Source of the DNA: Rhodocyclaceae bacterium
GTDB lineage: Bacteria; Pseudomonadota; Gammaproteobacteria; Burkholderiales; Rhodocyclaceae
Assembly (NCBI GenBank): GCA_013388985.1
Contig: JACAEF010000052.1
Location: 1 to 64,000, forward strand
DNA length: 64,000 nt
Reading direction: 5' to 3'
In this document: piece by piece, positions 1 to 64,000 of the stretch
Position numbering within the stretch: position 1 is the first letter of the stretch
How the letters are laid out: each line of letters begins with the position of its first letter
Notes under the pieces: generated by a model
Told to the model about the DNA's origin: nothing
What the model saw: only the letters and a program-made list of their open reading frames with translations
The model's database searches: none
Position numbers and translations under genes: made by a program

Positions 1-136
1 GCAAGTCCTGCTGGCTCAAATTGCGTCGCTTCATCACGTCTTGCAGCGTCTCGGCTCCATACGCCGTCCCCACCGCCGCCAACCCCATTCCCGCCGCCAT
101 CAACCACGGTACGGCTCGCCCCTTCAGATGTTTCAT
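1..136 (-). CDS. Secreted protein, N-terminus only (possibly Sec-type nitrous-oxide reductase)
   Basis: Only the first 45 codons are in the window and the gene runs off the left edge. It starts MKHLKGRAVPW, followed by a hydrophobic stretch and a likely signal-peptidase site after TAYGA. The mature part begins ETLQDVMKRRNLSQQDL. The start follows a strong AGGAGGA ribosome site. There is no twin-arginine motif, so Sec export is expected. The mature N-terminus resembles what I remember of clade II (Sec-type) NosZ, and the perfect FNR promoter upstream fits an anaerobic respiratory enzyme, but 45 residues cannot prove this. It does not look like a cytochrome, since no CXXCH is present in this part. 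Confidence 0.5.
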   Translation of the reverse strand, partial: MKHLKGRAVPWLMAAGMGLAAVGTAYGAETLQDVMKRRNLSQQDL

Positions 137-226
137 GTTTTCCTCCTGGAAAGATGGGAGATCAAAAAGGCGCAGCGGCGAATGCGCAAGGATGCGACAC
201 AGTGTCGCTGCGACAATTTGCCGCAC

Positions 227-268
227 AATCTATTCGCCGGCCTGGGGCTTCACCTTGATTGGAATCAA
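227..268 (-). promoter_or_regulatory. FNR/ANR-type promoter for the leftward gene
   Basis: A perfect FNR box, TTGAT-TGGA-ATCAA, lies at 255-268. On the minus strand a -10 hexamer TAGATT occupies 232 down to 227, which places the box centre at about -41.5, the classic class II activator position. Transcription would start near 220 and leave a leader of about 84 nt before the secreted-protein start at 136. No matching -10 exists at that distance on the plus strand, so control of the gene at 316 by this box is less certain. Confidence 0.8.
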
Positions 269-315
269 GTATCGGACACTCTTTTCTCGGCCGGGCGTGA
301 TACCTTTGCGGCTCG

Positions 316-786
316 ATGATGATCCGCAACTCCCTGCTCGTCGATTCGGCCATGGTCCTCGCCCTGATCCTGATCGGGGCGGTCGGTTACAAGCTTTCGC
401 CCTTGCTGCTGCCAAAGGCCGATCTGTTCGTTCAGCCCGATCCCGGCTGCGATCTGCATCGGGCGGCGTGCACGGCCACTCTGCCAGAGGGGGGGCGGCT
501 GACCTTTTCGCTGACGCCGCGGCCGATCCCGGTGGCCGAGCCGCTCGATGTCGAGGTGATCCTCGAAGGGCTGGGGGCCGAGCAGGTGAAGGTCGATTTC
601 GCCGGCGTCGAGATGAGCATGGGCTACAACCGGCCGGCGCTGCGGGCGCTCACGCCTTATCGCCATGTCGGCCAGGCAACCCTGCCGGTGTGCGTCACCG
701 GCCGCATGCTGTGGCAGGCGACCGTGCTGGTGGAGAGCGGCGCCCAGCGCATCGCCGTGCCGTTCCGGTTCGAGGCAGGGCATTGA
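316..786 (+). CDS. Membrane-anchored conserved hypothetical protein
   Basis: A 156-residue protein with one N-terminal hydrophobic segment (about residues 8-30) and a soluble, probably periplasmic, beta-rich domain. Two cysteines lie eight residues apart in PGCDLHRAACTA, and a third sits in LPVCVTGRM. The layout recalls small membrane proteins encoded near respiratory oxidases (FixH-like size and topology), but I cannot assign a named family. It is followed two bases later by another small membrane protein, so the two probably form one unit. The start is one of two adjacent ATG codons with no strong ribosome site. The function is unknown; the divergent FNR-controlled gene hints at respiration or metal-centre assembly. 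Confidence 0.7.
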   Translation: MMIRNSLLVDSAMVLALILIGAVGYKLSPLLLPKADLFVQPDPGCDLHRAACTATLPEGGRLTFSLTPRPIPVAEPLDVEVILEGLGAEQVKVDFAGVEMSMGYNRPALRALTPYRHVGQATLPVCVTGRMLWQATVLVESGAQRIAVPFRFEAGH

Positions 787-788
787 AA

Positions 789-971
789 ATGCGCATCCTT
801 CTGATCCTGATCAACGTCGCATTGCTGATTGCGATCGTCTTCGTGGTGTTTTTCTGGGAGCCGCAGTTCAAGGAAGCGCCGTTGCCAGGCACCCACGACG
901 CGCGGCTGGGTGGAGATGTTCCAGCCGCCGGCGCGGTGGATGCGCCGCCCCGAAAGGGTGAGTCACCCTGA
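789..971 (+). CDS. Small single-pass membrane protein, hypothetical
   Basis: A 60-residue protein starting MRILLILINVALLIA. It has one N-terminal transmembrane helix (about residues 3-24) and a short hydrophilic Pro/Ala/Gly-rich tail. It begins two bases after the previous stop codon, so it is probably translated together with it. The ORF track hides it in the tail of the 21..971 reading frame and does not list it separately. Its last 9 bases overlap the end of rsgA on the opposite strand. I recognise no family. Confidence 0.6.
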   Translation: MRILLILINVALLIAIVFVVFFWEPQFKEAPLPGTHDARLGGDVPAAGAVDAPPRKGESP

Positions 972-1883
972 GCGATGCGCTCGCGCCGCTTCGGCCTCGC
1001 GGGCGATCGCGACGAAGTGCGCAAGCCGCCGGGCATCGATCTCTCCACGGTCGACGGCGGCCTTGATCGCGCAATCCGGTTCGTTTTCGTGACGGCAGTC
1101 GCGGAAGCGGCACTGACCGAGATGCGGCAGGAATTCGGCGAAACCCAGTTCGATCTCGCCGCGTGTCAGATGGGCGAGCCCGAACGCCTGCAGGCCGGGC
1201 GAGTCGATCAGCGCGCCGCCGCCGTCCGGCAGGAAATAAAGGCGGGTGTGCGTGGTGGTGTGCTTGCCGGAATCGAGTGCCGTCGAGATTTCTTGCGTCG
1301 CCGCGGCCGCATTCGGCAGCAGGGCATTGACGAGCGTGGACTTGCCCATGCCGCTTTGGCCGACCAGCACCGACTCCTGGCCGTGCAACCAGGGTTTGAG
1401 CGGCGAGGCATCGGTCAGGGCGGAGAGCTCGACGATCGGCAGGCCGAGTGCCGCGAAGGGGGCGAGTTCGGCGCGCGCCGCGGCCAGCCCGGCGGTGAGG
1501 TCGCATTTGTTGAGGACGATGACACTGCGCAGCCTTTCATGCGCGGCGGCGACGAGCGCGCGGGAGATCAGCTGCGGATAAAAGCTCGGCTCGGTGGCGA
1601 CGACGAGCACCACCTGGCTCGCGTTGGCGGCGATCAGCTTCTGCTTCCACGGATCGGAGCGATAGAGTAGCGAGCGGCGCGGCGCATGGGCATGGATCGG
1701 CGCCTCGTTGCCATGCACTTCGCCGAGCGTGACGCGATCGCCGCAGGCGTAGATGCTTTTCTTGCCGCGCGGAATGCCGATGACGACGCGGCCATCGGTG
1801 AGCGTGACCTCATAGTGCCGACCGAAGGCGGCCGTGACGATGCCTTCGAGCATGCCGGCGGCGATGATCTTTCCTTCCCTCAC
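963..1883 (-). CDS. rsgA: Ribosome small-subunit GTPase RsgA (YjeQ/EngC)
   Basis: A 306-residue circularly permuted GTPase that acts in late maturation of the 30S subunit. An N-terminal OB-fold is followed by the permuted motif order: NKCD (G4) near residue 125, then the P-loop GQSGMGKST near 174, then DSPG (G3) near 227. The C-terminal zinc module CRFRDCRHENEPDC is complete. The length is typical of the family. M11 is an equally good start and would remove the overlap with phhB. The gene overlaps phhB by 4 nt and lies at the end of a leftward group with the M48 protease, an order often seen beside orn in betaproteobacteria. Confidence 0.95.
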   Translation of the reverse strand: MREGKIIAAGMLEGIVTAAFGRHYEVTLTDGRVVIGIPRGKKSIYACGDRVTLGEVHGNEAPIHAHAPRRSLLYRSDPWKQKLIAANASQVVLVVATEPSFYPQLISRALVAAAHERLRSVIVLNKCDLTAGLAAARAELAPFAALGLPIVELSALTDASPLKPWLHGQESVLVGQSGMGKSTLVNALLPNAAAATQEISTALDSGKHTTTHTRLYFLPDGGGALIDSPGLQAFGLAHLTRGEIELGFAEFLPHLGQCRFRDCRHENEPDCAIKAAVDRGEIDARRLAHFVAIAREAEAARAHRSG

Positions 1884-2161
1884 GGTGCGAAGAACAGCGC
1901 GTCGATCCGCGCCGCGTTGGCGAAATCCTTTTCAGTCAGACCGCCGGCGCTGTGGGTGCTGAAACTCACGCGGCAACGGTCGTAACCGACTTCCAGATCG
2001 GGATGATGGTCGCTGCGCTGGGCGATCCAGGCGAGGGCATTCACGAAGGCCATCGTCTCGTGGAAATTGGCGAAACGGTAGGTCTTGACGATGGCATTGC
2101 CTGCGCGCTTCCATCCCTCGAGCGCGGCGAGGCGGGTTGCGATCTCCTGGTCGTTCAGCAT
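1880..2161 (-). CDS. phhB: Pterin-4a-carbinolamine dehydratase
   Basis: A 93-residue PCD/DCoH-family enzyme that dehydrates 4a-hydroxytetrahydropterin during pterin recycling. The hallmark HHPDLEVGYDRC segment is present near residue 53, with the two histidines and proline of the active site, and length matches the family. It overlaps the upstream M48 protease gene by 7 nt and the downstream rsgA by 4 nt, so the three genes are translationally coupled. No phenylalanine hydroxylase gene is in the window, so its substrate source is not visible here. Confidence 0.93.
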   Translation of the reverse strand: MLNDQEIATRLAALEGWKRAGNAIVKTYRFANFHETMAFVNALAWIAQRSDHHPDLEVGYDRCRVSFSTHSAGGLTEKDFANAARIDALFFAP

Positions 2162-3453
2162 GGCGATGGCTCCTGACGGGAAAGGGATTCGAGGTGGGCG
2201 ATGCGCACGGCAGCCGGCGGGTGCGAGTCGTAGAACAGCGAGTGCAGCGGATCGGGCGTCAGTGTCGCGGCATTGTCGCGGTAGAGCGTGACCAGCGCAC
2301 TGATCAGTGCCCGGCCATCGGTCTGCTGCGCGGCATAGGCATCCGCCTCGAACTCGTGCCGCCGCGACAGCGCCGAAAACAGCGGCGTGAGCGGGAAGGC
2401 GAACACCGGCAGCACGAGCGAGAAGAGGATCAGCGCCAGCGCGGTGTTGCGTGCCGTTCCGTCAGCGCCGACTTTGATCGCTTCGCCGGCGTTGAGCCCA
2501 GCGTAGAACCACGGCTGGTCGATGAGCTGGCCGAGCAGCCAGAGCACGGCCAGCGAGAGCGTGGCCATCACCGCGATGCGCTTGGCGATGTGATGGCGGC
2601 GGTAGTGACCGAGCTCGTGCGCGAGCACGGCTTCGGTTTCGGCCGGCTCGAGCTTGTCGATCAGCGTATCGAAGAAGACGATGCGCTTCGACTTGCCGAA
2701 GCCGGTGAAATAGGCGTTGCCGTGCGCCGAGCGCTTCGAGCCGTCCATCACGAACAAGCCCGAGCTGGCGAAGCCGCAGCGCGCCAGCAGTGTCTCGATG
2801 CGTTGCTTTACCTCGCCCTCGGCAAGCGGCGTGAATTTGTTGAACAGCGGCGCGATGAAAGTCGGATAGAGCAGCAATACCAGCAGGTTGAAGGCGAGCC
2901 AGGTCAGCCAGACATACAGCCACCAGTGGCGCCCCATCGCCTCCATCAGCCAGAGCACAAACAGCAGGAGCGGCGCGCCGATCAGCACGGTCAGCACGAG
3001 TTGCTTCGCTAGATCGGCGAGGAACAGCCGTGGCGTCATCTTGTTGAAGCCGAAGCGTGCCTCGATGCCGAAGATGCGTTTGACCGCGAAGGGCAGGCCG
3101 ACGAGAAAGCCCGTCAGCCCGACGCTGGCGAACAGCGCGAGACCGTAAGCCAGGCCGGCATCGGGGAAGAAACCGCGCCAGAAACGGTCGAACGCCGCCA
3201 ACAGCCCGCCGTAGGTTGATACCAGCAACAGCAGGGTGTCGGCGGCCAGTTCGAAGAGCCCGAGACGGAGCTTGGCGACCGTGTAGTCGGCGGCCTTGCG
3301 ATGCTCGGCCAGCGAGATGCGCCCGGCGAATGCGGCCGGTACGGCATGCCGATGCGCGGCGACATGACGCATCTGACGCAGGCTCAGCCAGACGCGCAAT
3401 GCGGTGGTGAGCGCCAGCAGGGCGAGAAAGGCGGCAGAGAAAACGGCAGTCAT
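2155..3453 (-). CDS. M48-family membrane zinc metalloprotease (Ste24/CAAX protease-like)
   Basis: A 432-residue integral membrane protease. Several hydrophobic helices surround the zinc-binding motif HELGH near residue 281, and a second glutamate ligand lies downstream in [11 protein letters not shown]. An N-terminal Peptidase_M48_N-like membrane region precedes the catalytic domain, as in Ste24/CAAX prenyl protease 1 rather than the shorter HtpX. Bacterial members probably handle membrane protein quality control, since prenylated substrates are absent. It is the first gene of the M48-phhB-rsgA group and is divergent from orn with about 60 nt between them. Confidence 0.92.
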
Positions 3454-3514
3454 GAGCGGAAAAGTGAGTCAGGTATGCAAGAATGCAAGCGATTCACAAA
3501 CTCGGAAACGCAGT

Positions 3515-4060
3515 ATGGCACAAGACCAAAACGCCCTCGTCTGGCTCGACATGGAAATGACCGGGCTCGACCCGGACCGCGACCGCATTCTCGAACTGGC
3601 GATGGTGATCACCAACTCCCAGCTCGAGGTGATCGCCGAAAGCGCCGTCTGGGCGGTGCATCAGGACGACGCCGTGCTCGATAGCATGGACGAATGGAAC
3701 AGGAAGACCCACGGCAAGTCCGGACTGATCGAACGGGTGCGGGCCTCGAAGCTCGGCGAGGCGGAGGTCGAAGCCCAGGCGCTCGATTTCCTGAAACGCC
3801 ATGTGCCGGCGGGCAAGTCGCCGATCTGCGGCAACTCGATCTGCCAGGACCGGCGCTTCATGGCGCGGCACATGCCGAAGCTCGAGGCCTGGTTCCACTA
3901 CCGCAACCTCGATGTCTCGACGCTCAAGGAGCTCGCCCGGCGCTGGGCACCGGCGATCGCCAAGGGTGTCAAGAAGGGTGGCAAGCACGAGGCGCTGGCC
4001 GACATCTACGAGTCGATCGAAGAGCTCAAGTATTACCGCGCGAATCTGCTCAAGATCTAG
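3515..4060 (+). CDS. orn: Oligoribonuclease
   Basis: A 181-residue DEDDh 3'-5' exoribonuclease that degrades 2-5 nt RNA and linear di-GMP in the cytoplasm. The first acidic motif is LDMEMTGLD near the N-terminus; the later ones are ICQDRRFM and the KHEALADI segment with the catalytic H and D. The start MAQDQN gives the family's standard length; upstream ATG and GTG codons in the longer ORF would add an unrelated extension. Its TAG stop codon is formed by the terminal CTAG of the repeat element at 4057-4207. Confidence 0.96.
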
Positions 4061-4207
4061 GGAAACGCTGAATAAATTGCTGCGCGGGCGCATCGCTGCG
4101 TTGCGCGGTGCTCGCTCCCTCGCCTATCTGCTCGATATGTCTCGGTCGCTGCGCTCCGGGCGCCTAGCAACGCATCCCGCTCGCGGCTTTCTTCAGCGTT
4201 TCCCTAG
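4057..4207. repeat. 151-bp palindromic element with 16-bp terminal inverted repeats
   Basis: The sequence starts CTAGGGAAACGCTGAA and ends with its exact reverse complement TTCAGCGTTTCCCTAG, giving perfect 16-bp terminal inverted repeats around a GC-rich core. It fills the whole space between the convergent genes orn and the GT39-like gene, and its terminal CTAG supplies the TAG stop codon of both. It encodes no transposase, so it looks like a MITE- or REP-type non-autonomous element. I see only this one copy in the window. It may also act as a bidirectional transcription barrier. Confidence 0.8.
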
Positions 4208-5781
4208 TCCGCTCGACGGTCCAGATACCAGCGTTCCTTGCGGTCGCCCGCGCGGTGACCTTGCCAGACTTCCTGCCAGCCAGGCGTTAGCAGCCGATCG
4301 CGCTGGGCGACGACGAGGCGCCAAGCGCACTGGCGTCCGGCGGAAGCGGGGACGGTGCGGATGCCGGTGTAATAATCAAGCACGGCGCGCTGCGCGGCGC
4401 CGAGCCCGAGTTGCTCGATACAGTCGATCCCGGCGGGCAGCGCTGCCTGCAGCGACTGGACGACAGGACGGTAGGACTTGTAATGGTCGATCCACGCCAT
4501 CCACAGGCTGGCGATCAGTGCCCACATCAGCGTCAGGCCGCCGGCCCAGCGCAATGACGGCCGCCAGCTGGCGCGCCGCAATCCCCACGACAGCAGCCAC
4601 AGGGTCGTCAGCAGCGCGGCGAAGGCCAGCACGAAATACGAATAGTGGACGACATGGCCCGGCGCGAGGCGTTCGAAATTCCGCGCCAGCTTGGCCGGCC
4701 AGCCCAGCGCCTGGGCGCTGGCACCGAGCCAGATCAACACCGCGAAGAAGGTGAAGGTCATCCAGCCGAACCAATCGAAGGCGTTCGCCGCGCCACGGCG
4801 CAGCCGGTCGGCGCCCGATGCTGCGACGAGCAGCAGCGGCAGCAGCAACGGCAGCAGCGCCAGCGTGCGCGGCGGCCCGGACAGATACCACGAGAGCGCG
4901 AGCAGGACGCCCAGCAGCGGCAGCGCCAGTCTGCCGGCGTCGGCCCGGTGGAGCCAGAGGCTCCAGAGCGCGAGCGGCCAGATCGGCCAGCTCACCCAGC
5001 CCAGCTGTTCGAGATGCTGCCCTTGCGGCCAGTGACGTCCGGCTGTCGCCTCGGCAAGCTCGTTGCGCCACCACTGCGCCCAGAATTCCGGTGCGGCATG
5101 CTGCAGCGCCCACGGCCAGGCGCCGGCGAGTGGCACGGCGATCAGCAAGGCGAGTGCGAGTCCGATCCAGTCACGCCGCAGAATCGGCGCTGGCAGGACG
5201 GCAAGGGCCATGACGAGGCCGGCCAGCCCATGGGCGGGGAAGGCGAGGCCGAGTCCCAGGCCGAGCAGGACGGCGCCGCCGCGCCGGCCTTGCAGGATCA
5301 GCCCCGCGCCCCACCAGGCCAGCGCGGCGAACGCCAGACCGGCGATGCCGGGCTGGGCCTCGTGCAACGGCAGCAGCAGGCCCAGGGTGCCCAAGGCGAG
5401 CAGCACGGCAATCCTCCCGGCGTTGCCACCAAAGAAGCTGCGCGCCGCGCCGGCCAGCGCGACGAGGAACAGGGCGCCAAAGAGCGCGGTCGCCAGCCGT
5501 GCGGCGACGTGGAAACCGAGCAGGCCCCCGAAGAGTTTGCCCAGCAGCGCGGCGAGCCAGTGATAGAGGGGCGCCGTGTGCGGCCAGGGGGTGCCGGCGA
5601 TGGCCGGAACGAGCCAGTCCGAAGAGTTCAGGAAGCCCCAGGCGATGCCGAGGTGGATCGCATCCTCGTGCTTCCACGGGTCGTGCTGGAGACCCGTCAG
5701 CAGATAGATCGCGGCCAGCGCGACGACGACCGCGAGCGGCAGGCGGGGCGAGAGCGGCTGGGCGGAGAGGGCGAAATTCAT
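4204..5781 (-). CDS. Integral membrane glycosyltransferase, ArnT/PMT (GT39)-like
   Basis: About 525 residues with some ten to twelve hydrophobic helices and a short soluble C-terminal region. The first periplasmic loop has the acidic pattern HEDAIHLGIAW followed by PWPHTAPLYHW, as in GT39/ArnT-type transferases that move a sugar from a polyprenyl-phosphate carrier onto lipid A or protein. The acceptor cannot be deduced. I chose MNFALSAQP over the longer ORF because the upstream ATG lies inside the rpmE terminator hairpin. One copy of the dispersed 25-bp repeat lies in frame at 5182-5205 and encodes LPAPIL. The TAG stop lies in the 151-bp element. Confidence 0.8.
   Translation of the reverse strand: MNFALSAQPLSPRLPLAVVVALAAIYLLTGLQHDPWKHEDAIHLGIAWGFLNSSDWLVPAIAGTPWPHTAPLYHWLAALLGKLFGGLLGFHVAARLATALFGALFLVALAGAARSFFGGNAGRIAVLLALGTLGLLLPLHEAQPGIAGLAFAALAWWGAGLILQGRRGGAVLLGLGLGLAFPAHGLAGLVMALAVLPAPILRRDWIGLALALLIAVPLAGAWPWALQHAAPEFWAQWWRNELAEATAGRHWPQGQHLEQLGWVSWPIWPLALWSLWLHRADAGRLALPLLGVLLALSWYLSGPPRTLALLPLLLPLLLVAASGADRLRRGAANAFDWFGWMTFTFFAVLIWLGASAQALGWPAKLARNFERLAPGHVVHYSYFVLAFAALLTTLWLLSWGLRRASWRPSLRWAGGLTLMWALIASLWMAWIDHYKSYRPVVQSLQAALPAGIDCIEQLGLGAAQRAVLDYYTGIRTVPASAGRQCAWRLVVAQRDRLLTPGWQEVWQGHRAGDRKERWYLDRRAD
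5182..5205 (-). repeat. Dispersed 25-bp repeat, in-gene copy (GT39-like gene)
   Basis: The minus strand reads CTTGCCGTCCTGCC then AGCGCCGATT, a slightly diverged copy of the window-wide family. It is in the sense orientation of its host gene and is read in the PPAPT-type frame as LAVLPAPIL. Confidence 0.65.
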
Positions 5782-5787
5782 GATGTC

Positions 5788-5817
5788 AAAAAAGCAAAGG
5801 GCAGCCATGGCTGCCCT
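5788..5817 (-). terminator. Rho-independent terminator of rpmE
   Basis: A perfect hairpin AGGGCAGCC-AT-GGCTGCCCT (5798-5817) is followed on the minus strand by TTGCTTTTTT. It lies about 85 nt after the rpmE stop codon and just before the GT39-like start at 5781. Confidence 0.85.
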
Positions 5818-5901
5818 TGCAATACCGACGGGCAGATTCCACTGCCCTGATCATGAAGCATTCGCAGGGAACCTGCCTTTGCCGCGAACGGCAGTGCGGC
5901 G

Positions 5902-6117
5902 TCAGGCGGCCGCGCCGGCGCGCTTGTATTTCTGCTTGAAGCGTTCGACGCGACCGGCGGTGTCGACGATCTTCTGCTTGCCGGTGTTGAACGGATGGCA
6001 GGCCGAGCAGACTTCGATGTGCAGGGGCCGGCCGGCGGTCGAGCGCGTCTTGAAGGTGTTGCCGCAGCTGCACGTCACCTCGATCTCGGTGTATTTGGGG
6101 TGGATGCCTTCTTTCAT
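5902..6117 (-). CDS. rpmE: 50S ribosomal protein L31, zinc-binding form
   Basis: A 71-residue L31 of the type that carries four zinc cysteines (CSCG near residue 16 and CSAC near residue 37). The N-terminus [12 protein letters not shown] is typical. L31 bridges the 50S and 30S subunits, and the zinc-containing form can serve as a zinc store. It lies downstream of rho on the same strand with 77 nt between them, the usual rho-rpmE neighbourhood, and has its own terminator. Confidence 0.97.
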
Positions 6118-6194
6118 TTCACTATCCTCTTGCTGTCCGGTGGCCCGCGTTCATTGCGGAAAGCGGCGCATTATCCTGAAAAAACGATGGGAAA

Positions 6195-7457
<1,263 letters not shown>

Positions 7458-7592
7458 GGTTGTGCGTGAGCGCGGGCGCTTGAGCTCGGGAAAGAAACGA
7501 CGGGGGAGGGGAGGTATGCGCCGGGGGAGGGCCGGCTGCCCGGAGTCGACTAGCGGGGGGCGCCGCGCGACTCCGGGCGCACTGTAACGGGA

Positions 7593-7919
7593 TCAGAGAT
7601 TGCTGTCAATGAAGGCGGTGAGCTGCGATTTCGAGAGGGCGCCGACCTTGGTGGCCTCGACATTGCCATTTTTGTACAGGATCAGGGTCGGGATGCCGCG
7701 GATGCCGTATTCGCCCGGCGTCTTGGGGTTCTCGTCGATGTTCAGCTTGGCGACCTTCAGGCGGCCGCTGTATTCCTTGGCCACTTCGTCGAGAATCGGC
7801 GCGATCATCTTGCACGGGCCGCACCATTCGGCCCAGTAATCGACCAGCACCGGAATCGGGGATTCCAGCACGTCGCTCTTGAAGCTCGCGTCGGTGACGT
7901 AATGGATGTGTTCGCTCAT
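7593..7919 (-). CDS. trxA: Thioredoxin
   Basis: A 108-residue cytoplasmic thioredoxin with the active site WCGPCK near residue 32, the buried Asp/Lys pair and the cis-proline segment [14 protein letters not shown]. It reduces protein disulfides with electrons from thioredoxin reductase. It precedes rho on the same strand; the 135-nt gap contains no terminator that I can see, so some cotranscription is possible. Confidence 0.98.
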
Positions 7920-7959
7920 GGCAATGCCTCGAGGGTGGACGATGATGGGAAAAGGGGGA

Positions 7960-8796
<837 letters not shown>

Positions 8797-9612
8797 TCAG
8801 TAGCAGTGCTCGGGGGCCGGATAGCGGCCTTCCTTGACGGCGGCGACATAAGCCTTGACGGCGCCTTCGATGCTCTGCGCCTCGGCCATGAAGTCCTTGA
8901 CGAAGCGGCCTTTCTTGCCCGGGTAGAGGCCGAGCATGTCGTAGAGCACCAGCACCTGGCCGTCACAGTCGGGGCCGGCGCCGATGCCGATCGTCGCGCA
9001 CACCTGGAGCGTGCGCGTGATCTTCGCGGCGAGCTTTGATGGCACCATTTCCAGCACCATCAGCGCCGCGCCGGCCTGTTCGAGCGCGATGGCGTCATTG
9101 AGCATGCGCTCGGCCGAGGCTTCGTCGCGGCCCTGCACGTGGTAGCCGCCGAGCGCGTGCACCGATTGCGGCGTCAGGCCGATGTGCGCGCAGACCGGCA
9201 CGCCGCGCTCGACGAGGAAATGCACGGTCTCCGCCATCACCGCGCCGCCTTCGAGCTTGACCATCTCGGCGCCGGCGGCGAGGAGCCGGCCGGCATTGCG
9301 GATCGCCTGCTCCTTCGATTCGTGATAGGCGCCGAAAGGCATGTCGGCGATGACCATCGCGCGGCTCACCATGTGGCCGACGCATTCGGTGTGATAGACC
9401 ATGTGCTCCATCGTCACCGGCAGCGTCGAGGTCCTGCCCTGGATCACGTTGCCGAGCGAATCGCCGACCAGCATCGCATCGACGCCGCAGCGGTCTTCGA
9501 GCGCGGCGAAGCTGGCGTCGTAGCAGGTCAGCATGGCGATCTTCTCGCCGCCATGCTTCATACGGGCGAGACCGGGAAGGGTGACGGGCTTGTTGCTGGC
9601 GAGATAGGTCAT
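8797..9612 (-). CDS. panB: 3-methyl-2-oxobutanoate hydroxymethyltransferase
   Basis: A 271-residue TIM-barrel enzyme that transfers a hydroxymethyl group from 5,10-methylene-THF to ketoisovalerate, giving ketopantoate. Metal and substrate motifs include [12 protein letters not shown] near residue 41 and ADMPFGAY. The ORF track begins at 9858, but [12 protein letters not shown] at 9612 is the family's N-terminus and its ATG overlaps the previous stop as TGATG. Expected length is about 270 residues, matching this start. Confidence 0.96.
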
Positions 9613-9974
9613 CAGGGGCTGCGAAAGATGAAATAGACGGCGCCTAGGATACACAAAGCGGCCCACAGGTAGTCGAGCTTGAGCGGCTGGCGCATGTAGA
9701 AGACGACGAAAGGCACGAACACCGTCAGCGCGATGACCTCCTGCAGGATCTTGAGCTGCGGCAGCGACAGCTCGTGGTGGCCGATGCGGTTCGCGGGCAC
9801 CTGCAGCAGGTATTCGAACAGCGCGATGCCCCAGGAGGCCAGCGCGGCGATCCACCACGGACGGTCGTTGAGGTTCTTCAGGTGCGCATACCAGGCGAAG
9901 GTCATGAAGACGTTCGACGCCGACAAAAGCAGCACGGTCTGCCAGAGGACGGGAATGCCTTTCAGGAAGCTCAT
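9612..9974 (-). CDS. DUF486 (DMT-type) small membrane protein
   Basis: A 120-residue protein with four predicted helices, beginning [17 protein letters not shown] and containing the [13 protein letters not shown] and [13 protein letters not shown] segments that mark the DUF486 family, a half-size relative of drug/metabolite transporters. Its function is unknown. It overlaps folK by 4 nt and panB by 1 nt, so it is embedded in the folK-panBC operon. A cofactor-related transport role is possible but only by association. Confidence 0.85.
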
Positions 9975-10453
9975 GGCAACCTCTCGATGCGTTGATCGGC
10001 GACTTTCGGCAAGAGCTCGGCCAGCGGACCGCGGCCGGGGATGGTCAGCGTGGGCGCGATCTCGGCCAGCGGGGCGAGCACGAAGGCGCGCTCGGTCATG
10101 CGCGGATGGGGCAGGGTCAGCTCGGGTGAATCGAGCACCAGGTCGCCGCACAGCAGGAGGTCGAGATCGAGCGTGCGCGGCGCATTGCGCACCGAGCGCA
10201 CGCGGCCGAAGCGCGCTTCGATCGCGAACAGGTTGGCGAGCAGTTCGAGGGGCGGCAGCGCGCTCTCGATCATCGCCACGGCGTTGATGAAATCCGGCTG
10301 GTGCTTGAGGCCGACCGGCGCGGTGCGATAAAGGGAAGAGCTGGCGAGCAAACGCGCATCCGGCATTTCCCGCAGCGCGGCGAGCGCGGCGCGCACGGTT
10401 TTCACTGGATCGCCGAGGTTCGCGCCGAGCGCGACATAGGCAATGGCGGTCAT
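9971..10453 (-). CDS. folK: 6-hydroxymethyl-7,8-dihydropterin pyrophosphokinase
   Basis: A 160-residue HPPK that transfers pyrophosphate from ATP to hydroxymethyldihydropterin in folate synthesis. The start [15 protein letters not shown] is the family N-terminus; the ORF track's longer version adds codons that come from the pcnB repeat tract. The ATP/Mg site motif [11 protein letters not shown] is present near residue 90, and the earlier [12 protein letters not shown] segment is typical. It follows pcnB by 7 nt and overlaps DUF486 by 4 nt. Confidence 0.96.
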
Positions 10454-10460
10454 GGCTCGC

Positions 10461-11924
10461 TCAATCGGACGAAGTCGGCGCTGGCGGGAATGAGGACGTC
10501 CCGCCGGGCGCCTCCTCGCTTCGTAAAGTCGGCGCTGGCGGGAATGAGGACGTCCCGCCGGGCGCCTCCTCGCTTCGTAAAGTCGGCGCTGGCGGGACGG
10601 CACCCTCGGCGTCTTCCACGGTTTTTTTCGCGCGCCGGCGACGGCGCTTCTTCGCGCCGGCGGTTTCGGGTTTCAGCATCGCTTCGCGGCTGGCGTTGTC
10701 GGCATCGGCGAAAGCGGCCCACCAGTCGGCCAGTTCCTGCGGCGCCTCGCCGCTTTCCGCGCGCAGGCGCAGGAAGTCCCAGGCGGCGCGAAAGCGGGGC
10801 TGCTCGACGAGACGGAACGGCGCGCGTCCCGCCCGTTTCTCGAAGCGTGGCTGCAAGAGCCAGATTTCCTTGATGTCGCCGATGATGCGGCGCGTGATGG
10901 CGAGCTTTTCCGCCTGGGTGTCGAGCACTTCGTCCATCGCCGCATGCAGCGCCGGCATGGCATGTTCGCCGCGCTGCTTGCGCGCTTCCCAGTTGGCGAG
11001 CACCTCGTGCCAGAGCAGCGTGGCGAACAGGAAGCCCGGCGAGGTGCGCTTGCCTTCCCGCACGCGCCGGTCGGTATCCGCCAGCGAGAGCATGACGAAT
11101 CTTTCACCTAGCGGCTGTTCGAGGATCACGTCCAGGAGCGGCAGCAGGCCGTGGTGCAGACCCTCTTCGCGCAGGCGCTTCAAGCATTCGACGGCATGGC
11201 CCGAGAACAGGAGCTTGAGCATCTCGTCGAACAGACGCGCGGCCGGCACGTTCTCGATCAGCTCGGCCATCTCGCGGATCGGCGCCTGCACGGTCGGGTC
11301 CATGCGCAAGTCGAGCTTGGCCGAGAGCCGCACGGCGCGCAGCATGCGCACCGGATCCTCGCGGTAGCGCGCGCGCGGGTCGCCGATCATGCGCAAGGTC
11401 TTTCGCTGCAGGTCGCGCACGCCGTGGTGGTAGTCGAACACCTGCTGCGTCGCCGGGTCGTAGTAGAGCGCGTTGATCGTGAAGTCGCGGCGCGCGGCAT
11501 CCTCTTCCATCGTGCCCCAGACGTTGTCGCGCAGCACGCGGCCGTGTTCGTCCTTGAGCGTGCTCTCATCGTGGGCGGCGCGGAAGGTGGAGACCTCGAG
11601 GGTCTCGGCGCCCTGGAGCACATGGACGATCTGGAAGCGCCGGCCGATGATGCGGGCGCGGCGAAAGAGCGCGCGCACCTGTTCCGGCGTGGCATCGGTG
11701 GCGACGTCGAAATCCTTGGGAACGATGCCGGCGATCAGGTCGCGCACCGCGCCGCCGACCACATAGGCCTTGAAGCCCGCCTGCTGCAGGGTGTCGACGG
11801 TGCGGCGTGCGCCGGGTGAGACCTGTTCCGGACGGATGCCATGACGTTCCGGTCCGATGATCTCGACCGGGTGGGGTGTCGGTTCGCCGCGCTTGAAGAC
11901 GCGGCGCAATAGCTTGCGGATCAT
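10461..11924 (-). CDS. pcnB: Poly(A) polymerase I
   Basis: A 487-residue class II nucleotidyltransferase that adds 3' poly(A) tails and so targets RNA for decay. The catalytic region near residue 57 reads GGAVRDLIAG followed by KDFDVATDATPEQV, with the acidic metal ligands. The RNA-binding arm follows. The basic KKRRRRRAKK stretch near 435 is normal for PcnB, but the last ~50 residues are a repeat tract in which an 18-residue unit beginning PPAPTLRSEEAP occurs twice, followed by a partial third unit. This tail is made by the dispersed repeat plus its spacer and is probably unstructured. Confidence 0.95.
   Translation of the reverse strand: MIRKLLRRVFKRGEPTPHPVEIIGPERHGIRPEQVSPGARRTVDTLQQAGFKAYVVGGAVRDLIAGIVPKDFDVATDATPEQVRALFRRARIIGRRFQIVHVLQGAETLEVSTFRAAHDESTLKDEHGRVLRDNVWGTMEEDAARRDFTINALYYDPATQQVFDYHHGVRDLQRKTLRMIGDPRARYREDPVRMLRAVRLSAKLDLRMDPTVQAPIREMAELIENVPAARLFDEMLKLLFSGHAVECLKRLREEGLHHGLLPLLDVILEQPLGERFVMLSLADTDRRVREGKRTSPGFLFATLLWHEVLANWEARKQRGEHAMPALHAAMDEVLDTQAEKLAITRRIIGDIKEIWLLQPRFEKRAGRAPFRLVEQPRFRAAWDFLRLRAESGEAPQELADWWAAFADADNASREAMLKPETAGAKKRRRRRAKKTVEDAEGAVPPAPTLRSEEAPGGTSSFPPAPTLRSEEAPGGTSSFPPAPTSSD
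10472..10605 (-). repeat. 54-bp tandem array carrying three copies of the dispersed repeat (pcnB 3' end)
   Basis: Three cores containing GTCGGCGCTGGCGGGA start at 10474, 10528 and 10582, so the period is exactly 54 bp (18 codons) and keeps the pcnB frame. The unit includes an inner hairpin, GGCGGGA/TCCCGCC around a 9-nt loop. The copy nearest the pcnB core ends with the canonical CGGCACC; the other two have the spacer instead. The pattern is local tandem duplication of an inserted element. Confidence 0.9.
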
Positions 11925-11946
11925 TGCCTGGAGAGCGGCATCGAAG

Positions 11947-12333
11947 TCAGACGAAAATCACCATCTCGCCGTAGCGTGCGATTTGCGCATCGTGGGAGAG
12001 CAGCCGCATCGGCTCGGTCGTGGCCTGGGCGACGAGCAGACGGTCGAAAGGGTCGGCATGCAGCGTGGGCAGGCCTTCCACGGCCTGGGCGTGTCGCCAG
12101 CTGACCGGCAGCTCGCGATAACCGGCTTCGGCGCACAGTTCGGCGGCACGCACGCCGGAGATCGGCATGTCGCCGCGACCGAGGGCGTGCTTGATCGCGA
12201 TCTCCCAGATCGTCGCGGTGCTGACGAAGACATCGTTGGCCGGATCGCGAATCAACCCTTCGGCCAGGCTGGGCAGGCGCGGCGAGCCGGCGAGCGCCCA
12301 GAGCACGATGTGGGTGTCGAGCAAGAGCCGCAC
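11947..12333 (-). CDS. vapC: PIN-domain toxin, VapC-like
   Basis: A 128-residue PIN-domain ribonuclease. The N-terminal LLLDTHIVLWAL carries the first catalytic Asp, VSTATIWEIAIK carries the Glu, and HADPFDRLLVAQA carries the later Asp residues; this is the common type-II toxin subfamily paired with Phd antitoxins. It starts with GTG, 3 nt after the antitoxin stop, so the two are translationally linked. All acidic residues appear intact. The pair sits between the HAD gene and pcnB on the same strand. Confidence 0.9.
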   Translation of the reverse strand: MRLLLDTHIVLWALAGSPRLPSLAEGLIRDPANDVFVSTATIWEIAIKHALGRGDMPISGVRAAELCAEAGYRELPVSWRHAQAVEGLPTLHADPFDRLLVAQATTEPMRLLSHDAQIARYGEMVIFV

Positions 12334-12336
12334 GGG

Positions 12337-12576
12337 TCAAGGCCGCCCCATGAACAGCGCGGCGACTTCGTCATTGTGGGCATCGATATCCTCCGGCACC
12401 TCGAATTCGCCGCGGGCGATGCCGATGCGTCGGCTCGTGTCCGGCTGGATCGGCAATACGCGCGCCACCGGCTTGCCGTTGCGGGAAATGACGATCTCCG
12501 TTTCCACGCCGGAGGCGATCAGATCGACCAGGCGTGATAAGTGGGTCTTGGCGTCGAAGAGGCTGACGGTTTGCAT
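12337..12576 (-). CDS. Type II toxin-antitoxin antitoxin, Phd/YefM family
   Basis: A 79-residue antitoxin with the Phd/YefM N-terminal DNA-binding fold: MQTVSLFDAKTHLSRLVDLI, then the IVISRNGKPVARVLP strand segment. The C-terminal part, which would wrap the toxin, is acidic. It precedes the PIN toxin by 3 nt. Upstream lies a short palindrome CTAGACTAG on the minus strand, a plausible autoregulatory operator, and a GGAGCTCC ribosome site. Confidence 0.9.
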   Translation of the reverse strand: MQTVSLFDAKTHLSRLVDLIASGVETEIVISRNGKPVARVLPIQPDTSRRIGIARGEFEVPEDIDAHNDEVAALFMGRP

Positions 12577-12631
12577 TGGAGCTCCTAAATGACCAAACTA
12601 GTCTAGCCAATTTCTTGGACGTGGGCAAGTG

Positions 12632-13294
12632 TCAGCGCAAGCTCAAGACCGGCCAGCCGTGGCGGGCGGCATGAGCGCGCAGGGTGTCGTCGGGATCGAC
12701 GGCGACCGGATGGGTGACGAGACCGAGCAGCGGCAGGTCGTTGTGCGAGTCGCTGTAGAAGGTGCTGCGCTCGAAGGCGCCCCACCATAGCCCCATTTCC
12801 TCCAGCCAGAGGTTGACCCGCGTGATCTTGCCTTCCTTGAAGGCGGGGGTGCCGCGGGGCGCGCCGGTGAAGCGGCCGTCCTCGTGCGCCGGAATGGTGG
12901 CGACCAGATGCGGGATGCCGAATTCGCGGCAGATCGGGCCGGTGACGAAGCTGTTGGTCGCGGTGACCATCACGCACAGATCGCCATCGTCGAGGTGGCG
13001 CTGCACCAGCTGGCGCGCCGGCGTGCCGATCAGCGGCAGGATGCGCGCGGCCATGAATTCGCGGTGCCAGGCGTCGAGCTGCCGGCGGTCGTGGCGCGCG
13101 AGCGGCGCGAGCTGGAATTTCAGGAAGGCGTGGATGTCGAGCGTGCCGGCCTTGTAGTCTTCGTAGAAGGCCTGGTTTTTCGCTTCATGCACTTCGCGGT
13201 CGAGCACGCCTTTCGAGATCAAAAACTGCGCCCATTCGAAGTCGGAGTCGCCAGAGAGCAGGGTGTTGTCGAGATCAAACAGGGTGAGATTCAT
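12632..13294 (-). CDS. HAD-superfamily subfamily IB hydrolase (SerB/CicA-like)
   Basis: A 220-residue phosphatase-type protein. HAD motif I is FDLDNTLLSGDSD at the N-terminus, motif II is the VTATNSF segment near residue 111, and the terminal motif is FYSDSHNDLPLL near 180. Proteins of this type hydrolyse small phosphate esters such as phosphoserine, but the substrate is not evident. Its start overlaps the hda end by 20 nt on the same strand, an arrangement that is common in betaproteobacteria. Confidence 0.9.
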   Translation of the reverse strand: MNLTLFDLDNTLLSGDSDFEWAQFLISKGVLDREVHEAKNQAFYEDYKAGTLDIHAFLKFQLAPLARHDRRQLDAWHREFMAARILPLIGTPARQLVQRHLDDGDLCVMVTATNSFVTGPICREFGIPHLVATIPAHEDGRFTGAPRGTPAFKEGKITRVNLWLEEMGLWWGAFERSTFYSDSHNDLPLLGLVTHPVAVDPDDTLRAHAARHGWPVLSLR

Positions 13295-13976
13295 CGTCTT
13301 CGGGAACGAGGGTGAGTTGCAAGGCTTCCTTGAGCAGCGGCAGGGTGGCGTGCTGCTTGCGTTCGAGCGTGGCGCGGTCGAGATGGTCGAGCACGGCCAT
13401 CAGGGAGGGCAGGTCGCGCCGGCCATGGGCGAGCAGGTAGCGGACGAGGCCGTCATCGACGCGCAGGCCGCGCTCCAACGCATGGCGACGCAGCGCGGCG
13501 GCCTTCTCGTCGTCGTTGAGCGTCTTCACGGCATAGATCAGCGTCTGGCCGATGCGCGTGCGCAGGTCTTCGCGCAGCTTGAGCTTCGCCGGCGGCTTGT
13601 GGCCGGCCAGCAAAAGCCCGAGGCCGATCAGGCGTGCGGTGTTGAAGATGCGGAACAGCGCGATCTGCGCGCCCTCGTCGAGCGCGTCGACGTCATCGAC
13701 GATCAGCAGGCCGCCGGGCGGCGCCTGAAAATCGGCGCTGGTGGAACGGCACCCCGACAGCAGCAGCACCGGACGTCGACGCATCGCCCGCGTGGCGGTG
13801 GCCGCAAGCAGATGGCTCTTGCCGCAGCCTTTCGCACCCCACAGGGTGATCGCATCGAAACAGCCGGGTTCGGCGAGCAGGCGCAGCCGCGCCACCAGCT
13901 CGGCATTTTCGCCGACGATGAAATTGTCGAAGGAAGGCGGCTGATTGGGCCGCAGATCGAGCAGCAGTTGGGTCAA
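13275..13976 (-). CDS. hda: DnaA regulatory inactivator Hda
   Basis: A 233-residue AAA+ protein that, with the DNA clamp, stimulates ATP hydrolysis by DnaA and prevents over-initiation. It begins MTQLLLDLRPNQPPSFDNFIVG with an N-terminal clamp-binding QLLLDL motif. The P-loop is WGAKGCGKSHLL near residue 46, Walker B is LLIVDDVDAL, and the arginine-finger region lies further on. The start codon is TTG. The dispersed repeat lies between the P-loop and Walker B, where it encodes CRSTSADF, in a surface loop of the AAA+ fold. Confidence 0.93.
   Translation of the reverse strand: MTQLLLDLRPNQPPSFDNFIVGENAELVARLRLLAEPGCFDAITLWGAKGCGKSHLLAATATRAMRRRPVLLLSGCRSTSADFQAPPGGLLIVDDVDALDEGAQIALFRIFNTARLIGLGLLLAGHKPPAKLKLREDLRTRIGQTLIYAVKTLNDDEKAAALRRHALERGLRVDDGLVRYLLAHGRRDLPSLMAVLDHLDRATLERKQHATLPLLKEALQLTLVPEDDESHPV
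13728..13753 (-). repeat. Dispersed 25-bp repeat, in-gene copy (hda)
   Basis: The minus strand reads GGTGCCGTTCCACC then AGCGCCGATTTT. It is in the sense orientation of hda but in a different reading frame from the pcnB copies, giving CRSTSADF. Confidence 0.75.
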
Positions 13977-14089
13977 GGCAGGGCGAGCAGTGAGCTGATT
14001 CCGGTAAAATCCGCGCGCAAAATCCTTGCGGCAGTGTGAATTATCGCCGCAAATCCGCCCGATTCATCCTTTCCTGAGTCTCGATCACC

Positions 14090-15130
14090 ATGAATTCAAC
14101 CCCCTCCCCCCTGACGTATCGCGATGCGGGCGTCGATATCGATGCCGGCGACGCGCTGGTGGAACGCATCAAGCCTGCCGCGAAGCGCACGCTGCGGCCC
14201 GAGGTGCTGGGGGGCATCGGCGGCTTCGGCGCTTTATGCGACCTGCCGAAGAAATACCGCGAGCCGGTGCTGGTCTCGGGCACCGACGGCGTCGGCACCA
14301 AGCTGAAGCTCGCCTTCCAGTTGAACCGCCACGACACGGTCGGTCAGGATCTGGTGGCGATGAGCGTCAATGACATCCTCGTGCAAGGGGCCGAGCCGCT
14401 GTTCTTCCTCGACTACTTCGCCTGCGGCAGGCTCGACGTCGGCACCGCGGCGACGGTGATCGAGGGCATCGCCAAAGGCTGCGAGCTGGCCGGCTGCGCG
14501 CTGATCGGCGGCGAGACCGCCGAGATGCCCGACATGTATCCGCCGGGCGAATACGATCTGGCCGGCTTCGCCGTCGGCGTGGTCGAAAAGTCGCAGATCA
14601 TCGACGGCAGCTCGATCCGGCCGGGCGACGCGGTGCTGGGCCTCGCTTCCTCCGGCGCCCACTCGAACGGCTATTCGCTGATCCGCAAGATCGTCGAGCG
14701 TGCGAGGCCGGACATGGCGGCCGATTTCCACGGCCGGCCGTTCGCCGACGCGCTCATCGCGCCGACGCGCATCTATGTGAAATCGCTGCTCGCGCTGATG
14801 GAAAGCGTGACGGTGAAGGGCATGGCGCACATCACCGGCGGCGGCATCACCGGCAACGTGCCGCGCGTGCTGCCGGAAGACGTCACCGCCGTGATCGAAA
14901 AGTCGTCCTGGACGCTGCCGCCGCTGTTCCAGTGGCTGCAGCGCGAAGGCAACGTCGCCGACGACGAGATGCACCGCGTCTTCAACTGCGGCATCGGCAT
15001 GGTGGTGATCGTCGCTGCCGAAGATGCGAATCGGGCGACCGAAGCGCTGAGAGCGGCCGGTGAAACGGTGTTCGCCCTCGGGCGCATCGAGGCGCGCCAG
15101 CCCGGTCAGCCGCAGACCGTGATCCGTTGA
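14090..15130 (+). CDS. purM: Phosphoribosylformylglycinamidine cyclo-ligase (AIR synthetase)
   Basis: A 346-residue enzyme that closes FGAM to aminoimidazole ribotide with ATP in purine synthesis. The N-terminal [15 protein letters not shown] and the [13 protein letters not shown] nucleotide motif near residue 64 are diagnostic, and [19 protein letters not shown] carries conserved acidic ligands. The C-terminal [16 protein letters not shown] segment is present. It is a single gene, convergent with ycgR with a 2-nt gap. The later-acting partner purN lies at 20279. Confidence 0.97.
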
Positions 15131-15132
15131 TG

Positions 15133-15873
15133 TCACAGACCGAGGCGGGCGCGTTCCTCGCGCTGTTCCTCGGTGATGAAGTGCTGGAGCAGGTGCTCGT
15201 CGTGGATCGGCAGGTCGACGAAGCGGCAGCCGATGCGTCCCATCACCTTGTTGCCGCGCTCGAGCGGGCCGACGTTGCGCACTTCCAGCGTCACGACCAG
15301 TCGCAGGCCATTGCGAAATTCGATCAATGCCCCCGGCAAGCGTTGGCCGACTTCGAACGGGGGACGGGGGTCTGGCATTTCCATCGCCAGGCCGCCGACG
15401 CTGATGTCGATGACCGGCAATTGCAGCGGCGGCTGGCCTTCCGGTGCCGGCAGCGTGCAGGTCGGCCGCCGGGTGATCGGCAGCACCAGACGGAAGAATT
15501 CGCGCCGCTGTAACCGCGTGTAACGTTTCGGCAGCTGGGTGACGAAGGCGCGCCGGCCCTGATAGACGGTTTCCTGCACCGCGCCGGTCATGAACAGGTT
15601 CTTCACGCCGTGTGGCGCGCAGATGAAGAAGTTGCGCTCGCTCTTGAGCAGCTTCTGGTTGGTTTCCTCGCTGCCGCCCCAGTCGAAGATCAGCTGGTCG
15701 TGATCTTCATCCACCGCGAGCAGCACGGTCAGGAACATGTCGTTGCCTTCGTTGAAGCTGACGCTGACCCGTTCGCCGTCCTTGATGAGCTGATGCAGGT
15801 AGAAGAGGATTTCGCGCCGATGGTTCGTGCTGAATTTTTCGAGCTCTTCGGGCGGGACGGACTGGACGGTCAT
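15133..15873 (-). CDS. ycgR: Flagellar brake protein YcgR-like, PilZ c-di-GMP receptor
   Basis: A 246-residue protein with an N-terminal YcgR domain (about residues 15-120) and a C-terminal PilZ domain. The c-di-GMP signature is complete: RLQRREFFR supplies the arginines near residue 122, and [10 protein letters not shown] supplies the D-x-S-x-x-G motif near 158. YcgR proteins slow the flagellar motor when c-di-GMP is high. No flagellar genes are in the window. It overlaps miaA by 4 nt on the same strand. Confidence 0.9.
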
Positions 15874-16844
15874 TCGTTCTGGCGGAGGGTATGTTCCAGA
15901 TGGGCTGCTATGGCCAACTCTATTCTTGCAGCTGCAGCCGGTTCCGCTAAGGCGGATTCGAGGTCGATTGTGCCCGCTTCTCGCAGCGCTCTGAGCCAGG
16001 TCAGTTGCCGCTTGGCGAACTGGCGCGTGGCGAAGATGCCGCGCTCGGCGAGTTCCCCGCGGGGCAGACGGCCTTCGAGCATCTCCCAGACCTGGCGATA
16101 GCCGACGCAGCGCATCGAGGGCAGCTCGCCGCTGAGCCGGTAACGCGCGCGCAGCGCCTCGACCTCACCGACCAGCCCGGCGGCGAGCATCGCGTGGAAG
16201 CGCTCCGCGATGCGTTCATGGAGGCGCTGGCGTTGCGGTGCGACCAGCGCGATCGTCAGCAGCCGGTAGGGCAGGGCAGGTGCTTCCTGACGTTGCAGGA
16301 AGGAAGAGAGCGGCCGGCCGGTGAGCCGCAACACTTCGAGCGCGCGCTGGATGCGCTGGCTGTCGGTGGGCGCGAGGCGGGCGGCGGTGTCCGGATCGCC
16401 CCGCGCCAGCTCGGCATGCAGCGCCGGCCAGCCGCGCTCCGTGGCTTGCGCATCGATCGCGGCGCGCAATTCTGGATCGGCCTCGGGCAGGTCGGCCAAG
16501 CCTTCGATCAGCGCCTTGAAATACAGCATCGTGCCGCCGACCAGAAGCGGCACCCTGCTACGCGCGGTGATCTCAGCCATTACGCGCAGCGCGTCGCTGC
16601 GGAAGCGGGCGGCCGAGTAGCGTTCCTCGGGCGTGATCAGATCGATCAGGTGGTGGGGAAAGCGCGTAAGCGTTTCGCGGTCGGGCTTCGCGGTGCCGAT
16701 GTCCATGCCGATGAACACCTGCGCCGAATCGAGGCTGACGATCTAGACCGGAAAGCGCGCGGCGATGGCCAGCGCCAGCTCGGTCTTGCCGCTCGCGGTC
16801 GGGCCGATCAGCGCGATCGCGGGAGGCAGGGAAGGGGACGTCAC
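15870..16844 (-). pseudogene. miaA: tRNA dimethylallyltransferase MiaA, interrupted by an in-frame amber codon
   Basis: The full frame runs from GTG at 16844 (or ATG at 16871) and covers the family length of about 324 codons. The P-loop GPTASGKTELAL is intact, but codon 34 is TAG at 16745-16743 where MiaA proteins carry Glu in the PVEIVSVDSA-type segment. One base change from GAG explains it. The rest, including GMDIGTAKP and the long C-terminal part, shows no other lesion. The ORF track starts only at GTG 16718 and would lack the P-loop. MiaA modifies A37 of tRNAs reading UNN codons. A real nonsense mutation, suppression or a base-call error are all possible. Confidence 0.85.
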
Positions 16845-16900
16845 GGTTGAAATCGACACGTCAATGCCCATTTACACGCCAGAGTTCTGAAGGAGGTCTC

Positions 16901-17134
16901 ATGAACATCCTGTTCAACAATCCGCAGCTGTATCTGATCGATTATCCGGGCATCGACGCGCTCGAAATCCTCGACAAGCGCAATGGCCGGATCGGATTGC
17001 TGCGCGGCGCGGTCGCAGCGCGCATGCGCGAGGAATTCAGGGAGTTCCTCACCCGTGCCCACGACGAGGAAGAATACGAAGATTTCCTCGACGCCCACGA
17101 CGCCATCCTCGGCCACCCGGTCTCCTTGCACTGA
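16901..17134 (+). CDS. DUF3567-like small conserved protein
   Basis: A 77-residue soluble protein starting MNILFNNPQLYLIDYP, preceded by a strong AAGGAGGT ribosome site seven bases before the ATG; the longer ORF start at 16847 lacks such a site. The segment ALEILDKRNGRIGLLRGAVA and the ending HPVSLH resemble the DUF3567 family found across betaproteobacteria (memory of family, not a search). Its function is unknown. It lies between miaA and mutL, converging on mutL with a 10-nt gap. Confidence 0.75.
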   Translation: MNILFNNPQLYLIDYPGIDALEILDKRNGRIGLLRGAVAARMREEFREFLTRAHDEEEYEDFLDAHDAILGHPVSLH

Positions 17135-17144
17135 AGCCGCCTGA

Positions 17145-18908
17145 TCATCGGCCGCGCATGAACAGCCGGTCGAGTTCGGAAAGCGGCAGCTGAATCCAGG
17201 TCGGCCGGCCGTGATTGCACTGGTCGGCGCGGTCGGTTTCCTCCATCGCACGCAGCAACGCATCCATTTCCGGCAGGGAGAGCTGCCGGTGGGCGCGCAC
17301 CGCGCCGTGGCAGGCCAGCGTGGCGAGGAGGTCATTGCGATGCCGTTCGAGCACATGGCTGGCCGGGTGTTCCATGAGCTCGGCGAGCAGCGCGCGCGCC
17401 AGCGCCGCGATGTCGCCGCCGGCGAGCAGGGCGGGCACGGCACGCACCGAAAGCTGCTGCGGGCCGGCCGCGGAGATTTCGAATCCCAGCCGTTCGAGCG
17501 TGGCGGCATGTTCCTCGGCGCAGGCCTGCTCGGCCGCGCTCGCCTGCAGCAGCACGGGGACGAGCAGCGCCTGGGTGGCGGGATGGGCATCGGCCGCGGC
17601 TTTCAGCTTTTCATAAAGGATGCGCTCGTGGGCGGCGTGCATGTCGACGAGCACGAGCCCTTGGCTGTTCTGCGCCAGGATGTAGATGCCGTGGAGCTGG
17701 GCGAGGGCATGACCGAGCGGGCGCTCCTCGCGCTCGGCCACCGCTGCGGGCGCCTCCTCGCCGCGCAAAGTCGGCGCTGGTGGAGCGGCACCCGAAAAGG
17801 CCCGCTGGGCAAAATCCAGATAGGCGGCGGCCGGTGGTTCGCTGACGGTGAGCGTGGCCTGCCGAGGCGGCGGATGCGTCGGCGTCTGGACGGCCTGCGC
17901 CGGGCTTTTCACGGCGGAAAGCGGCTCCGCCAGCGCGCGTTGCAGGGCGTGGAACACGAACCGATGCACCCCCTGGCCGTCGCGGAAGCGCACTTCGGTC
18001 TTGGCGGGGTGGACGTTGACATCGACCAGCGCCGGGTCGATGTCGAGGAACAGCACCCAGGCGGGATGCAGCGCGCCATGCAGCACGTCGGCATAGGCGG
18101 CGCGCGCCGCGTGGGCGAGCAGCTTGTCGCGCACGAAGCGGCCATTGACGTAGAAGAGCTGCTCGGCGCGCGTGTTCTTCGCATAAGCGGGCAGCGCGGC
18201 GAAGCCGGCGAGCCGCAGTGGCCCGGCCTGTGCGTCGATCGGCCGGGCGTGGGTAAGAAACGCCTCGCCCATCAGCTCGCGGGTGCGGCGTGCCAGGTCG
18301 GCCGACATCAGGCGGCGTCGCACCTGGTCGTTGTGTGCCAGCGTGAAAGACACGTCGGGGCGTGCGAGAGCAATCCGCGTCAGCACGTCGTCGCAATGCG
18401 CGAATTCGGTGGCGACCGACTTGAGGAATTTGCGCCGCGCCGGGGTGTTGAAATAGAGATCGGCGACCATCACCACCGTGCCGGCAGAGAGCGCGGCGGG
18501 CTTGGGCTCGCCGCCGTGGGCGAGCGTCTCGCCATCGAGCTTCCAGGCATGCGCGGCTTCCCGGCTGCGGCTGGTGATGCTGACCCGGGCGACCGAGGCG
18601 ATCGAGGCGAGCGCCTCGCCGCGAAAGCCGTAGCTGGCGACGCATTCGAGATCGGCCAGCGTGGCGATCTTGCTCGTCGCGTGGCGCGCAAACGCAAGCG
18701 GCAGGTCGTCCTTCTCGATACCGCCGCCGTCGTCGGCGACGCGGATCAGCTTGACGCCTCCCTCCTCGAGCTGCACGTCGATCCTGGTGGCGCCGGCATC
18801 GAGGCTGTTCTCGATCAGTTCCTTGAGCACCGATGCCGGGCGTTCGACCACTTCGCCGGCGGCGATCTGGCTGATCAGGAGGTCGGGAAGGGGGTGAATT
18901 CGCGCCAT
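17145..18908 (-). CDS. mutL: DNA mismatch repair protein MutL
   Basis: A 587-residue GHL-family ATPase that links MutS recognition to strand incision. The N-terminal ATPase has all motifs: ISQIAAGEVVERPASVLKEL, then DDGGGI near residue 60, then SYGFRGEALASIASV near 97. The C-terminal dimerisation domain lies after a flexible linker. The DQHAxxE endonuclease signature of MutH-less bacteria reads DMHAAHERILYEK, so the site is not canonical. The start MARIHPLP is the family N-terminus. One repeat copy, encoding PPAPTLRGEEAP, lies in the linker. Confidence 0.96.
   Translation of the reverse strand: MARIHPLPDLLISQIAAGEVVERPASVLKELIENSLDAGATRIDVQLEEGGVKLIRVADDGGGIEKDDLPLAFARHATSKIATLADLECVASYGFRGEALASIASVARVSITSRSREAAHAWKLDGETLAHGGEPKPAALSAGTVVMVADLYFNTPARRKFLKSVATEFAHCDDVLTRIALARPDVSFTLAHNDQVRRRLMSADLARRTRELMGEAFLTHARPIDAQAGPLRLAGFAALPAYAKNTRAEQLFYVNGRFVRDKLLAHAARAAYADVLHGALHPAWVLFLDIDPALVDVNVHPAKTEVRFRDGQGVHRFVFHALQRALAEPLSAVKSPAQAVQTPTHPPPRQATLTVSEPPAAAYLDFAQRAFSGAAPPAPTLRGEEAPAAVAEREERPLGHALAQLHGIYILAQNSQGLVLVDMHAAHERILYEKLKAAADAHPATQALLVPVLLQASAAEQACAEEHAATLERLGFEISAAGPQQLSVRAVPALLAGGDIAALARALLAELMEHPASHVLERHRNDLLATLACHGAVRAHRQLSLPEMDALLRAMEETDRADQCNHGRPTWIQLPLSELDRLFMRGR
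17749..17792 (-). repeat. Dispersed repeat, extended 44-bp in-gene copy (mutL linker)
   Basis: The core reads GGTGCCGCTCCACC then AGCGCCGACTTT on the minus strand and continues into GCGAGGAGGCGCC, the same extension seen in pcnB. The outer ends GGTGCC and GGCGCC can pair, so the longer form is an imperfect hairpin. It is in sense orientation and in the pcnB-type frame. Confidence 0.85.
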
Positions 18909-18942
18909 CGGCCCATTATAGGGGTGGGGTAAACTGCGCCGC

Positions 18943-19593
18943 ATGGAGCTCTTGCTGCAATTCGTCGATATCGTCCTGCATCTGGACCGGCATCTCGCGC
19001 TGCTGGTCGCGGACTATGGGGTGTGGATCTACGCGCTGCTGTTCGCGATCGTCTTTTGCGAGACCGGGCTGGTCGTCACCCCCTTCCTGCCGGGCGATTC
19101 GCTGCTGTTCGTCGCCGGCGCGCTCGCCGCGACGGGCGGGATGGACATCGGCGTGCTGATCGGCGTGCTGCTGGCGGCGGCGGTGCTCGGCGACAACGCC
19201 AATTACTGGATCGGCCGCTGGGTCGGCCAGCGCATCCTGCGCTGGGGCGAGGGCTCGCGTTTCTTCAACCGCGCTGCCTATGAGAAGACTCACGCCTTCT
19301 ACGAGCGCTACGGCCCATTGACGATGACGATGGCGCGCTTCGTGCCGCTGGTGCGCACCTTCGCACCCTTCGTCGCCGGCGTCGCGCGCATGACCTACCC
19401 GCGCTTTTTCGCTTTCGACCTGCTCGGCGCGCTGCTCTGGGTGTTCTCGCTGACGCTGGCCGGCTACTGGTTCGGCAACCTGCCGGCGGTGAAGAACAAC
19501 CTGTCGCTGGTGATCGTCGGCATCATCCTCGTCTCGGTGCTGCCGATGGCGATCGGCTGGCTGCGCGCGCGGCTTGCAGCGGCCCGCCCATGA
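18943..19593 (+). CDS. DedA-family membrane protein
   Basis: A 216-residue protein with four to five hydrophobic helices. The family core is present: FCETGLVVTPFLPGDSLLF near residue 44, then the NYWIGRWVGQRI and the FERYGPLTMTMARFVPLVRTFAPFVAG-like membrane-re-entrant segment. DedA proteins help recycle undecaprenyl phosphate and maintain membrane potential. It opens an operon whose genes overlap by 1-4 nt through to mscS, and its end overlaps the next gene by 4 nt. Confidence 0.95.
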   Translation: MELLLQFVDIVLHLDRHLALLVADYGVWIYALLFAIVFCETGLVVTPFLPGDSLLFVAGALAATGGMDIGVLIGVLLAAAVLGDNANYWIGRWVGQRILRWGEGSRFFNRAAYEKTHAFYERYGPLTMTMARFVPLVRTFAPFVAGVARMTYPRFFAFDLLGALLWVFSLTLAGYWFGNLPAVKNNLSLVIVGIILVSVLPMAIGWLRARLAAARP

Positions 19594-20282
19594 AGCGGCG
19601 CAGTCTGTTGCTGGCCGTTTCGTGTTTCCCGCTTCTTTCCGGTTGTCTGTCGAGTCCTGGGCAGCTCGCCAAGACCGATGTCGATCGCGTCGCCGATCTG
19701 CATCGCCGCGAAGTGTTCGCCAGCCTCGGCCGCCTGGCCGACAAGCTCTACCGGCGCAATCCGCGCGAATGGAAGAAGGGCGGCCATGCAAGCCGTGAGG
19801 CGGCGCTCGCGAAACTGATGGACCCGCAGCGTCTCGGCCTCTCGCCAGAGCCCGAAGGCCGGCGCGGCACGGTGCTGCTGCTCGCCGGCCTGCGCGAGGA
19901 TTATCCGCACGATCGCGTCGCCGCGTTCATCGGCGGTCTCAACACGATGCTCTACGACGCCTTCGACGGCAAGACCGAGTTCTTCATCCTCGACGATCTC
20001 GATGCCCAGCGGCTCTACAATGCGGCCCGCAACGTCGAGATCGCCGCCTGGAAGCTCGCCAACGCGCGCCGCACGCAGCCCGAAGGCGAGCTGCCGGCGG
20101 GCACGCCGCTCTTGCTCTCGAACGAGATGGGGCCGATCCAGAACCTCAGCTTCGAACGCGAGTTCGGCCGGCTGATCGGCAGTCTCGACCTGCTTGCGCA
20201 AATCGTCGCCGACAAGTCGAACCGCACCGTCGTCAAGGTCGTCCACAATCTCGCCACCGCGCTGTTCCTACCCGTCAAATGA
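19590..20282 (+). CDS. Conserved lipoprotein of unknown function
   Basis: A 230-residue protein with a signal peptide and lipobox LLSGC (Cys near residue 19), so it should be lipid-anchored after export. The rest is soluble, with no motif that I recognise; it contains the segments VADLHRREVFASLGRLADKLY and TVVKVVHNLATALFLPVK. It is fully translated inside the dedA-purN operon and overlaps both neighbours by 4 nt. I recall similar proteins beside purN or DUF3108 in betaproteobacteria, but no function is known to me. Confidence 0.75.
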   Translation: MKRRSLLLAVSCFPLLSGCLSSPGQLAKTDVDRVADLHRREVFASLGRLADKLYRRNPREWKKGGHASREAALAKLMDPQRLGLSPEPEGRRGTVLLLAGLREDYPHDRVAAFIGGLNTMLYDAFDGKTEFFILDDLDAQRLYNAARNVEIAAWKLANARRTQPEGELPAGTPLLLSNEMGPIQNLSFEREFGRLIGSLDLLAQIVADKSNRTVVKVVHNLATALFLPVK

Positions 20283-20914
20283 AACGCTACGTCATCCTCA
20301 TCTCCGGCCGCGGCAGCAACATGCAGGCGCTCATCGAAGCGCAGCTGCCCGGCCAGTGCGTCGCCGTGATCAGCAACCGGCCCGAGGCGGCCGGGCTCGC
20401 CTGGGCCGCCGGCCGCGGCGTGCCGACGCGCGTCGTCGATCATCGCCAGTACCCTTCCCGCGAAGCCTTCGATGCCGCGCTGGCCGAGGAGATCGAGCGT
20501 CTCGGCGGCGAGCTGGTGCTGCTCGCCGGTTTCATGCGCATCCTCACCGAAGGCTTCGTGCGCCGTTTTTCTGGCCGCCTGATCAACATCCACCCCTCGC
20601 TCCTGCCCGCCTTCCCGGGGCTGCGTACGCACGAGGCGGCGCTGGCCACCGGCGTGCGCGTGCATGGCTGCACGGTGCATTTCGTCACCCCGGCGCTCGA
20701 TTGCGGGCCGATCATCATCCAGGCCGCCGTGCCGGTGCTGGCGGCGGATACGTCGGAGAGCCTCGCCGCGCGCGTGCTCGCGCAGGAGCACATCATCTAC
20801 CCGCAGGCGGCGCGCGCGGTGCTCGAAGGCCGCTGCCGGCTCGCCGATGGCCGTGTCGTCTGGGAGGGCGATGCCACGCCGGCGCATCTCGCCCTGCGGG
20901 TCCCGGCGCAGTAA
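20279..20914 (+). CDS. purN: Phosphoribosylglycinamide formyltransferase (GART)
   Basis: A 211-residue enzyme that transfers a formyl group from 10-formyl-THF to GAR in purine synthesis. The N-terminal LISGRGSNMQALIEA binds the phosphate, NIHPSLLPAFPGL near residue 102 carries the catalytic Asn and His, and the catalytic Asp lies in the VTPALDCGPIIIQ segment. It overlaps the lipoprotein gene by 4 nt and its TAA shares one base with the ATG of the next gene. Confidence 0.97.
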   Translation: MKRYVILISGRGSNMQALIEAQLPGQCVAVISNRPEAAGLAWAAGRGVPTRVVDHRQYPSREAFDAALAEEIERLGGELVLLAGFMRILTEGFVRRFSGRLINIHPSLLPAFPGLRTHEAALATGVRVHGCTVHFVTPALDCGPIIIQAAVPVLAADTSESLAARVLAQEHIIYPQAARAVLEGRCRLADGRVVWEGDATPAHLALRVPAQ

Positions 20915-21960
20915 TGCTGCCGCTCTGGCTGGCGCTGGCCGCCTCGCTGACGCTGCATCTCGGCGTGCTGCTGTCGCCGGGCTGGATCTTGCCGATGGAC
21001 GGGGAAGCGGAAGCCGGCCGTCTCGATGCGACCCTCGTGCCGGCCCCTGTGGCGCCGAGCCCGGCAGCGACCGCCGCGACGCCGGCGACGAAGAAACCGC
21101 CGCGCGTCAAGCGGCCGAAACCACCGCCTGCCGTTCCGCCCACACCCGCCCATCCGCAGGTGGATGTTCCGCACACCACGCCACCGACCGCCGAGCCAGA
21201 GACTGTGGCGTCGTCCGCACCACCCCAGTCCGCGGATGTGCCGCCGGCTGTCGAGACCGCTTCTTCCGCCGAGGGTGCCGTCCCGCCAGCGCCGACTTTC
21301 CATGTCCGCTGGCCCCGCAGCGGCCGCATCGTCTATCAGGTCTCGCGTGGCGAACAGGGCTTCGTCATCGGCCGGGCCGAGCAGCGCTGGGAGTGGGACG
21401 AGGCGCATTACCTGCTGGAAACCGTCGCCGAGACCAGCGGCCTCGTCGCGCTGTTCAAGCCGGCGCGGGTCGTGCAAGCCAGCCGCGGCGGTTTCGATGC
21501 CGCCGGCGTGCGGCCGCAGGAGTTTACGCTCGAGCGCGAGGGACGCGAGACCGAACGCGTGATTTTCGAAGCTGGCGAAGCGCGCATCGTGTTTTCCCGC
21601 GGCGGCAGCGCGCCGTTTTCGGCTGGCGTGCAGGACGTGCTTTCGGTATTCTTCCAGCTCGCCGGACTGCCGCTCGACCTGCCCGAATATGCCGTCAGCG
21701 TGGCGACCACGCGCAAGCTGGCGAACTACCAGGTGACGGTGAGCGACGTGACCGGTCTCGAGACGCCACTGGGCATGCGGCAGGCTCGCCACCTCACGAT
21801 ACAGGGCCGGCCCGGCGAAGATGTCACGGAGCTCTGGCTGGACGAGCAGACACGCCTGCCGCTGAAAATCCGCCATCGCGACCGCAAGAGCGAGGTTTTC
21901 GACCAGATGATCGTCAGCATCGAACCCGGATTTGACATCGAAATGGATCTGCCGCGATGA
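20914..21960 (+). CDS. DUF3108 periplasmic protein with proline-rich linker
   Basis: A 348-residue protein. An N-terminal membrane anchor (residues about 3-25) is followed by a long Pro/Ala/Thr-rich linker to about residue 125, then a beta-rich DUF3108 domain to the C-terminus. Such proteins sit next to purN in many betaproteobacteria and may bind an envelope ligand; the role is unknown. The dispersed repeat forms the end of the linker as GAVPPAPTFHV. ATG is coupled to the purN stop. The longer ORF that starts at 20194 is a shadow of purN. Confidence 0.85.
   Translation: MLPLWLALAASLTLHLGVLLSPGWILPMDGEAEAGRLDATLVPAPVAPSPAATAATPATKKPPRVKRPKPPPAVPPTPAHPQVDVPHTTPPTAEPETVASSAPPQSADVPPAVETASSAEGAVPPAPTFHVRWPRSGRIVYQVSRGEQGFVIGRAEQRWEWDEAHYLLETVAETSGLVALFKPARVVQASRGGFDAAGVRPQEFTLEREGRETERVIFEAGEARIVFSRGGSAPFSAGVQDVLSVFFQLAGLPLDLPEYAVSVATTRKLANYQVTVSDVTGLETPLGMRQARHLTIQGRPGEDVTELWLDEQTRLPLKIRHRDRKSEVFDQMIVSIEPGFDIEMDLPR
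21274..21300 (+). repeat. Dispersed 25-bp repeat, in-gene copy (DUF3108 gene)
   Basis: The plus strand reads GGTGCCGTCCCGCC then AGCGCCGACTTTC, a consensus copy in sense orientation. It is read as GAVPPAPTF and lies exactly at the border of the linker and the folded domain. Confidence 0.85.
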
Positions 21961-23219
21961 AGACCCTGTCTGCGAGCGTGCTGGAGCAAACGATCGAAGC
22001 CTGCCGCGAGCTTATGCAATTCCGCCAGCCGGCCGATGCCGTGCTGTCGGCATTCTTCCGCGCCCGCCACTGCGGCCCGCGCGAGCGCGCCTTCATCGCC
22101 GAGACGGCCTACACCGTGCTGCGCCGCCAGCGTTCGCTCGCGGCCTGGGTCGGCCCGGGTGCCAATGTCAGACAGCTGGTGCTGGCCGCGTTGGTGCGCC
22201 AGGGCGGCATCAGCCTGCGCACGCTCGAAGCGGCGCTGCCGAAACGCGATGCCGAGTGGCTCGCGGCCTTGAAAGCGCGGCCGGAACCGGCGCTGACGCT
22301 CGGCGAGGAAACCGATCTGCCGGACTGGCTGGTGGAGCGGCTCGGCGCGCTGATGCCGCAAAGCGAGCTCGTCGCGCTCGCCCGCGCGCTGAACCAGCCG
22401 GCCCCGCTCGATCTGCGCGTGAATGTCCTCAAGGCGCGGCGCGACGACGTGCTGGCGCGGCTCGATCAGGAAGGCATCGCGGCGACGGCCTGCCCCTACG
22501 CCCCGCACGGCATCCGTCTCGCCGGCAAGCCGGCGCTGGCGAAACATCCGCTGTTCCTCGACGGCAGCATCGAGGTTCAGGACGAAGGCAGCCAGCTCCT
22601 CGGCCATCTCGTCGCACCGAAGCGGGGCGAGATGGCCGTCGACTTCTGCGCCGGCGCCGGCGGCAAGACGCTGCTGCTGGGCGCGCTGATGCGCTCGACC
22701 GGGCGGCTGTATGCCTTCGACGTCTCGGCCAAGCGTCTGGCGAAGCTCAAGCCGAGGCTGGCGCGCTCGGGGCTGTCGAACGTCCATCCGGTCGCGATCG
22801 CGCACGAGAACGACGTGCATGTGAAGCGCCTGGCCGGCAAGTGCGACCGTGTGCTGGTCGATGCGCCCTGTTCCGGCCTGGGCACGCTGCGGCGCAACCC
22901 CGATCTGAAATGGCGGCAGACTCCGCAGGACATCGCCGAGCTGAGCGCCAAGCAGGCGGCGATCCTGGCCGCGGCGGCGCGGCTCGTCAAGCCGGGCGGG
23001 CGGCTCGTCTATGCCACCTGCAGCCTGCTGCCCGAGGAGAACGAAGCGATCGTTGACGCCTTCCTCGCTGCACAGCCGCAGTTCGCGCGGCGCTTTGCCG
23101 GCGAGATCCTCGCCGCGCAGGGCATCGATATCGATCTTGCCGGCGATGATCTGCATCTGCTGCCGCATCGGCATGGCACCGATGGCTTCTATGCCGCGGT
23201 GCTGGAGCGCGCCAAATGA
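21957..23219 (+). CDS. RsmB/NOP-family RNA (cytosine-C5)-methyltransferase
   Basis: A 420-residue SAM-dependent RNA methyltransferase. The N-terminal region (about 1-140) is NusB-like as in RsmB. The SAM motif is VDFCAGAGGKTLLL near residue 225, and both catalytic cysteines are present, in DAPCSGLGTLRRNPDLKW near 300 and ATCSLLPEENE near 350. The target in RsmB is C967 of 16S rRNA; this protein lacks a clear orthology proof, so family-level naming is safer. It overlaps the DUF3108 gene and the PLD gene by 4 nt each. Confidence 0.9.
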   Translation: MKTLSASVLEQTIEACRELMQFRQPADAVLSAFFRARHCGPRERAFIAETAYTVLRRQRSLAAWVGPGANVRQLVLAALVRQGGISLRTLEAALPKRDAEWLAALKARPEPALTLGEETDLPDWLVERLGALMPQSELVALARALNQPAPLDLRVNVLKARRDDVLARLDQEGIAATACPYAPHGIRLAGKPALAKHPLFLDGSIEVQDEGSQLLGHLVAPKRGEMAVDFCAGAGGKTLLLGALMRSTGRLYAFDVSAKRLAKLKPRLARSGLSNVHPVAIAHENDVHVKRLAGKCDRVLVDAPCSGLGTLRRNPDLKWRQTPQDIAELSAKQAAILAAAARLVKPGGRLVYATCSLLPEENEAIVDAFLAAQPQFARRFAGEILAAQGIDIDLAGDDLHLLPHRHGTDGFYAAVLERAK

Positions 23220-23764
23220 GGGTCTGGCTGCTGGCCGCGCTGATGCTCGTAATGCCCGCGGCCGGAGCGGTCGAGGTGCCGGCCAGTGGCCGGATCGAGG
23301 TGCTATTCACGCCGTGGGACGACGCCGAAGGCGCGGTGCTGCGCGCGATCGAGGCGGCACGGCGCAGTGTGCATGTGCAGATGTTCCTGCTCACCAGCCG
23401 CAACATCGCCCGGGCGCTCATCGCCGCGCATGGGCGCGGGGTCGCGGTCGAAGTGCTCGCCGATCGCGAAATGGTGGTGAAGGGCGAAAATTCGCAGGTG
23501 CCTCAGCTCGACGCCGCCGGCATTCCGGTGCGTCTGGAGACCCGCTATGCCGCCGCGCACAATAAAATCGTGCTCATCGACGTCGAAGGCGCTCACCCCG
23601 TGGTCATCACCGGCAGCTACAACTTCACCTGGTCGGCACAGGCGCGCAATGCCGAGAATCTGCTGATCCTGCGCGACAACCCGGCGCTGGCGCAGGTCTA
23701 TCTGGCCAACTGGCGGCGCCATCACGCCGAAGCGCTGCCTTTCGCTGCGGCGCTCCAGCCATGA
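23216..23764 (+). CDS. Exported phospholipase D-like nuclease family protein
   Basis: A 182-residue protein with a signal peptide (cleavage near AGA) and a single PLD/HKD motif: HNKIVLID near residue 119, followed by GSYNFTWSAQARNAEN. This single-HKD size matches Nuc-type endonucleases that dimerise to form the active site; hydrolysis of phospholipid is also possible. It has no adjacent second half. It overlaps the RsmB-like gene by 4 nt and mscS by 4 nt. Confidence 0.88.
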   Translation: MRVWLLAALMLVMPAAGAVEVPASGRIEVLFTPWDDAEGAVLRAIEAARRSVHVQMFLLTSRNIARALIAAHGRGVAVEVLADREMVVKGENSQVPQLDAAGIPVRLETRYAAAHNKIVLIDVEGAHPVVITGSYNFTWSAQARNAENLLILRDNPALAQVYLANWRRHHAEALPFAAALQP

Positions 23765-25041
23765 GCACGGACGCGGATCCTTTCGGCCGGCTGCTGCTGG
23801 ATCTGTGGGAAGATCTGCAGCAGCCCGAGGTGGTCTGGCAGATCGCCGTATTGGGAGTCTGCTTCGCGCTGGCCTGGCTGTTCGACCGCTGGTTGCACCT
23901 GCGCTTCGCGCGCTCGGGCGAGATCGAAAATGCCGCGCGCCGTTTCGGCCGACGGGGCTTGAAACGCATCGCTCTGCCCGCAGTGATGCTTCTCCTGGTG
24001 TTCGCCGCGCGTCCCATGCTCGCGCAGTGGCATCACGTGAATCTGCTCAATCTGGCGATTCCGCTGCTGGCCTCGCTGCTCCTGATCCGCGCCGTGATGT
24101 TCGTCGTGCGTCATACTTTTTCCGCGACGGTGCCCTGGCTCGCCGGCTTCGAGCGCGGCTTCGCGCTCCTGGTGTGGAGCGTGGTGGCGCTGCACATCCT
24201 GGGGCTGACGCCGCAATTGATCGATTTCCTCGACGGGATCGGCTTCACGCTCGGCAGGACCCGGCTCAATCTCTGGCTGTTCCTGCAAGGTCTCGGTGCG
24301 GTGCTGGCGACGCTGTTGATCGCGCTGTGGCTCGGCGGGCTGATCGAGGCGCGGTTGATGGAAGCGCAAAATCTCGACGGCAATCTACGCCTGGTCTTCG
24401 CGCGGCTGGCGCGCGCGCTGCTTGCCCTGCTCGCGGTCTTGATCGCCCTGCCAGCGGTGGGTATCGACCTGACGGCGCTTTCGGTCTTCGGTGGTGCGTT
24501 GGGCGTGGGTCTGGGATTCGGTCTGCAGAAGATCGCTGCCAACTATGTGTCGGGCTTCATCATCCTGCTCGATCGCTCGATCCGCATCGGCAATCTGATC
24601 GAAGTCGGCGGTCAGCGCGGTGTCGTCACGCGCATCACGACGCGCTACACCGTGCTGCGCGGCATGACCGGCGTCGAGACGATCGTGCCCAACGAGATGC
24701 TCGTCAGCTCGACGATCAGCAACGAAACCTTCTCTGACCCGAAGGTGCGCATCGCTACCCAGATCCAGGTCGCCTACGGCTGCGATCTGGAGCGCGCGAT
24801 GGCGATCCTCGTCGCCGCGGCGAGCGCCCAGCCGCGCGTGCTGGTCGATCCGCCGCCGAAGGCTTTCCTCGTCGCCTTCGCGGATTCGGGCATCAACCTC
24901 GAACTCGGCTTCTGGATCGCCGATCCGGCCGAAGGCACGCTGCAGATCAAGTCCGACATCCATCTGGCGATCTGGCGGGACTTCCAGGCGGCGGGGATCG
25001 AGATCCCCTTCCCGCAGCGCGAGGTGCGGCTGCTCAGCTGA
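23761..25041 (+). CDS. Mechanosensitive ion channel, MscS family
   Basis: A 426-residue channel with several N-terminal helices, then the pore helix and the beta domain. The pore region reads ALGVGLGFGLQKIAANYVSGFIIL (Gly/Ala-rich helix) near residue 245, followed by DRSIRIGNLIEVGGQRGVV. Extra N-terminal helices make it larger than E. coli MscS, as in the MscK/YbdG group. It is the last gene of the dedA operon and its stop overlaps a repeat copy. Confidence 0.92.
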   Translation: MSTDADPFGRLLLDLWEDLQQPEVVWQIAVLGVCFALAWLFDRWLHLRFARSGEIENAARRFGRRGLKRIALPAVMLLLVFAARPMLAQWHHVNLLNLAIPLLASLLLIRAVMFVVRHTFSATVPWLAGFERGFALLVWSVVALHILGLTPQLIDFLDGIGFTLGRTRLNLWLFLQGLGAVLATLLIALWLGGLIEARLMEAQNLDGNLRLVFARLARALLALLAVLIALPAVGIDLTALSVFGGALGVGLGFGLQKIAANYVSGFIILLDRSIRIGNLIEVGGQRGVVTRITTRYTVLRGMTGVETIVPNEMLVSSTISNETFSDPKVRIATQIQVAYGCDLERAMAILVAAASAQPRVLVDPPPKAFLVAFADSGINLELGFWIADPAEGTLQIKSDIHLAIWRDFQAAGIEIPFPQREVRLLS

Positions 25042-25066
25042 AAGTCGGCGCTGAGAGGACGGCACC
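25041..25066 (-). repeat. Dispersed 25-bp repeat, intergenic (after the TDT gene and mscS)
   Basis: The minus strand reads GGTGCCGTCCTCTC then AGCGCCGACTTT. It begins 15 nt after the TDT-gene stop in the sense direction of that gene and touches the mscS stop codon on the other side. Confidence 0.7.
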
Positions 25067-25080
25067 TCCGGCGCAGGGCC

Positions 25081-26064
25081 TTATTCCGGGACGCAGATTT
25101 CGCCGCGCATCGCAGCCTGAATGGTGCGCAGGGTCAGGAGCAGCAGCACCAGGCTCAGCACGATCAGCAGCAGCCAGGACAGGCCGACGAAAAATCCTGC
25201 ACCATGTTCGGCCATGATCAGCGTCGCGATCGTGATCGCGGCGAGCGGAAAGGAATAGGCCCAGGTCGACAGGAAGAAACGCAGGCGGAAGAAACGCAGC
25301 GCGTTGCTGGCGAGCAGCAGGGTCAAGAACAGCGCGACGTTGTAAAGGATCAACGCGAAGGCATCGAGCTGGCCGCCGTTGAGCTTCAGCCAAGCGATGA
25401 AGGCGACGGCCGGCGGGGCGATCAGGATGAACAGGGTCGGCGTCAGACGTTCCGGCAGGGGCTCATGAAAGAACAGCCGATACATGACGATGGTCAGCAG
25501 CACGATCCAGAATGCCAGCCCAATGCTGAAGAAGAACCACGAGATCTCGGCGGGCGCGAAATTGATGCCCGCTACCGGCACGACCACGTTGCCGACGATG
25601 GGGATGAACCAGGCCGGGTTGGCGTGCTTGATCTCGTAACGGGCATGGTGGATCCAGCTGCTCATCACGGTCAGCGTGAAGACGAGATGGAGCGCGGTGC
25701 CCACGACCCAGAACCCTTGCGCGAGGTCCGCCTGGGAGTCGGCAAAGGCGACGGCGAGCAGCAGCAGGGAAATCGAGACGGCCGGGAAGAAATTCAGACG
25801 GATCGGGTTCGAGAATTCCTTCTTCACCGCCTCCCAATGCGAGGCCATCTTGGCGAGATAGCCGAGCGCGACCATCACGAACAGGACCAGTGCCCACCAT
25901 TGCAGGGCAAGGCCGATTGCGGGTGGCAGGCCGAGCACGTGACCGGCTTTTTTCCAGGCAATGGCGAGACCGCTGGTGCCCATCACCGTCGCGAACAGGG
26001 GCACGGGATAATGGGCAAGGCGGGAATGGGGTGCGGAGGAAGCCGTAGCGTTTGGGGTTGTCAT
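25081..26064 (-). CDS. TDT/SLAC1-family transporter (TehA-like)
   Basis: A 327-residue membrane protein with about ten hydrophobic helices. It opens with VPLFATVMGTSGLAIAWKKAG, the TDT family signature, and has GNVVVPVAGINFAP near residue 156. Family members export tellurite (TehA) or sulfite (Ssu1), or form anion channels; the substrate here is not fixed by sequence. It is divergent from a sigma-54 activator gene and has a -24/-12 promoter in between, so it is probably that regulator's target. Confidence 0.9.
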   Translation of the reverse strand: MTTPNATASSAPHSRLAHYPVPLFATVMGTSGLAIAWKKAGHVLGLPPAIGLALQWWALVLFVMVALGYLAKMASHWEAVKKEFSNPIRLNFFPAVSISLLLLAVAFADSQADLAQGFWVVGTALHLVFTLTVMSSWIHHARYEIKHANPAWFIPIVGNVVVPVAGINFAPAEISWFFFSIGLAFWIVLLTIVMYRLFFHEPLPERLTPTLFILIAPPAVAFIAWLKLNGGQLDAFALILYNVALFLTLLLASNALRFFRLRFFLSTWAYSFPLAAITIATLIMAEHGAGFFVGLSWLLLIVLSLVLLLLTLRTIQAAMRGEICVPE

Positions 26065-26120
26065 CGCGGAGTTTCCTTTTGGTTATCGATGTTGGTGGGA
26101 AAGAATATTAGCAAAAGCTT

Positions 26121-26137
26121 AAGCACATTGCGTTCCA
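26121..26137 (-). promoter_or_regulatory. Sigma-54 (-24/-12) promoter for the TDT transporter
   Basis: The minus strand reads TGGAACGCAATGTGCTT, which keeps the GG and GC pair separated by 10 nt as in the TGGCACG-N4-TTGCA consensus. It lies 57 nt upstream of the transporter ATG. The divergent activator with a GAFTGA loop and the palindromes further upstream support it. Confidence 0.65.
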
Positions 26138-26178
26138 GGAAAAAAATCCTTTATGGACAATGAGGGTTCGCCTCAATG

Positions 26179-26226
26179 ATGCCATTTGTGGCATAGTAGT
26201 CACTCATTGACACTGACAGTCTGTCA
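26179..26226. promoter_or_regulatory. Two palindromes, candidate activator (UAS) sites
   Basis: ATGCCA-TTTG-TGGCAT (26179-26194) and TGACAG-T-CTGTCA (26214-26226) are perfect inverted repeats. They lie about 45-100 nt upstream of the -24/-12 promoter, as expected for enhancer sites, and just before the activator's own start codon, which would also allow autoregulation. Confidence 0.5.
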
Positions 26227-26230
26227 TCCT

Positions 26231-27565
26231 ATGAGCTTCCACCCGCTTGCCGAGCTGATTTCCTATCTCGATACGCTGCCCGAGCCGCACATTCTATGCG
26301 ATAAGGATTACCGCATCCTGGCGGCGAACAAGGCCTACCGGCGCAACTATGGCGGGGGGCATGCGATCGTCGGTCAGACCTGCTATGCCGTCTCCCATCA
26401 TTACACCGCGCCCTGCGACAAGGCGGGCGAGACTTGCCCGCTCCAGCAGAGCCTGGCTTCCGGGCAGCGTGAGCGCGTGCTGCATCTGCACCACACGCCG
26501 GAAGGCGAGGCGTATGTGAATATCGAGCTCGCGCCGGTGCGCGACGCGAATGGGGGAATCGTCTATTTCGTCGAGAAGATGGAGGCTTTGGGCGTGTCGC
26601 GCGGTCTGGCCGATGCCCGTGCTTTGGTTGGGCGCGCGCCGGCCTTCCGTCGCATGCTCGAACTGATGGCGCGCGTGGCGCCTTCCGACGCGACGGTGAT
26701 GCTGCAGGGCGAATCCGGCACGGGCAAGGAGTTGGTGGCAAAAGCGATCCACGATGCGAGCCGCCGCGCCAACCGCCCCTTCGTCGCGGTGGATTGCTCG
26801 GGCCTGACCGAGACATTGTTCGAGAGCGAATTGTTCGGACACGAGAAAGGCGCCTTCACCGGCGCTTCGTCACGGCGCATCGGGCTGGTGGAGTCGGCAT
26901 CCGGCGGCACGCTGTTCCTCGACGAGCTGGGCGACATTCCGCTCGGCATGCAAGTGAAGCTGCTGCGGCTGCTGGAAACCGGCACCTTCCGCCGCGTCGG
27001 GGCCAGCGATTTCCTCAAATCGGACGTGCGCCTGATTTCCGCGACCCACCGGAATTTGCGCGCGATGGTCGCAGAAGGGCGTTTCCGGCAGGATCTCTAC
27101 TATCGGCTCAACACCTTTCCGATCCATCTGCCCGCCTTGCGCGAGCGGATCGAGGACGTGCCGCTGCTCGCCGAGGCCTTGCTGGCGCGTGTCGCGCCCG
27201 GGCGCAACCTGCGGCTTTCCGAAGAGGCGCTCGCCTGTCTGATGGCTTATGACTATCCCGGCAACGTGCGGGAGCTGCGCAATGTCCTGGAACGCGCGAC
27301 TTTGCTTTGCGATGGCGACGTGATTCTGCCGGATCATCTGCCGCCCGAGGTGACGCAGGGTGGCGATGCTGCCGCGACCAACGGTGCTGCGGCTACTGGT
27401 GCCCAGACGCTGGAGGACATCGAGGATGATGCCTTGCGGCGCCGGCTGGCTGCGCATCATGGCAACCGGAAGACGCTCGCTGCCGAGCTGGGGATCAGCG
27501 AGCGCACGCTCTACCGTCGTCTGCGCAAGATTCGGGAGAAGGGCAAGACTGACAGACTGTCATGA
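26231..27565 (+). CDS. Sigma-54-dependent transcriptional activator with cysteine-rich PAS sensor
   Basis: A 444-residue activator. The N-terminal PAS domain (about 8-125) contains the cysteine/histidine cluster CYAVSHHYTAPCDKAGETC, a likely metal, haem or redox sensing site. The AAA+ domain follows, with Walker A GESGTGKE near 172 and the sigma-54 contact loop GAFTGA near 223. The C-terminus carries a Fis-type helix-turn-helix (AAELGISERTLYRRLRKI). It starts at MSFHPLAEL 3 nt after a palindrome; the longer ORF start is not needed. It is divergent from the TDT gene, its probable target. Confidence 0.92.
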   Translation: MSFHPLAELISYLDTLPEPHILCDKDYRILAANKAYRRNYGGGHAIVGQTCYAVSHHYTAPCDKAGETCPLQQSLASGQRERVLHLHHTPEGEAYVNIELAPVRDANGGIVYFVEKMEALGVSRGLADARALVGRAPAFRRMLELMARVAPSDATVMLQGESGTGKELVAKAIHDASRRANRPFVAVDCSGLTETLFESELFGHEKGAFTGASSRRIGLVESASGGTLFLDELGDIPLGMQVKLLRLLETGTFRRVGASDFLKSDVRLISATHRNLRAMVAEGRFRQDLYYRLNTFPIHLPALRERIEDVPLLAEALLARVAPGRNLRLSEEALACLMAYDYPGNVRELRNVLERATLLCDGDVILPDHLPPEVTQGGDAAATNGAAATGAQTLEDIEDDALRRRLAAHHGNRKTLAAELGISERTLYRRLRKIREKGKTDRLS

Positions 27566-27585
27566 TGTGGCAGTAATAACTGCCA
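27550..27585. promoter_or_regulatory. Second palindrome pair at the end of the activator gene
   Basis: TGACAG-A-CTGTCA (27550-27562) overlaps the last codons, and TGGCAG-TAATAA-CTGCCA (27568-27585) follows the stop. They match the half-site types of the pair before the gene (TGACAG and TGCCA/TGGCA), so the same regulator may bind both ends. Confidence 0.45.
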
Positions 27586-27898
27586 ATCTGACGCATCGGG
27601 TCGCTTTGTTTTCTCTGGAACGTAATGCCATCCTTGTAGCCGTTTTTCTGCAAGTCTTTGTATCTAAATTGTTTGTTGTCCGGGTGGCTAGGCTGGCATG
27701 CCTTTTGATATAGATGTCTGCGAAGCGGTGCATTGCTTCGGGTTGCCGGCAAGTTAGAGCGCCAAGTCCCCCCTGATCTTGGTTTCTCTTGACGAACCTC
27801 CTCCTCCATCTGCTTTCGAGGTACCTTCCCTCAGGCTCGACAAGCAGGAAATTCCGGCGACTCGCACCGCTTCTTTTTTTCTTCCGGATTCCGAAATG
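27586..27898. other. About 310 bp without a recognisable gene
   Basis: The stretch is lower in GC than its surroundings. The only ORF, 27779..27964, has no ribosome site and runs through the terminator, so I do not call it. Nothing else is identified. Confidence 0.6.
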
Positions 27899-27932
27899 AA
27901 AAAACGCCAGCGGGAGTGCGCTGGCGTTTTTT
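27899..27932. terminator. Bidirectional terminator after rpmG
   Basis: The hairpin CGCCAGC-N8-GCTGGCG (27905-27926) is flanked by A6 and T6, so it works in either direction. It lies 47 nt beyond the rpmG stop codon. Confidence 0.9.
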
Positions 27933-27978
27933 CATCGTGCGCCGGATACGGCGGCGCAAATTGAATTCTCGCGTTTGC

Positions 27979-28149
27979 TTACTTGAGCTTCACTTCTTTG
28001 TAGAGCACGTGCTTCCGGGCTTTCGGGTCATATTTCATGAACTCGAGCTTTTCCGGCGTGGTGCGCTTGTTCTTGCTGGTGGTGTAGAAATGCCCGGTTC
28101 CCGCGGTGGATTCGAGCTTGATCTTTTCACGTCCGCCTTTGGCTGCCAT
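27979..28149 (-). CDS. rpmG: 50S ribosomal protein L33
   Basis: A 56-residue protein, too short for the ORF track. The minus strand translates as [19 protein letters not shown], then a middle segment with [20 protein letters not shown] and the ending [10 protein letters not shown], which is clearly L33. The protein sits near the E-site on the 50S subunit. The form lacks the zinc cysteines. It is 25 nt downstream of rpmB in the usual rpmB-rpmG order. Confidence 0.97.
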
Positions 28150-28174
28150 GGTCGGTTATCTCCTCTTCGCGGCT

Positions 28175-28411
28175 TCAGACGGCCTCGCCGCGTTCGCGCA
28201 GCTCGGCGAGAACGACGTCGATGCCTTTCTTGTCGATGGTGCGTAAGCCCGCATTCGAAACGCGCAGGCGCACCCAGCGGTTTTCCGATTCGACCCAGAA
28301 GCGGCGCGACTGCAGGTTGGGCAGATAACGACGCTTGGTCTTGTTGTTGGCGTGGGAAACGTGATTACCCACCATCGGGGCCTTGCCCGTCACTTGGCAA
28401 ACGCGGGACAT
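28175..28411 (-). CDS. rpmB: 50S ribosomal protein L28
   Basis: A 78-residue protein starting [23 protein letters not shown], the standard L28 N-terminus; the rest ([17 protein letters not shown]) is canonical. It is an assembly protein of the large subunit. It is transcribed with rpmG. The zinc-type cysteine pairs of some L28 forms are absent. Confidence 0.97.
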
Positions 28412-28497
28412 GAGTGTCTCCAGAAAAACATCGATTGCGGAAAGCCGCGCATTCTAACCCAGCGACCAGGCGTCAGGCAAGGGCTTTTTGTCATCGT

Positions 28498-29178
28498 TCA
28501 GAGCAGGCCGCGCTCGGCGAAGGAGAGGGGCGGCGCCATGCCGGCGACGATGAAGTGATCGATGAGACGCACATCGACCAGCGCGAGCGCCTGTTTGAGG
28601 CTGCGCGTGAGCAGTTCGTCGGCGGGGGAGGGCTCGGCGACGCCGCTCGGATGGTTGTGGGCGAGGACCACGGCGGCGGCATTGCGTGCCAGCGCCCGCT
28701 TGACCACCTCGCGCGGATAGACCGAGGTCTGCGTCAGCGTCCCCCGGAACAGCTCTTCCTCGGCGATCAGGCGGTGTTGCGCATCGAGCCAGAGGGCGAG
28801 GAACACTTCGTGCTGCAAAGGGGCGAGCGAGAGCCGCAGCCAGTCGCGCACGGCATCGGGAGTCGACAGGGCGGGGCGCAGGCGCATTTCCTCCCGCAGG
28901 CCGCGGCGGGCCAGTTCGAGGGTGGCGACGAGCTGCGCGGCCTTGGCCGGGCCGATGCCGCTCACCGTGGTCAGATCGGCCGCCGAGGCGGCGGCCAGAC
29001 GCGCGAGGCTATTGTCGAAGTGCGCGAGCAGCTTGCGGGCGAGGTCGACCGCGCTCAGGCCCTTGATACCGACGCGCAGGAAGATCGCCAGCAGCTCGGC
29101 ATCCGAGAGCGCGGCAGCTCCCTGGGCGAGCAGCCGTTCGCGCGGACGTTCGTCGTCGGGCCAGTCGGTGATGGCCAT
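28498..29178 (-). CDS. radC: RadC-family JAB1/MPN protein
   Basis: A 226-residue protein with an N-terminal helix-hairpin-helix region ([12 protein letters not shown] near residue 72) and a C-terminal JAB1/MPN metalloprotease-like domain. The metal motif is complete: [16 protein letters not shown] near 172. Despite the name, a DNA-repair role is unproven. It is divergent from coaBC with a 41-nt gap, a common proteobacterial arrangement. Confidence 0.95.
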
Positions 29179-29219
29179 GAGCTAGAATCCTCCCATTCGT
29201 TTTCCCCATTCTATCTGTC

Positions 29220-30410
29220 ATGAACGATCTGCAAGGCAGGCGCATCGTGCTCGGCGTGAGCGGCGGCATCGCGGCCTACAAGGCCTGCGAGCTGGCGCGC
29301 CTGATGGGCAAGGCCGGCGCGCTCGTCGATGTCGTCATGACCGAGGGGGCGACGCGTTTCGTGGCGCCGCTAACCTTTCAGGCCCTCACCGGCCGGCCGG
29401 TGCATGTCTCGCTTTGGCAGGACGGCGGGGACAACGGCATGGCGCACATCGATCTGACGCGCGGCGCGGATGCGGTGCTGATCGCGCCGGCGACGGCCGA
29501 TTTCCTCGCCCGCCTGGCGCAGGGCCGGGCCGACGACCTGCTGACTGCGCTTTGTCTCGCCCGCGATTGCCCGCTGTTGGTGGCGCCGGCGATGAATCGC
29601 CAGATGTGGGCGAATCCGGCCACCCAGCGCAACGTCGCGCAACTGCGCAGCGACGGCGTCGTCATGCTGGGGCCTGCCAGCGGCGAACAGGCCTGTGGCG
29701 AAACCGGCGAGGGGCGCATGCTCGAAGCCGTCGAGCTGTGCGATGCGCTGATCGCCTTCTTCCAGCCGAAACGGCTCTCCGGCCGGCGCGTCCTGCTGAC
29801 GGCCGGCCCGACCTGCGAGCCGCTCGACCCGGTCCGTGTCCTCACGAACCTGAGCTCCGGCAAGATGGGCTATGCGCTGGCGCGCGCCTGCGCGGAAGCC
29901 GGTGCGAATGTCACGCTGGTTTCCGGCCCCGTGTGCCTGCCCACGCCAGCCGATGTCAGGCGCATCGACGTGCGCAGCGCGCTCGAAATGCGCGATGCCG
30001 TCATCGCCGCCCTGCCGGCCGACATCTTCATCGCCGTCGCGGCGGTGGCCGACTATCGCCCGGCGGCGCCGGCCGCGCACAAGATCAAGAAAGGCGCGGC
30101 GACGCTGACGCTGGAACTGACCGCCAATCCGGATATCCTCGCCGAGGTCGCGGCGCGGCCGGATGCGCCGTTTTGCGTCGGTTTCGCCGCCGAGAGCGAG
30201 AATCTCGCCGCCTACGCCGAGAGCAAGCGGCGCGCCAAGCGCCTGCCGCTCGTCGTCGGCAACCTCGTCCAGGACGGCTTGGGCGGTGATGCGAACCTGA
30301 TTACGCTGTTCGACGCCACGGGGGCGCATCCGTTGCCGCCGGGCGACAAACTGACCCTGGCGCGCGCGATCGTGCGCCATCTCGCGGAGCTCTACCATGC
30401 ACACGATTGA
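29220..30410 (+). CDS. coaBC: Bifunctional phosphopantothenoylcysteine decarboxylase / phosphopantothenate-cysteine ligase
   Basis: A 396-residue two-domain enzyme for coenzyme A synthesis. The N-terminal CoaC part is a flavin decarboxylase with [16 protein letters not shown], the [17 protein letters not shown] segment and the PAMNRQMW motif near residue 124. The C-terminal CoaB part binds CTP and contains [14 protein letters not shown] near 187 and the lysine-rich AHKIKKG loop near 285. It overlaps dut by 14 nt. Confidence 0.97.
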
Positions 30411-30858
30411 CGTTCGCATCCTCGATCCCCGCCTCAAAGACGAGAAAGGCGGCTACGCGCCGCATTACGCCACGCCCGGGGCGGCGGGCATGGACCTGCG
30501 CGCCTGCATCGAGGCACCGGTGCGTCTGCATCCGAACGAGACGATGCTGGTGCCGGCCGGCATCGCGATCCACATCGCCGATCCGGGCATGGCGGCGTTG
30601 ATCCTGCCGCGTTCCGGCCTCGGTCACAAGCATGGCATCGTGCTCGGCAATCTGGTCGGCCTGATCGATTCGGATTATCAGGGCGAGATCTTCGTCTCGC
30701 TGTGGAACCGTGGCCACGAGGTCTTCGCGCTCAATCCCCTCGACCGCGTCGCGCAGCTGGTGTTCGTACCGGTGCTGCAGGTTGCCTTCAACGTCGTCGA
30801 GAGCTTCGATGCCTCCCAGCGGGGCGAGGCCGGGTTCGGCAGCACCGGCAAGCAATAG
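30397..30858 (+). CDS. dut: dUTP diphosphatase
   Basis: A 153-residue trimeric dUTPase that keeps uracil out of DNA and supplies dUMP. All five motifs are visible: [43 protein letters not shown] and the C-terminal GEAGFGSTG. It overlaps coaBC by 14 nt, so they are translationally coupled; the dut-coaBC pair is conserved in proteobacteria. A copy of the dispersed repeat follows 16 nt after its stop. Confidence 0.98.
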
Positions 30859-30873
30859 CGCGGCTGCGGCACC

Positions 30874-30899
30874 GTGCCGCCTCGCCAGCGCCGATTTTT
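30874..30899 (+). repeat. Dispersed 25-bp repeat, intergenic (after dut)
   Basis: Reads GTGCCGCCTCGCC then AGCGCCGATTTTTT, 16 nt after the dut stop and in the sense direction of dut. Its T-tract may help terminate dut transcription. Confidence 0.8.
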
Positions 30900-30908
30900 T
30901 CCGCGCCG

Positions 30909-30932
30909 AAAAAAAACCCCGCCGCAGCGGGG
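30909..30932 (-). terminator. Terminator of the flavocytochrome operon
   Basis: On the minus strand the hairpin CCCCGC-TGCG-GCGGGG (30917-30932) is followed by TTTTTTTT. It lies 23 nt after the fccB-like stop codon. Confidence 0.9.
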
Positions 30933-30954
30933 TTCGTTTGGGGCAAGTAGAAGA

Positions 30955-32262
30955 TCAGGTCGACATTTCGGTGAGGATGTTCCTGAGCCAGCTCTTGGCG
31001 TAGGTCGCTTCCGTCTTGACCATCGACCAGTCGGCAGGGGAAACGCCGCCCGAGTTGGGTACCGCGATGATCTGGCCATCCTTCGAGGCATACACCGCCG
31101 CGACGCTGATGGCTTCGCCTTCGGTGATGTAGCTGTAGCAGGTGTTGATGCCGGAAAGCGGCGTGACCGGCCGGCCGTTCATCAGATTGACGATGTTGGT
31201 CGCGCAGACCTTCGCCTCGGAGTTCGCGGAATAGCCGGATTTCGGCATCGCGCCGGCGATCGAGGCGTCGCCGATGACGTGGATGTCCTTTTGCTTCGTC
31301 GACTCGAAGGTGTCGGCATTGATCGGGCACCATTTCTTGTCGTCGCCGACCAGGCCGGCCTGCACCGCGATGTTCGCGGCACGTTGCGGCGGGATCAGGT
31401 TGACGACGTCGCCCTTGACTTCGTCGATGCCCTCGATCAGCACGGCCTTGCCGGCGGCATTGATCGCGGTGACCTTCGCGGCCTTGCGATAGTCGATGAT
31501 GCCCTTGTAGTGCATGTCCCAGCCTTTGCGGAACAGCGGGCCCTTCGAGGCGATGTCCGGGTTGGCATCGACGACGATGATCTTCGACTTCGGCTTGTGC
31601 TGCTTCAGATAATGGGCGATCATGCTGGTGCGCTCGTAAGGCCCGGGGGGGCAACGGAACGGCGCCAACGGCACCGTGAGCACCACCGTGCCGCCATCCT
31701 TCATCGCTTCGAGCTGCTTGCGCAACAACACGGTCTGCGGGCCGGCCTTCCAGGCGTGCGGCATGATTTCCGGCGTCTGCGCGTTGTAGCCTTCGATTTC
31801 CTCGGTGCGGAAGTCGATGCCCGGGGAGATGACCAGACGGTCGTATTTCAGCGTGCCCTTCGAGGTGACGACGGTATGCGCGGCCGGGTCGATGGCGGTG
31901 ACCTCGGCTTGCACGAACTTGATGCCATGATTGGCGACGAGCTTGTCGTATTTGATGGTCAGCGAGGAGAGGTCGGGCAGGATGCCGCCGATATAGAGGT
32001 TGGAGAACGGGCAGGAAACGAAGTGGTCGTTGCGCTCGACCAGCACCACCTCGATGCTTGGATCCATCATGCGGATGTACTTGGCGGCGATGGTGCCGCC
32101 ATAGCCGCCGCCGACGACGACGACGCGGCGGGCCGAGCCCTTCGGCATGATTTCGGCGGCCGAGCCGGCGGAGACGGCCGGACCTTGCGTAGCGCAGCCG
32201 GCCAGCGCCAGGCTGGAGGCGCCGCCCATGAGCTTGATGAAGTTTCTGCGATCCAGTGTCAT
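30955..32262 (-). CDS. fccB: FCSD-type FAD-dependent sulfide dehydrogenase flavoprotein (FccB-like)
   Basis: A 435-residue flavoprotein. It has a Tat motif DRRNFIK and a lipobox-like LAGC, then the FAD-binding GGGYGGTIAAKYI near residue 50. The two cysteines that form the redox disulfide of flavocytochrome c are in place: APFRCPPGPYER near 204 and GINTCYSY near 370, within the C-terminal FCSD domain. The enzyme probably oxidises sulfide to sulfur or polysulfide and passes electrons to the cytochrome next door. It is the last gene of a four-gene cytochrome operon and is followed by a terminator. Confidence 0.92.
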   Translation of the reverse strand: MTLDRRNFIKLMGGASSLALAGCATQGPAVSAGSAAEIMPKGSARRVVVVGGGYGGTIAAKYIRMMDPSIEVVLVERNDHFVSCPFSNLYIGGILPDLSSLTIKYDKLVANHGIKFVQAEVTAIDPAAHTVVTSKGTLKYDRLVISPGIDFRTEEIEGYNAQTPEIMPHAWKAGPQTVLLRKQLEAMKDGGTVVLTVPLAPFRCPPGPYERTSMIAHYLKQHKPKSKIIVVDANPDIASKGPLFRKGWDMHYKGIIDYRKAAKVTAINAAGKAVLIEGIDEVKGDVVNLIPPQRAANIAVQAGLVGDDKKWCPINADTFESTKQKDIHVIGDASIAGAMPKSGYSANSEAKVCATNIVNLMNGRPVTPLSGINTCYSYITEGEAISVAAVYASKDGQIIAVPNSGGVSPADWSMVKTEATYAKSWLRNILTEMST

Positions 32263-32275
32263 GTTCCGTCCTCCC

Positions 32276-32857
32276 TTATTTGTTCACGCTGGCGTAGAAG
32301 TGGAGCAGGGCATCCAGGTCTTCCTTGGACAAGGGCTTCACTTTCTCGGCCATCTTCTCCGGCATCTTGCGCTTGCCGGACTGGTAGAGTTCCATCTGCA
32401 TCTGCAGGTAGGGCAGCCACTGGCTCGCCATCACCGGCGTATCGTCCTTGCCATCCTTGCCGTCGTCGAGATGGCAGCGCGAGCAGTTGGCTTCCTGCAG
32501 CTCGGCGCCTTTCTTCGCCTTGGCGGCATCGACCTGCTGATGGGTGAAATGCAGCTTCTGCTTGGAGAAGAACTCGCCGAGCTGGTCGATCTGCTGGTCG
32601 GTGTAACCCTTCGCCAAGCGACCCATGATGCTGGAGGGGCGCTCGCCGCTCCTGAATTTTTTCATCGCTTCGACGATCGCCGTCTTCGATTGCGCGGCCA
32701 GGCTCGGCATCGTCAGGCCGGCGCTGCCGCCGTGCGTGCCGTGGCAACCGGCGCAGGCATTCGCCAGCATCGCCGCGCCCGGGTCGGCGGCGAGAGCCGT
32801 CGCCGAGATCGTCAGGGCGCCTGTGAGCAGGGCCCAACCACTCCATCGTTGCTTCAT
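32276..32857 (-). CDS. Dihaem cytochrome c, class I (c4/FccA-like)
   Basis: A 193-residue periplasmic protein with a signal peptide (cleavage near TALA). Two haem-attachment motifs, CAGCH near residue 35 and CSRCH near 128, divide it into two similar domains as in cytochrome c4 and the FccA subunit. Methionines suited as axial ligands are present. It starts 13 nt before the FccB-like gene and is its probable electron acceptor and membrane-complex partner. It could also be a free c4-type cytochrome. Confidence 0.88.
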   Translation of the reverse strand: MKQRWSGWALLTGALTISATALAADPGAAMLANACAGCHGTHGGSAGLTMPSLAAQSKTAIVEAMKKFRSGERPSSIMGRLAKGYTDQQIDQLGEFFSKQKLHFTHQQVDAAKAKKGAELQEANCSRCHLDDGKDGKDDTPVMASQWLPYLQMQMELYQSGKRKMPEKMAEKVKPLSKEDLDALLHFYASVNK

Positions 32858-32909
32858 CGCTTTCTCCTCCTGTGAAGAAAATAGAACTGCCGGTGCTGCT
32901 TCCCCTGTG

Positions 32910-33833
32910 TTACTGCTTCACGACGTTGTAGTAGTACTTGACACCCTCGACCGTCTTGTCGAGGCCGAACTGATAGTTGAGCGAAACATAGTGATAGCGT
33001 GCCTCGGCGCCGCCGTCGTGCAGCGCGAAGCCGAAGTCGTAGATCTTGCCCGGCTCGATCTTGTGGTCGCCCGTGCCGCCGCCGGCCAGCGCCCGCGTGA
33101 AGGTGACGACCCACTTGTTGCCGTCCTTCTTGCCCTCGGCCTTGACGAGGCCCTTGCCGCCTTCCATCACGCGCTTGTCGGCGATGTAGCCATCGACCGG
33201 TTTTTCACCCTTGCCGCTTCGCCACTGGATCAGGTCCATGAACTTGCCGCCGTCGAGCGCCCCGCCTTTGATGTATTTGGTCTTCTTGTCGTCCTTGGCC
33301 TCTTTCATCGAGCGCAGGTCGTTGTGGCAGGTGACCCAGCAGCCGGCACGCTCGGCCAGTTCGATCGCCGGCGCGCCACCGTCGGGGAAGCCGCCATCGA
33401 ACATCATCGCCAGCTTGACCTCGTTCTTCTTGTCCATGCCAAAGCTGCCACCCTTGGGCTGCTCCCATTCGACGCGCACGTAGAGGTTCTGATCGTCATG
33501 CGTCATCTTGAAGCTGGCGGGTACCCAGCCGGCGCGGTCGGCGATCGGCTTGGGCTCGAGCTGCGTCTTCGAGTTGCCCGCCGGGCTGCCCTTGATGATC
33601 TTGTCGCCGACTTCGTTGGCATCGCCTTCGTGGCATTTCGAGCAGGCGCGCTTCTTGTCGACGATGTCGGGCACGGCCGAATGATCGGCCTTGTTCATGA
33701 TCCATTCGAGACCGGATTGGCCAGGATAAAAGAGTTTGATCTTGCGTTCGGTCACCTTGCTCCAGTCGGGCTCGGCGGCACCCGCGGCTCCGGCGACGAA
33801 CACACCCATTACAGCGAAAGCGATCTTTTTCAT
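32910..33833 (-). CDS. Periplasmic haem protein with ethylbenzene-dehydrogenase-type (EB_dh) domain
   Basis: A 307-residue exported protein (signal peptide cleaved near GAA). One CXXCH motif, CSKCH near residue 64, binds covalent haem. A second unusual CX3CH, CWVTCH, lies near 169. The C-terminal part contains beta strands of the EB_dh haem-binding domain type (PF09459), which resembles the gamma subunit of ethylbenzene dehydrogenase. It probably relays electrons between the NapC-type and FccA-like proteins. The operon gives no catalytic molybdenum subunit, so it is not itself an ethylbenzene dehydrogenase. Confidence 0.8.
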   Translation of the reverse strand: MKKIAFAVMGVFVAGAAGAAEPDWSKVTERKIKLFYPGQSGLEWIMNKADHSAVPDIVDKKRACSKCHEGDANEVGDKIIKGSPAGNSKTQLEPKPIADRAGWVPASFKMTHDDQNLYVRVEWEQPKGGSFGMDKKNEVKLAMMFDGGFPDGGAPAIELAERAGCWVTCHNDLRSMKEAKDDKKTKYIKGGALDGGKFMDLIQWRSGKGEKPVDGYIADKRVMEGGKGLVKAEGKKDGNKWVVTFTRALAGGGTGDHKIEPGKIYDFGFALHDGGAEARYHYVSLNYQFGLDKTVEGVKYYYNVVKQ

Positions 33834-33876
33834 CTGACGTGACTCCTTCTCCGATTACTCTAGGGATATCGATTCC

Positions 33877-34521
33877 TCAACCTTCCGTCTTCTCGCCACC
33901 TTGCTGCTTGAGCTGTTCCAGGTATTCCTTGGGCAGGTGGTGGGAAACGCCCTTGTGGCATTCGATGCAGGTCTTGCCGTCTTCGACCGCGCCTTCATGC
34001 TTGACCGCCGCGCGATCCTTCTGCTTGTCCGGGTCCATGTATTTGAAGTCGTGGCAATTGCGGCATTCCTTCGAGTTGCGCTCCTTCATGCGATCCCAGA
34101 CGCGCTGCGCCATCGTGTAGCGGTGCGCTTCGAATTTTTCCGGCGTATCGACCGTGCCTTTGATGTGGCCGATGACGTCGCGGGCGGCGAGGAGTTTCTG
34201 GAACGCCTTGAACATGTAATCGGTCGGCGTCTTGCTGCTGGCGACATGACAGTCGGCGCATTGGGCGGCGGCGCCGCTGCGGTTCTTGTAGTGTGCCGTC
34301 TGCTTGAGCTCGTTGAAGGGGATCTGCATCTCATGGCAGGAAATGCAGAAATCCGAGCGGTTGGTGTATTCCATGCCCATGTTGAGACCGCCCCAGATGA
34401 TGATGCCGCCGAGCACGCCGATCACGATCATGCGCAGCATCGAACATTTGGGCGGGTTTTTCAGGCGGTCGATCAGGCTATTGTTTTCGTTTTCCGGCTT
34501 GCTGTCTTGAATGTCGGCCAT
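33877..34521 (-). CDS. NapC/NirT-family membrane-anchored tetrahaem cytochrome c
   Basis: A 214-residue protein. It has a cytoplasmic N-tail, one transmembrane helix (about residues 30-49) and a periplasmic domain with four CXXCH sites: CISCH, CADCH, CRNCH and CIECH. This is the NapC/NirT/CymA layout, which takes electrons from quinol and feeds periplasmic reductases, or the reverse. It is the first clear gene of the napC-EB_dh-fccA-fccB unit, with 43 nt to the next gene. Confidence 0.93.
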   Translation of the reverse strand: MADIQDSKPENENNSLIDRLKNPPKCSMLRMIVIGVLGGIIIWGGLNMGMEYTNRSDFCISCHEMQIPFNELKQTAHYKNRSGAAAQCADCHVASSKTPTDYMFKAFQKLLAARDVIGHIKGTVDTPEKFEAHRYTMAQRVWDRMKERNSKECRNCHDFKYMDPDKQKDRAAVKHEGAVEDGKTCIECHKGVSHHLPKEYLEQLKQQGGEKTEG

Positions 34522-34542
34522 CGTCGCATCTTCCTTGGCACA

Positions 34543-34632
34543 TCATCGAAGGGTGGTCGGAAGATCGCATGACGGACGCATGAACAGCATGCACTGCGTC
34601 CAGGCCAGGAAACCTGGTATTGCCCCCGCCAT
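34543..34632 (-). CDS. Possible 29-residue peptide upstream of the napC-type gene
   Basis: An ATG at 34632 follows a very strong GGAGGAGG ribosome site by five bases and opens a 29-codon frame beginning MAGAIPGFLAWTQCMLFM. It ends 21 nt before the NapC-type start. The middle is hydrophobic. It could be a small membrane subunit or a leader peptide, or noise. No homologue is known to me. Confidence 0.35.
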   Translation of the reverse strand: MAGAIPGFLAWTQCMLFMRPSCDLPTTLR

Positions 34633-34691
34633 GAAACCTCCTCCGTCTTTTGTTATTCCATGTGTATTCCACATGGCTGTTCGTGCGGAAT

Positions 34692-34719
34692 TATTACAGG
34701 GTCGGTGGCGAGGATCAAG
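34692..34719 (-). promoter_or_regulatory. Possible sigma-70 promoter of the napC-fcc operon
   Basis: The minus strand has TTGATC, a 16-nt spacer and TAATAA. It lies 60-90 nt before the short peptide and the NapC-type gene. Confidence 0.45.
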
Positions 34720-34828
34720 AGGTTTTATCAAACTATTTCTTGTATCAATACATTATGAAATGCTAATTCACTCGGCGCTCCGCTTTCATTCGCGGAAGGG
34801 GCTTTTGGGGGATGGTGGAACACTTGTC

Positions 34829-34873
34829 GTGCCGCCCCGCCAGCGCCGACTTTCCGAAGCGAGTCGGCGCCGG
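34829..34873 (+). repeat. Dispersed repeat, extended intergenic copy
   Basis: The core GTGCCGCCCCGCC then AGCGCCGACTTT continues into CCGAAGCGAG and a reverse CGGCGCC, so GCGCCGAC and GTCGGCGC form an 8-bp perfect stem. It lies 14 nt downstream of the malate synthase gene in antisense orientation, the only intergenic copy not in sense orientation to a flanking gene. Confidence 0.8.
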
Positions 34874-34886
34874 CGATCGGGGCGAT

Positions 34887-36497
34887 TTACTCCATCGCCT
34901 CGTAAAGCGGCAGGGTGAGGAACTCGGGGAAATCCTCGGCGAGCGACATCTGCTCGAAGATCTTCGCCGCCTGGTCGTAGGTCTCGGTCTTCTCGCCGTT
35001 GGCGCTGACCGTCGCCTTCACCTTGGCGAGCTCCTCGGGAATCATCGCCTTGACCATCTCGGCGGTGATCTTCTCGCCGGCGCGGGGGCCTTCCGAGATC
35101 ACGCCCTTGGGCGAGCGCACCCACTGCCAGACTTGCGAGCGGCTGATCTCGGCGGTGGCGGCGTCTTCCATCAGGTTGTGGATCGGCACGCAGCCGTTGC
35201 CGGCGAGCCACGAACCCAGGTAGTGGATGCCGACGTTGATGTTGTTCCGCAGGCCCGCCTCGGTGATGGGCTTTTCCGGGCCGAAATCGAGCCAGTCCTT
35301 GGGGCCGAATTGTCCTTCGACCTGCTTGTCCCACTGGTTGGGTTTGTCGCCGAGCACGGCCTTGAACTCTTCCATCGCGATGGCGACGAGGCCCGGATGG
35401 GCGACCCAGCCGCCGTCGTAGCCGTCGTTGGCGTCGCGGCGCTTGTCGTGGCGGATGCCGGCCAGGGCCTTCTCGTTCGCCTCGGGATCGTTCTTGATCG
35501 GAATGAGGGCGCTCATGCCGCCGATCGCCGGCGCGCCGCGTTTGTGGCAGGCCTGCACGAGTGCGAGCGCATAGGCGCGCATGAAGGGCACTTCCATGTT
35601 GATGACGGCGCGGTTGGCCAGACAAAAATCCTTGTTGCGCTTGAACTTCTTGATGGCGCTGAAGATGTAGTCCCAGCGGCCGGCGTTTAGGCCGGCGCTG
35701 TGCTCGCGCAGTTCGTAGAGGATTTCTTCCATCTCGAAGGTGGCCAAAATCGTTTCCACTAAGACGGTGGCCTTGATGGTGCCGCGCGGCAAGCCGATGT
35801 GATCCTGCGCCATGCAGAAGATGTCGTTCCACAGCCGCGCTTCGAGATGCGATTCCATCTTCGGCAGGTAGTAGAAGGGGCCGGCGCCGCGCGCGACCTG
35901 CTCCTTGGCGTTGTGGAAGAACACGAGAGCAAAATCGAAGATGCCGCCCGAGACGCGCTGGCCGTCGACCGTGACGTGCTTCTCGTCGAGATGCCAGCCG
36001 CGCGGACGGATTTGCAAGGTGGCGATCTTGTCGTTGAGCTTGTATTCCTTGCCGGCTTCGTTGGTGTAGGTGATTTGCCGGCGGATCGCATCAAAGAGAT
36101 TGACCTGGCCCTGGATCTGGTTGAACCAGTTCGGGCTGTTCGAATCCTCGAAGTCGGTCATGTAGGAATCCGCGCCCGAGTTGAAGGCGTTGATGATCAT
36201 CTTGCGCTCGACCGGGCCGGTGATCTCGACGCGGCGGCAGTGGAGCGCCGGCGGCAAGGGCGCGATCTTCCAGTCGCCCTCGCGGATGTGCTTCGTCTCG
36301 GGCAGGAAGTCCGGCATCTCGCCGGCATCGATCTTCGCCTGGCGCTCGATGCGTTTTTTCAGGAGTTCCTGGCGGCGCGGCTCGAAGGCACGGTGCAGCT
36401 TGGCGACGAATGCGAGCGCGTCATGGGTGAGAATCTCGTCGAAACGGGGATGGATCGGGGCGTGGATTTCCACGCCGGCAGGCAGGGTGAGGCTCAT
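34887..36497 (-). CDS. aceB: Malate synthase A
   Basis: A 536-residue enzyme that condenses glyoxylate and acetyl-CoA to malate in the glyoxylate shunt. It starts MSLTLPAGVEIHAPIHPRF and contains MIINAFNSGADSYMTDFEDSNSP and IRPRGWHLDEKHV near residue 160, both typical of the A isoform. The length also fits the A form. The gene is single; a 14-bp site shared with isocitrate lyase lies 35 nt upstream. Confidence 0.96.
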   Translation of the reverse strand: MSLTLPAGVEIHAPIHPRFDEILTHDALAFVAKLHRAFEPRRQELLKKRIERQAKIDAGEMPDFLPETKHIREGDWKIAPLPPALHCRRVEITGPVERKMIINAFNSGADSYMTDFEDSNSPNWFNQIQGQVNLFDAIRRQITYTNEAGKEYKLNDKIATLQIRPRGWHLDEKHVTVDGQRVSGGIFDFALVFFHNAKEQVARGAGPFYYLPKMESHLEARLWNDIFCMAQDHIGLPRGTIKATVLVETILATFEMEEILYELREHSAGLNAGRWDYIFSAIKKFKRNKDFCLANRAVINMEVPFMRAYALALVQACHKRGAPAIGGMSALIPIKNDPEANEKALAGIRHDKRRDANDGYDGGWVAHPGLVAIAMEEFKAVLGDKPNQWDKQVEGQFGPKDWLDFGPEKPITEAGLRNNINVGIHYLGSWLAGNGCVPIHNLMEDAATAEISRSQVWQWVRSPKGVISEGPRAGEKITAEMVKAMIPEELAKVKATVSANGEKTETYDQAAKIFEQMSLAEDFPEFLTLPLYEAME

Positions 36498-36530
36498 GAT
36501 GTCTCCTTTGGAGTGGTGCGATGCAAAAAT

Positions 36531-36544
36531 GTCTTATATAAGAT
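36531..36544. promoter_or_regulatory. Palindromic operator-like site upstream of aceB
   Basis: GTCTTATATAAGAT occurs 34 nt before the aceB start codon. Its 12-bp core TCTTATATAAGA is a perfect palindrome, and the exact reverse complement of the 14-mer lies upstream of aceA. Confidence 0.7.
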
Positions 36545-36609
36545 AACAGTTTGGGTCGATGGAAATGTGGCCTTTTTGGTCAATGATGCTTTGACTGCCG
36601 AGTGCCGAA

Positions 36610-37911
36610 TCAATGGCTTCCAGGCAGGAAAATCGCCCGGAAGTCATTGACGTTGGTGCGGGTCGGGCCGGTAACGATCAACTGGTCGAGGGCGGCGAAG
36701 AAGCCATAGCCGTCGTTGTCGGCGAGAAAGTCGGCGCTGGCGAGACGGCACATGGCGGCGCGTTCGTGCACGTCCGGGCCGAACCAGGCGCCGGCATTGT
36801 CTTCGGTGCCGTCGATGCCGTCGGTATCACAGGCGAGCGCCCATGCAGGCACGTCGAGCACATGCGCGAGTGCGAGCAGAAACTCGGTATTGCGGCCGCC
36901 GCGGCCGTTGCCCTTGACCGTCACCGTGGTTTCGCCGCCCGAAAGGATCACGCACGGTTTGGGTGTCGGCTCGTCGTAATGGTGAATCTGCCGCGCGATC
37001 GCCGCATGGACGTAGGCGACGTCGCGCGCCTCGCCTTCGATCGTATCGCCGAGCACCAGCGGCGCGACGCCTTGTTGACGGGCGAAGGCGGCGGCTGCCT
37101 GCAGCGCCTGCTGCGCGGTGGCGATGACACGGGTTTGGCAGTGTGCGAGCCGCGGATCGCCGGGCTTGGGCGTTTCGGCGGCGGAACTTTCGAGCCATTC
37201 GCGCACATGGCGCGGTATCCCGATTCCGTAGCGGGCGAGGACGGCGAGTGCCTCCTCGCGCGTCGTCGGATCGGCCACCGTCGGGCCGGAGGCGAGCGCG
37301 GAGGGATCGTCGCCGGGAATATCGGAAATGCCCAGCGTGACGACGCGCGCCGGCGCGCAGGCCAGTGCGAGCCGCCCACCCTTGATCGCGGAGAGGTGCT
37401 TCCTCACGCAGTTCATCTCGTGGATGTCGGCGCCGCTCTTCAGCAGCGCACGATTGATGGCCTGCTTGTCGGCGAGCGTGAGGCCGGGCGCGGGCAGGGC
37501 CAGGAGCGCCGAGCCGCCGCCCGAGATCAGGCACAACACGAGATCGTCGGCCGTCAGTCCACGGACGAGATCGAACATCCGCCGCGCCGCCCGCTGGCCG
37601 GCGGCATCGGGCACCGGATGGGCAGCCTCGAAGACCTCGATGCGCGATGTCGGCGCGCCATGGCCGTAGCGTGTCACGACCATTCCAGACAGCGGGGCGT
37701 CGGCCGGCCAGTGCGCTTCGACCGCCGCTGCCATCGCCGCTGCGGCCTTGCCCGCGCCGACGACGACCGTCTTGCCCTTGGGCGGCTTGGGCAGATGCTG
37801 GGGCACGCAGACGGAAGGGGCGACCGCGGCGAGCGCCGCATCGAAGAGATGGCGCAGAAAGATTGCCGGATTGCCGACCAATGACGCTGACGTGATTGCG
37901 GGACTCGTCAT
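36610..37911 (-). CDS. Glycerate 2-kinase, MOFRL family
   Basis: A 433-residue kinase that phosphorylates glycerate from ATP. The N-terminal DUF4147-type domain has VVVGAGKAAAAMAAAVEA near residue 51 and CLISGGGSALLALPAPG near 122; the C-terminal MOFRL domain has the LSGGETTVTVKGNGRGGRN motif near 320. It links glyoxylate and tartronate metabolism to glycolysis. I use MTSPAITSA; the 686-residue ORF is a read-through into the LysR gene's antisense. One repeat copy sits in a C-terminal loop as CRLASADF. Confidence 0.92.
   Translation of the reverse strand: MTSPAITSASLVGNPAIFLRHLFDAALAAVAPSVCVPQHLPKPPKGKTVVVGAGKAAAAMAAAVEAHWPADAPLSGMVVTRYGHGAPTSRIEVFEAAHPVPDAAGQRAARRMFDLVRGLTADDLVLCLISGGGSALLALPAPGLTLADKQAINRALLKSGADIHEMNCVRKHLSAIKGGRLALACAPARVVTLGISDIPGDDPSALASGPTVADPTTREEALAVLARYGIGIPRHVREWLESSAAETPKPGDPRLAHCQTRVIATAQQALQAAAAFARQQGVAPLVLGDTIEGEARDVAYVHAAIARQIHHYDEPTPKPCVILSGGETTVTVKGNGRGGRNTEFLLALAHVLDVPAWALACDTDGIDGTEDNAGAWFGPDVHERAAMCRLASADFLADNDGYGFFAALDQLIVTGPTRTNVNDFRAIFLPGSH
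36727..36751 (-). repeat. Dispersed 25-bp repeat, in-gene copy (glycerate kinase)
   Basis: The minus strand reads GTGCCGTCTCGCC then AGCGCCGACTTT, sense to the gene and in the hda-type frame, giving CRLASADF. Confidence 0.75.
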
Positions 37912-37998
37912 GTCCCGCAGCCTACAAGTTCTTGCTGGACAAGAAAAGACATTGGATGGCAATTGATTGTTGCAAAATTGGCAAAAAGGAGTGCCGGG

Positions 37999-38898
37999 AT
38001 GGATCGACTCAAATTGATGGAAACCTTCGTCGCAGTGAGCCAACGAGGCAGCCTGACGGCCGCGGCGAGCGCCGAGGGCGTGGCGCCGGCGGTGATCAGC
38101 CGCCGCCTGGACGCGCTGGAAGCGCATCTCGGCGTCCGGTTGATGGTGCGGACGACACGAAAGATCACGCTGACGTTCGAAGGCAATGCGTTTCTGGAGG
38201 ACTGTCAGCGCATCCTGCGGGAATTGGACGATGCGGAGGCTGCCGTCTCCCAGGGAAGCGCGCGGGTGAGCGGCTATCTGCGCGTGACGGCGCCCGCCGG
38301 CTTCGGCCGCAAGCACGTCGCACCCTTGCTGCGCGAATTCCTGCGCGCGCATGCCGAGGTTTCCGCCAGCCTCGATCTTTCGGACCGCAGCGTCGATCTC
38401 GTCGGCGAAGGGTTCGATTGTGCCGTCAGGCTCGGCGGACTGGTCGATTCGAGCCTCGTCGCGGTAAGGCTTGGCGAGATGAAGCGCGTCGTCGTCGGCA
38501 GTCCGTCGTATTTCCAGCAGCACGGCGTGCCGCGCACGCTCGATGACTTGGCCGGCCATGTCTGCCTGGCGCTGCCCACGCAGGCGGGCTGGGATTTTTC
38601 GGTCGAGGGGCGTCCCGTGCTCTTCAAGCCCGTCGGACGCTTTACCTGCAACGATGGCGCGGTGCTGCACGAATGGGCGCTGGCCGGCATGGGGCTGGCA
38701 TGGCGCTCATTGTGGGAGGTGGGCGAGGATCTGCGCTGGGGGCGACTCGTGTCGGTGCTCGACGACTATGCCGCCGCCCCGGTGGGCATCCACGCGGTGT
38801 TTCCGCAGCGCCGCCATCTGCCGCTGCGCGTGCGGCTGTTCGTCGATCTCCTGAAGGAAAACTACGGCCGGCCCGATTATTGGGACAACGCGGAATAG
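37999..38898 (+). CDS. LysR-family transcriptional regulator
   Basis: A 299-residue regulator. The N-terminal winged helix begins MDRLKLMETFVAVSQRGSLTAAA and is followed by ISRRLDALEAHLGVRLMVRTTR; the remainder is a substrate-binding-like effector domain (LRVTAPAGFGRKHVAPLL). The start has an AAGGAG ribosome site. It is divergent from the glycerate kinase gene (87-nt gap) and may control it, or the aceA/aceB palindromes, though LysR sites usually have a T-N11-A layout. Confidence 0.9.
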   Translation: MDRLKLMETFVAVSQRGSLTAAASAEGVAPAVISRRLDALEAHLGVRLMVRTTRKITLTFEGNAFLEDCQRILRELDDAEAAVSQGSARVSGYLRVTAPAGFGRKHVAPLLREFLRAHAEVSASLDLSDRSVDLVGEGFDCAVRLGGLVDSSLVAVRLGEMKRVVVGSPSYFQQHGVPRTLDDLAGHVCLALPTQAGWDFSVEGRPVLFKPVGRFTCNDGAVLHEWALAGMGLAWRSLWEVGEDLRWGRLVSVLDDYAAAPVGIHAVFPQRRHLPLRVRLFVDLLKENYGRPDYWDNAE

Positions 38899-38902
38899 CC
38901 AG

Positions 38903-38929
38903 AAAAATCGGCGCTGGCGGAGCGGCACG
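38903..38929 (-). repeat. Dispersed 25-bp repeat, intergenic (between LysR and aceA)
   Basis: The minus strand reads GTGCCGCTCCGCC then AGCGCCGATTTTTC. It is in sense direction to aceA and lies past the aceA terminator, 5 nt after the LysR stop. Confidence 0.75.
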
Positions 38930-38936
38930 CCGATGT

Positions 38937-38966
38937 AAAAAAAGCCGGCGCCCCGAGAGCGCCGGC
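38937..38966 (-). terminator. Terminator of aceA
   Basis: On the minus strand the hairpin GCCGGCGC-N7-GCGCCGGC (38944-38966) is followed by TTTTTTT. It lies 32 nt after the aceA stop. Confidence 0.9.
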
Positions 38967-38997
38967 TTCTCCGCTCCACTCCCTCTGTGCCGAGGGA

Positions 38998-40308
38998 TCA
39001 GTGAAACTGCTCCTCCTCCGTCGAACCCGTCAGCGCCTTGACGCTGGAGGATCCGCCCTGGATCACGGTGGTGACGTCGTCGAAATAGCCGGCGCCGACC
39101 TCCTGCTGGTGGGCGACGAAGGTGTAGCCCTTCTCGCGCGCGGCGAATTCGGGCTCCTGCACCATATCGACATAGTGCATCATGCCGGCGCCACGGGCGT
39201 AGGCATGCGCGAACTGGAAGGTGTTGAACCAGTTGATGTGGATGCCGGCCAGCGTGATGAACTGATACTTGTAGCCCAGCGCCGAGAGCTCGTCCTGGAA
39301 GGTGGCGATGGTCTTGTCGTCGAGATTCTTCTTCCAGTTGAACGAGGGCGAGCAGTTGTAGGCCAGGAGCTTGCCGGGGCATTCTTTCAGCACGGCCTGG
39401 GCGAACTCGCGCGCAAAGCCGAGATCGGGCGTGCCGGTCTCGCACCAGACGAGGTCGGCATAAGGCGCGTAGGAGACGCCGCGGGAAATCGCCTGCTCCA
39501 GGCCATTCCTGACGCGGTAGAAGCCTTCCTGGGTACGCTCGCCGGTCAGGAAAGGACGATCGCGTTCGTCATGGTCGGAAGTCAGCAGGTTCGCGGCCTC
39601 GGCGTCGGTGCGGGCGAGCACGATGGTCGGCACTCCCATCACGTCGGCGGCGAAGCGCGCGGCGATCAGCTTTTCGATCGCTTCCTGCGTCGGCACCAGC
39701 ACCTTGCCGCCCATGTGGCCGCACTTCTTGACGGCGGCGAGCTGATCCTCGAAATGCACGCCGGCGGCGCCGGCGGCGATCATGTTCTTCATCAGTTCGA
39801 AGGCGTTGAGCACGCCGCCGAAGCCCGCCTCGGCGTCGGCGACGATCGGCAGGAAGTAGTCGATGTAACCCTCGTCGCCGGGGCCGATGCCGCGGCTCCA
39901 CTGGATCTCGTCGGCACGCTTGAAGGTGTTGTTGATGCGGCGCACCATGGTCGGCACCGAGTCGTAGGCGTAGAGCGACTGGTCCGGATACATGGTCTCG
40001 GAGGTGTTGCCGTCGGCGGCGACCTGCCAGCCGGACAGATACACCGCTTCGAGCCCGGCCTTGGCCTGCTGCATCGCCTGGCCGGCGGTGATGGCGCCGA
40101 AGGCGTTTACATAGCCTTTTTTGGCCTCGCCGTTGATCAGGCGCCAGAGTTTTTCGGCGCCGCGGCGGGCGAGCGTGTATTCGATCTGCACGGAGCCGCG
40201 CAAGCGCACGACATCCTCGGCGGAATAGCCACGCTTGACGCCTTTCCAGCGGGGATTTTCATTCCAGTCCTTTTCCAGGGCGGCGATTTGGGTTTGGCGA
40301 TCGGTCAT
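38998..40308 (-). CDS. aceA: Isocitrate lyase
   Basis: A 436-residue enzyme that splits isocitrate to glyoxylate and succinate. The catalytic motif [13 protein letters not shown] is present near residue 195, and the segments [22 protein letters not shown] and [14 protein letters not shown] are standard. It acts with aceB at 34887. The promoter and an operator-like palindrome lie just upstream, and a terminator follows. Confidence 0.98.
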
Positions 40309-40356
40309 GGTCTTGTCCTCTCTCGTCAGGGTTCGGAAGGGGGTGCTGTGAGGCGG

Positions 40357-40385
40357 ACTATAGCCGTAATTTTGCGCAGCAACAA
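40357..40385 (-). promoter_or_regulatory. Sigma-70 promoter of aceA
   Basis: On the minus strand TTGTTG, a 17-nt spacer and TATAGT form a good promoter that ends 49 nt before the aceA ATG. The palindromic operator lies immediately upstream of the -35 box, a typical activator position. Confidence 0.7.
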
Positions 40386-40387
40386 GT

Positions 40388-40401
40388 ATCTTATATAAGA
40401 C
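40388..40401. promoter_or_regulatory. Palindromic operator-like site upstream of aceA
   Basis: ATCTTATATAAGAC is the exact reverse complement of the 14-mer before aceB. It ends 3 nt from the aceA -35 box. Confidence 0.75.
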
Positions 40402-40462
40402 ATATGTTAGAAAATTTTGATGCTACCCACGCGCGAGTTTATGAGCTTCTTATGGTTTGGGG

Positions 40463-40942
40463 TCAGTGGAGGGGGGAGGCGGATACGATCAGCCCGTCGG
40501 CATCGGCGTAGAGCCATTCGCCGGGACGGAATTCCACGCCGGCGAAGCAGACGGGCACGCCGCTCTCGCCGAGATTCTTCTTGACGGTCTTTTGCGGATG
40601 GGTGGCGAGGGCGAGCACGCCGAGATCCAGCGTGGCGATGACGGCCGAATCGCGGATGCAGCCCCAGACGACGATGCCCGACCAGCCGTTTTTGACGGCG
40701 AGCGCGGCGAGCTGGTCGCCCAGGAGCGCGCAACGCAGGCTGCCGCCGCCATCGATCACCAGCACGCGGCCTCCACCCGGCTCATCGAGCGTCTGGCGCA
40801 CCAGGCCGTTGTCTTCGAAGAGCTTCAGTGTGGCGATCGGGCCGTGGAAGGCGTGACGCTTGCCGAAGGAGCGAAAGATCGGCGCGGCGATGCGCACCTT
40901 GCCTTCGTGCGCATCGCATAGATCGCTGGTCGCGTAAGTCAT
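40463..40942 (-). CDS. rraA: RraA-like protein (RNase E inhibitor / HMG aldolase family)
   Basis: A 159-residue protein starting [18 protein letters not shown]. The RraA core is clear: [32 protein letters not shown] near residue 48, then the [19 protein letters not shown] segment. Relatives with this fold inhibit RNase E or cleave 4-hydroxy-4-methyl-2-oxoglutarate. It lies 4 nt after clpA on the same strand, so it is probably cotranscribed with clpS-clpA. Confidence 0.92.
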
Positions 40943-40946
40943 CGCG

Positions 40947-43229
<2,283 letters not shown>

Positions 43230-43239
43230 TGCTGTCCTT

Positions 43240-43560
43240 TCAATTCTCTTCCATCACGCAGGCCAGCGGATGCTGGTGGCGTCGGGCAAAGGCGGTGACC
43301 TGCTCGACCTTGGTGCTGGCCAAATCGCGCGGAAACACGCCGCAGACGGCGCGGCCTTGCTGATGAACCGTCAGCATCACGCGCGTCGCCTGCTCGCGAC
43401 TCATGCGAAAAAACTTTTCGAGCACGACCACGACGAAATCCATCGGCGTGTAATCATCGTTGAGCAGCACGACCTTGTACAAAGGGGGCGGCTTGACTTT
43501 CTGCTGCTCCGGTTCGAGAACGACGTTTCCATTCGACAGGGACTTCTTGCGGGTTGCCAT
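43240..43560 (-). CDS. clpS: ATP-dependent Clp protease adaptor ClpS
   Basis: A 106-residue adaptor that delivers N-degron substrates to ClpA. The core [20 protein letters not shown] starts near residue 28, with the substrate-binding Asn-Asp pair, and [16 protein letters not shown] follows. The start [12 protein letters not shown] at 43560 is chosen because the ORF track's longer frame adds unrelated sequence. It lies upstream of clpA in the standard order. Confidence 0.97.
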
Positions 43561-43905
43561 GAAATGATTGTAATGCGAATCGCGGCATGGACAAGCCGGC
43601 CGCCATCGGGGAATCAGCGAGGAAAAAGCCTGTCTGAGCCTTCCTTGGCTGGCCCCGTCGCGCATCCGCCGATGCTGTCATGCAACATAGAAAAAACTTG
43701 ACGGGGGAGGGAAACTTCAGTAAAAGGCTGCCGTGTTTGGTGCAAGCTTCGTCCCAGCATTACCGAGTCACCGTGCTTCTCCGTGCATCCGCCTCTGATT
43801 CACCGGCCTGGCTCCTTCCTGCCGTCGAGAAACTTGTAACACAAACATGTCGCCGGTGATGCACCGCTTCACCGGATATATGTCACGTTTTAGGAAAGAG
43901 GTTTT
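43561..43905 (+). promoter_or_regulatory. Long 5' region of cspA
   Basis: This 345-bp stretch has no gene. Just before cspA, CCGGTGA-N9-TCACCGG (43853-43875) forms a perfect 7-bp stem, followed by an A/T-rich segment with AGGAAAGAGG. Cold-shock genes often have long structured leaders that change fold with temperature. I see no clear promoter hexamers. Confidence 0.5.
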
Positions 43906-44109
43906 ATGGCAACGGGTACCGTCAAGTGGTTCAATGACTCCAAGGGTTTCGGCTTCATCACCCCGGACGATGGCAGCGAAGATTTGTTCGCTCACTTCTC
44001 CGCGATCAACATGCAGGGTTTCAAGACCCTGAAAGAAGGCGAGAAGGTCAGCTTCGACGTCGTCCAAGGCCCCAAGGGCAAGCAGGCTTCCAACATCCAG
44101 AAGACCTGA
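43906..44109 (+). CDS. cspA: Cold-shock protein CspA family
   Basis: A 67-residue single-domain nucleic-acid chaperone beginning [23 protein letters not shown]. Both RNA-binding motifs, KGFGFI and DLFAHFS, are intact. A purine-rich ribosome site precedes it. Its 3' end carries a dispersed repeat copy 15 nt after the stop and then a terminator, and it is convergent with icd. Confidence 0.97.
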
Positions 44110-44123
44110 TTTCGACGGTAGCT

Positions 44124-44149
44124 GTGCCGTCCTGCCAGCGCCGGTTTTT
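44124..44149 (+). repeat. Dispersed 25-bp repeat, intergenic (cspA 3' region)
   Basis: Reads GTGCCGTCCTGCC then AGCGCCGGTTTTTT, 15 nt after the cspA stop and in its sense direction. The next bases, AAGGCGCTG, pair with CAGCGCC as a perfect 7-bp stem. Confidence 0.8.
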
Positions 44150-44159
44150 TAAGGCGCTG

Positions 44160-44197
44160 ACAACAAAAAACCCGGCGATGCCGGGTTTTTTGTTGTC
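44160..44197. terminator. Bidirectional terminator between cspA and icd
   Basis: A perfect hairpin ACAACAAAAAACCCGGC with its complement around a GAT loop. The A6 and T6 tracts serve cspA in one direction and icd in the other. Confidence 0.93.
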
Positions 44198-44203
44198 TTC
44201 CCG

Positions 44204-45448
44204 CTACATGCGCTCGATCATCGCCCGGCCGAACTCGGAGCACTTCACTTCCTTCGCCCCTTCCATCAGGCGGGCGAAGTCATAGGTGACGATCTTGTCG
44301 GCGATCGCGGCTTCCATCGACTTGATGATCAGGTCGGCGGCCTCCTTCCAGCCCAGATGGCGCAGCATCATCTCGGCGGAGAGGATCAGCGAACCAGGAT
44401 TGACCTTGTCCTGACCGGCATATTTCGGCGCCGTGCCGTGGGTGGCCTCGAACACCGCATACTGGTCGGAAATGTTGGCACCCGGCGCGATGCCGATGCC
44501 GCCCACTTGCGCGGCCAGCGCGTCGGAGATGTAATCGCCGTTGAGATTGAGTGTCGCGATCACGTCGTATTCCGCCGGGCGCAGCAGGATCTGCTGCAGG
44601 AAGGCATCGGCGATCGCGTCCTTGACGACGATCTCGCGGCCGGTGTGCGGATTCTTGAAGCTGCACCACGGGCCGCCGTCGATCGGCTGGGCGCCGAACT
44701 CGTTTCGCGCCAGCGCATAGCCCCAGTCGCGGAACGCGCCCTCGGTGTATTTCATGATGTTGCCTTTGTGCACCAAGGTGATGCTCTTCCTGTCGTTGGC
44801 GATCGCGTATTTGATCGCGGCGCGCACCAGCCGGTCGGTGCCCTCGCGCGAGACCGGCTTGACGCCGATCCCCGAGGTGGCCGGGAAGCGGATCTTCTTG
44901 ACGCCCATTTCCTGTTGCAGGAACTGGATGACCTTGCGCGCCCCTTCCGATTCCGCGGGCCATTCGATGCCGGCGTAGATGTCCTCGGTGTTTTCGCGGA
45001 AGATCACCATGTCGGTCTTGGAGGGGTCCTTGAGCGGCGAGGGCACGCCCTTGAAATAGCGCACCGGGCGCACGCACTGGTAGAGATCGAGTTCCTGGCG
45101 CAGCGCGACGTTCAAGGAGCGGATGCCGCCGCCGACCGGTGTGGTCATCGGCCCCTTGATCGAAACCGCATAGGTCTTCAGCGCCTCGAAGGTTTCCTGC
45201 GGCAGCCACTGGTCCGGGCCATACAGACGGGTGGCCTTTTCGCCGGCATACACCTCGAGCCAGGCGATCTTGCGCTTGCCGCCGTAGGCCTTGGCGACGG
45301 CCGCATCGACGACGGCCCTCATCACCGGCGTGATGTCGACGCCGATGCCGTCGCCTTCGATGAACGGAATGATGGGGTTGTCCGGCGTGGGTTGTCCGGC
45401 AATGATTCTCTGCCCCTCGGCAGGAATCTGGATGTGGGATTGGCTCAT
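44204..45448 (-). CDS. icd: Isocitrate dehydrogenase, NADP-dependent
   Basis: A 414-residue TCA enzyme. The start is [13 protein letters not shown] at 45448; the longer ORF adds codons from the intergenic region. The phosphorylation site [13 protein letters not shown] (Ser near residue 115) is conserved, which fits regulation by the neighbouring AceK. Substrate and cofactor segments such as [14 protein letters not shown] are present. It is divergent from aceK with a 110-nt gap. Confidence 0.97.
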
Positions 45449-45558
45449 GACGACTCCAGTGGCGGTTGTAACGGTTTCATTATCCACGAATGGTCGTCGG
45501 GCCGCCAGCGGGCCGGGTGTTAGAATCTTTCCACCTTCCATCGATAACCCTTTGAAAG

Positions 45559-47355
45559 ATGGGTATAACCCTGAGCCTGGCGCCGGGCGCGTCGTTTCTC
45601 GAACGGCAGGCGTTGGCGATCGCGCAGACTTTGCTGGCCGGTTTCGACAAGCACTACCGGCTGTTTCGCGAAAGTTCCGCGGCGGCGAAGGAGCGGTTCG
45701 AGGCAGGCGACTGGCCGGCGGTGCAGCAGGCGGTCAAAGAACGCATCCAGTTCTACGACGACCGGGTGGACGAGACGGTCGCGCGCCTGCACGGCGAATT
45801 CGGCCAGGATGCGCTGGATACCGACATCTGGCGGCAGGCCAAGCTCTACTACATCGGTCTGCTGACCGAGCATGGCCAGCCGGAACTGGCGGAGACCTTC
45901 TTCAATTCGGTGTTCTGCAAGATCCTGCACCGTACCTATTTCCACAACGAATTCATCTTCGTGCGGCCGGCGATTTCGACGGAATACATCGAGTCCGACC
46001 CGCCGGCCTACCGTTTCTACTATCTGCGCGAAGCCGACTGGCGCGCGGCGCTTGCCCGCATCTTGCTCGATTTCGGCTGGCGGCGCCCGTTCGCCGATCT
46101 CGCTCGCGATGTCGAATGGCTGCTGCGCGCGGTGCGCGAACGCTATCCCGAGCTGCCGCCGCGCGAGGACAATTTCCAGATCCAGGTGCTCTCCTCGGCC
46201 TTCTATCGCAACAAGGCCGCCTATGTGATCGGCAAGGTGGTCAATGGCGCGAGCGAATATCCCTTCGCGATCCCGGTGTTGCACGACGCGCAGGGCCGGC
46301 TCCATCTCGACACGATCCTGCTCGACGCGGCGAGCATCGGCCTGCTGTTTTCGCTCTCGCGCGCCTACTTCATGGTGGATATGCCGGTACCGGCGAACAC
46401 CGTGCAGTTTTTGCGCAGCCTGATGCCGGACAAGCCGCGCGCCGAGATCTATTCGATGCTCGGCCTGGGCAAGCAGGGCAAGACCTCCTTCTACCGCGGC
46501 CTGATTTCCCACCTGCACCATTCGGCCGACCAGTTCGTCATCGCGCCGGGCATTCGCGGCCTGGTGATGCTGGTGTTTACGCTGCCGTCCTACCCTTACG
46601 TCTTCAAGGTGATCAAGGACCGCTTCGGCGCCAGCAAGGAAGTCGACCACGCCACGGTCAGGCGCAAGTATCAGCTCGTCAAGCAGATCGACCGCGTCGG
46701 CCGCATGGCCGACACGCTCGAGTTTTCCCTCGTCGCGCTGCCGAAGGCGCGGCTCGCGCCCGAGCTGATCGAGGAACTGCGCCGCGAGATTCCCTCCCAG
46801 CTCGAGGAGGAGGGGGACGACCTGATCATCAAACACCTGTACATCGAGCGGCGCATGGAGCCGCTCAACCTGTATCTGGAACGGGCGCTGCAGGCCGGGC
46901 GCGACGATCTGGTCGAACAGGCGGTGATCGAATACGGCAATGCGATCCGCGAGCTGGCGATCGCCAACATCTTTCCGGGCGATCTGTTGTGGAAGAATTT
47001 CGGCGTGACCCGTTACGGCCGGGTGGTGTTCTATGATTACGACGAGATCGAATTCATGACCGACTGCAATTTCCGGCGCATTCCGCCGCCGCCCAATGAC
47101 GAAGCGGAAATGTCGGGAGAGCCCTGGTATTCGGTGGGCAAGAACGACGTATTCCCGGAGGAATTCGCCGCCTTCCTGCTCGGCGAGCCGCGCATCCGCG
47201 CCGCGTTCATGAAGCACCATGCCGACCTGCTCGACGTCGCTTTCTGGCAGCGCGCGCAGGAAGACATCCGCAGCGGAAAGATTCGCGATTTCTTTCCCTA
47301 TCCCGAAGCCCTGCGCTTTTGCCACCGTTTTGCCGAAAGGAATGAAACCGCATGA
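45559..47355 (+). CDS. aceK: Isocitrate dehydrogenase kinase/phosphatase
   Basis: A 598-residue bifunctional enzyme that phosphorylates or dephosphorylates Icd and so sets flux between the TCA cycle and the glyoxylate shunt. The kinase ATP-binding segment [17 protein letters not shown] with FKVIKDRF lies near residue 330, and the catalytic region follows ([17 protein letters not shown]). Family length matches. The gene lies outside an aceBAK operon, but its substrate gene icd is next to it. It overlaps the DUF192 gene by 4 nt. Confidence 0.97.
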
Positions 47356-47786
47356 AAGCCCCTGTCCTGGCTGCCTTGCTGCTCTTGAGCGGGGCCGCCT
47401 GCGCCCAGTCGTTGCCGGTGATCGAACTGAACGCCGGCATTCACCGCATCGAGGCCGAAGTCGCCGCCAGCAACGCGCAGCGCATGCGCGGCCTGATGGA
47501 GCGCACGACGCTGCCGCCGCAGCGCGGCATGCTGTTCGTCTTCGATCAGGAGGCACGGCACTGCATGTGGATGAAGAACACCTATCTGCCCTTGTCCGTC
47601 GCCTTCCTCGATGCCACGGGCCGTATCCTCAACATCGAGGAGATGCGACCGCAGACCGAGGACAATCACTGTGCCGCGCGGCCGGCGCGCTTTGCGCTGG
47701 AAATGAACGCCGGCTGGTTCGCAAACCGCGGGATCAAGCCGGGCGACCGCATCGGCGGCATCGACCAGGCGCCGCCGGCGTTCTGA
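47352..47786 (+). CDS. DUF192 exported protein
   Basis: A 144-residue protein with a signal peptide (ACAQS cleavage). The DUF192 core is present: QRMRGLMERTTLPPQRGMLFVF near residue 42, MWMKNTYLPLSVAFLD near 72, and LEMNAGWFANRGIKPGD near 116. The role is unknown. It overlaps aceK by 4 nt, so it is translated with it. Confidence 0.9.
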   Translation: MKAPVLAALLLLSGAACAQSLPVIELNAGIHRIEAEVAASNAQRMRGLMERTTLPPQRGMLFVFDQEARHCMWMKNTYLPLSVAFLDATGRILNIEEMRPQTEDNHCAARPARFALEMNAGWFANRGIKPGDRIGGIDQAPPAF

Positions 47787-47794
47787 AGCGATCT

Positions 47795-47820
47795 GTGCCG
47801 TATCACCAGCGCCGACTTTT
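47795..47820 (+). repeat. Dispersed 25-bp repeat, intergenic (after DUF192)
   Basis: Reads GTGCCGTATCACC then AGCGCCGACTTTT, 9 nt after the DUF192 stop, in its sense direction. It lies upstream of the aminotransferase gene as well. Confidence 0.75.
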
Positions 47821-47859
47821 GCTAAGCTCGACGAACCCACTCACGACGAGGAAATCCCC

Positions 47860-48993
47860 ATGCCCGGACTGCTGCCCAACGTCGATCCCGACGGCCTGCT
47901 CGAATATTCGGTGGTCTATACCGACCGCGCGCTGAATCACATGTCGGCGAAATTCCAGGGGGCGATGCGCGACATCTCCCGCATCCTCAAGTCGGTCTAT
48001 CGCGCCGAGGCCGCCATCGTCGTGCCGGGCAGCGGCACCTTCGGCATGGAGGCCGTCGCGCGGCAGTTCGCCACCGGCAAGAAATGTCTCGTGATCCGCA
48101 ATGGCTTGTTCAGCTATCGCTGGAGCCAGATCTTCGAGATGGGCGCGATTCCTTCCGCGACCACGGTGCTGAAGGCGCGGCGGACGGCGCAGGCCCCACA
48201 ATCCCCCTTCATTCCTGCGCCGATCGGCGAGGTCGTCGCGACGATCGCGGCCGAAAAGCCCGACCTCGTGTTCGCCCCGCATGTCGAGACTTCTTCGGGC
48301 ATGCTACTGCCGGACGATTACCTGCGCGCCGTGGCGGAGGCCGTGCATGGAGAGGGCGGGATGTTCGTGCTCGACTGCGTCGCGTCGGGCGCATTGTGGG
48401 TGGACATGGCCGGACTGGGGATCGACATCCTCGTCACGGCGCCGCAAAAAGGCTGGAGCGGCCCGCCTTGCGCCGGACTCGTCTGCCTGGGAGCGACGGC
48501 GCTCTCGCGCCTCGAAGCGACGGCCAGCACCAGTTTCGCGCTCGATCTCAAGAAGTGGCTGCAGATCATGCAGGCCTATGAAAAAGGCGGTCATGCCTAT
48601 CACGCGACGCCGCCGACCGATGCGCTCGTCGCCTTGCGCGATGTGATGCGCGAGGCCGAGGAGTTCGGTTTCGGGAAATTGCGCCAGGCGCAGATCGAAC
48701 TGGGCGGCAAAGTCCGCCAGCTGCTCGCCGATGCAGGGTTCAAGAGTGTTGCCGCGCCGGGCTTCGAGGCGCCGGGCGTCGTCGTCTGCTACACCGACGA
48801 TGCCGACATCCAGTCGGGCAAGAAGTTTGCCGCGCAAGGGCTGCAGACGGCCGCGGGCGTGCCGCTGCATTGCGACGAGCCGGCCGATTTCCGCACCTTC
48901 CGCATCGGCCTGTTCGGCCTGGACAAGCTGTATGCCGTCGAGCGCACCGTCGCTACGTTCGCCACTGCGCTCGGGAAGGTTTTGGCGCACTGA
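47860..48993 (+). CDS. Class V aminotransferase (alanine/serine-glyoxylate aminotransferase-like)
   Basis: A 377-residue PLP enzyme. The N-terminal VVPGSGTFGMEAVARQF is typical; the Schiff-base lysine lies in TAPQKGWSGPP near residue 200, and the preceding Asp is in FVLDCVASGALWV. Class V members transfer amino groups to glyoxylate or act on serine/alanine. Its place near aceA, aceB and aceK makes glyoxylate-to-glycine conversion plausible, but the substrate is not proved by sequence. Confidence 0.85.
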   Translation: MPGLLPNVDPDGLLEYSVVYTDRALNHMSAKFQGAMRDISRILKSVYRAEAAIVVPGSGTFGMEAVARQFATGKKCLVIRNGLFSYRWSQIFEMGAIPSATTVLKARRTAQAPQSPFIPAPIGEVVATIAAEKPDLVFAPHVETSSGMLLPDDYLRAVAEAVHGEGGMFVLDCVASGALWVDMAGLGIDILVTAPQKGWSGPPCAGLVCLGATALSRLEATASTSFALDLKKWLQIMQAYEKGGHAYHATPPTDALVALRDVMREAEEFGFGKLRQAQIELGGKVRQLLADAGFKSVAAPGFEAPGVVVCYTDDADIQSGKKFAAQGLQTAAGVPLHCDEPADFRTFRIGLFGLDKLYAVERTVATFATALGKVLAH

Positions 48994-49016
48994 GCGTGGC
49001 GCGGGATCAGGCAGGC

Positions 49017-49961
49017 ATGACCGAAAACTGGAAGGCATCGCTCGAACGCAAGCGCGCCGAACTCGCCGAGCAGCTGCATGCGCCGATGGCACGGCTGGCT
49101 TCGCTGTGTCCGCCGCTGTGGGGGGACCGGGAAAAACTCGATGCCTTGCTGCAGGAGCACTTCGCCGAGGTGCCGCATGTCAAGTATCTCTATTGCCTGG
49201 ATCCCAGGGGAATACAGATCTGCGACAACGTCGGCGCGGACCGGCTATCGACCGTGCATTTCGGCCGCGACCGTTCACATCGCTCCTATATGCGCGAACC
49301 GATGCCGCCGTGGGGCTTCCTGCTCTCCGATGCCTATGTGAGCCAGTCGGGGCGTCCCTCGATCACCGCGCTGCATGTCGTCCGGCAGGGCGATACGCTG
49401 CTGGGCTATCTGGGGGCCGACTTCGATCTGCGTCATCTGCCAACGGCCACCGCCCTGCACGAGGAGTCGCGGGCCTGGCGGCAGATCAAGGGCGATCCGT
49501 CGATCCGCGGCACCGTATTCATGCAGGAGCGCATCGACAGCCCGATGGATCGCCACATCGACCAGGCGCTGACGATCCTCGAGGAGCTGATCACCGACCG
49601 GGGCTTGTTCCAGGCGGTGATCCATTTCTCCAGCAGCCGGGTCACCGCCTGGTTTCTCGATGACCCGTATCGCTACCGCCTCATCGACGACGAGGCGCTC
49701 GCCGACCCCGATGTCTGCCTGCTCTATCCGCGCCAGCCCTGGCCGGACGATGCCTCGATGCCGCGCGAGGCGATCCGGCCGATCCTGGCCGGCATGCGCG
49801 AGTTGCGCCTGGCCGATCGCACCATCTATCTGCGCTCGGCCTCGATCAACATCTTCAATGGCATGGTGAGCCTGACCTTTTCGTGCGACGGCTCGCATTA
49901 CCTGAACTACACGGATTTTCTCGACCGCAAGAGCGGTTTCTGGCTCGGCATCGGCGGTTAG
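49017..49961 (+). CDS. Cytosolic PDC/Cache-type sensor domain protein
   Basis: A 314-residue protein without any signal peptide or membrane helix. The segments KYLYCLDPRGIQICDNVG and FGRDRSHRSYMREPMPPWGFLLSDAYVS resemble PDC (dCache) ligand-binding domains, which are normally periplasmic parts of receptors. Here no output domain follows; the C-terminal half looks like a second, more divergent domain. The protein may be a stand-alone sensor acting with an unlinked partner. It is upstream of the FNR operon but has its own frame and a 236-nt gap after it. Confidence 0.65.
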   Translation: MTENWKASLERKRAELAEQLHAPMARLASLCPPLWGDREKLDALLQEHFAEVPHVKYLYCLDPRGIQICDNVGADRLSTVHFGRDRSHRSYMREPMPPWGFLLSDAYVSQSGRPSITALHVVRQGDTLLGYLGADFDLRHLPTATALHEESRAWRQIKGDPSIRGTVFMQERIDSPMDRHIDQALTILEELITDRGLFQAVIHFSSSRVTAWFLDDPYRYRLIDDEALADPDVCLLYPRQPWPDDASMPREAIRPILAGMRELRLADRTIYLRSASINIFNGMVSLTFSCDGSHYLNYTDFLDRKSGFWLGIGG

Positions 49962-50088
49962 GGCCTGTTCCGATCATCCGGTGAATCATGTCGCGGGCCG
50001 GTAGGTGCGGCGCTGCTCGCTCTGCCGTGCGCAACGGTTTTTTCGCCGAGTGATTGATTCTTAACGATTCGTTGACGGAAAACAGGCT

Positions 50089-50129
50089 TTGATCTGAATC
50101 AAGACGAAATATCGGTGAATGCTTATGAT
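50089..50129 (+). promoter_or_regulatory. FNR/ANR-type promoter of the Fe-S/NrfD/cytochrome operon
   Basis: A perfect FNR box TTGAT-CTGA-ATCAA at 50089-50102 is followed by -10 TATGAT at 50124-50129. The box centre thus lies at about -41, the class II position. Transcription would start near 50136 and give a leader of about 60 nt. This is a second copy of the arrangement at 227-268. Confidence 0.85.
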
Positions 50130-50197
50130 GGCTACTTTTTTCGATCTGGCGCTTCCCCAACGTGTCAGGCGGTTCCATCATCATCCGGAGGAAAATT

Positions 50198-51289
50198 GTG
50201 TCACAAGACAAGAGTTCGATAGCCGATTCGGGGCCGGAGTCATCTTCGAGCCAACCACAGCCAGCGTCCGCTGACCCTTCCCAAGCCACACTGAAAACCT
50301 CGCGGCGCGATTTTCTGAAGAGCGGCGGGATGCTGAGCCTGTCTTCGCTGATGGGCACAGCGGCGTTGATGGCCGAATCCGACGATGCGCAGGCAGCCAT
50401 CGAGTGGGCCGAGCACTTCCAGAAAAACTACCGGCTGATGACCGATGAAGAAAAGGCCGAGGCGCGCGCCCGGCTCGAAAAACGCTATTCGGAGGAATAC
50501 GGCAAGCAAGTCACCGTCGATACCACGCCCGCGCAGCCGGGCGTGCTGATGGGCTACGCGCTCAACATCCGCAAATGCATCGGCTGCCGCCGCTGCGTGC
50601 ATGCCTGTGTCGCCGAGAACAACCAGTCGCGCGGCAAGAACCGCCCGGGCGAAAAGATCGAATGGATCCAGGTGCTGCGTATGGAGCGCGGCAAGTTCGA
50701 TGCGGAGAAGATGAATCACGGCTATCCCGAAGGTCTGGGCATCCAGGTCGGCGGCAATGCCTATACTCCGGTCGGTCAGGTGCTCGAAGGCCAATACCAT
50801 TACACACCCGATCTCGTGCCCGAGAAGGATGCCACCTACATGCCGATCGCCTGCATGCAGTGCGAGAAGCCGCCGTGCGTCAAGGTCTGCCCGGTGCGCA
50901 CCACCTACCGCGAGCCGGACGGCGTGGTCGTCATCGACTACAACTGGTGCATCGGCTGCCGCATGTGCATGGGCGCCTGCCCCTACTGGGCGCGCCGCCT
51001 GAACGTCACCAATCCGGTGCTGCCCAAGGAGGAGATGAATCCGGTCACGCATTACCTCGGCAATCGTCCGCGCATGCGTGGTGTGGTCGAGAAATGCCAC
51101 TGGTGCCTGCAGCGTACCCGCCACGGCCGCTATCCGGCCTGCGTCGAGGTCTGTCCGGTCGGTGCGCGCAAGTTCGGCAATCTGCTCGATCCAAATAGCG
51201 AAGTGAGCCTGATCCTGGCGCGGAAGAACGTGTTCCGCCTCAAGGCCGACCTCAACACCTTCCCGAAATTCTTCTACTTCTACGATTGA
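50198..51289 (+). CDS. Tat-exported 4Fe-4S ferredoxin-type subunit (DsrO/TtrB/PsrB-like)
   Basis: A 363-residue iron-sulfur protein. The Tat motif SRRDFLKSGG lies near residue 37, after a longer than usual N-tail. Four cysteine clusters follow: CIGCRRCVHAC near 124, CMQCEKPPCVKVCP near 220, CIGCRMCMGACP near 251, and CHWC...CVEVCP near 303, fitting four 4Fe-4S centres. The GTG start at 50198 has a GGAGGA site 8 nt upstream. Proteins of this family relay electrons between a NrfD-type quinone-reactive protein and a periplasmic enzyme. Confidence 0.9.
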   Translation: MSQDKSSIADSGPESSSSQPQPASADPSQATLKTSRRDFLKSGGMLSLSSLMGTAALMAESDDAQAAIEWAEHFQKNYRLMTDEEKAEARARLEKRYSEEYGKQVTVDTTPAQPGVLMGYALNIRKCIGCRRCVHACVAENNQSRGKNRPGEKIEWIQVLRMERGKFDAEKMNHGYPEGLGIQVGGNAYTPVGQVLEGQYHYTPDLVPEKDATYMPIACMQCEKPPCVKVCPVRTTYREPDGVVVIDYNWCIGCRMCMGACPYWARRLNVTNPVLPKEEMNPVTHYLGNRPRMRGVVEKCHWCLQRTRHGRYPACVEVCPVGARKFGNLLDPNSEVSLILARKNVFRLKADLNTFPKFFYFYD

Positions 51290-51299
51290 GGAGGCGGCC

Positions 51300-52544
51300 G
51301 TGCTGACCAGTTTCATTACCGACTACGTGCGCTACGTCCTCAAGGGCGGCGCCAAGTTCTACACCTGGATGGGCGTGCTCGGCGTGCTGATCCTCGGCAT
51401 GCTCTACGTGTTCTATCTGCAGAACACCGATGGCCTGATCGTCACCGGCATGACCAGCCAGATCCATGAAGGCCTTTATTTCGCCAATCTGGTCTTCCTC
51501 GTCGGCGTCGCTGCCGGGGCGGTGACCATCGTCTTTCCGGCCTATGGCTACCACCACGAGGGCATGCACAAGGTGGCGGTGCTCGGCGAGATGCTGGCGA
51601 TCACCGCCGTGATCATGGTGATGATGTTCGTGTTCGCCCACATGGGCCGGCCCGACCGTCTCTGGCACATGATCCCGCCCTGGGGCATCTACAGCTTCTC
51701 CTCGATGCTCGGCTGGGACGTGATGGTGCTCACCGGCTACCTGATCCTCAACTTCGTCTGCGGCTTCTACTACCTGTGGTGCAAGTACACCGGCAGGCCC
51801 ATCAACTACAAGTGGTTCCTGCCCGTGGTGTGGATCGCGATCGTCTGGGCGCTGTCGATCCACACCGTGACGGCCTTCCTGATCTCGACCATGCCGTCGC
51901 GTCCGATGTGGCATCACAGCATGATGCCGATCCGCTTCATCACGACGGCGTTCGCCGCCGGCCCGGCGCTGATCATCCTGGCCTTCCTGATCATCCGCAA
52001 CAACACCAAGTTCTGGATCGAGGACAGCGTGATCAAACTGCTGACCACCATCGTCATCTGGTGCTTGGGCATCGCGATCTTCCTGACCATGTCCGAGGTG
52101 GTCGTCGAGCTCTACGCCCGTACCGAGCATGCCAACGGGTTGTACTACCTGATGTTCGGCCTGCATGGCCTGACCCGGCTCGTGCCGTGGTTCTGGACCT
52201 CGGTGGTGCTGATGGTCGGCGCCTTCATCCTGTTCCTGATCCCGCGCTTCCGCAACGACTTCAAGCTGCTGGTGATTCCCTGCGTGATGGCCTTCGCCGG
52301 CATCTGGATCGAAAAGGGCATGGGCCTGATCGTCCCCGGTTTCATCCCCACCCCGATCGGCGAAGTCACCGAGTATTACCCGAGTTTCGTCGAATGGCTG
52401 ATGACTCTTGGGATCTGGGCCTTCGGCTTCTTCATCCTGACCATCCTGCTGAAAGGCGCGATCGGCATCCTGCTGGGCGAAGTGAAGTTCGGCGCACGGC
52501 CGGCCGCGGGCAGTCTCGGCGCGCAAGCCGCTGCAGCGAAGTGA
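51300..52544 (+). CDS. NrfD/PsrC-family integral membrane subunit (DsrP-like)
   Basis: A 414-residue protein with about ten transmembrane helices and the NrfD/PsrC fold. It begins MLTSFITDYVRYVLKGG (GTG start 10 nt after the ferredoxin stop), with conserved polar residues in HEGLYFANLVFLVGVAAG and MGRPDRLWHMIPPWG. The long form with two extra C-terminal helices is that of DsrP/HmeB. The protein exchanges electrons with the quinone pool. No molybdopterin or other catalytic subunit is nearby. Confidence 0.9.
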   Translation: MLTSFITDYVRYVLKGGAKFYTWMGVLGVLILGMLYVFYLQNTDGLIVTGMTSQIHEGLYFANLVFLVGVAAGAVTIVFPAYGYHHEGMHKVAVLGEMLAITAVIMVMMFVFAHMGRPDRLWHMIPPWGIYSFSSMLGWDVMVLTGYLILNFVCGFYYLWCKYTGRPINYKWFLPVVWIAIVWALSIHTVTAFLISTMPSRPMWHHSMMPIRFITTAFAAGPALIILAFLIIRNNTKFWIEDSVIKLLTTIVIWCLGIAIFLTMSEVVVELYARTEHANGLYYLMFGLHGLTRLVPWFWTSVVLMVGAFILFLIPRFRNDFKLLVIPCVMAFAGIWIEKGMGLIVPGFIPTPIGEVTEYYPSFVEWLMTLGIWAFGFFILTILLKGAIGILLGEVKFGARPAAGSLGAQAAAAK

Positions 52545-52554
52545 GGCAACGATC

Positions 52555-53451
52555 ATGAAAAAAATCGCTCTCTACACGACAATTTTCGCGCTCTTCGGCG
52601 GCGCGCTCTATGTGGCCGTCGCCGCCGGGAAGACAGGCGCGGCGACGCAGCCAGCCGAGGCGCAAGCCGCCACGACGGAGGCTGCGCCTGCGCAGCCTGC
52701 CGCCGCTGCGGAAACCGCTGCCGCTCCCGCCGATGCCGCCAAGGAACCTGTGGTCTGTTTCGAAAGCCGCAAGGGTGCCTCGGAAGTGACCCAGCGCGAA
52801 ATCAGGCCGGGCTGGCCCAACGTCAAGTGCTCGCCCACCACGGGTGCCGCCCTCTGGTATGGCGATCCCTTCGACGGCACCGTGCCGATGGGCAAGATGC
52901 CCGGGCTCGAAAACATTCCCGAGGGGCATGCGCTAGTCAAGCCGCGCTCGGAGAAGCTGGCCATTTTGCCGATGTGTGCAACCGCCTGTCACAACGGCGT
53001 CGGTCCGAAATTCACGCCGCCGACACTGCCGAAGGACAAGAAGCCGACCCCGATCCCGACGATGGAAGGCCTGCTGCCTGAACTCAAGGAATTCCAGCAT
53101 GGTCGTGGGCGTCTGTGGTGCCTCGATTGCCATCACACCACCCAGCGCAACAAGCTGGTCGACAACTTCGGCGATCCGATCGACTTCGACCAATCGCAGC
53201 TCTTGTGCGGCAAGTGCCATGGCGACAAGCTGCGCGACTGGCGCGACGGCATCCATGGCAAGCGCATCGGCGAATGGGCCAGCGATGGCAAGAAGCGCTG
53301 GTTCCTATGCACCGAGTGCCACAATCCGCACAACGTCCAGCAGGGCGAGCGCAATCGCGGTTTTGCCCAGCTGCAGCCCGAGCCGCCGCCGCCGTTGCCC
53401 AAGGGCATGCCGGACATGAAGCACGAGCTGGTGCATCCGGTTGCGCACTGA
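52555..53451 (+). CDS. Membrane-anchored tetrahaem cytochrome c
   Basis: A 298-residue protein. The N-terminal hydrophobic segment is a signal or anchor, followed by an Ala/Pro/Glu-rich linker to about residue 65. The haem sites are CATACH (CX3CH) near residue 141, CLDCH near 187, CGKCH near 219 and CTECH near 256. It probably moves electrons between the Fe-S/NrfD pair and a soluble partner. It lies 10 nt after the NrfD-like gene and shares one base with the next start. Confidence 0.88.
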   Translation: MKKIALYTTIFALFGGALYVAVAAGKTGAATQPAEAQAATTEAAPAQPAAAAETAAAPADAAKEPVVCFESRKGASEVTQREIRPGWPNVKCSPTTGAALWYGDPFDGTVPMGKMPGLENIPEGHALVKPRSEKLAILPMCATACHNGVGPKFTPPTLPKDKKPTPIPTMEGLLPELKEFQHGRGRLWCLDCHHTTQRNKLVDNFGDPIDFDQSQLLCGKCHGDKLRDWRDGIHGKRIGEWASDGKKRWFLCTECHNPHNVQQGERNRGFAQLQPEPPPPLPKGMPDMKHELVHPVAH

Positions 53452-53879
53452 TGTCCGACATCCCTGAGCAACCCAAGCCGCAGCGGGGGAATCCCACCTG
53501 GGTCCCCCCGGCGCTGACGCGCGAGGAAAAAACGCGCCACGTCGGCAAGACGCCGGTGTTCTTCGGGCCGCCGCTGGCGATCCTCACCGATGGCCAGAAG
53601 AATACGATGGAGATCTCGGGCAAGCTCAATCGCACCGCCGAGCGCTATCTCGAAATCCTGCGCTCGCACGGTTTGGAGCTGACCGAGGCGGAGCGGCTGT
53701 GCATCGCCCACATCTGCAACATCGGCTTCATGTCGCCGCAGGAGATCCGCGAGTTGCCCTTCGAAGTCGGCCTGACCCGCTTCGAAACCCCAGGCCTCGA
53801 CAAGGCGGCGCTCAAGAAGAAGCTCGAATCCGCCAGCTTCGCCGATCTGGTGGCGGTGGTCGAATCTCTGGGGTTTTAG
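53451..53879 (+). CDS. Hypothetical protein in the FNR-controlled respiratory operon
   Basis: A 142-residue soluble protein with a charged N-terminus (PEQPKPQRGN) and a mainly helical C-terminal half, ending DLVAVVESLGF. I recognise no domain; there is no export signal, haem motif or cysteine cluster. It starts on the last base of the cytochrome stop codon and ends 2 nt before the hemerythrin gene, so it is firmly part of the operon. It may be an assembly or chaperone factor. Confidence 0.75.
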   Translation: MSDIPEQPKPQRGNPTWVPPALTREEKTRHVGKTPVFFGPPLAILTDGQKNTMEISGKLNRTAERYLEILRSHGLELTEAERLCIAHICNIGFMSPQEIRELPFEVGLTRFETPGLDKAALKKKLESASFADLVAVVESLGF

Positions 53880-53881
53880 CC

Positions 53882-54289
53882 ATGGCCAATCGCTTGAGCT
53901 GGGACGATCGTTACAGCATCGGTCATGAAAGTCTCGACGCGCAGCACAGGCACTTTTTCGAGCTGTGCAATGCCATGGCCGACTGCTTGGTCGAGGAAAC
54001 GGCGGCTGAGCGCTTCGACCGGCTGTTCGCCGAATTGATGGAGAAAGCGCGGGAGCATTTCATGGCCGAGGAGGCCTTGCTCGCTGCCTGCGGTTATCCG
54101 GAACTCGACGACCAGCGCAGCGAGCAGGAGGAGTTCGCCTATCTGGTCAACGAGATCGCCACGACCGAAAATTTCGATCGCAACGAGCTGCAGACCTTCC
54201 TGGCGCTGTGGTGGGCTGGGCATGTGAGGGGCGCGGCACGGAACTATCCGGCCTGGCTGGCCGCCGGCACGGCCAACCCCGCGCGGTGA
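53882..54289 (+). CDS. Bacteriohemerythrin
   Basis: A 135-residue protein with a di-iron O2-binding site. The ligand pattern is visible: GHESLDAQHRHFFEL (two His), EHFMAEEALL (His and Glu) and WWAGHV near the C-terminus. It binds oxygen reversibly and may act as sensor, store or delivery protein for oxygen-sensitive centres. It is the last gene of the FNR operon, 2 nt after the unknown gene, and a terminator follows it. Confidence 0.93.
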   Translation: MANRLSWDDRYSIGHESLDAQHRHFFELCNAMADCLVEETAAERFDRLFAELMEKAREHFMAEEALLAACGYPELDDQRSEQEEFAYLVNEIATTENFDRNELQTFLALWWAGHVRGAARNYPAWLAAGTANPAR

Positions 54290-54305
54290 CAGCGGGAACG
54301 GCAAA

Positions 54306-54337
54306 CGAAACGGGCGCCGCGGCGCCCGTTTCGTTTT
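54306..54337. terminator. Terminator after hemerythrin, also facing sodB
   Basis: The hairpin CGAAACGGGCGCC with its complement is perfect, 28 nt in total, and ends in TTTT on the plus strand. It lies 17 nt after the hemerythrin stop and also 19 nt after the sodB end. Confidence 0.92.
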
Positions 54338-54355
54338 GATGGCAGTGGCGAGGGA

Positions 54356-54940
54356 TTACGCGAAGTTCTTCGCGGCGAATTCCCAGTTCACGAGATGGTT
54401 GAGGAAGGTCTCGACGAACTTCGGGCGCAGGTTGCGGTAATCGATGTAGTAGGCGTGCTCCCAGACGTCGATGCACAAGAGCGGCGTGTCGCCGGTGGTC
54501 AGCGGGGTGCCTGCGGCGCCCATGTTGACGATGTCGACCGAGCCATCGGCCTTCTTCACCAGCCAGGTCCAGCCCGAGCCGAAATTGCCGACCGCGGACG
54601 CCTGGAAGGCCTTCTTGAACTCGTCGAACGAGCCCCACTTCTTGTTGATCGCATCGGCCAGCGCGCCGCTCGGGACACCGCCGCCGTTGGGCTTCATGCA
54701 GTTCCAGAAGAAAGTGTGATTCCAGACTTGCGCGGCGTTGTTGTAGATGCCGCCGGCCGGCGCCTTCTTGACGATCGATTCGAGATCGAGATTTTCGAAT
54801 TCGGTGCCCTTGATCAGGTTGTTCAGGTTGGTGACATAGGCCTGATGGTGCTTGCCGTAGTGGTATTCGAAGGTTTCCTCGGACATGTGCGGCACGAGGG
54901 CGTTTTTCGGGTAGGGCAGCGGGGGAAGGGTGTGTTCCAT
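54356..54940 (-). CDS. sodB: Superoxide dismutase, Fe (Fe/Mn) type
   Basis: A 194-residue cytoplasmic enzyme. The N-terminal [20 protein letters not shown], the [15 protein letters not shown] motif with metal His, and the C-terminal [13 protein letters not shown] motif (Asp and His ligands) are all present. Sequence style fits the iron form. It detoxifies superoxide. It is a single gene. Confidence 0.97.
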
Positions 54941-54999
54941 GTTTGTTCTCCTGTCTTGGGGTTGATGATCGTGAAATGATATGGTGGTCGCAGGACAAA

Positions 55000-56325
55000 T
55001 TACAACTCGTTGCCGGGCTTGGTTTTTTCGATGACGCCGGTGGCGGCGCCGCGGGCGAATTGCAATTCGATCCGTTCTCCCGGCGCAAGTCGGGCGGCAT
55101 CCCGCACGATGGCCCCATCGGCGTCACGCACGATGCTATAGCCGCGCTGCAGCGTGGCGAGTGGTGACAGGCCGGCCAAGGCCCCCTGGCAGTGGGAAAG
55201 ACTGCGTTGGCAGCGCATCACCCGGTCGTGTATCGCCTGGCGCAGGCGGTGTTCGAGGGGGGTGAGCCGCCCTCGTTGGGCAAGGCGCCGCTCGATCGCG
55301 GCCTGCAGGCGATGGTCGAGCGATTCCATCCGCTGGCGTCCGGCGGCGAGCCGCTGGGCGGGGTGAACGAGCCGCAGCGCGAGCCGGTCGAGTGCCTGCA
55401 TGCGGCTTTCGAGCGCCGTCTGCAGCGTGCGCCGCAGGATAGCGGCGAGACTGGTGAGCTCGGTGGCGGCGGCATGCCAGCCGGCGCTCGCCAGCTCGGC
55501 GGCCGCGGTGGGCGTCGCCGCGCGCAGGTCGGCGACGAGATCGGCGAGGGTCGTATCGGTCTCGTGACCGATGCCGGCGATCGTCGGCATCGGCGCGGTG
55601 GCGATCCGGCGTGCCACGGCTTCGTCGTTGAAAGCCCACAGGTCTTCGAGGCTGCCGCCGCCGCGTACGATCAGCAGCACGTCGCATTCGGCGCGCGCAT
55701 AGGCGCGGTCGAGTGCGGCGACGAGAGAGGGCGGCGCATCGGCGCCCTGGACGAGGGCCGGGTAGACGATCAGCTCGACATGCGGCGCCCGCCGCTCGAG
55801 AGCGGCGATCACGTCCGATAGCGCTGCCGCCTGCGTCGAGGTGACGATGCCGATCCGGCGTGGGTAACGTGGCAGCGGGCGCTTCCGGGCGGCATCGAGC
55901 AGCCCTTCGCGGCCGAGCTTGTCGCGCAGTTGCAGGAACATTTCATAGAGCCGGCCCAGTCCGGCGCGACGCAGAGCTTCGACGTTGAGCTGGAAGTCGC
56001 CGCGCGCCTCGTAGAGCGTGACGAGCGCCTGCGCTTCGACCTGCTGGCCGTTTTCGAGCCGCCAGGGCAGAAGCTGGGCGCGCGAGCGGAACATCACGCA
56101 GCGCACCTGCGCCTGTGCATCCTTCAAAGAGAAATACAAATGGCCAGAGGCGGCGCGGGTGAGGTTGGAAATCTCGCCGCTCACCCACAGAAGGGGAAAG
56201 CGCTGTTCGAGCAGCTGACGGGCGGCGCGGTTCAGTTCGCTGACGGTGAAGATTTCTGTGCTCAAGGGAGGCGAAAAGGGCTCAAAATGGCGGGCGGATG
56301 CGGGGGTGAATACTACCTCATCCAC
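55000..56325 (-). CDS. xseA: Exodeoxyribonuclease VII large subunit
   Basis: A 441-residue nuclease subunit. The N-terminal OB-fold ([31 protein letters not shown]) binds ssDNA, the [17 protein letters not shown] segment precedes the catalytic core, and [17 protein letters not shown] near residue 240 is diagnostic. A long coiled-coil and a C-terminal [11 protein letters not shown] segment follow. The small subunit gene xseB is not in the window. Start codon choice among several early codons is not certain. Confidence 0.95.
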
Positions 56326-56505
56326 AATCCCGGTCCCTGATCGAGTAGGCCTTCGAAATATAACCGGAAACCTGCCGAAACTACGGTTTCTGCGTGTAAC
56401 ATTCTGAAAAATAAGGGACTTTATTTTGAGCAGTTTTGCGACGAAGTAACAAAAGTCCTTTCCCGATGGTCACTTAGGCACTTCATGCGCAAGAGACTCA
56501 CAAAG

Positions 56506-56528
56506 TTATCCACAAAATTTGGGGATAA
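56506..56528. promoter_or_regulatory. Pair of DnaA-box-like sequences
   Basis: TTATCCACA (a perfect consensus DnaA box) at 56506-56514 faces TGGGGATAA at 56520-56528, whose reverse complement TTATCCCCA differs by one base. The two boxes are 5 bp apart. They lie in the divergent gap between xseA and the Sel1 gene, which has no dnaA, dnaN or gidA, so this is not a replication origin by context. Confidence 0.5.
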
Positions 56529-56601
56529 TTCCGAATCGCGGCCATTTTCGGGTGCTTTTCCTCCCGATGCCGGGTCTTCGTTTCTGCTTCGCTGTTGAAC
56601 G

Positions 56602-58578
56602 ATGGATCTGGTTCCGCTCGAAATTCCTGCGCTGCTCGGCCTGTTCCGCGAGACCCTCGACAGCAGCCTGGTCGAGCGCGGCATGGCCGAGGGGCTCGGC
56701 CTCCTGGGAAATGCGGATGCCTTCTGGCAGGCCGTCGAGATGGCGGAATTGCAGCGCATGGCCCAAGGCGGCAATCCACACGCCCAGGCGGAGCTGGCCT
56801 GGCGTTGTGCCGTCGGCGCGGGTATTACCCCCTCCGCAGAGGATGCGGTGCGCTGGGCGTCGAGTAGCGCCGAGCAGCATTGCGCCGCCGGGGAAGCCGT
56901 GCTCGGCTGGCTGCTCTATCGAGGCATCGGCCTGCCGCGTGATTTTCGCGAGGCAGCGCGCCTGTTCGAGCAGGCGGCCCGGCAACGGGATGGCCGCGGC
57001 CAGACCTGGCTCGCCCTCTGCCTGCTGCGGGGGCATGGCGTCGCGGCCGACGAAGAGCGTGGTCTCCGGTTGCTCCGCGAGGCGGCGCAATCCGGCAACC
57101 GCGATGCGCAATACTGGCTGGGGCGGTTTTCATATACCGGCGAGCACCTGCCCGCCGATCCCGCCACGGCCGTGGAATGGTTGCAGCGGGCCAGCCTGCA
57201 GGGGCATTTCGAGGCCCACGATCTGCTTGCCCGCTGCCTCTTCTTCGGACGCGGCGTTGCGCAGGATCGCGCCGCAGCGGTGCGGCTGTGGGAGAAAGCC
57301 GCGGCGGCGCAGGTGCCGACGGCGATGTTCAGCCTCGGCCTCTGCCTTTATGCCGGAGAAGGGACGTCGGTCGACTACCCCCAGGCCGTCCGTTGGCTGC
57401 GGGCGGCGGCGCGCCAAGGCGTGGTCGAGGCGATGACCCTGCTCGGCCAGTGCGCCACCTTCGGCTTCGGTCTCGCGCCCGATCCCGAAGTCGGCCTCTC
57501 ATGGTATCGCCGCGCCGCCGCGCTGGGCAGCCGCGAAGCGCAATACGAACTCGGCGAAGCCTATGCTACCGGCCGTGGGTCGCTGGAGCGCGATCTGGCG
57601 CAAGCCGTGCATTGGTGGCGCGAAGCGGCTGCGCGTGGCCATGCGCGCGCGCAGCTCAAGCTCGGCCATTGCCACCGCTGGGGGGAGGGCGTCGAGGAAA
57701 ACAAGACGCTGGCGCTCGCCTGGTACCGGCGAGCCGCGGCCGGTGGCGAGGCGAGTGCCCACGTCTGGCTCGGGGAATGTCATGAGCATGGCGAAGGCGT
57801 GCCCCGTGATGCGGTCGAGGCGCGCCGCCACTATCACGCCGCGGCGGATGCCGGGCTCGCGCACGGCCAGGCCGAACTGGGCCGCTGCCTGCTTTACGGC
57901 ATCGGTGGCCAGGCCGATGTCGCGCGCGGCGAGGCCCTGCTGCGCGAGGCGGCCGAGCATGGCTGGCAGCCGGCGCTGGACGAGCTGATGCGTTACTGGT
58001 TCAACGAGGGCGAACGGCATTTCCACGGCCGCGGCACGATCGCCGATGCCGCCCGGGCGCGCGAGTGTTACCGCAAGGCCGGCGAGCTCGGCCACCGGCG
58101 CGCCGCCTGGATGCTGGCCGAATGCCTGCGCCACGGCCTCGGCGGCCCTGCCGACGTCGTGCAGGCGGTGACCTGGTACCGCCGCGCGGCGACGCTTTTC
58201 GATGCCAAGCTGGCGCTGGCCGATCTCTATTACCACGGTGAGGGCGTGGCGCAGAATTACCGCGAAGCCTTCCGCTGGTTCGCGCAGGCCGCCGAGCAGC
58301 AGGAGGATGCCTATGCGCTCTACAGCCTCGGCTTCATGCTGCTCCACGGCCAGGGGGTGCGCCGCGATACGCGTCTGGCCTTGCGGCGGCTGCGTCGCGC
58401 GGCGCTGCTCGGCGAGCCGAACGCGCAGTACGAGCTCGGCTGCGCCTGGTATCGCGGGGTGGGCGGTGCAAAAAATCCGAAGCTGGCGATGAAATGGCTG
58501 CGCATGGCCGCCGCCCACGGCCACGAGGCGGCGCGCGCGTTCCTCGAAAGGATCGGGGAGGGCAAGAAGCTCAACTGA
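56602..58578 (+). CDS. Sel1-repeat (SLR) protein
   Basis: A 658-residue protein made almost wholly of Sel1-like repeats: about 15 units with spacing near 36 residues and motifs such as AQYELG, GEGV and ARxWLRRAA. There is no signal peptide or catalytic domain, so it is a cytoplasmic scaffold for protein contacts. The first 45 residues are less repetitive. It is convergent with the histidine-kinase gene and their ends overlap by 8 nt. Confidence 0.93.
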   Translation: MDLVPLEIPALLGLFRETLDSSLVERGMAEGLGLLGNADAFWQAVEMAELQRMAQGGNPHAQAELAWRCAVGAGITPSAEDAVRWASSSAEQHCAAGEAVLGWLLYRGIGLPRDFREAARLFEQAARQRDGRGQTWLALCLLRGHGVAADEERGLRLLREAAQSGNRDAQYWLGRFSYTGEHLPADPATAVEWLQRASLQGHFEAHDLLARCLFFGRGVAQDRAAAVRLWEKAAAAQVPTAMFSLGLCLYAGEGTSVDYPQAVRWLRAAARQGVVEAMTLLGQCATFGFGLAPDPEVGLSWYRRAAALGSREAQYELGEAYATGRGSLERDLAQAVHWWREAAARGHARAQLKLGHCHRWGEGVEENKTLALAWYRRAAAGGEASAHVWLGECHEHGEGVPRDAVEARRHYHAAADAGLAHGQAELGRCLLYGIGGQADVARGEALLREAAEHGWQPALDELMRYWFNEGERHFHGRGTIADAARARECYRKAGELGHRRAAWMLAECLRHGLGGPADVVQAVTWYRRAATLFDAKLALADLYYHGEGVAQNYREAFRWFAQAAEQQEDAYALYSLGFMLLHGQGVRRDTRLALRRLRRAALLGEPNAQYELGCAWYRGVGGAKNPKLAMKWLRMAAAHGHEAARAFLERIGEGKKLN

Positions 58579-59878
58579 CCGGTAGGACGATGCGCGCGGC
58601 CAACCCTCCGCCCTCGCGCGGCTTGAGTTCCAGCCGTCCGCGATGGGCACGGGCGATGCGCTCGACGATCGCCAGCCCCAGGCCTGCACCGCCGGCGTTG
58701 GAGCGCGCGGTCTCGCCGCGGGTGAAGGGCTGCTTGAGGCGCTCGGCATCCTCCGGGGCGATGCCGGGCCCGCGGTCGAGCACCGCGATGACGAGATCGC
58801 CGCCTTCGCGGGAGAGAGTCAGCTCGACCGGTGCGGCCTGGCCGCCATGGCGCAGCGCGTTTTCGACCAGATTGACGATTGCGCGGCGCAAGGGCTCGCG
58901 ATGCGCCGGCAGCGAAAATTCGGCGCTGGCGGGACGGCACTGCACCTTCTCGCCATAGCGCGCGGCGATTTCGGCGAGCAAGGCGGCGAGATCGGTGGGC
59001 TGCGGGAGCTGACCGTCGATCGCCTGCGGACGCGCGAAGTCGAGGAACTGGCCGATGGTGCGGTCCATCTCGGCGATGTCGGCTTCCATCGCGGCGCGCG
59101 CTTCCGGTTCGGCGACCGAAAGCTCGATGTCCATGCGCAGGCGGGTCAGCGGGGTGCGCAGGTCGTGCGAGATGCCGGCGAGCAGAAGGCGGCGATCTTC
59201 CTCGAGCTGCTTGAGGTTCTGGCTCATCTGGTTGAAGGCGTGGGTCACGGCGATGAGTTCGTCCGGACCTCTTTCGGGTAGGGGCGGCGGCGTCTCGCCG
59301 CGGCCGAGCTGGCGCGCGGCGCCCTCGAGCGCCTTGAGCGGCCGGGCGAGGCGCAGCACGATCAGCCAGGCGCCCGCCAGCGCCAGCAGCAGCACGAGGG
59401 CGCCCCAGCCGAGCCAGTGCAGCGGGAAGCGGCGTTCGAGGCGTTCACGCGGCAGCGCGAGCCAGAAGTCGCCCTCTTCGCCGGGAAAGAGGCTGAAACT
59501 GACGAACAGGCCCGGTTCGCCGTTGAGCTCGAAGGCGAGCCGCGTCTCGGGGCCGAGCCGTTCGCGCAGATCGTGTTCGAGATGCCGGGTGAGGGCAGTG
59601 GGCGGCGGGGGGACGATATGGTCGCCGGCCTCTGCCGGATAGACGTGCACGCCCTCGATGTCGGAGAGCTCGGCGAGCAGGTCGATGCGCCGTTCCGGCC
59701 GCGCGGCCAGCAAGGCGGTGCGCGTGAGGTTGCTGATGCTGACGATGGTCTGTGCCAGCGCATGGGCGCGCGGCTCGACCTCGGCCTGGCGGAAGATCGC
59801 CAGCCACGCGGCCACCGCCGTGAGCATCAGCGTGGCGATCAGCAGGAAGGCGCGCCAGAGCAGGCTATGAGGCAGCAA
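58571..59878 (-). CDS. envZ: Sensor histidine kinase, EnvZ/OmpB type
   Basis: A 435-residue membrane kinase. Two transmembrane helices (about residues 5-25 and 150-172) bracket a periplasmic sensor, then a HAMP domain, then the H-box with LAGISHDLRTPLTRLRMD (phospho-His near 236), the N-box NLVENALRHGG and the G-boxes DRGPGI and GAGLGLAIVERI. The start is probably TTG at 59878, which overlaps the regulator gene; the ORF track's start adds unrelated residues. One repeat copy in the catalytic domain gives CRPASAEF. Confidence 0.88.
   Translation of the reverse strand: MLPHSLLWRAFLLIATLMLTAVAAWLAIFRQAEVEPRAHALAQTIVSISNLTRTALLAARPERRIDLLAELSDIEGVHVYPAEAGDHIVPPPPTALTRHLEHDLRERLGPETRLAFELNGEPGLFVSFSLFPGEEGDFWLALPRERLERRFPLHWLGWGALVLLLALAGAWLIVLRLARPLKALEGAARQLGRGETPPPLPERGPDELIAVTHAFNQMSQNLKQLEEDRRLLLAGISHDLRTPLTRLRMDIELSVAEPEARAAMEADIAEMDRTIGQFLDFARPQAIDGQLPQPTDLAALLAEIAARYGEKVQCRPASAEFSLPAHREPLRRAIVNLVENALRHGGQAAPVELTLSREGGDLVIAVLDRGPGIAPEDAERLKQPFTRGETARSNAGGAGLGLAIVERIARAHRGRLELKPREGGGLAARIVLPVS
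58915..58940 (-). repeat. Dispersed 25-bp repeat, in-gene copy (histidine kinase)
   Basis: The minus strand reads GTGCCGTCCCGCC then AGCGCCGAATTTT, sense to the kinase and in the hda-type frame as CRPASAEF. It sits at the start of the ATP-binding domain. Confidence 0.8.
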
Positions 59879-60620
59879 GCGTCTTTTCTTGACCGTCAGG
59901 GACGAACACATAGCCGAAGCCCCACACGGTCTGGATGTGGCGTGGCTTGGCCGGGTCTTCCTCGACGAGCTTGCGAAGGCGCGAGATCTGCACGTCGATG
60001 GCGCGGTCGAACACGCCATGCTCGCGGCCGCGCGCCAGCTCCATCAGCTTGTCGCGCGAGAGAGGCTGGCGCGGGTGCTTGAGCAAGACCGCAAGCAGGC
60101 CGAATTCGCCGGTGGTGAGCATCGTCGTGGTCTCGCCGCGTTTCAGCTCGCGCGTGGCGAGATTGACTTCGACCGTGCCGAAGCGGACGATTTCCGGCAT
60201 CGGCGCCGGCGCTCCCGCCGGTGTCATGGTGGCGCGCCGGCGCAGGATGGCGTGGATGCGGGCGACCAGCTCGCGCGGATTGAAGGGTTTGGGCAGATAA
60301 TCGTCGGCACCGAGCTCCAGGCCGACGATGCGGTCGATGTCGTCGCCCTTCGCGGTGAGCATCAGGATCGCGATGTCGTTCTGCGTCCCGCCATTGCCGC
60401 GGAGGCGGCGGCAGATCGACAGGCCGTCCTCGCCGGGCAGCATCAGGTCGAGCACGATCAGGTCATACAGCTCGCGCTCCAGCGCGCGGTCCATGCCGGC
60501 CGCGTCCGCGACGGCCTTGACCGTGAAGCCCTGGTCGGCGAGATAGCGCTCGAGCTGGCTGCGCAGCCGCAAGTCGTCGTCGACGACGAGAAGTTTCGGT
60601 TTGCGGGTCTCGGTATTCAT
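59865..60620 (-). CDS. ompR: DNA-binding response regulator, OmpR family
   Basis: A 251-residue regulator with a receiver domain (VVDDDLRLRSQLE; phospho-Asp in LIVLDLMLPGEDG near residue 56; Lys in YLPKPFNPRE) and a C-terminal winged helix (TTGEFGLLAVLLKHP, DVQISRLRKLVEEDP, VWGFGYVFVP). The start MNTETRKP at 60620 fits the family better than the longer ORF. It is upstream of the kinase gene and overlaps it, as in ompR-envZ. What the pair senses is unknown. Confidence 0.93.
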   Translation of the reverse strand: MNTETRKPKLLVVDDDLRLRSQLERYLADQGFTVKAVADAAGMDRALERELYDLIVLDLMLPGEDGLSICRRLRGNGGTQNDIAILMLTAKGDDIDRIVGLELGADDYLPKPFNPRELVARIHAILRRRATMTPAGAPAPMPEIVRFGTVEVNLATRELKRGETTTMLTTGEFGLLAVLLKHPRQPLSRDKLMELARGREHGVFDRAIDVQISRLRKLVEEDPAKPRHIQTVWGFGYVFVPDGQEKTLAAS

Positions 60621-60745
60621 CAGGCGCAAGGATACCGCCGAATCCCGGCCGGAATCATTGCCGGATGTTACGTGGCCCGTCTCTGGCAACGGCTTGTTAC
60701 AAAGGGGTGTTCGCCCTCATCGGTCGACCCCCTACAATGATCGTC

Positions 60746-61039
60746 ATGAAAAACCTCGCTCATGTTCTCATCCTGCTGGGCTGCGCGGCGGGCACGACCG
60801 CCGCGCTGGCGCAGGCTGCGCCGCCGCCACCGCCTCAACCGGCACCCTACGAGGTGCCGCGCGGCCCGTGGCGCGACCTGGCGCCGGAACAGCGCGAGCG
60901 TTGGCGCGAATGGCATGACGAGCGGCGTCAAGAGCGGCGCGATGCCTGGCGTGAGATGAGCCCCGAAGAGCGTCATCAATTACGGCGCGACATCCGCGAT
61001 GCCGGCAAGTTCTACCGGCGGGGTCCGCGGCACGACTGA
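60746..61039 (+). CDS. Small periplasmic DUF3106-like protein
   Basis: A 97-residue protein with a signal peptide (cleavage near ALAQA), a proline-rich stretch and a charged helix-rich remainder with EQRERWREWHDERRQERRDAW-like repeats, a pattern of DUF3106 or CpxP/Spy-type helical proteins. It may be a stress-related periplasmic chaperone, by analogy only. Start MKNLAHVLI is preceded in frame by another ATG three codons earlier. It is divergent from the ompR-like gene. Confidence 0.7.
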   Translation: MKNLAHVLILLGCAAGTTAALAQAAPPPPPQPAPYEVPRGPWRDLAPEQRERWREWHDERRQERRDAWREMSPEERHQLRRDIRDAGKFYRRGPRHD

Positions 61040-61147
61040 AAATCCTCCTTGACTTCCCGGGCTGCTGTGCTTTGCTGAAAACATAGTAAAAGAGTCGGGT
61101 AATACCCGGCCCATTCCGATGTCTCAACCCGAACCAAGGAGACTGCC

Positions 61148-61513
61148 ATGTACGACATCAACAAGTTCATCGCCAATCCCGGGCTCTTCAAACACGATGC
61201 GGAAGGCTTTCTCGCCGAGCTGCCGCACTGGTCGCCGCGGGTCGCCGGCCAGCTCGCCGAGGAAGAGGGCTTGCTGCTGACCGATGCCCATTGGGATGTC
61301 ATCTACCGCCTGCGCGAGAAATACCGCACCATGGGGCCCGAATGGACGGCGCGCGAAGTGACCCGGGCGCTCGAAGAGGATTTCGCCACCCTCGGCGGAA
61401 GGCGCCATCTGTACGAACTCTTCCCGGGTGGGCCGCTGGCCCAGGGCTGCAAGCTGGCCGGCCTGCCACTGCCGCAAGGCACGCGCGATCCGTCGTTCGG
61501 CAGCGTGCATTGA
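61148..61513 (+). CDS. DsrC/TusE-family sulfur-transfer protein, atypical C-terminus
   Basis: A 121-residue protein that keeps the DsrC/TusE fold: LPHWSPRVAGQLAEEEGLLLTDAHWDVIY near residues 25-55 and a C-terminal arm with LYELFPGGPLAQGCKLAGLPLPQG. In DsrC the arm ends in CysB-N10-CysA near the last residue. Here CysB is present in QGCKLAGLP but the CysA position is Thr, and a 9-residue tail (RDPSFGSVH) follows. So it cannot form the usual persulfide/trisulfide pair. A strong ribosome site precedes the ATG. It is convergent with cbiO (2 nt). Confidence 0.9.
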   Translation: MYDINKFIANPGLFKHDAEGFLAELPHWSPRVAGQLAEEEGLLLTDAHWDVIYRLREKYRTMGPEWTAREVTRALEEDFATLGGRRHLYELFPGGPLAQGCKLAGLPLPQGTRDPSFGSVH

Positions 61514-61515
61514 AA

Positions 61516-62298
61516 TCAGCCGACGTCCCAGTCGTGGGCGTGTAAGTGGGCGTGTGTCGCGCCGCCATGCCGGTGGCGATGGCGGTGCGCGAGACGGGCC
61601 TCTTCGAGGAGCGCGAGGTTGGCGAGCGCGGCGTCGACCGGGCCGTCGTAGAGAAGCCGCCCGCCCTCGCCCATCACCAGGCAGCGGCTGCCCAGTTCCG
61701 CGGCGAGCGAAAGATTGTGCGTGGCCGCGACCACGGTCGTGTCCGCCTCGAGCAGCGTGTCGATCAGCCAGCCGACGGTGGCGGGGTCGAGGCTCGCCGA
61801 AGGCTCGTCGAGCAGCAGCAGTTGCGGTTCGATCGCCAGTACGCAGGCTAAGGCGACCTTCTGCTTTTCGCCGCCGGAGAGCAGAAAGGGCGGCTGGTCG
61901 AGCCGGGGAACGAGACCGAACGCCGCCGCCCAGCGCTCGGCACATGCGTCGGGTTCCGGCAGCGCCAGCTGCCGCGGGCCGTAGGCGATCTCCTCGCGCA
62001 CCGTCGGGTTGAACAGCATCGCCTCCGGGTGCTGGAAGAGCAGTGCGCATTCCTGGCGGAAGCGGCGGGCGAAGTGCCGGTCCGCCAGCGCCGACTTCGC
62101 CAGCGGTTCGCCGCGATAGCGGATCGTGCCGGCTTGTGGAAAGACGAGGCCGTTCATCAGCTTGAGCAGCGTCGACTTGCCGCAGCCGTTGGCGCCGAGG
62201 ATGACGGCTTTGTCGCCTTGCCGAATCTTCAGCGACAGGCCGTCGATCACCGGCTTGTCCTCTTCCCAGCCGAAGCGGATGCGATCGAGCTCGATCAT
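61516..62298 (-). CDS. cbiO: Energy-coupling-factor Co/Ni transporter ATPase (CbiO/NikO)
   Basis: A 260-residue ABC ATPase. Walker A is LGANGCGKSTL near residue 34, the signature LLSGGEKQKVALA near 139, and Walker B LLLLDEPSASLDP near 160. It powers the CbiMQO-type metal importer. The C-terminal tail is very rich in histidine (HRHRHRHGG, HAHLHAHDWDVG), as in nickel or cobalt proteins. It starts at MIELDR and overlaps cbiQ by 4 nt. A repeat copy lies in it at 62074, in antisense. Confidence 0.93.
   Translation of the reverse strand: MIELDRIRFGWEEDKPVIDGLSLKIRQGDKAVILGANGCGKSTLLKLMNGLVFPQAGTIRYRGEPLAKSALADRHFARRFRQECALLFQHPEAMLFNPTVREEIAYGPRQLALPEPDACAERWAAAFGLVPRLDQPPFLLSGGEKQKVALACVLAIEPQLLLLDEPSASLDPATVGWLIDTLLEADTTVVAATHNLSLAAELGSRCLVMGEGGRLLYDGPVDAALANLALLEEARLAHRHRHRHGGATHAHLHAHDWDVG
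62074..62096 (+). repeat. Dispersed 25-bp repeat, in-gene copy (cbiO)
   Basis: The plus strand reads GTGCCGGTCCGCC then AGCGCCGACTT. It is the only in-gene copy in antisense relative to its host; the cbiO frame reads SALADRH. It also diverges at two positions, so it is less secure. Confidence 0.55.
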
Positions 62299-62855
62299 CG
62301 CTCGAAAGCGCCGCGCGAACGCATCGCCAGCGCGACTTCGGTCGATTGCGCCTGAGCCTTGTCGAGCAGGGCCATGGCCTGCGCGGCGGCATGGTGGCGG
62401 CGGTCGCCCAGGCGCGGACGGCAGGGGGTACGGCTGGCGAAGGCCAGCCGGAAATCGCGGATCAGTCGCTCGAACGCACGCGCCTGGCCGAGGGCCAGCG
62501 CGGCGACCAGCGTCGCCGTCGGCCAAGCCTGCAAGGCTTTGAGCAGATTCACGCGCGCGACGCACCAAAAGCCCAGATAGGCCATCAGCAGCACGCGCAG
62601 GTTGGCGGTGAGCAGCCAGCCGGTATCGAGCGCGCCGCGCCACAGTCCGACGATGACGACGCCGAGGCTCGCCGTCAGGTTGAAGGCGAGGATCGCCAGC
62701 AGGCTTTTCTTCAGGAGGCGCCAGCGCCCGGTTCCCGCCAGCGCGATGGCGAGGGCGAGCCCCGCGCCCAGCCACGCCGGATCGTGGATGAAAGTCGGCG
62801 CTGGCAGCACGGCAAGGTAGAGGAGAAGTGTCTGACGGGAAGTCACGGAAGCCAT
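62295..62855 (-). CDS. cbiQ: Co/Ni ECF transporter transmembrane protein CbiQ/NikQ
   Basis: A 186-residue membrane protein, about five helices, with the family's coupling helix region near the C-terminus (AQAMALLDKAQAQSTEVALAMRSRG). The start is MASVTSRQ at 62855; the ORF track's longer version runs through cbiM in another frame. It is short for CbiQ (about 220) because the N-terminal part is compact. A repeat copy early in the gene encodes LAVLPAPTF. Overlaps cbiO by 4 nt and cbiM by 13 nt. Confidence 0.88.
   Translation of the reverse strand: MASVTSRQTLLLYLAVLPAPTFIHDPAWLGAGLALAIALAGTGRWRLLKKSLLAILAFNLTASLGVVIVGLWRGALDTGWLLTANLRVLLMAYLGFWCVARVNLLKALQAWPTATLVAALALGQARAFERLIRDFRLAFASRTPCRPRLGDRRHHAAAQAMALLDKAQAQSTEVALAMRSRGAFER
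62791..62815 (-). repeat. Dispersed 25-bp repeat, in-gene copy (cbiQ)
   Basis: The minus strand reads CTTGCCGTGCTGCC then AGCGCCGACTTTC, in sense orientation and read as LPAPTF, near the N-terminus of CbiQ. Confidence 0.7.
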
Positions 62856-63484
62856 TTTCGCGCTTTTGCGTAGCGCCAGACGGCCAGCGTCAGCGCTGCC
62901 TCGCCCAGGCCGATCAGCGCATGCGGGATCAAGAGCGCCGGCAGCGTGATCTCGATGCCGAAAGGGAAGAACAGCGGCGCGCCGTCCGGCCGCTGCGCGA
63001 TCAGTGGCTGGATGCCGAGCACCAGCGCGATCAGCGCGGCGGAGACCATCACCGCCAGCCAGGCGGCGAGGGCGACGGCGAGACTTTCGTTGAGCGGCCG
63101 CAGCAGCTTGAAGGCGAGGATGGCCGTCGCGCTGCCGGCCAGGCCCATCGCCAGGGCATTGACCGGCAGCGCGGTGAGACCGCCGGCGCCGAACAGCAGG
63201 GCTTGCAGCAGCAGCACGCCCGAATAGGCGAGAAACGCCGTGCGCAGGCCGAACAGCAGCGCGAGGAGCGCGATTCCCAGCGCATGGCCGCTGGTGCCGC
63301 CGGGCAGGGGCAGCATCACCAGCCCCAGGCCGTAGGCGAGCGCGGTGGTCATCGCCAGCCGGGGGACCTGCGTCTCGTCCAACGTCGTCCTCAGTCCGCG
63401 CGCCGCCCAGCCCCACGCGCCGACGGCGATCGCCGCGGCGGGAAGATAGGTCTGCGGCGAGAGGAAGCCGTCGGGGATGTGCAT
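62843..63484 (-). CDS. cbiM: Co/Ni ECF transporter substrate-binding membrane protein CbiM
   Basis: A 213-residue membrane protein whose N-terminus MHIPDGFLSPQTY carries the essential His2 used in metal binding, so MHIPDG at 63484 is the certain start. Six or seven helices follow, with the conserved GGTSGHALGIALLALLFG segment. CbiN or NikL partners are not seen nearby. Its ATG overlaps the stop of the gene before it. Confidence 0.93.
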   Translation of the reverse strand: MHIPDGFLSPQTYLPAAAIAVGAWGWAARGLRTTLDETQVPRLAMTTALAYGLGLVMLPLPGGTSGHALGIALLALLFGLRTAFLAYSGVLLLQALLFGAGGLTALPVNALAMGLAGSATAILAFKLLRPLNESLAVALAAWLAVMVSAALIALVLGIQPLIAQRPDGAPLFFPFGIEITLPALLIPHALIGLGEAALTLAVWRYAKARKWLP

Positions 63485-64000
63485 CAGAACAGCGTCGACA
63501 CGGAAAAGATCAGCCGGTATTTTTCCTTGCCCTCGGCGCCTTGCTGGGCGGCGGATTCGTTCAGTTTCGTCCACACGGCTTTCTTGATGCCGCAGGCAAA
63601 GCTCATGCCGCCCTTGTAAAGGCGCACGCCGGGCAGGAGATAGAGCACCTTGCCGCCGCTGGCCTCCGCCGGCACACCATTTTCGATGTCGCGGCCGAGG
63701 CGCAGATACTGCGCTTCGAGCACGCCATCGACGCGCAGGCGGCGTTCCGCATCGGCGAAGAGGCGCTGCGCCAGACTCAGGTTGAGACGGGTTTCGCCGC
63801 CGAACTTCATCGTGTTGCCATCGGCGTAGCGGTATTCCTGGAAGCGGATCGTCGAGGCTTCGAGGTTGAAGGTCGCATCGCGCGAGAGCTGCCGGGTCGC
63901 GGTGAAGCCGAGATTGAAGGAAGGCTTGCCGAAGCCGAGCGACTTGCCGGGGTCGATCGATCCGTCGGCGAGGCGATGGTTGGCATCGCCCGTCGGCAGC
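63484..64000 (-). CDS. Partial beta-rich protein, C-terminal 172 residues
   Basis: The gene enters from the right edge. Its visible part alternates aromatic and polar residues as in an outer-membrane or periplasmic beta protein: LGFTATRQLSRDATFNLEAS, TMKFGGETRLNLSLAQRLF and the C-terminal KYRLIFSVSTLF, ending in a phenylalanine as many outer-membrane barrels do. It is translated with cbiM (TGATG), so it may be an outer-membrane route for the same metal. Not identified further. Confidence 0.65.
   Translation of the reverse strand, partial: LPTGDANHRLADGSIDPGKSLGFGKPSFNLGFTATRQLSRDATFNLEASTIRFQEYRYADGNTMKFGGETRLNLSLAQRLFADAERRLRVDGVLEAQYLRLGRDIENGVPAEASGGKVLYLLPGVRLYKGGMSFACGIKKAVWTKLNESAAQQGAEGKEKYRLIFSVSTLF

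Follow-up and report, generated by a model that had tools for sequence, protein, structure and literature searches.

Flavocytochrome c sulfide dehydrogenase (FCSD), the FccAB enzyme, is generally regarded as standing alone and feeding soluble cytochrome c. FCSD is usually drawn feeding cytochrome c and SQR feeding quinone, an assignment that fixes the energy yield attributed to each. A second known pair consists of the tetrahaem protein NirT and the dihaem cytochrome c-552 NirB. In Pseudomonas stutzeri their genes share a transcript with nirS (PMC8954225), and a fused NirTB occurs in Halomonas (PMC13086519). The NirT-like protein ImoA of Sideroxydans oxidises quinol in Shewanella, and a quinone-reductase role has been proposed for it, as yet unproven (PMC9600427). 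NirTB and FccAB are each known already. We found no published description of NapC/NirT with fccB or flavocytochrome c as one operon in the open-access literature, and the passages found in comparative papers on sulfur oxidisers mention fccAB alone.

Locus organization

Within the window (the whole 64,000-nt stretch of DNA that was analysed), genes of the nirT, nirB, fccA and fccB types lie consecutively and closely spaced on the minus strand, from 34521 to 30955 (Table 1), with intergenic gaps of 43, 52 and 13 bp. A purine-rich ribosome-binding site, judged by eye, precedes each of the three downstream genes, and together with the short gaps and the terminal hairpin these sites are good evidence that the four genes form one operon and are probably cotranscribed. 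The nearest gene on the upstream side, whose sequence points to a malate synthase, stops 365 bp from the operon, and the intervening region holds a weak sigma-70-like match at 34718-34690 (9/12 consensus positions; two such matches in the region against 0.9 expected).

Table 1. Features of the nirTB-fccAB locus, in window coordinates.
Feature	Position	Strand	Description
nirT/napC-like gene	33877..34521	-	predicted membrane-anchored tetrahaem quinone-linked cytochrome, 214 aa, fcc-type subfamily
nirB-like gene	32910..33833	-	EB_dh-fold dihaem cytochrome, 307 aa, signal-peptide-like N-terminus
fccA	32276..32857	-	dihaem cytochrome subunit of flavocytochrome c, 193 aa
fccB	30955..32262	-	flavoprotein subunit of flavocytochrome c sulfide dehydrogenase, 435 aa
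intrinsic-terminator-like hairpin, GC-rich, directly 3' of fccB	30914..30935	-	9-pair stem, 4-nt loop, TTTTT tail
intergenic region 5' of operon, presumed promoter region	34522..34886	-	sigma-70-like match

The FccAB subunits

The catalytic part of the operon is, as judged from its residues and matches to solved structures, a normal flavocytochrome c sulfide dehydrogenase with predicted sulfide activity. FccB matches the Pfam profiles PF21706 (8e-45) and PF09242 (8e-19) as well as the structures 5n1t_A (8e-122), 1fcd_A (1e-110) and 3vrd_B, with values ranging down to 5e-108. As the sulfide dehydrogenase reading of an earlier note on this DNA would require, the protein retains its catalytic residues, C84 and C375 each being kept in 92/93 sequences and C204 in 93/93. 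We take C84 to be the FAD-linking cysteine, and C204 with C375 to be the redox pair, as in the Allochromatium vinosum structure. The adjacent FccA matches 3vrd_A (4.3e-41) and 1fcd_C (7.4e-40) over its full length (residues 25-190) and carries two CxxCH haem motifs, which are found in 94/95 relatives; the full-length match to 3vrd_A (4e-41) identifies it as FccA proper and rules out a generic c4 cytochrome. With the A. vinosum enzyme (1fcd, 3vrd) the operon proteins thus share both subunits at full length, the FAD-linking cysteine, the redox cysteine pair and the two FccA haems, whereas here fccAB is located after nirTB.

An EB_dh-fold protein related to NirB

The EB_dh protein matches PF09459 (5e-31), and its predicted fold (pLDDT 83.5) matches EbdC of ethylbenzene dehydrogenase (2ivf_C) and NxrC of the anammox nitrite oxidoreductase (7b04_C), which explains the Pfam name. 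It differs from both in having two covalent haem motifs, CSKCH at residue 64 (CxxCH) and CWVTCH at 165 (an unusual CX3CH of the form CWxTCH), in having no molybdopterin subunit, and in having NirT as its partner. Both haem motifs are present in 75/75 unfused fcc-type and 23/23 nir-type proteins. The same genome carries a nirS operon on contig C146, where genes for a cd1-like protein, NirS, NirT, an EB_dh protein, a dihaem c4-like protein and NirF run in one direction (gene names assigned from sequence and gene order), and the EB_dh protein encoded there is 52% identical to that of the operon.

The EB_dh fold, the two covalent haem motifs and a gene beside nirT together mark the protein as a NirB-type dihaem cytochrome whose usual partner is NirT, the NirB name being based on gene context and the literature. 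Because this copy adjoins fccAB rather than nirS, and the nirS-linked paralogue is on C146, we term it a NirB paralogue and not NirB itself. The earlier note had described the EB_dh protein as having lost a strict catalytic partner. That description does not hold, as the normal partner of such a cytochrome is NirT, not a molybdopterin subunit, and NirT is adjacent in the operon; the supposed missing partner is not missing. An orphan molybdoenzyme subunit is likewise out, given the paralogy to the nirS-operon copy, the two haem motifs, and the lack of any gene for a molybdopterin alpha or Fe-S beta subunit within the operon. The TIGR03477 model (DMSO-reductase type II gamma subunit, EbdC-like) scores 17.5 bits against a cut-off of 169.85.

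The NirT/NapC-type protein

The first protein of the operon belongs to the NapC/NirT family (PF03264, 7.3e-65). Its haem motifs are CISCH at 59, CADCH at 88, CRNCH at 153 and CIECH at 185, and four CxxCH motifs are found in 94/94 relatives; the N-terminal membrane helix expected of the family is also present, and modelling of a fused relative places it at residues 26-54. The fcc-type proteins show fixed differences from NirT/NapC at P68, Y102 and D115, along with an insert of about five residues (about 94-98) just before the helix bearing D115. D115 is invariant in 79/79 fcc-type proteins, whereas the corresponding residue is Glu in 14/14 nir-type proteins and also in the NapC that this genome encodes. 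The residue aligns with Asp89 of NrfH, which we take to be part of the menaquinol site, and D115 and the insert together hint at a retuned quinone pocket.

In both the NirB tree (104 rows) and the NirT tree (93 rows), fcc-linked and nirS-linked proteins are split by one branch with 100% SH-aLRT, which points to a dedicated version of the pair; these were quick trees, run without bootstrap and with some genomes entered twice from two overlapping collections. The fcc-linked pair was found beside fccAB, and in none of the loci read was it beside nirS. Compared with the NirT-NirB pairs of nirS operons (Stutzerimonas; contig C146), the operon pair comprises the same two families in the same order with both NirB-type haem motifs, and fusions are known there too (Halomonas, PMC13086519), but it is linked to fccAB, forms a separate group in the trees, and has Asp for Glu at NapC position 115 with the short insert before it. 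NirT and NirB form a single polypeptide in 20/80 loci, all in one Sulfuritalea-centred clade whose sole 'separate' member (L144) is a contig fragment. Such gene fusion is strong evidence that NirT and NirB work as a complex. AlphaFold modelling of a naturally fused NirTB gave too weak a model (pLDDT 69.7, pTM 0.60) to show docking of NirB on NirT. The locus also shows the NirB-type EB_dh protein to be portable, a companion of NirT that is deployed with more than one periplasmic enzyme.

Distribution of the gene order

A scan of named species genomes, nearly all carriers among them MAGs, gave 80 loci, four of them nirS-linked (L156, L157, L158, L160) and 76 of the fcc type, from genomes other than that of the window. 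The order nirT-nirB-fccA-fccB is complete in 71/76 fcc-type loci and interrupted by contig ends in the remaining five (L083, L110, L131, L144, L146); none of the 76 contradicts it, although the fccB of L149 is broken up between two frames. By record title the carriers are Rhodocyclaceae, Sulfuritalea, Sulfurisoma, Ca. Nitricoxidireducens, Thiobacillus, Gallionellaceae, Comamonadaceae including Rhodoferax, an Azoarcus bin and Ca. Desulfobacillus denitrificans. The EB_dh gene is found in 17/18 other genomes of the window's genus. In a family sample of 151 genomes, 22 have the fcc-type pair, and fccB lies 628-737 bp further on in all 22. By comparison, a class-wide sample of 323 genomes yielded FccB in 94 (E<=1e-85) and the fcc-type pair in the window's genome only.

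This conservation of gene order is far beyond chance. As a variant of a common enzyme, nirTB-fccAB is restricted by lineage and strictly retained. The earlier note had read the four proteins as a single unit and had suggested looking for the same four-gene order in sulfur-oxidising betaproteobacteria; the order does recur there, and with the spacing and the conservation it bears out one conserved gene unit.

Host metabolism and SQR

The window's genome encodes dsrA, soxB, two RuBisCO large subunits, SQR, a nap operon and a nirS operon, and the host is most likely an autotrophic sulfur-oxidising denitrifier, to judge from this gene content. Its SQR is close to solved SQR structures (3sz0_A, 4e-163). 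Genomes with FccB and the pair encode SQR in 18/22 cases, as against 24/73 of the other FccB genomes (Fisher p=6e-5, with related and so non-independent genomes), and carriers of the pair therefore look like genuine sulfide oxidisers. The presence of SQR in the window's genome and in 18/22 carriers excludes the operon as a general substitute for SQR.

Possible routes of sulfide electrons

The linkage of the dedicated pair to fccAB suggests that sulfide electrons can reach membrane quinones via NirTB, and not through soluble cytochrome c alone. We propose, with about even confidence, that the four genes are the transcription unit of a membrane-tethered FCSD. Sulfide would be oxidised at the disulfide/FAD centre of FccB, and the electrons would pass to the two haems of FccA and then to the NirB-type dihaem protein. 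The NirT/NapC-type tetrahaem protein, located in the inner membrane, would receive them next and reduce ubiquinone. Such a periplasmic sulfide-to-quinone route would run alongside SQR and would supply bc1, the formation of NADH for CO2 fixation by reverse electron flow, and the respiration of nitrate and nitrite. From the sequences we infer a physical complex with FccAB, reactivity towards quinone, and the direction of electron flow. Slightly more tentative is the further proposal that the dedicated NirTB paralogue serves as the quinone reductase for flavocytochrome c; FCSD would then be a periplasmic sulfide:quinone oxidoreductase of several subunits, and its NapC-family member would run in the reverse of the direction demonstrated for related proteins. 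A built-in quinone link of this kind would change the picture of energy yield for Sulfuritalea, Thiobacillus, Gallionellaceae and relatives, and the operon would offer a clean test of a NapC-family protein as a quinone reductase in vivo.

With sulfide/S0 at about -0.27 V and ubiquinone at about +0.1 V, electrons run downhill from sulfide to quinone, which favours this direction and opposes the reverse. The earlier note had linked sulfide oxidation, or its reverse, to quinone; the forward link is possible, and the NapC-type protein could in principle connect FCSD to the quinone pool, whereas the reverse is thermodynamically unlikely with ubiquinone. A parallel is ImoA with the Mto pathway of Fe(II) oxidisers, where a NapC/NirT protein has likewise been suggested to carry electrons of a periplasmic donor to the quinone pool. 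Here, however, the donor would be FCSD via the NirB-type protein, and ImoA has been shown only to oxidise quinol. Some points count against a quinone-reducing NirTB: the NapC/NirT proteins tested so far, among them the NirT-like ImoA, oxidise quinol (PMC9600427); a further route from sulfide to quinone would in part duplicate the SQR of most carriers; and FccA could donate to soluble cytochrome c with no need of NirTB, as it does in other systems.

The strongest alternative, which we nonetheless consider unlikely, keeps NirTB in its usual direction, from quinol to periplasm. NirTB and FccAB, expressed together, would each deliver electrons to a shared pool of periplasmic cytochromes serving NirS or a cytochrome c oxidase, and contact between NirTB and FccAB would then be unnecessary. 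It draws on the placing of NirT as an electron donor towards NirS (PMC13086519), on quinol oxidation by ImoA (PMC9600427), and on the nap and nirS operons of the host. Yet these same operons already supply the genome with a separate NirTB and a NapC, and the fcc-linked pair is a distinct group beside fccAB that adjoins nirS in no locus read. Distinctly less probable is a role of NirTB in keeping FccAB redox-active, in which NirTB would activate the flavin/disulfide centre reductively or protect it. The analogy is with cytochrome cd1, for which activation by NirT has been proposed (cited in PMC13086519). Most FccAB systems manage without the pair, as the class-wide sample illustrates (FccB in 94/323 genomes, the pair in the window's own only).

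A reversed unit, in which quinol would reduce zero-valent sulfur or polysulfide to sulfide via NirTB and FccAB, is very improbable: NapC-family proteins do oxidise quinol and elemental-sulfur reduction by flavocytochrome c has been reported in vitro, but electrons would have to climb several hundred mV to pass from ubiquinol to S0/HS-, and the host encodes dsrA, soxB and SQR.

Gene neighbourhood and additional homologues

In many relatives fccB is convergent with a gene for a dihaem c4-like protein, which lies just downstream on the opposite strand (loci L037, L038, L045, L104, L111, L116, L119, L122 and L137) and is absent from that position in the window. This gene resembles the one for a c4-like protein in the nirS operon, and its product is possibly a further electron carrier. 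Ahead of NirS, the nirS operon of the window's genome encodes another cd1-like protein, which carries a cytochrome c motif near its N-terminus and is probably NirN-like. The genes just upstream of nirTB-fccAB, annotated from sequence only, are predicted to form a glyoxylate-shunt neighbourhood, and the same genome encodes RuBisCO.

Locations of neighbouring genes and homologues
Feature	Location	Context
Malate synthase	window 34887-36497	just upstream of nirTB-fccAB
Glycerate-kinase-like gene	window 36610-38670	upstream of nirTB-fccAB
Isocitrate lyase	window 38998-40308	upstream of nirTB-fccAB
Second FccB-like protein	L161:6742-8145 (G000:C6, match 10822-12075)	window's genome
Second cd1-like protein	L054:12409-14346 (G000:C146)	nirS operon
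Additional fccAB	L038:2563-4570	same-genus genome
Tandem EB_dh/NirB-like frames	G264:C1:658199-659701; G276:C159; G470:C89; G384:C20	other Gammaproteobacteria

The second FccB-like protein (42% identical) is encoded beside type II secretion-like genes, with no fccA seen adjoining it at this locus. Read by eye, it has Asn at the FAD-cysteine position (TSNIMSNL) and keeps the Cys of RCPPGPYER; its function is possibly other than that of FccB.

One same-genus genome carries an additional, more divergent fccAB, head-to-head with the nirTB-fccAB operon and without nirTB of its own. In other Gammaproteobacteria, open frames of 900-1000 codons away from fccB each hold two tandem EB_dh/NirB-like stretches, perhaps longer multi-haem fusions.
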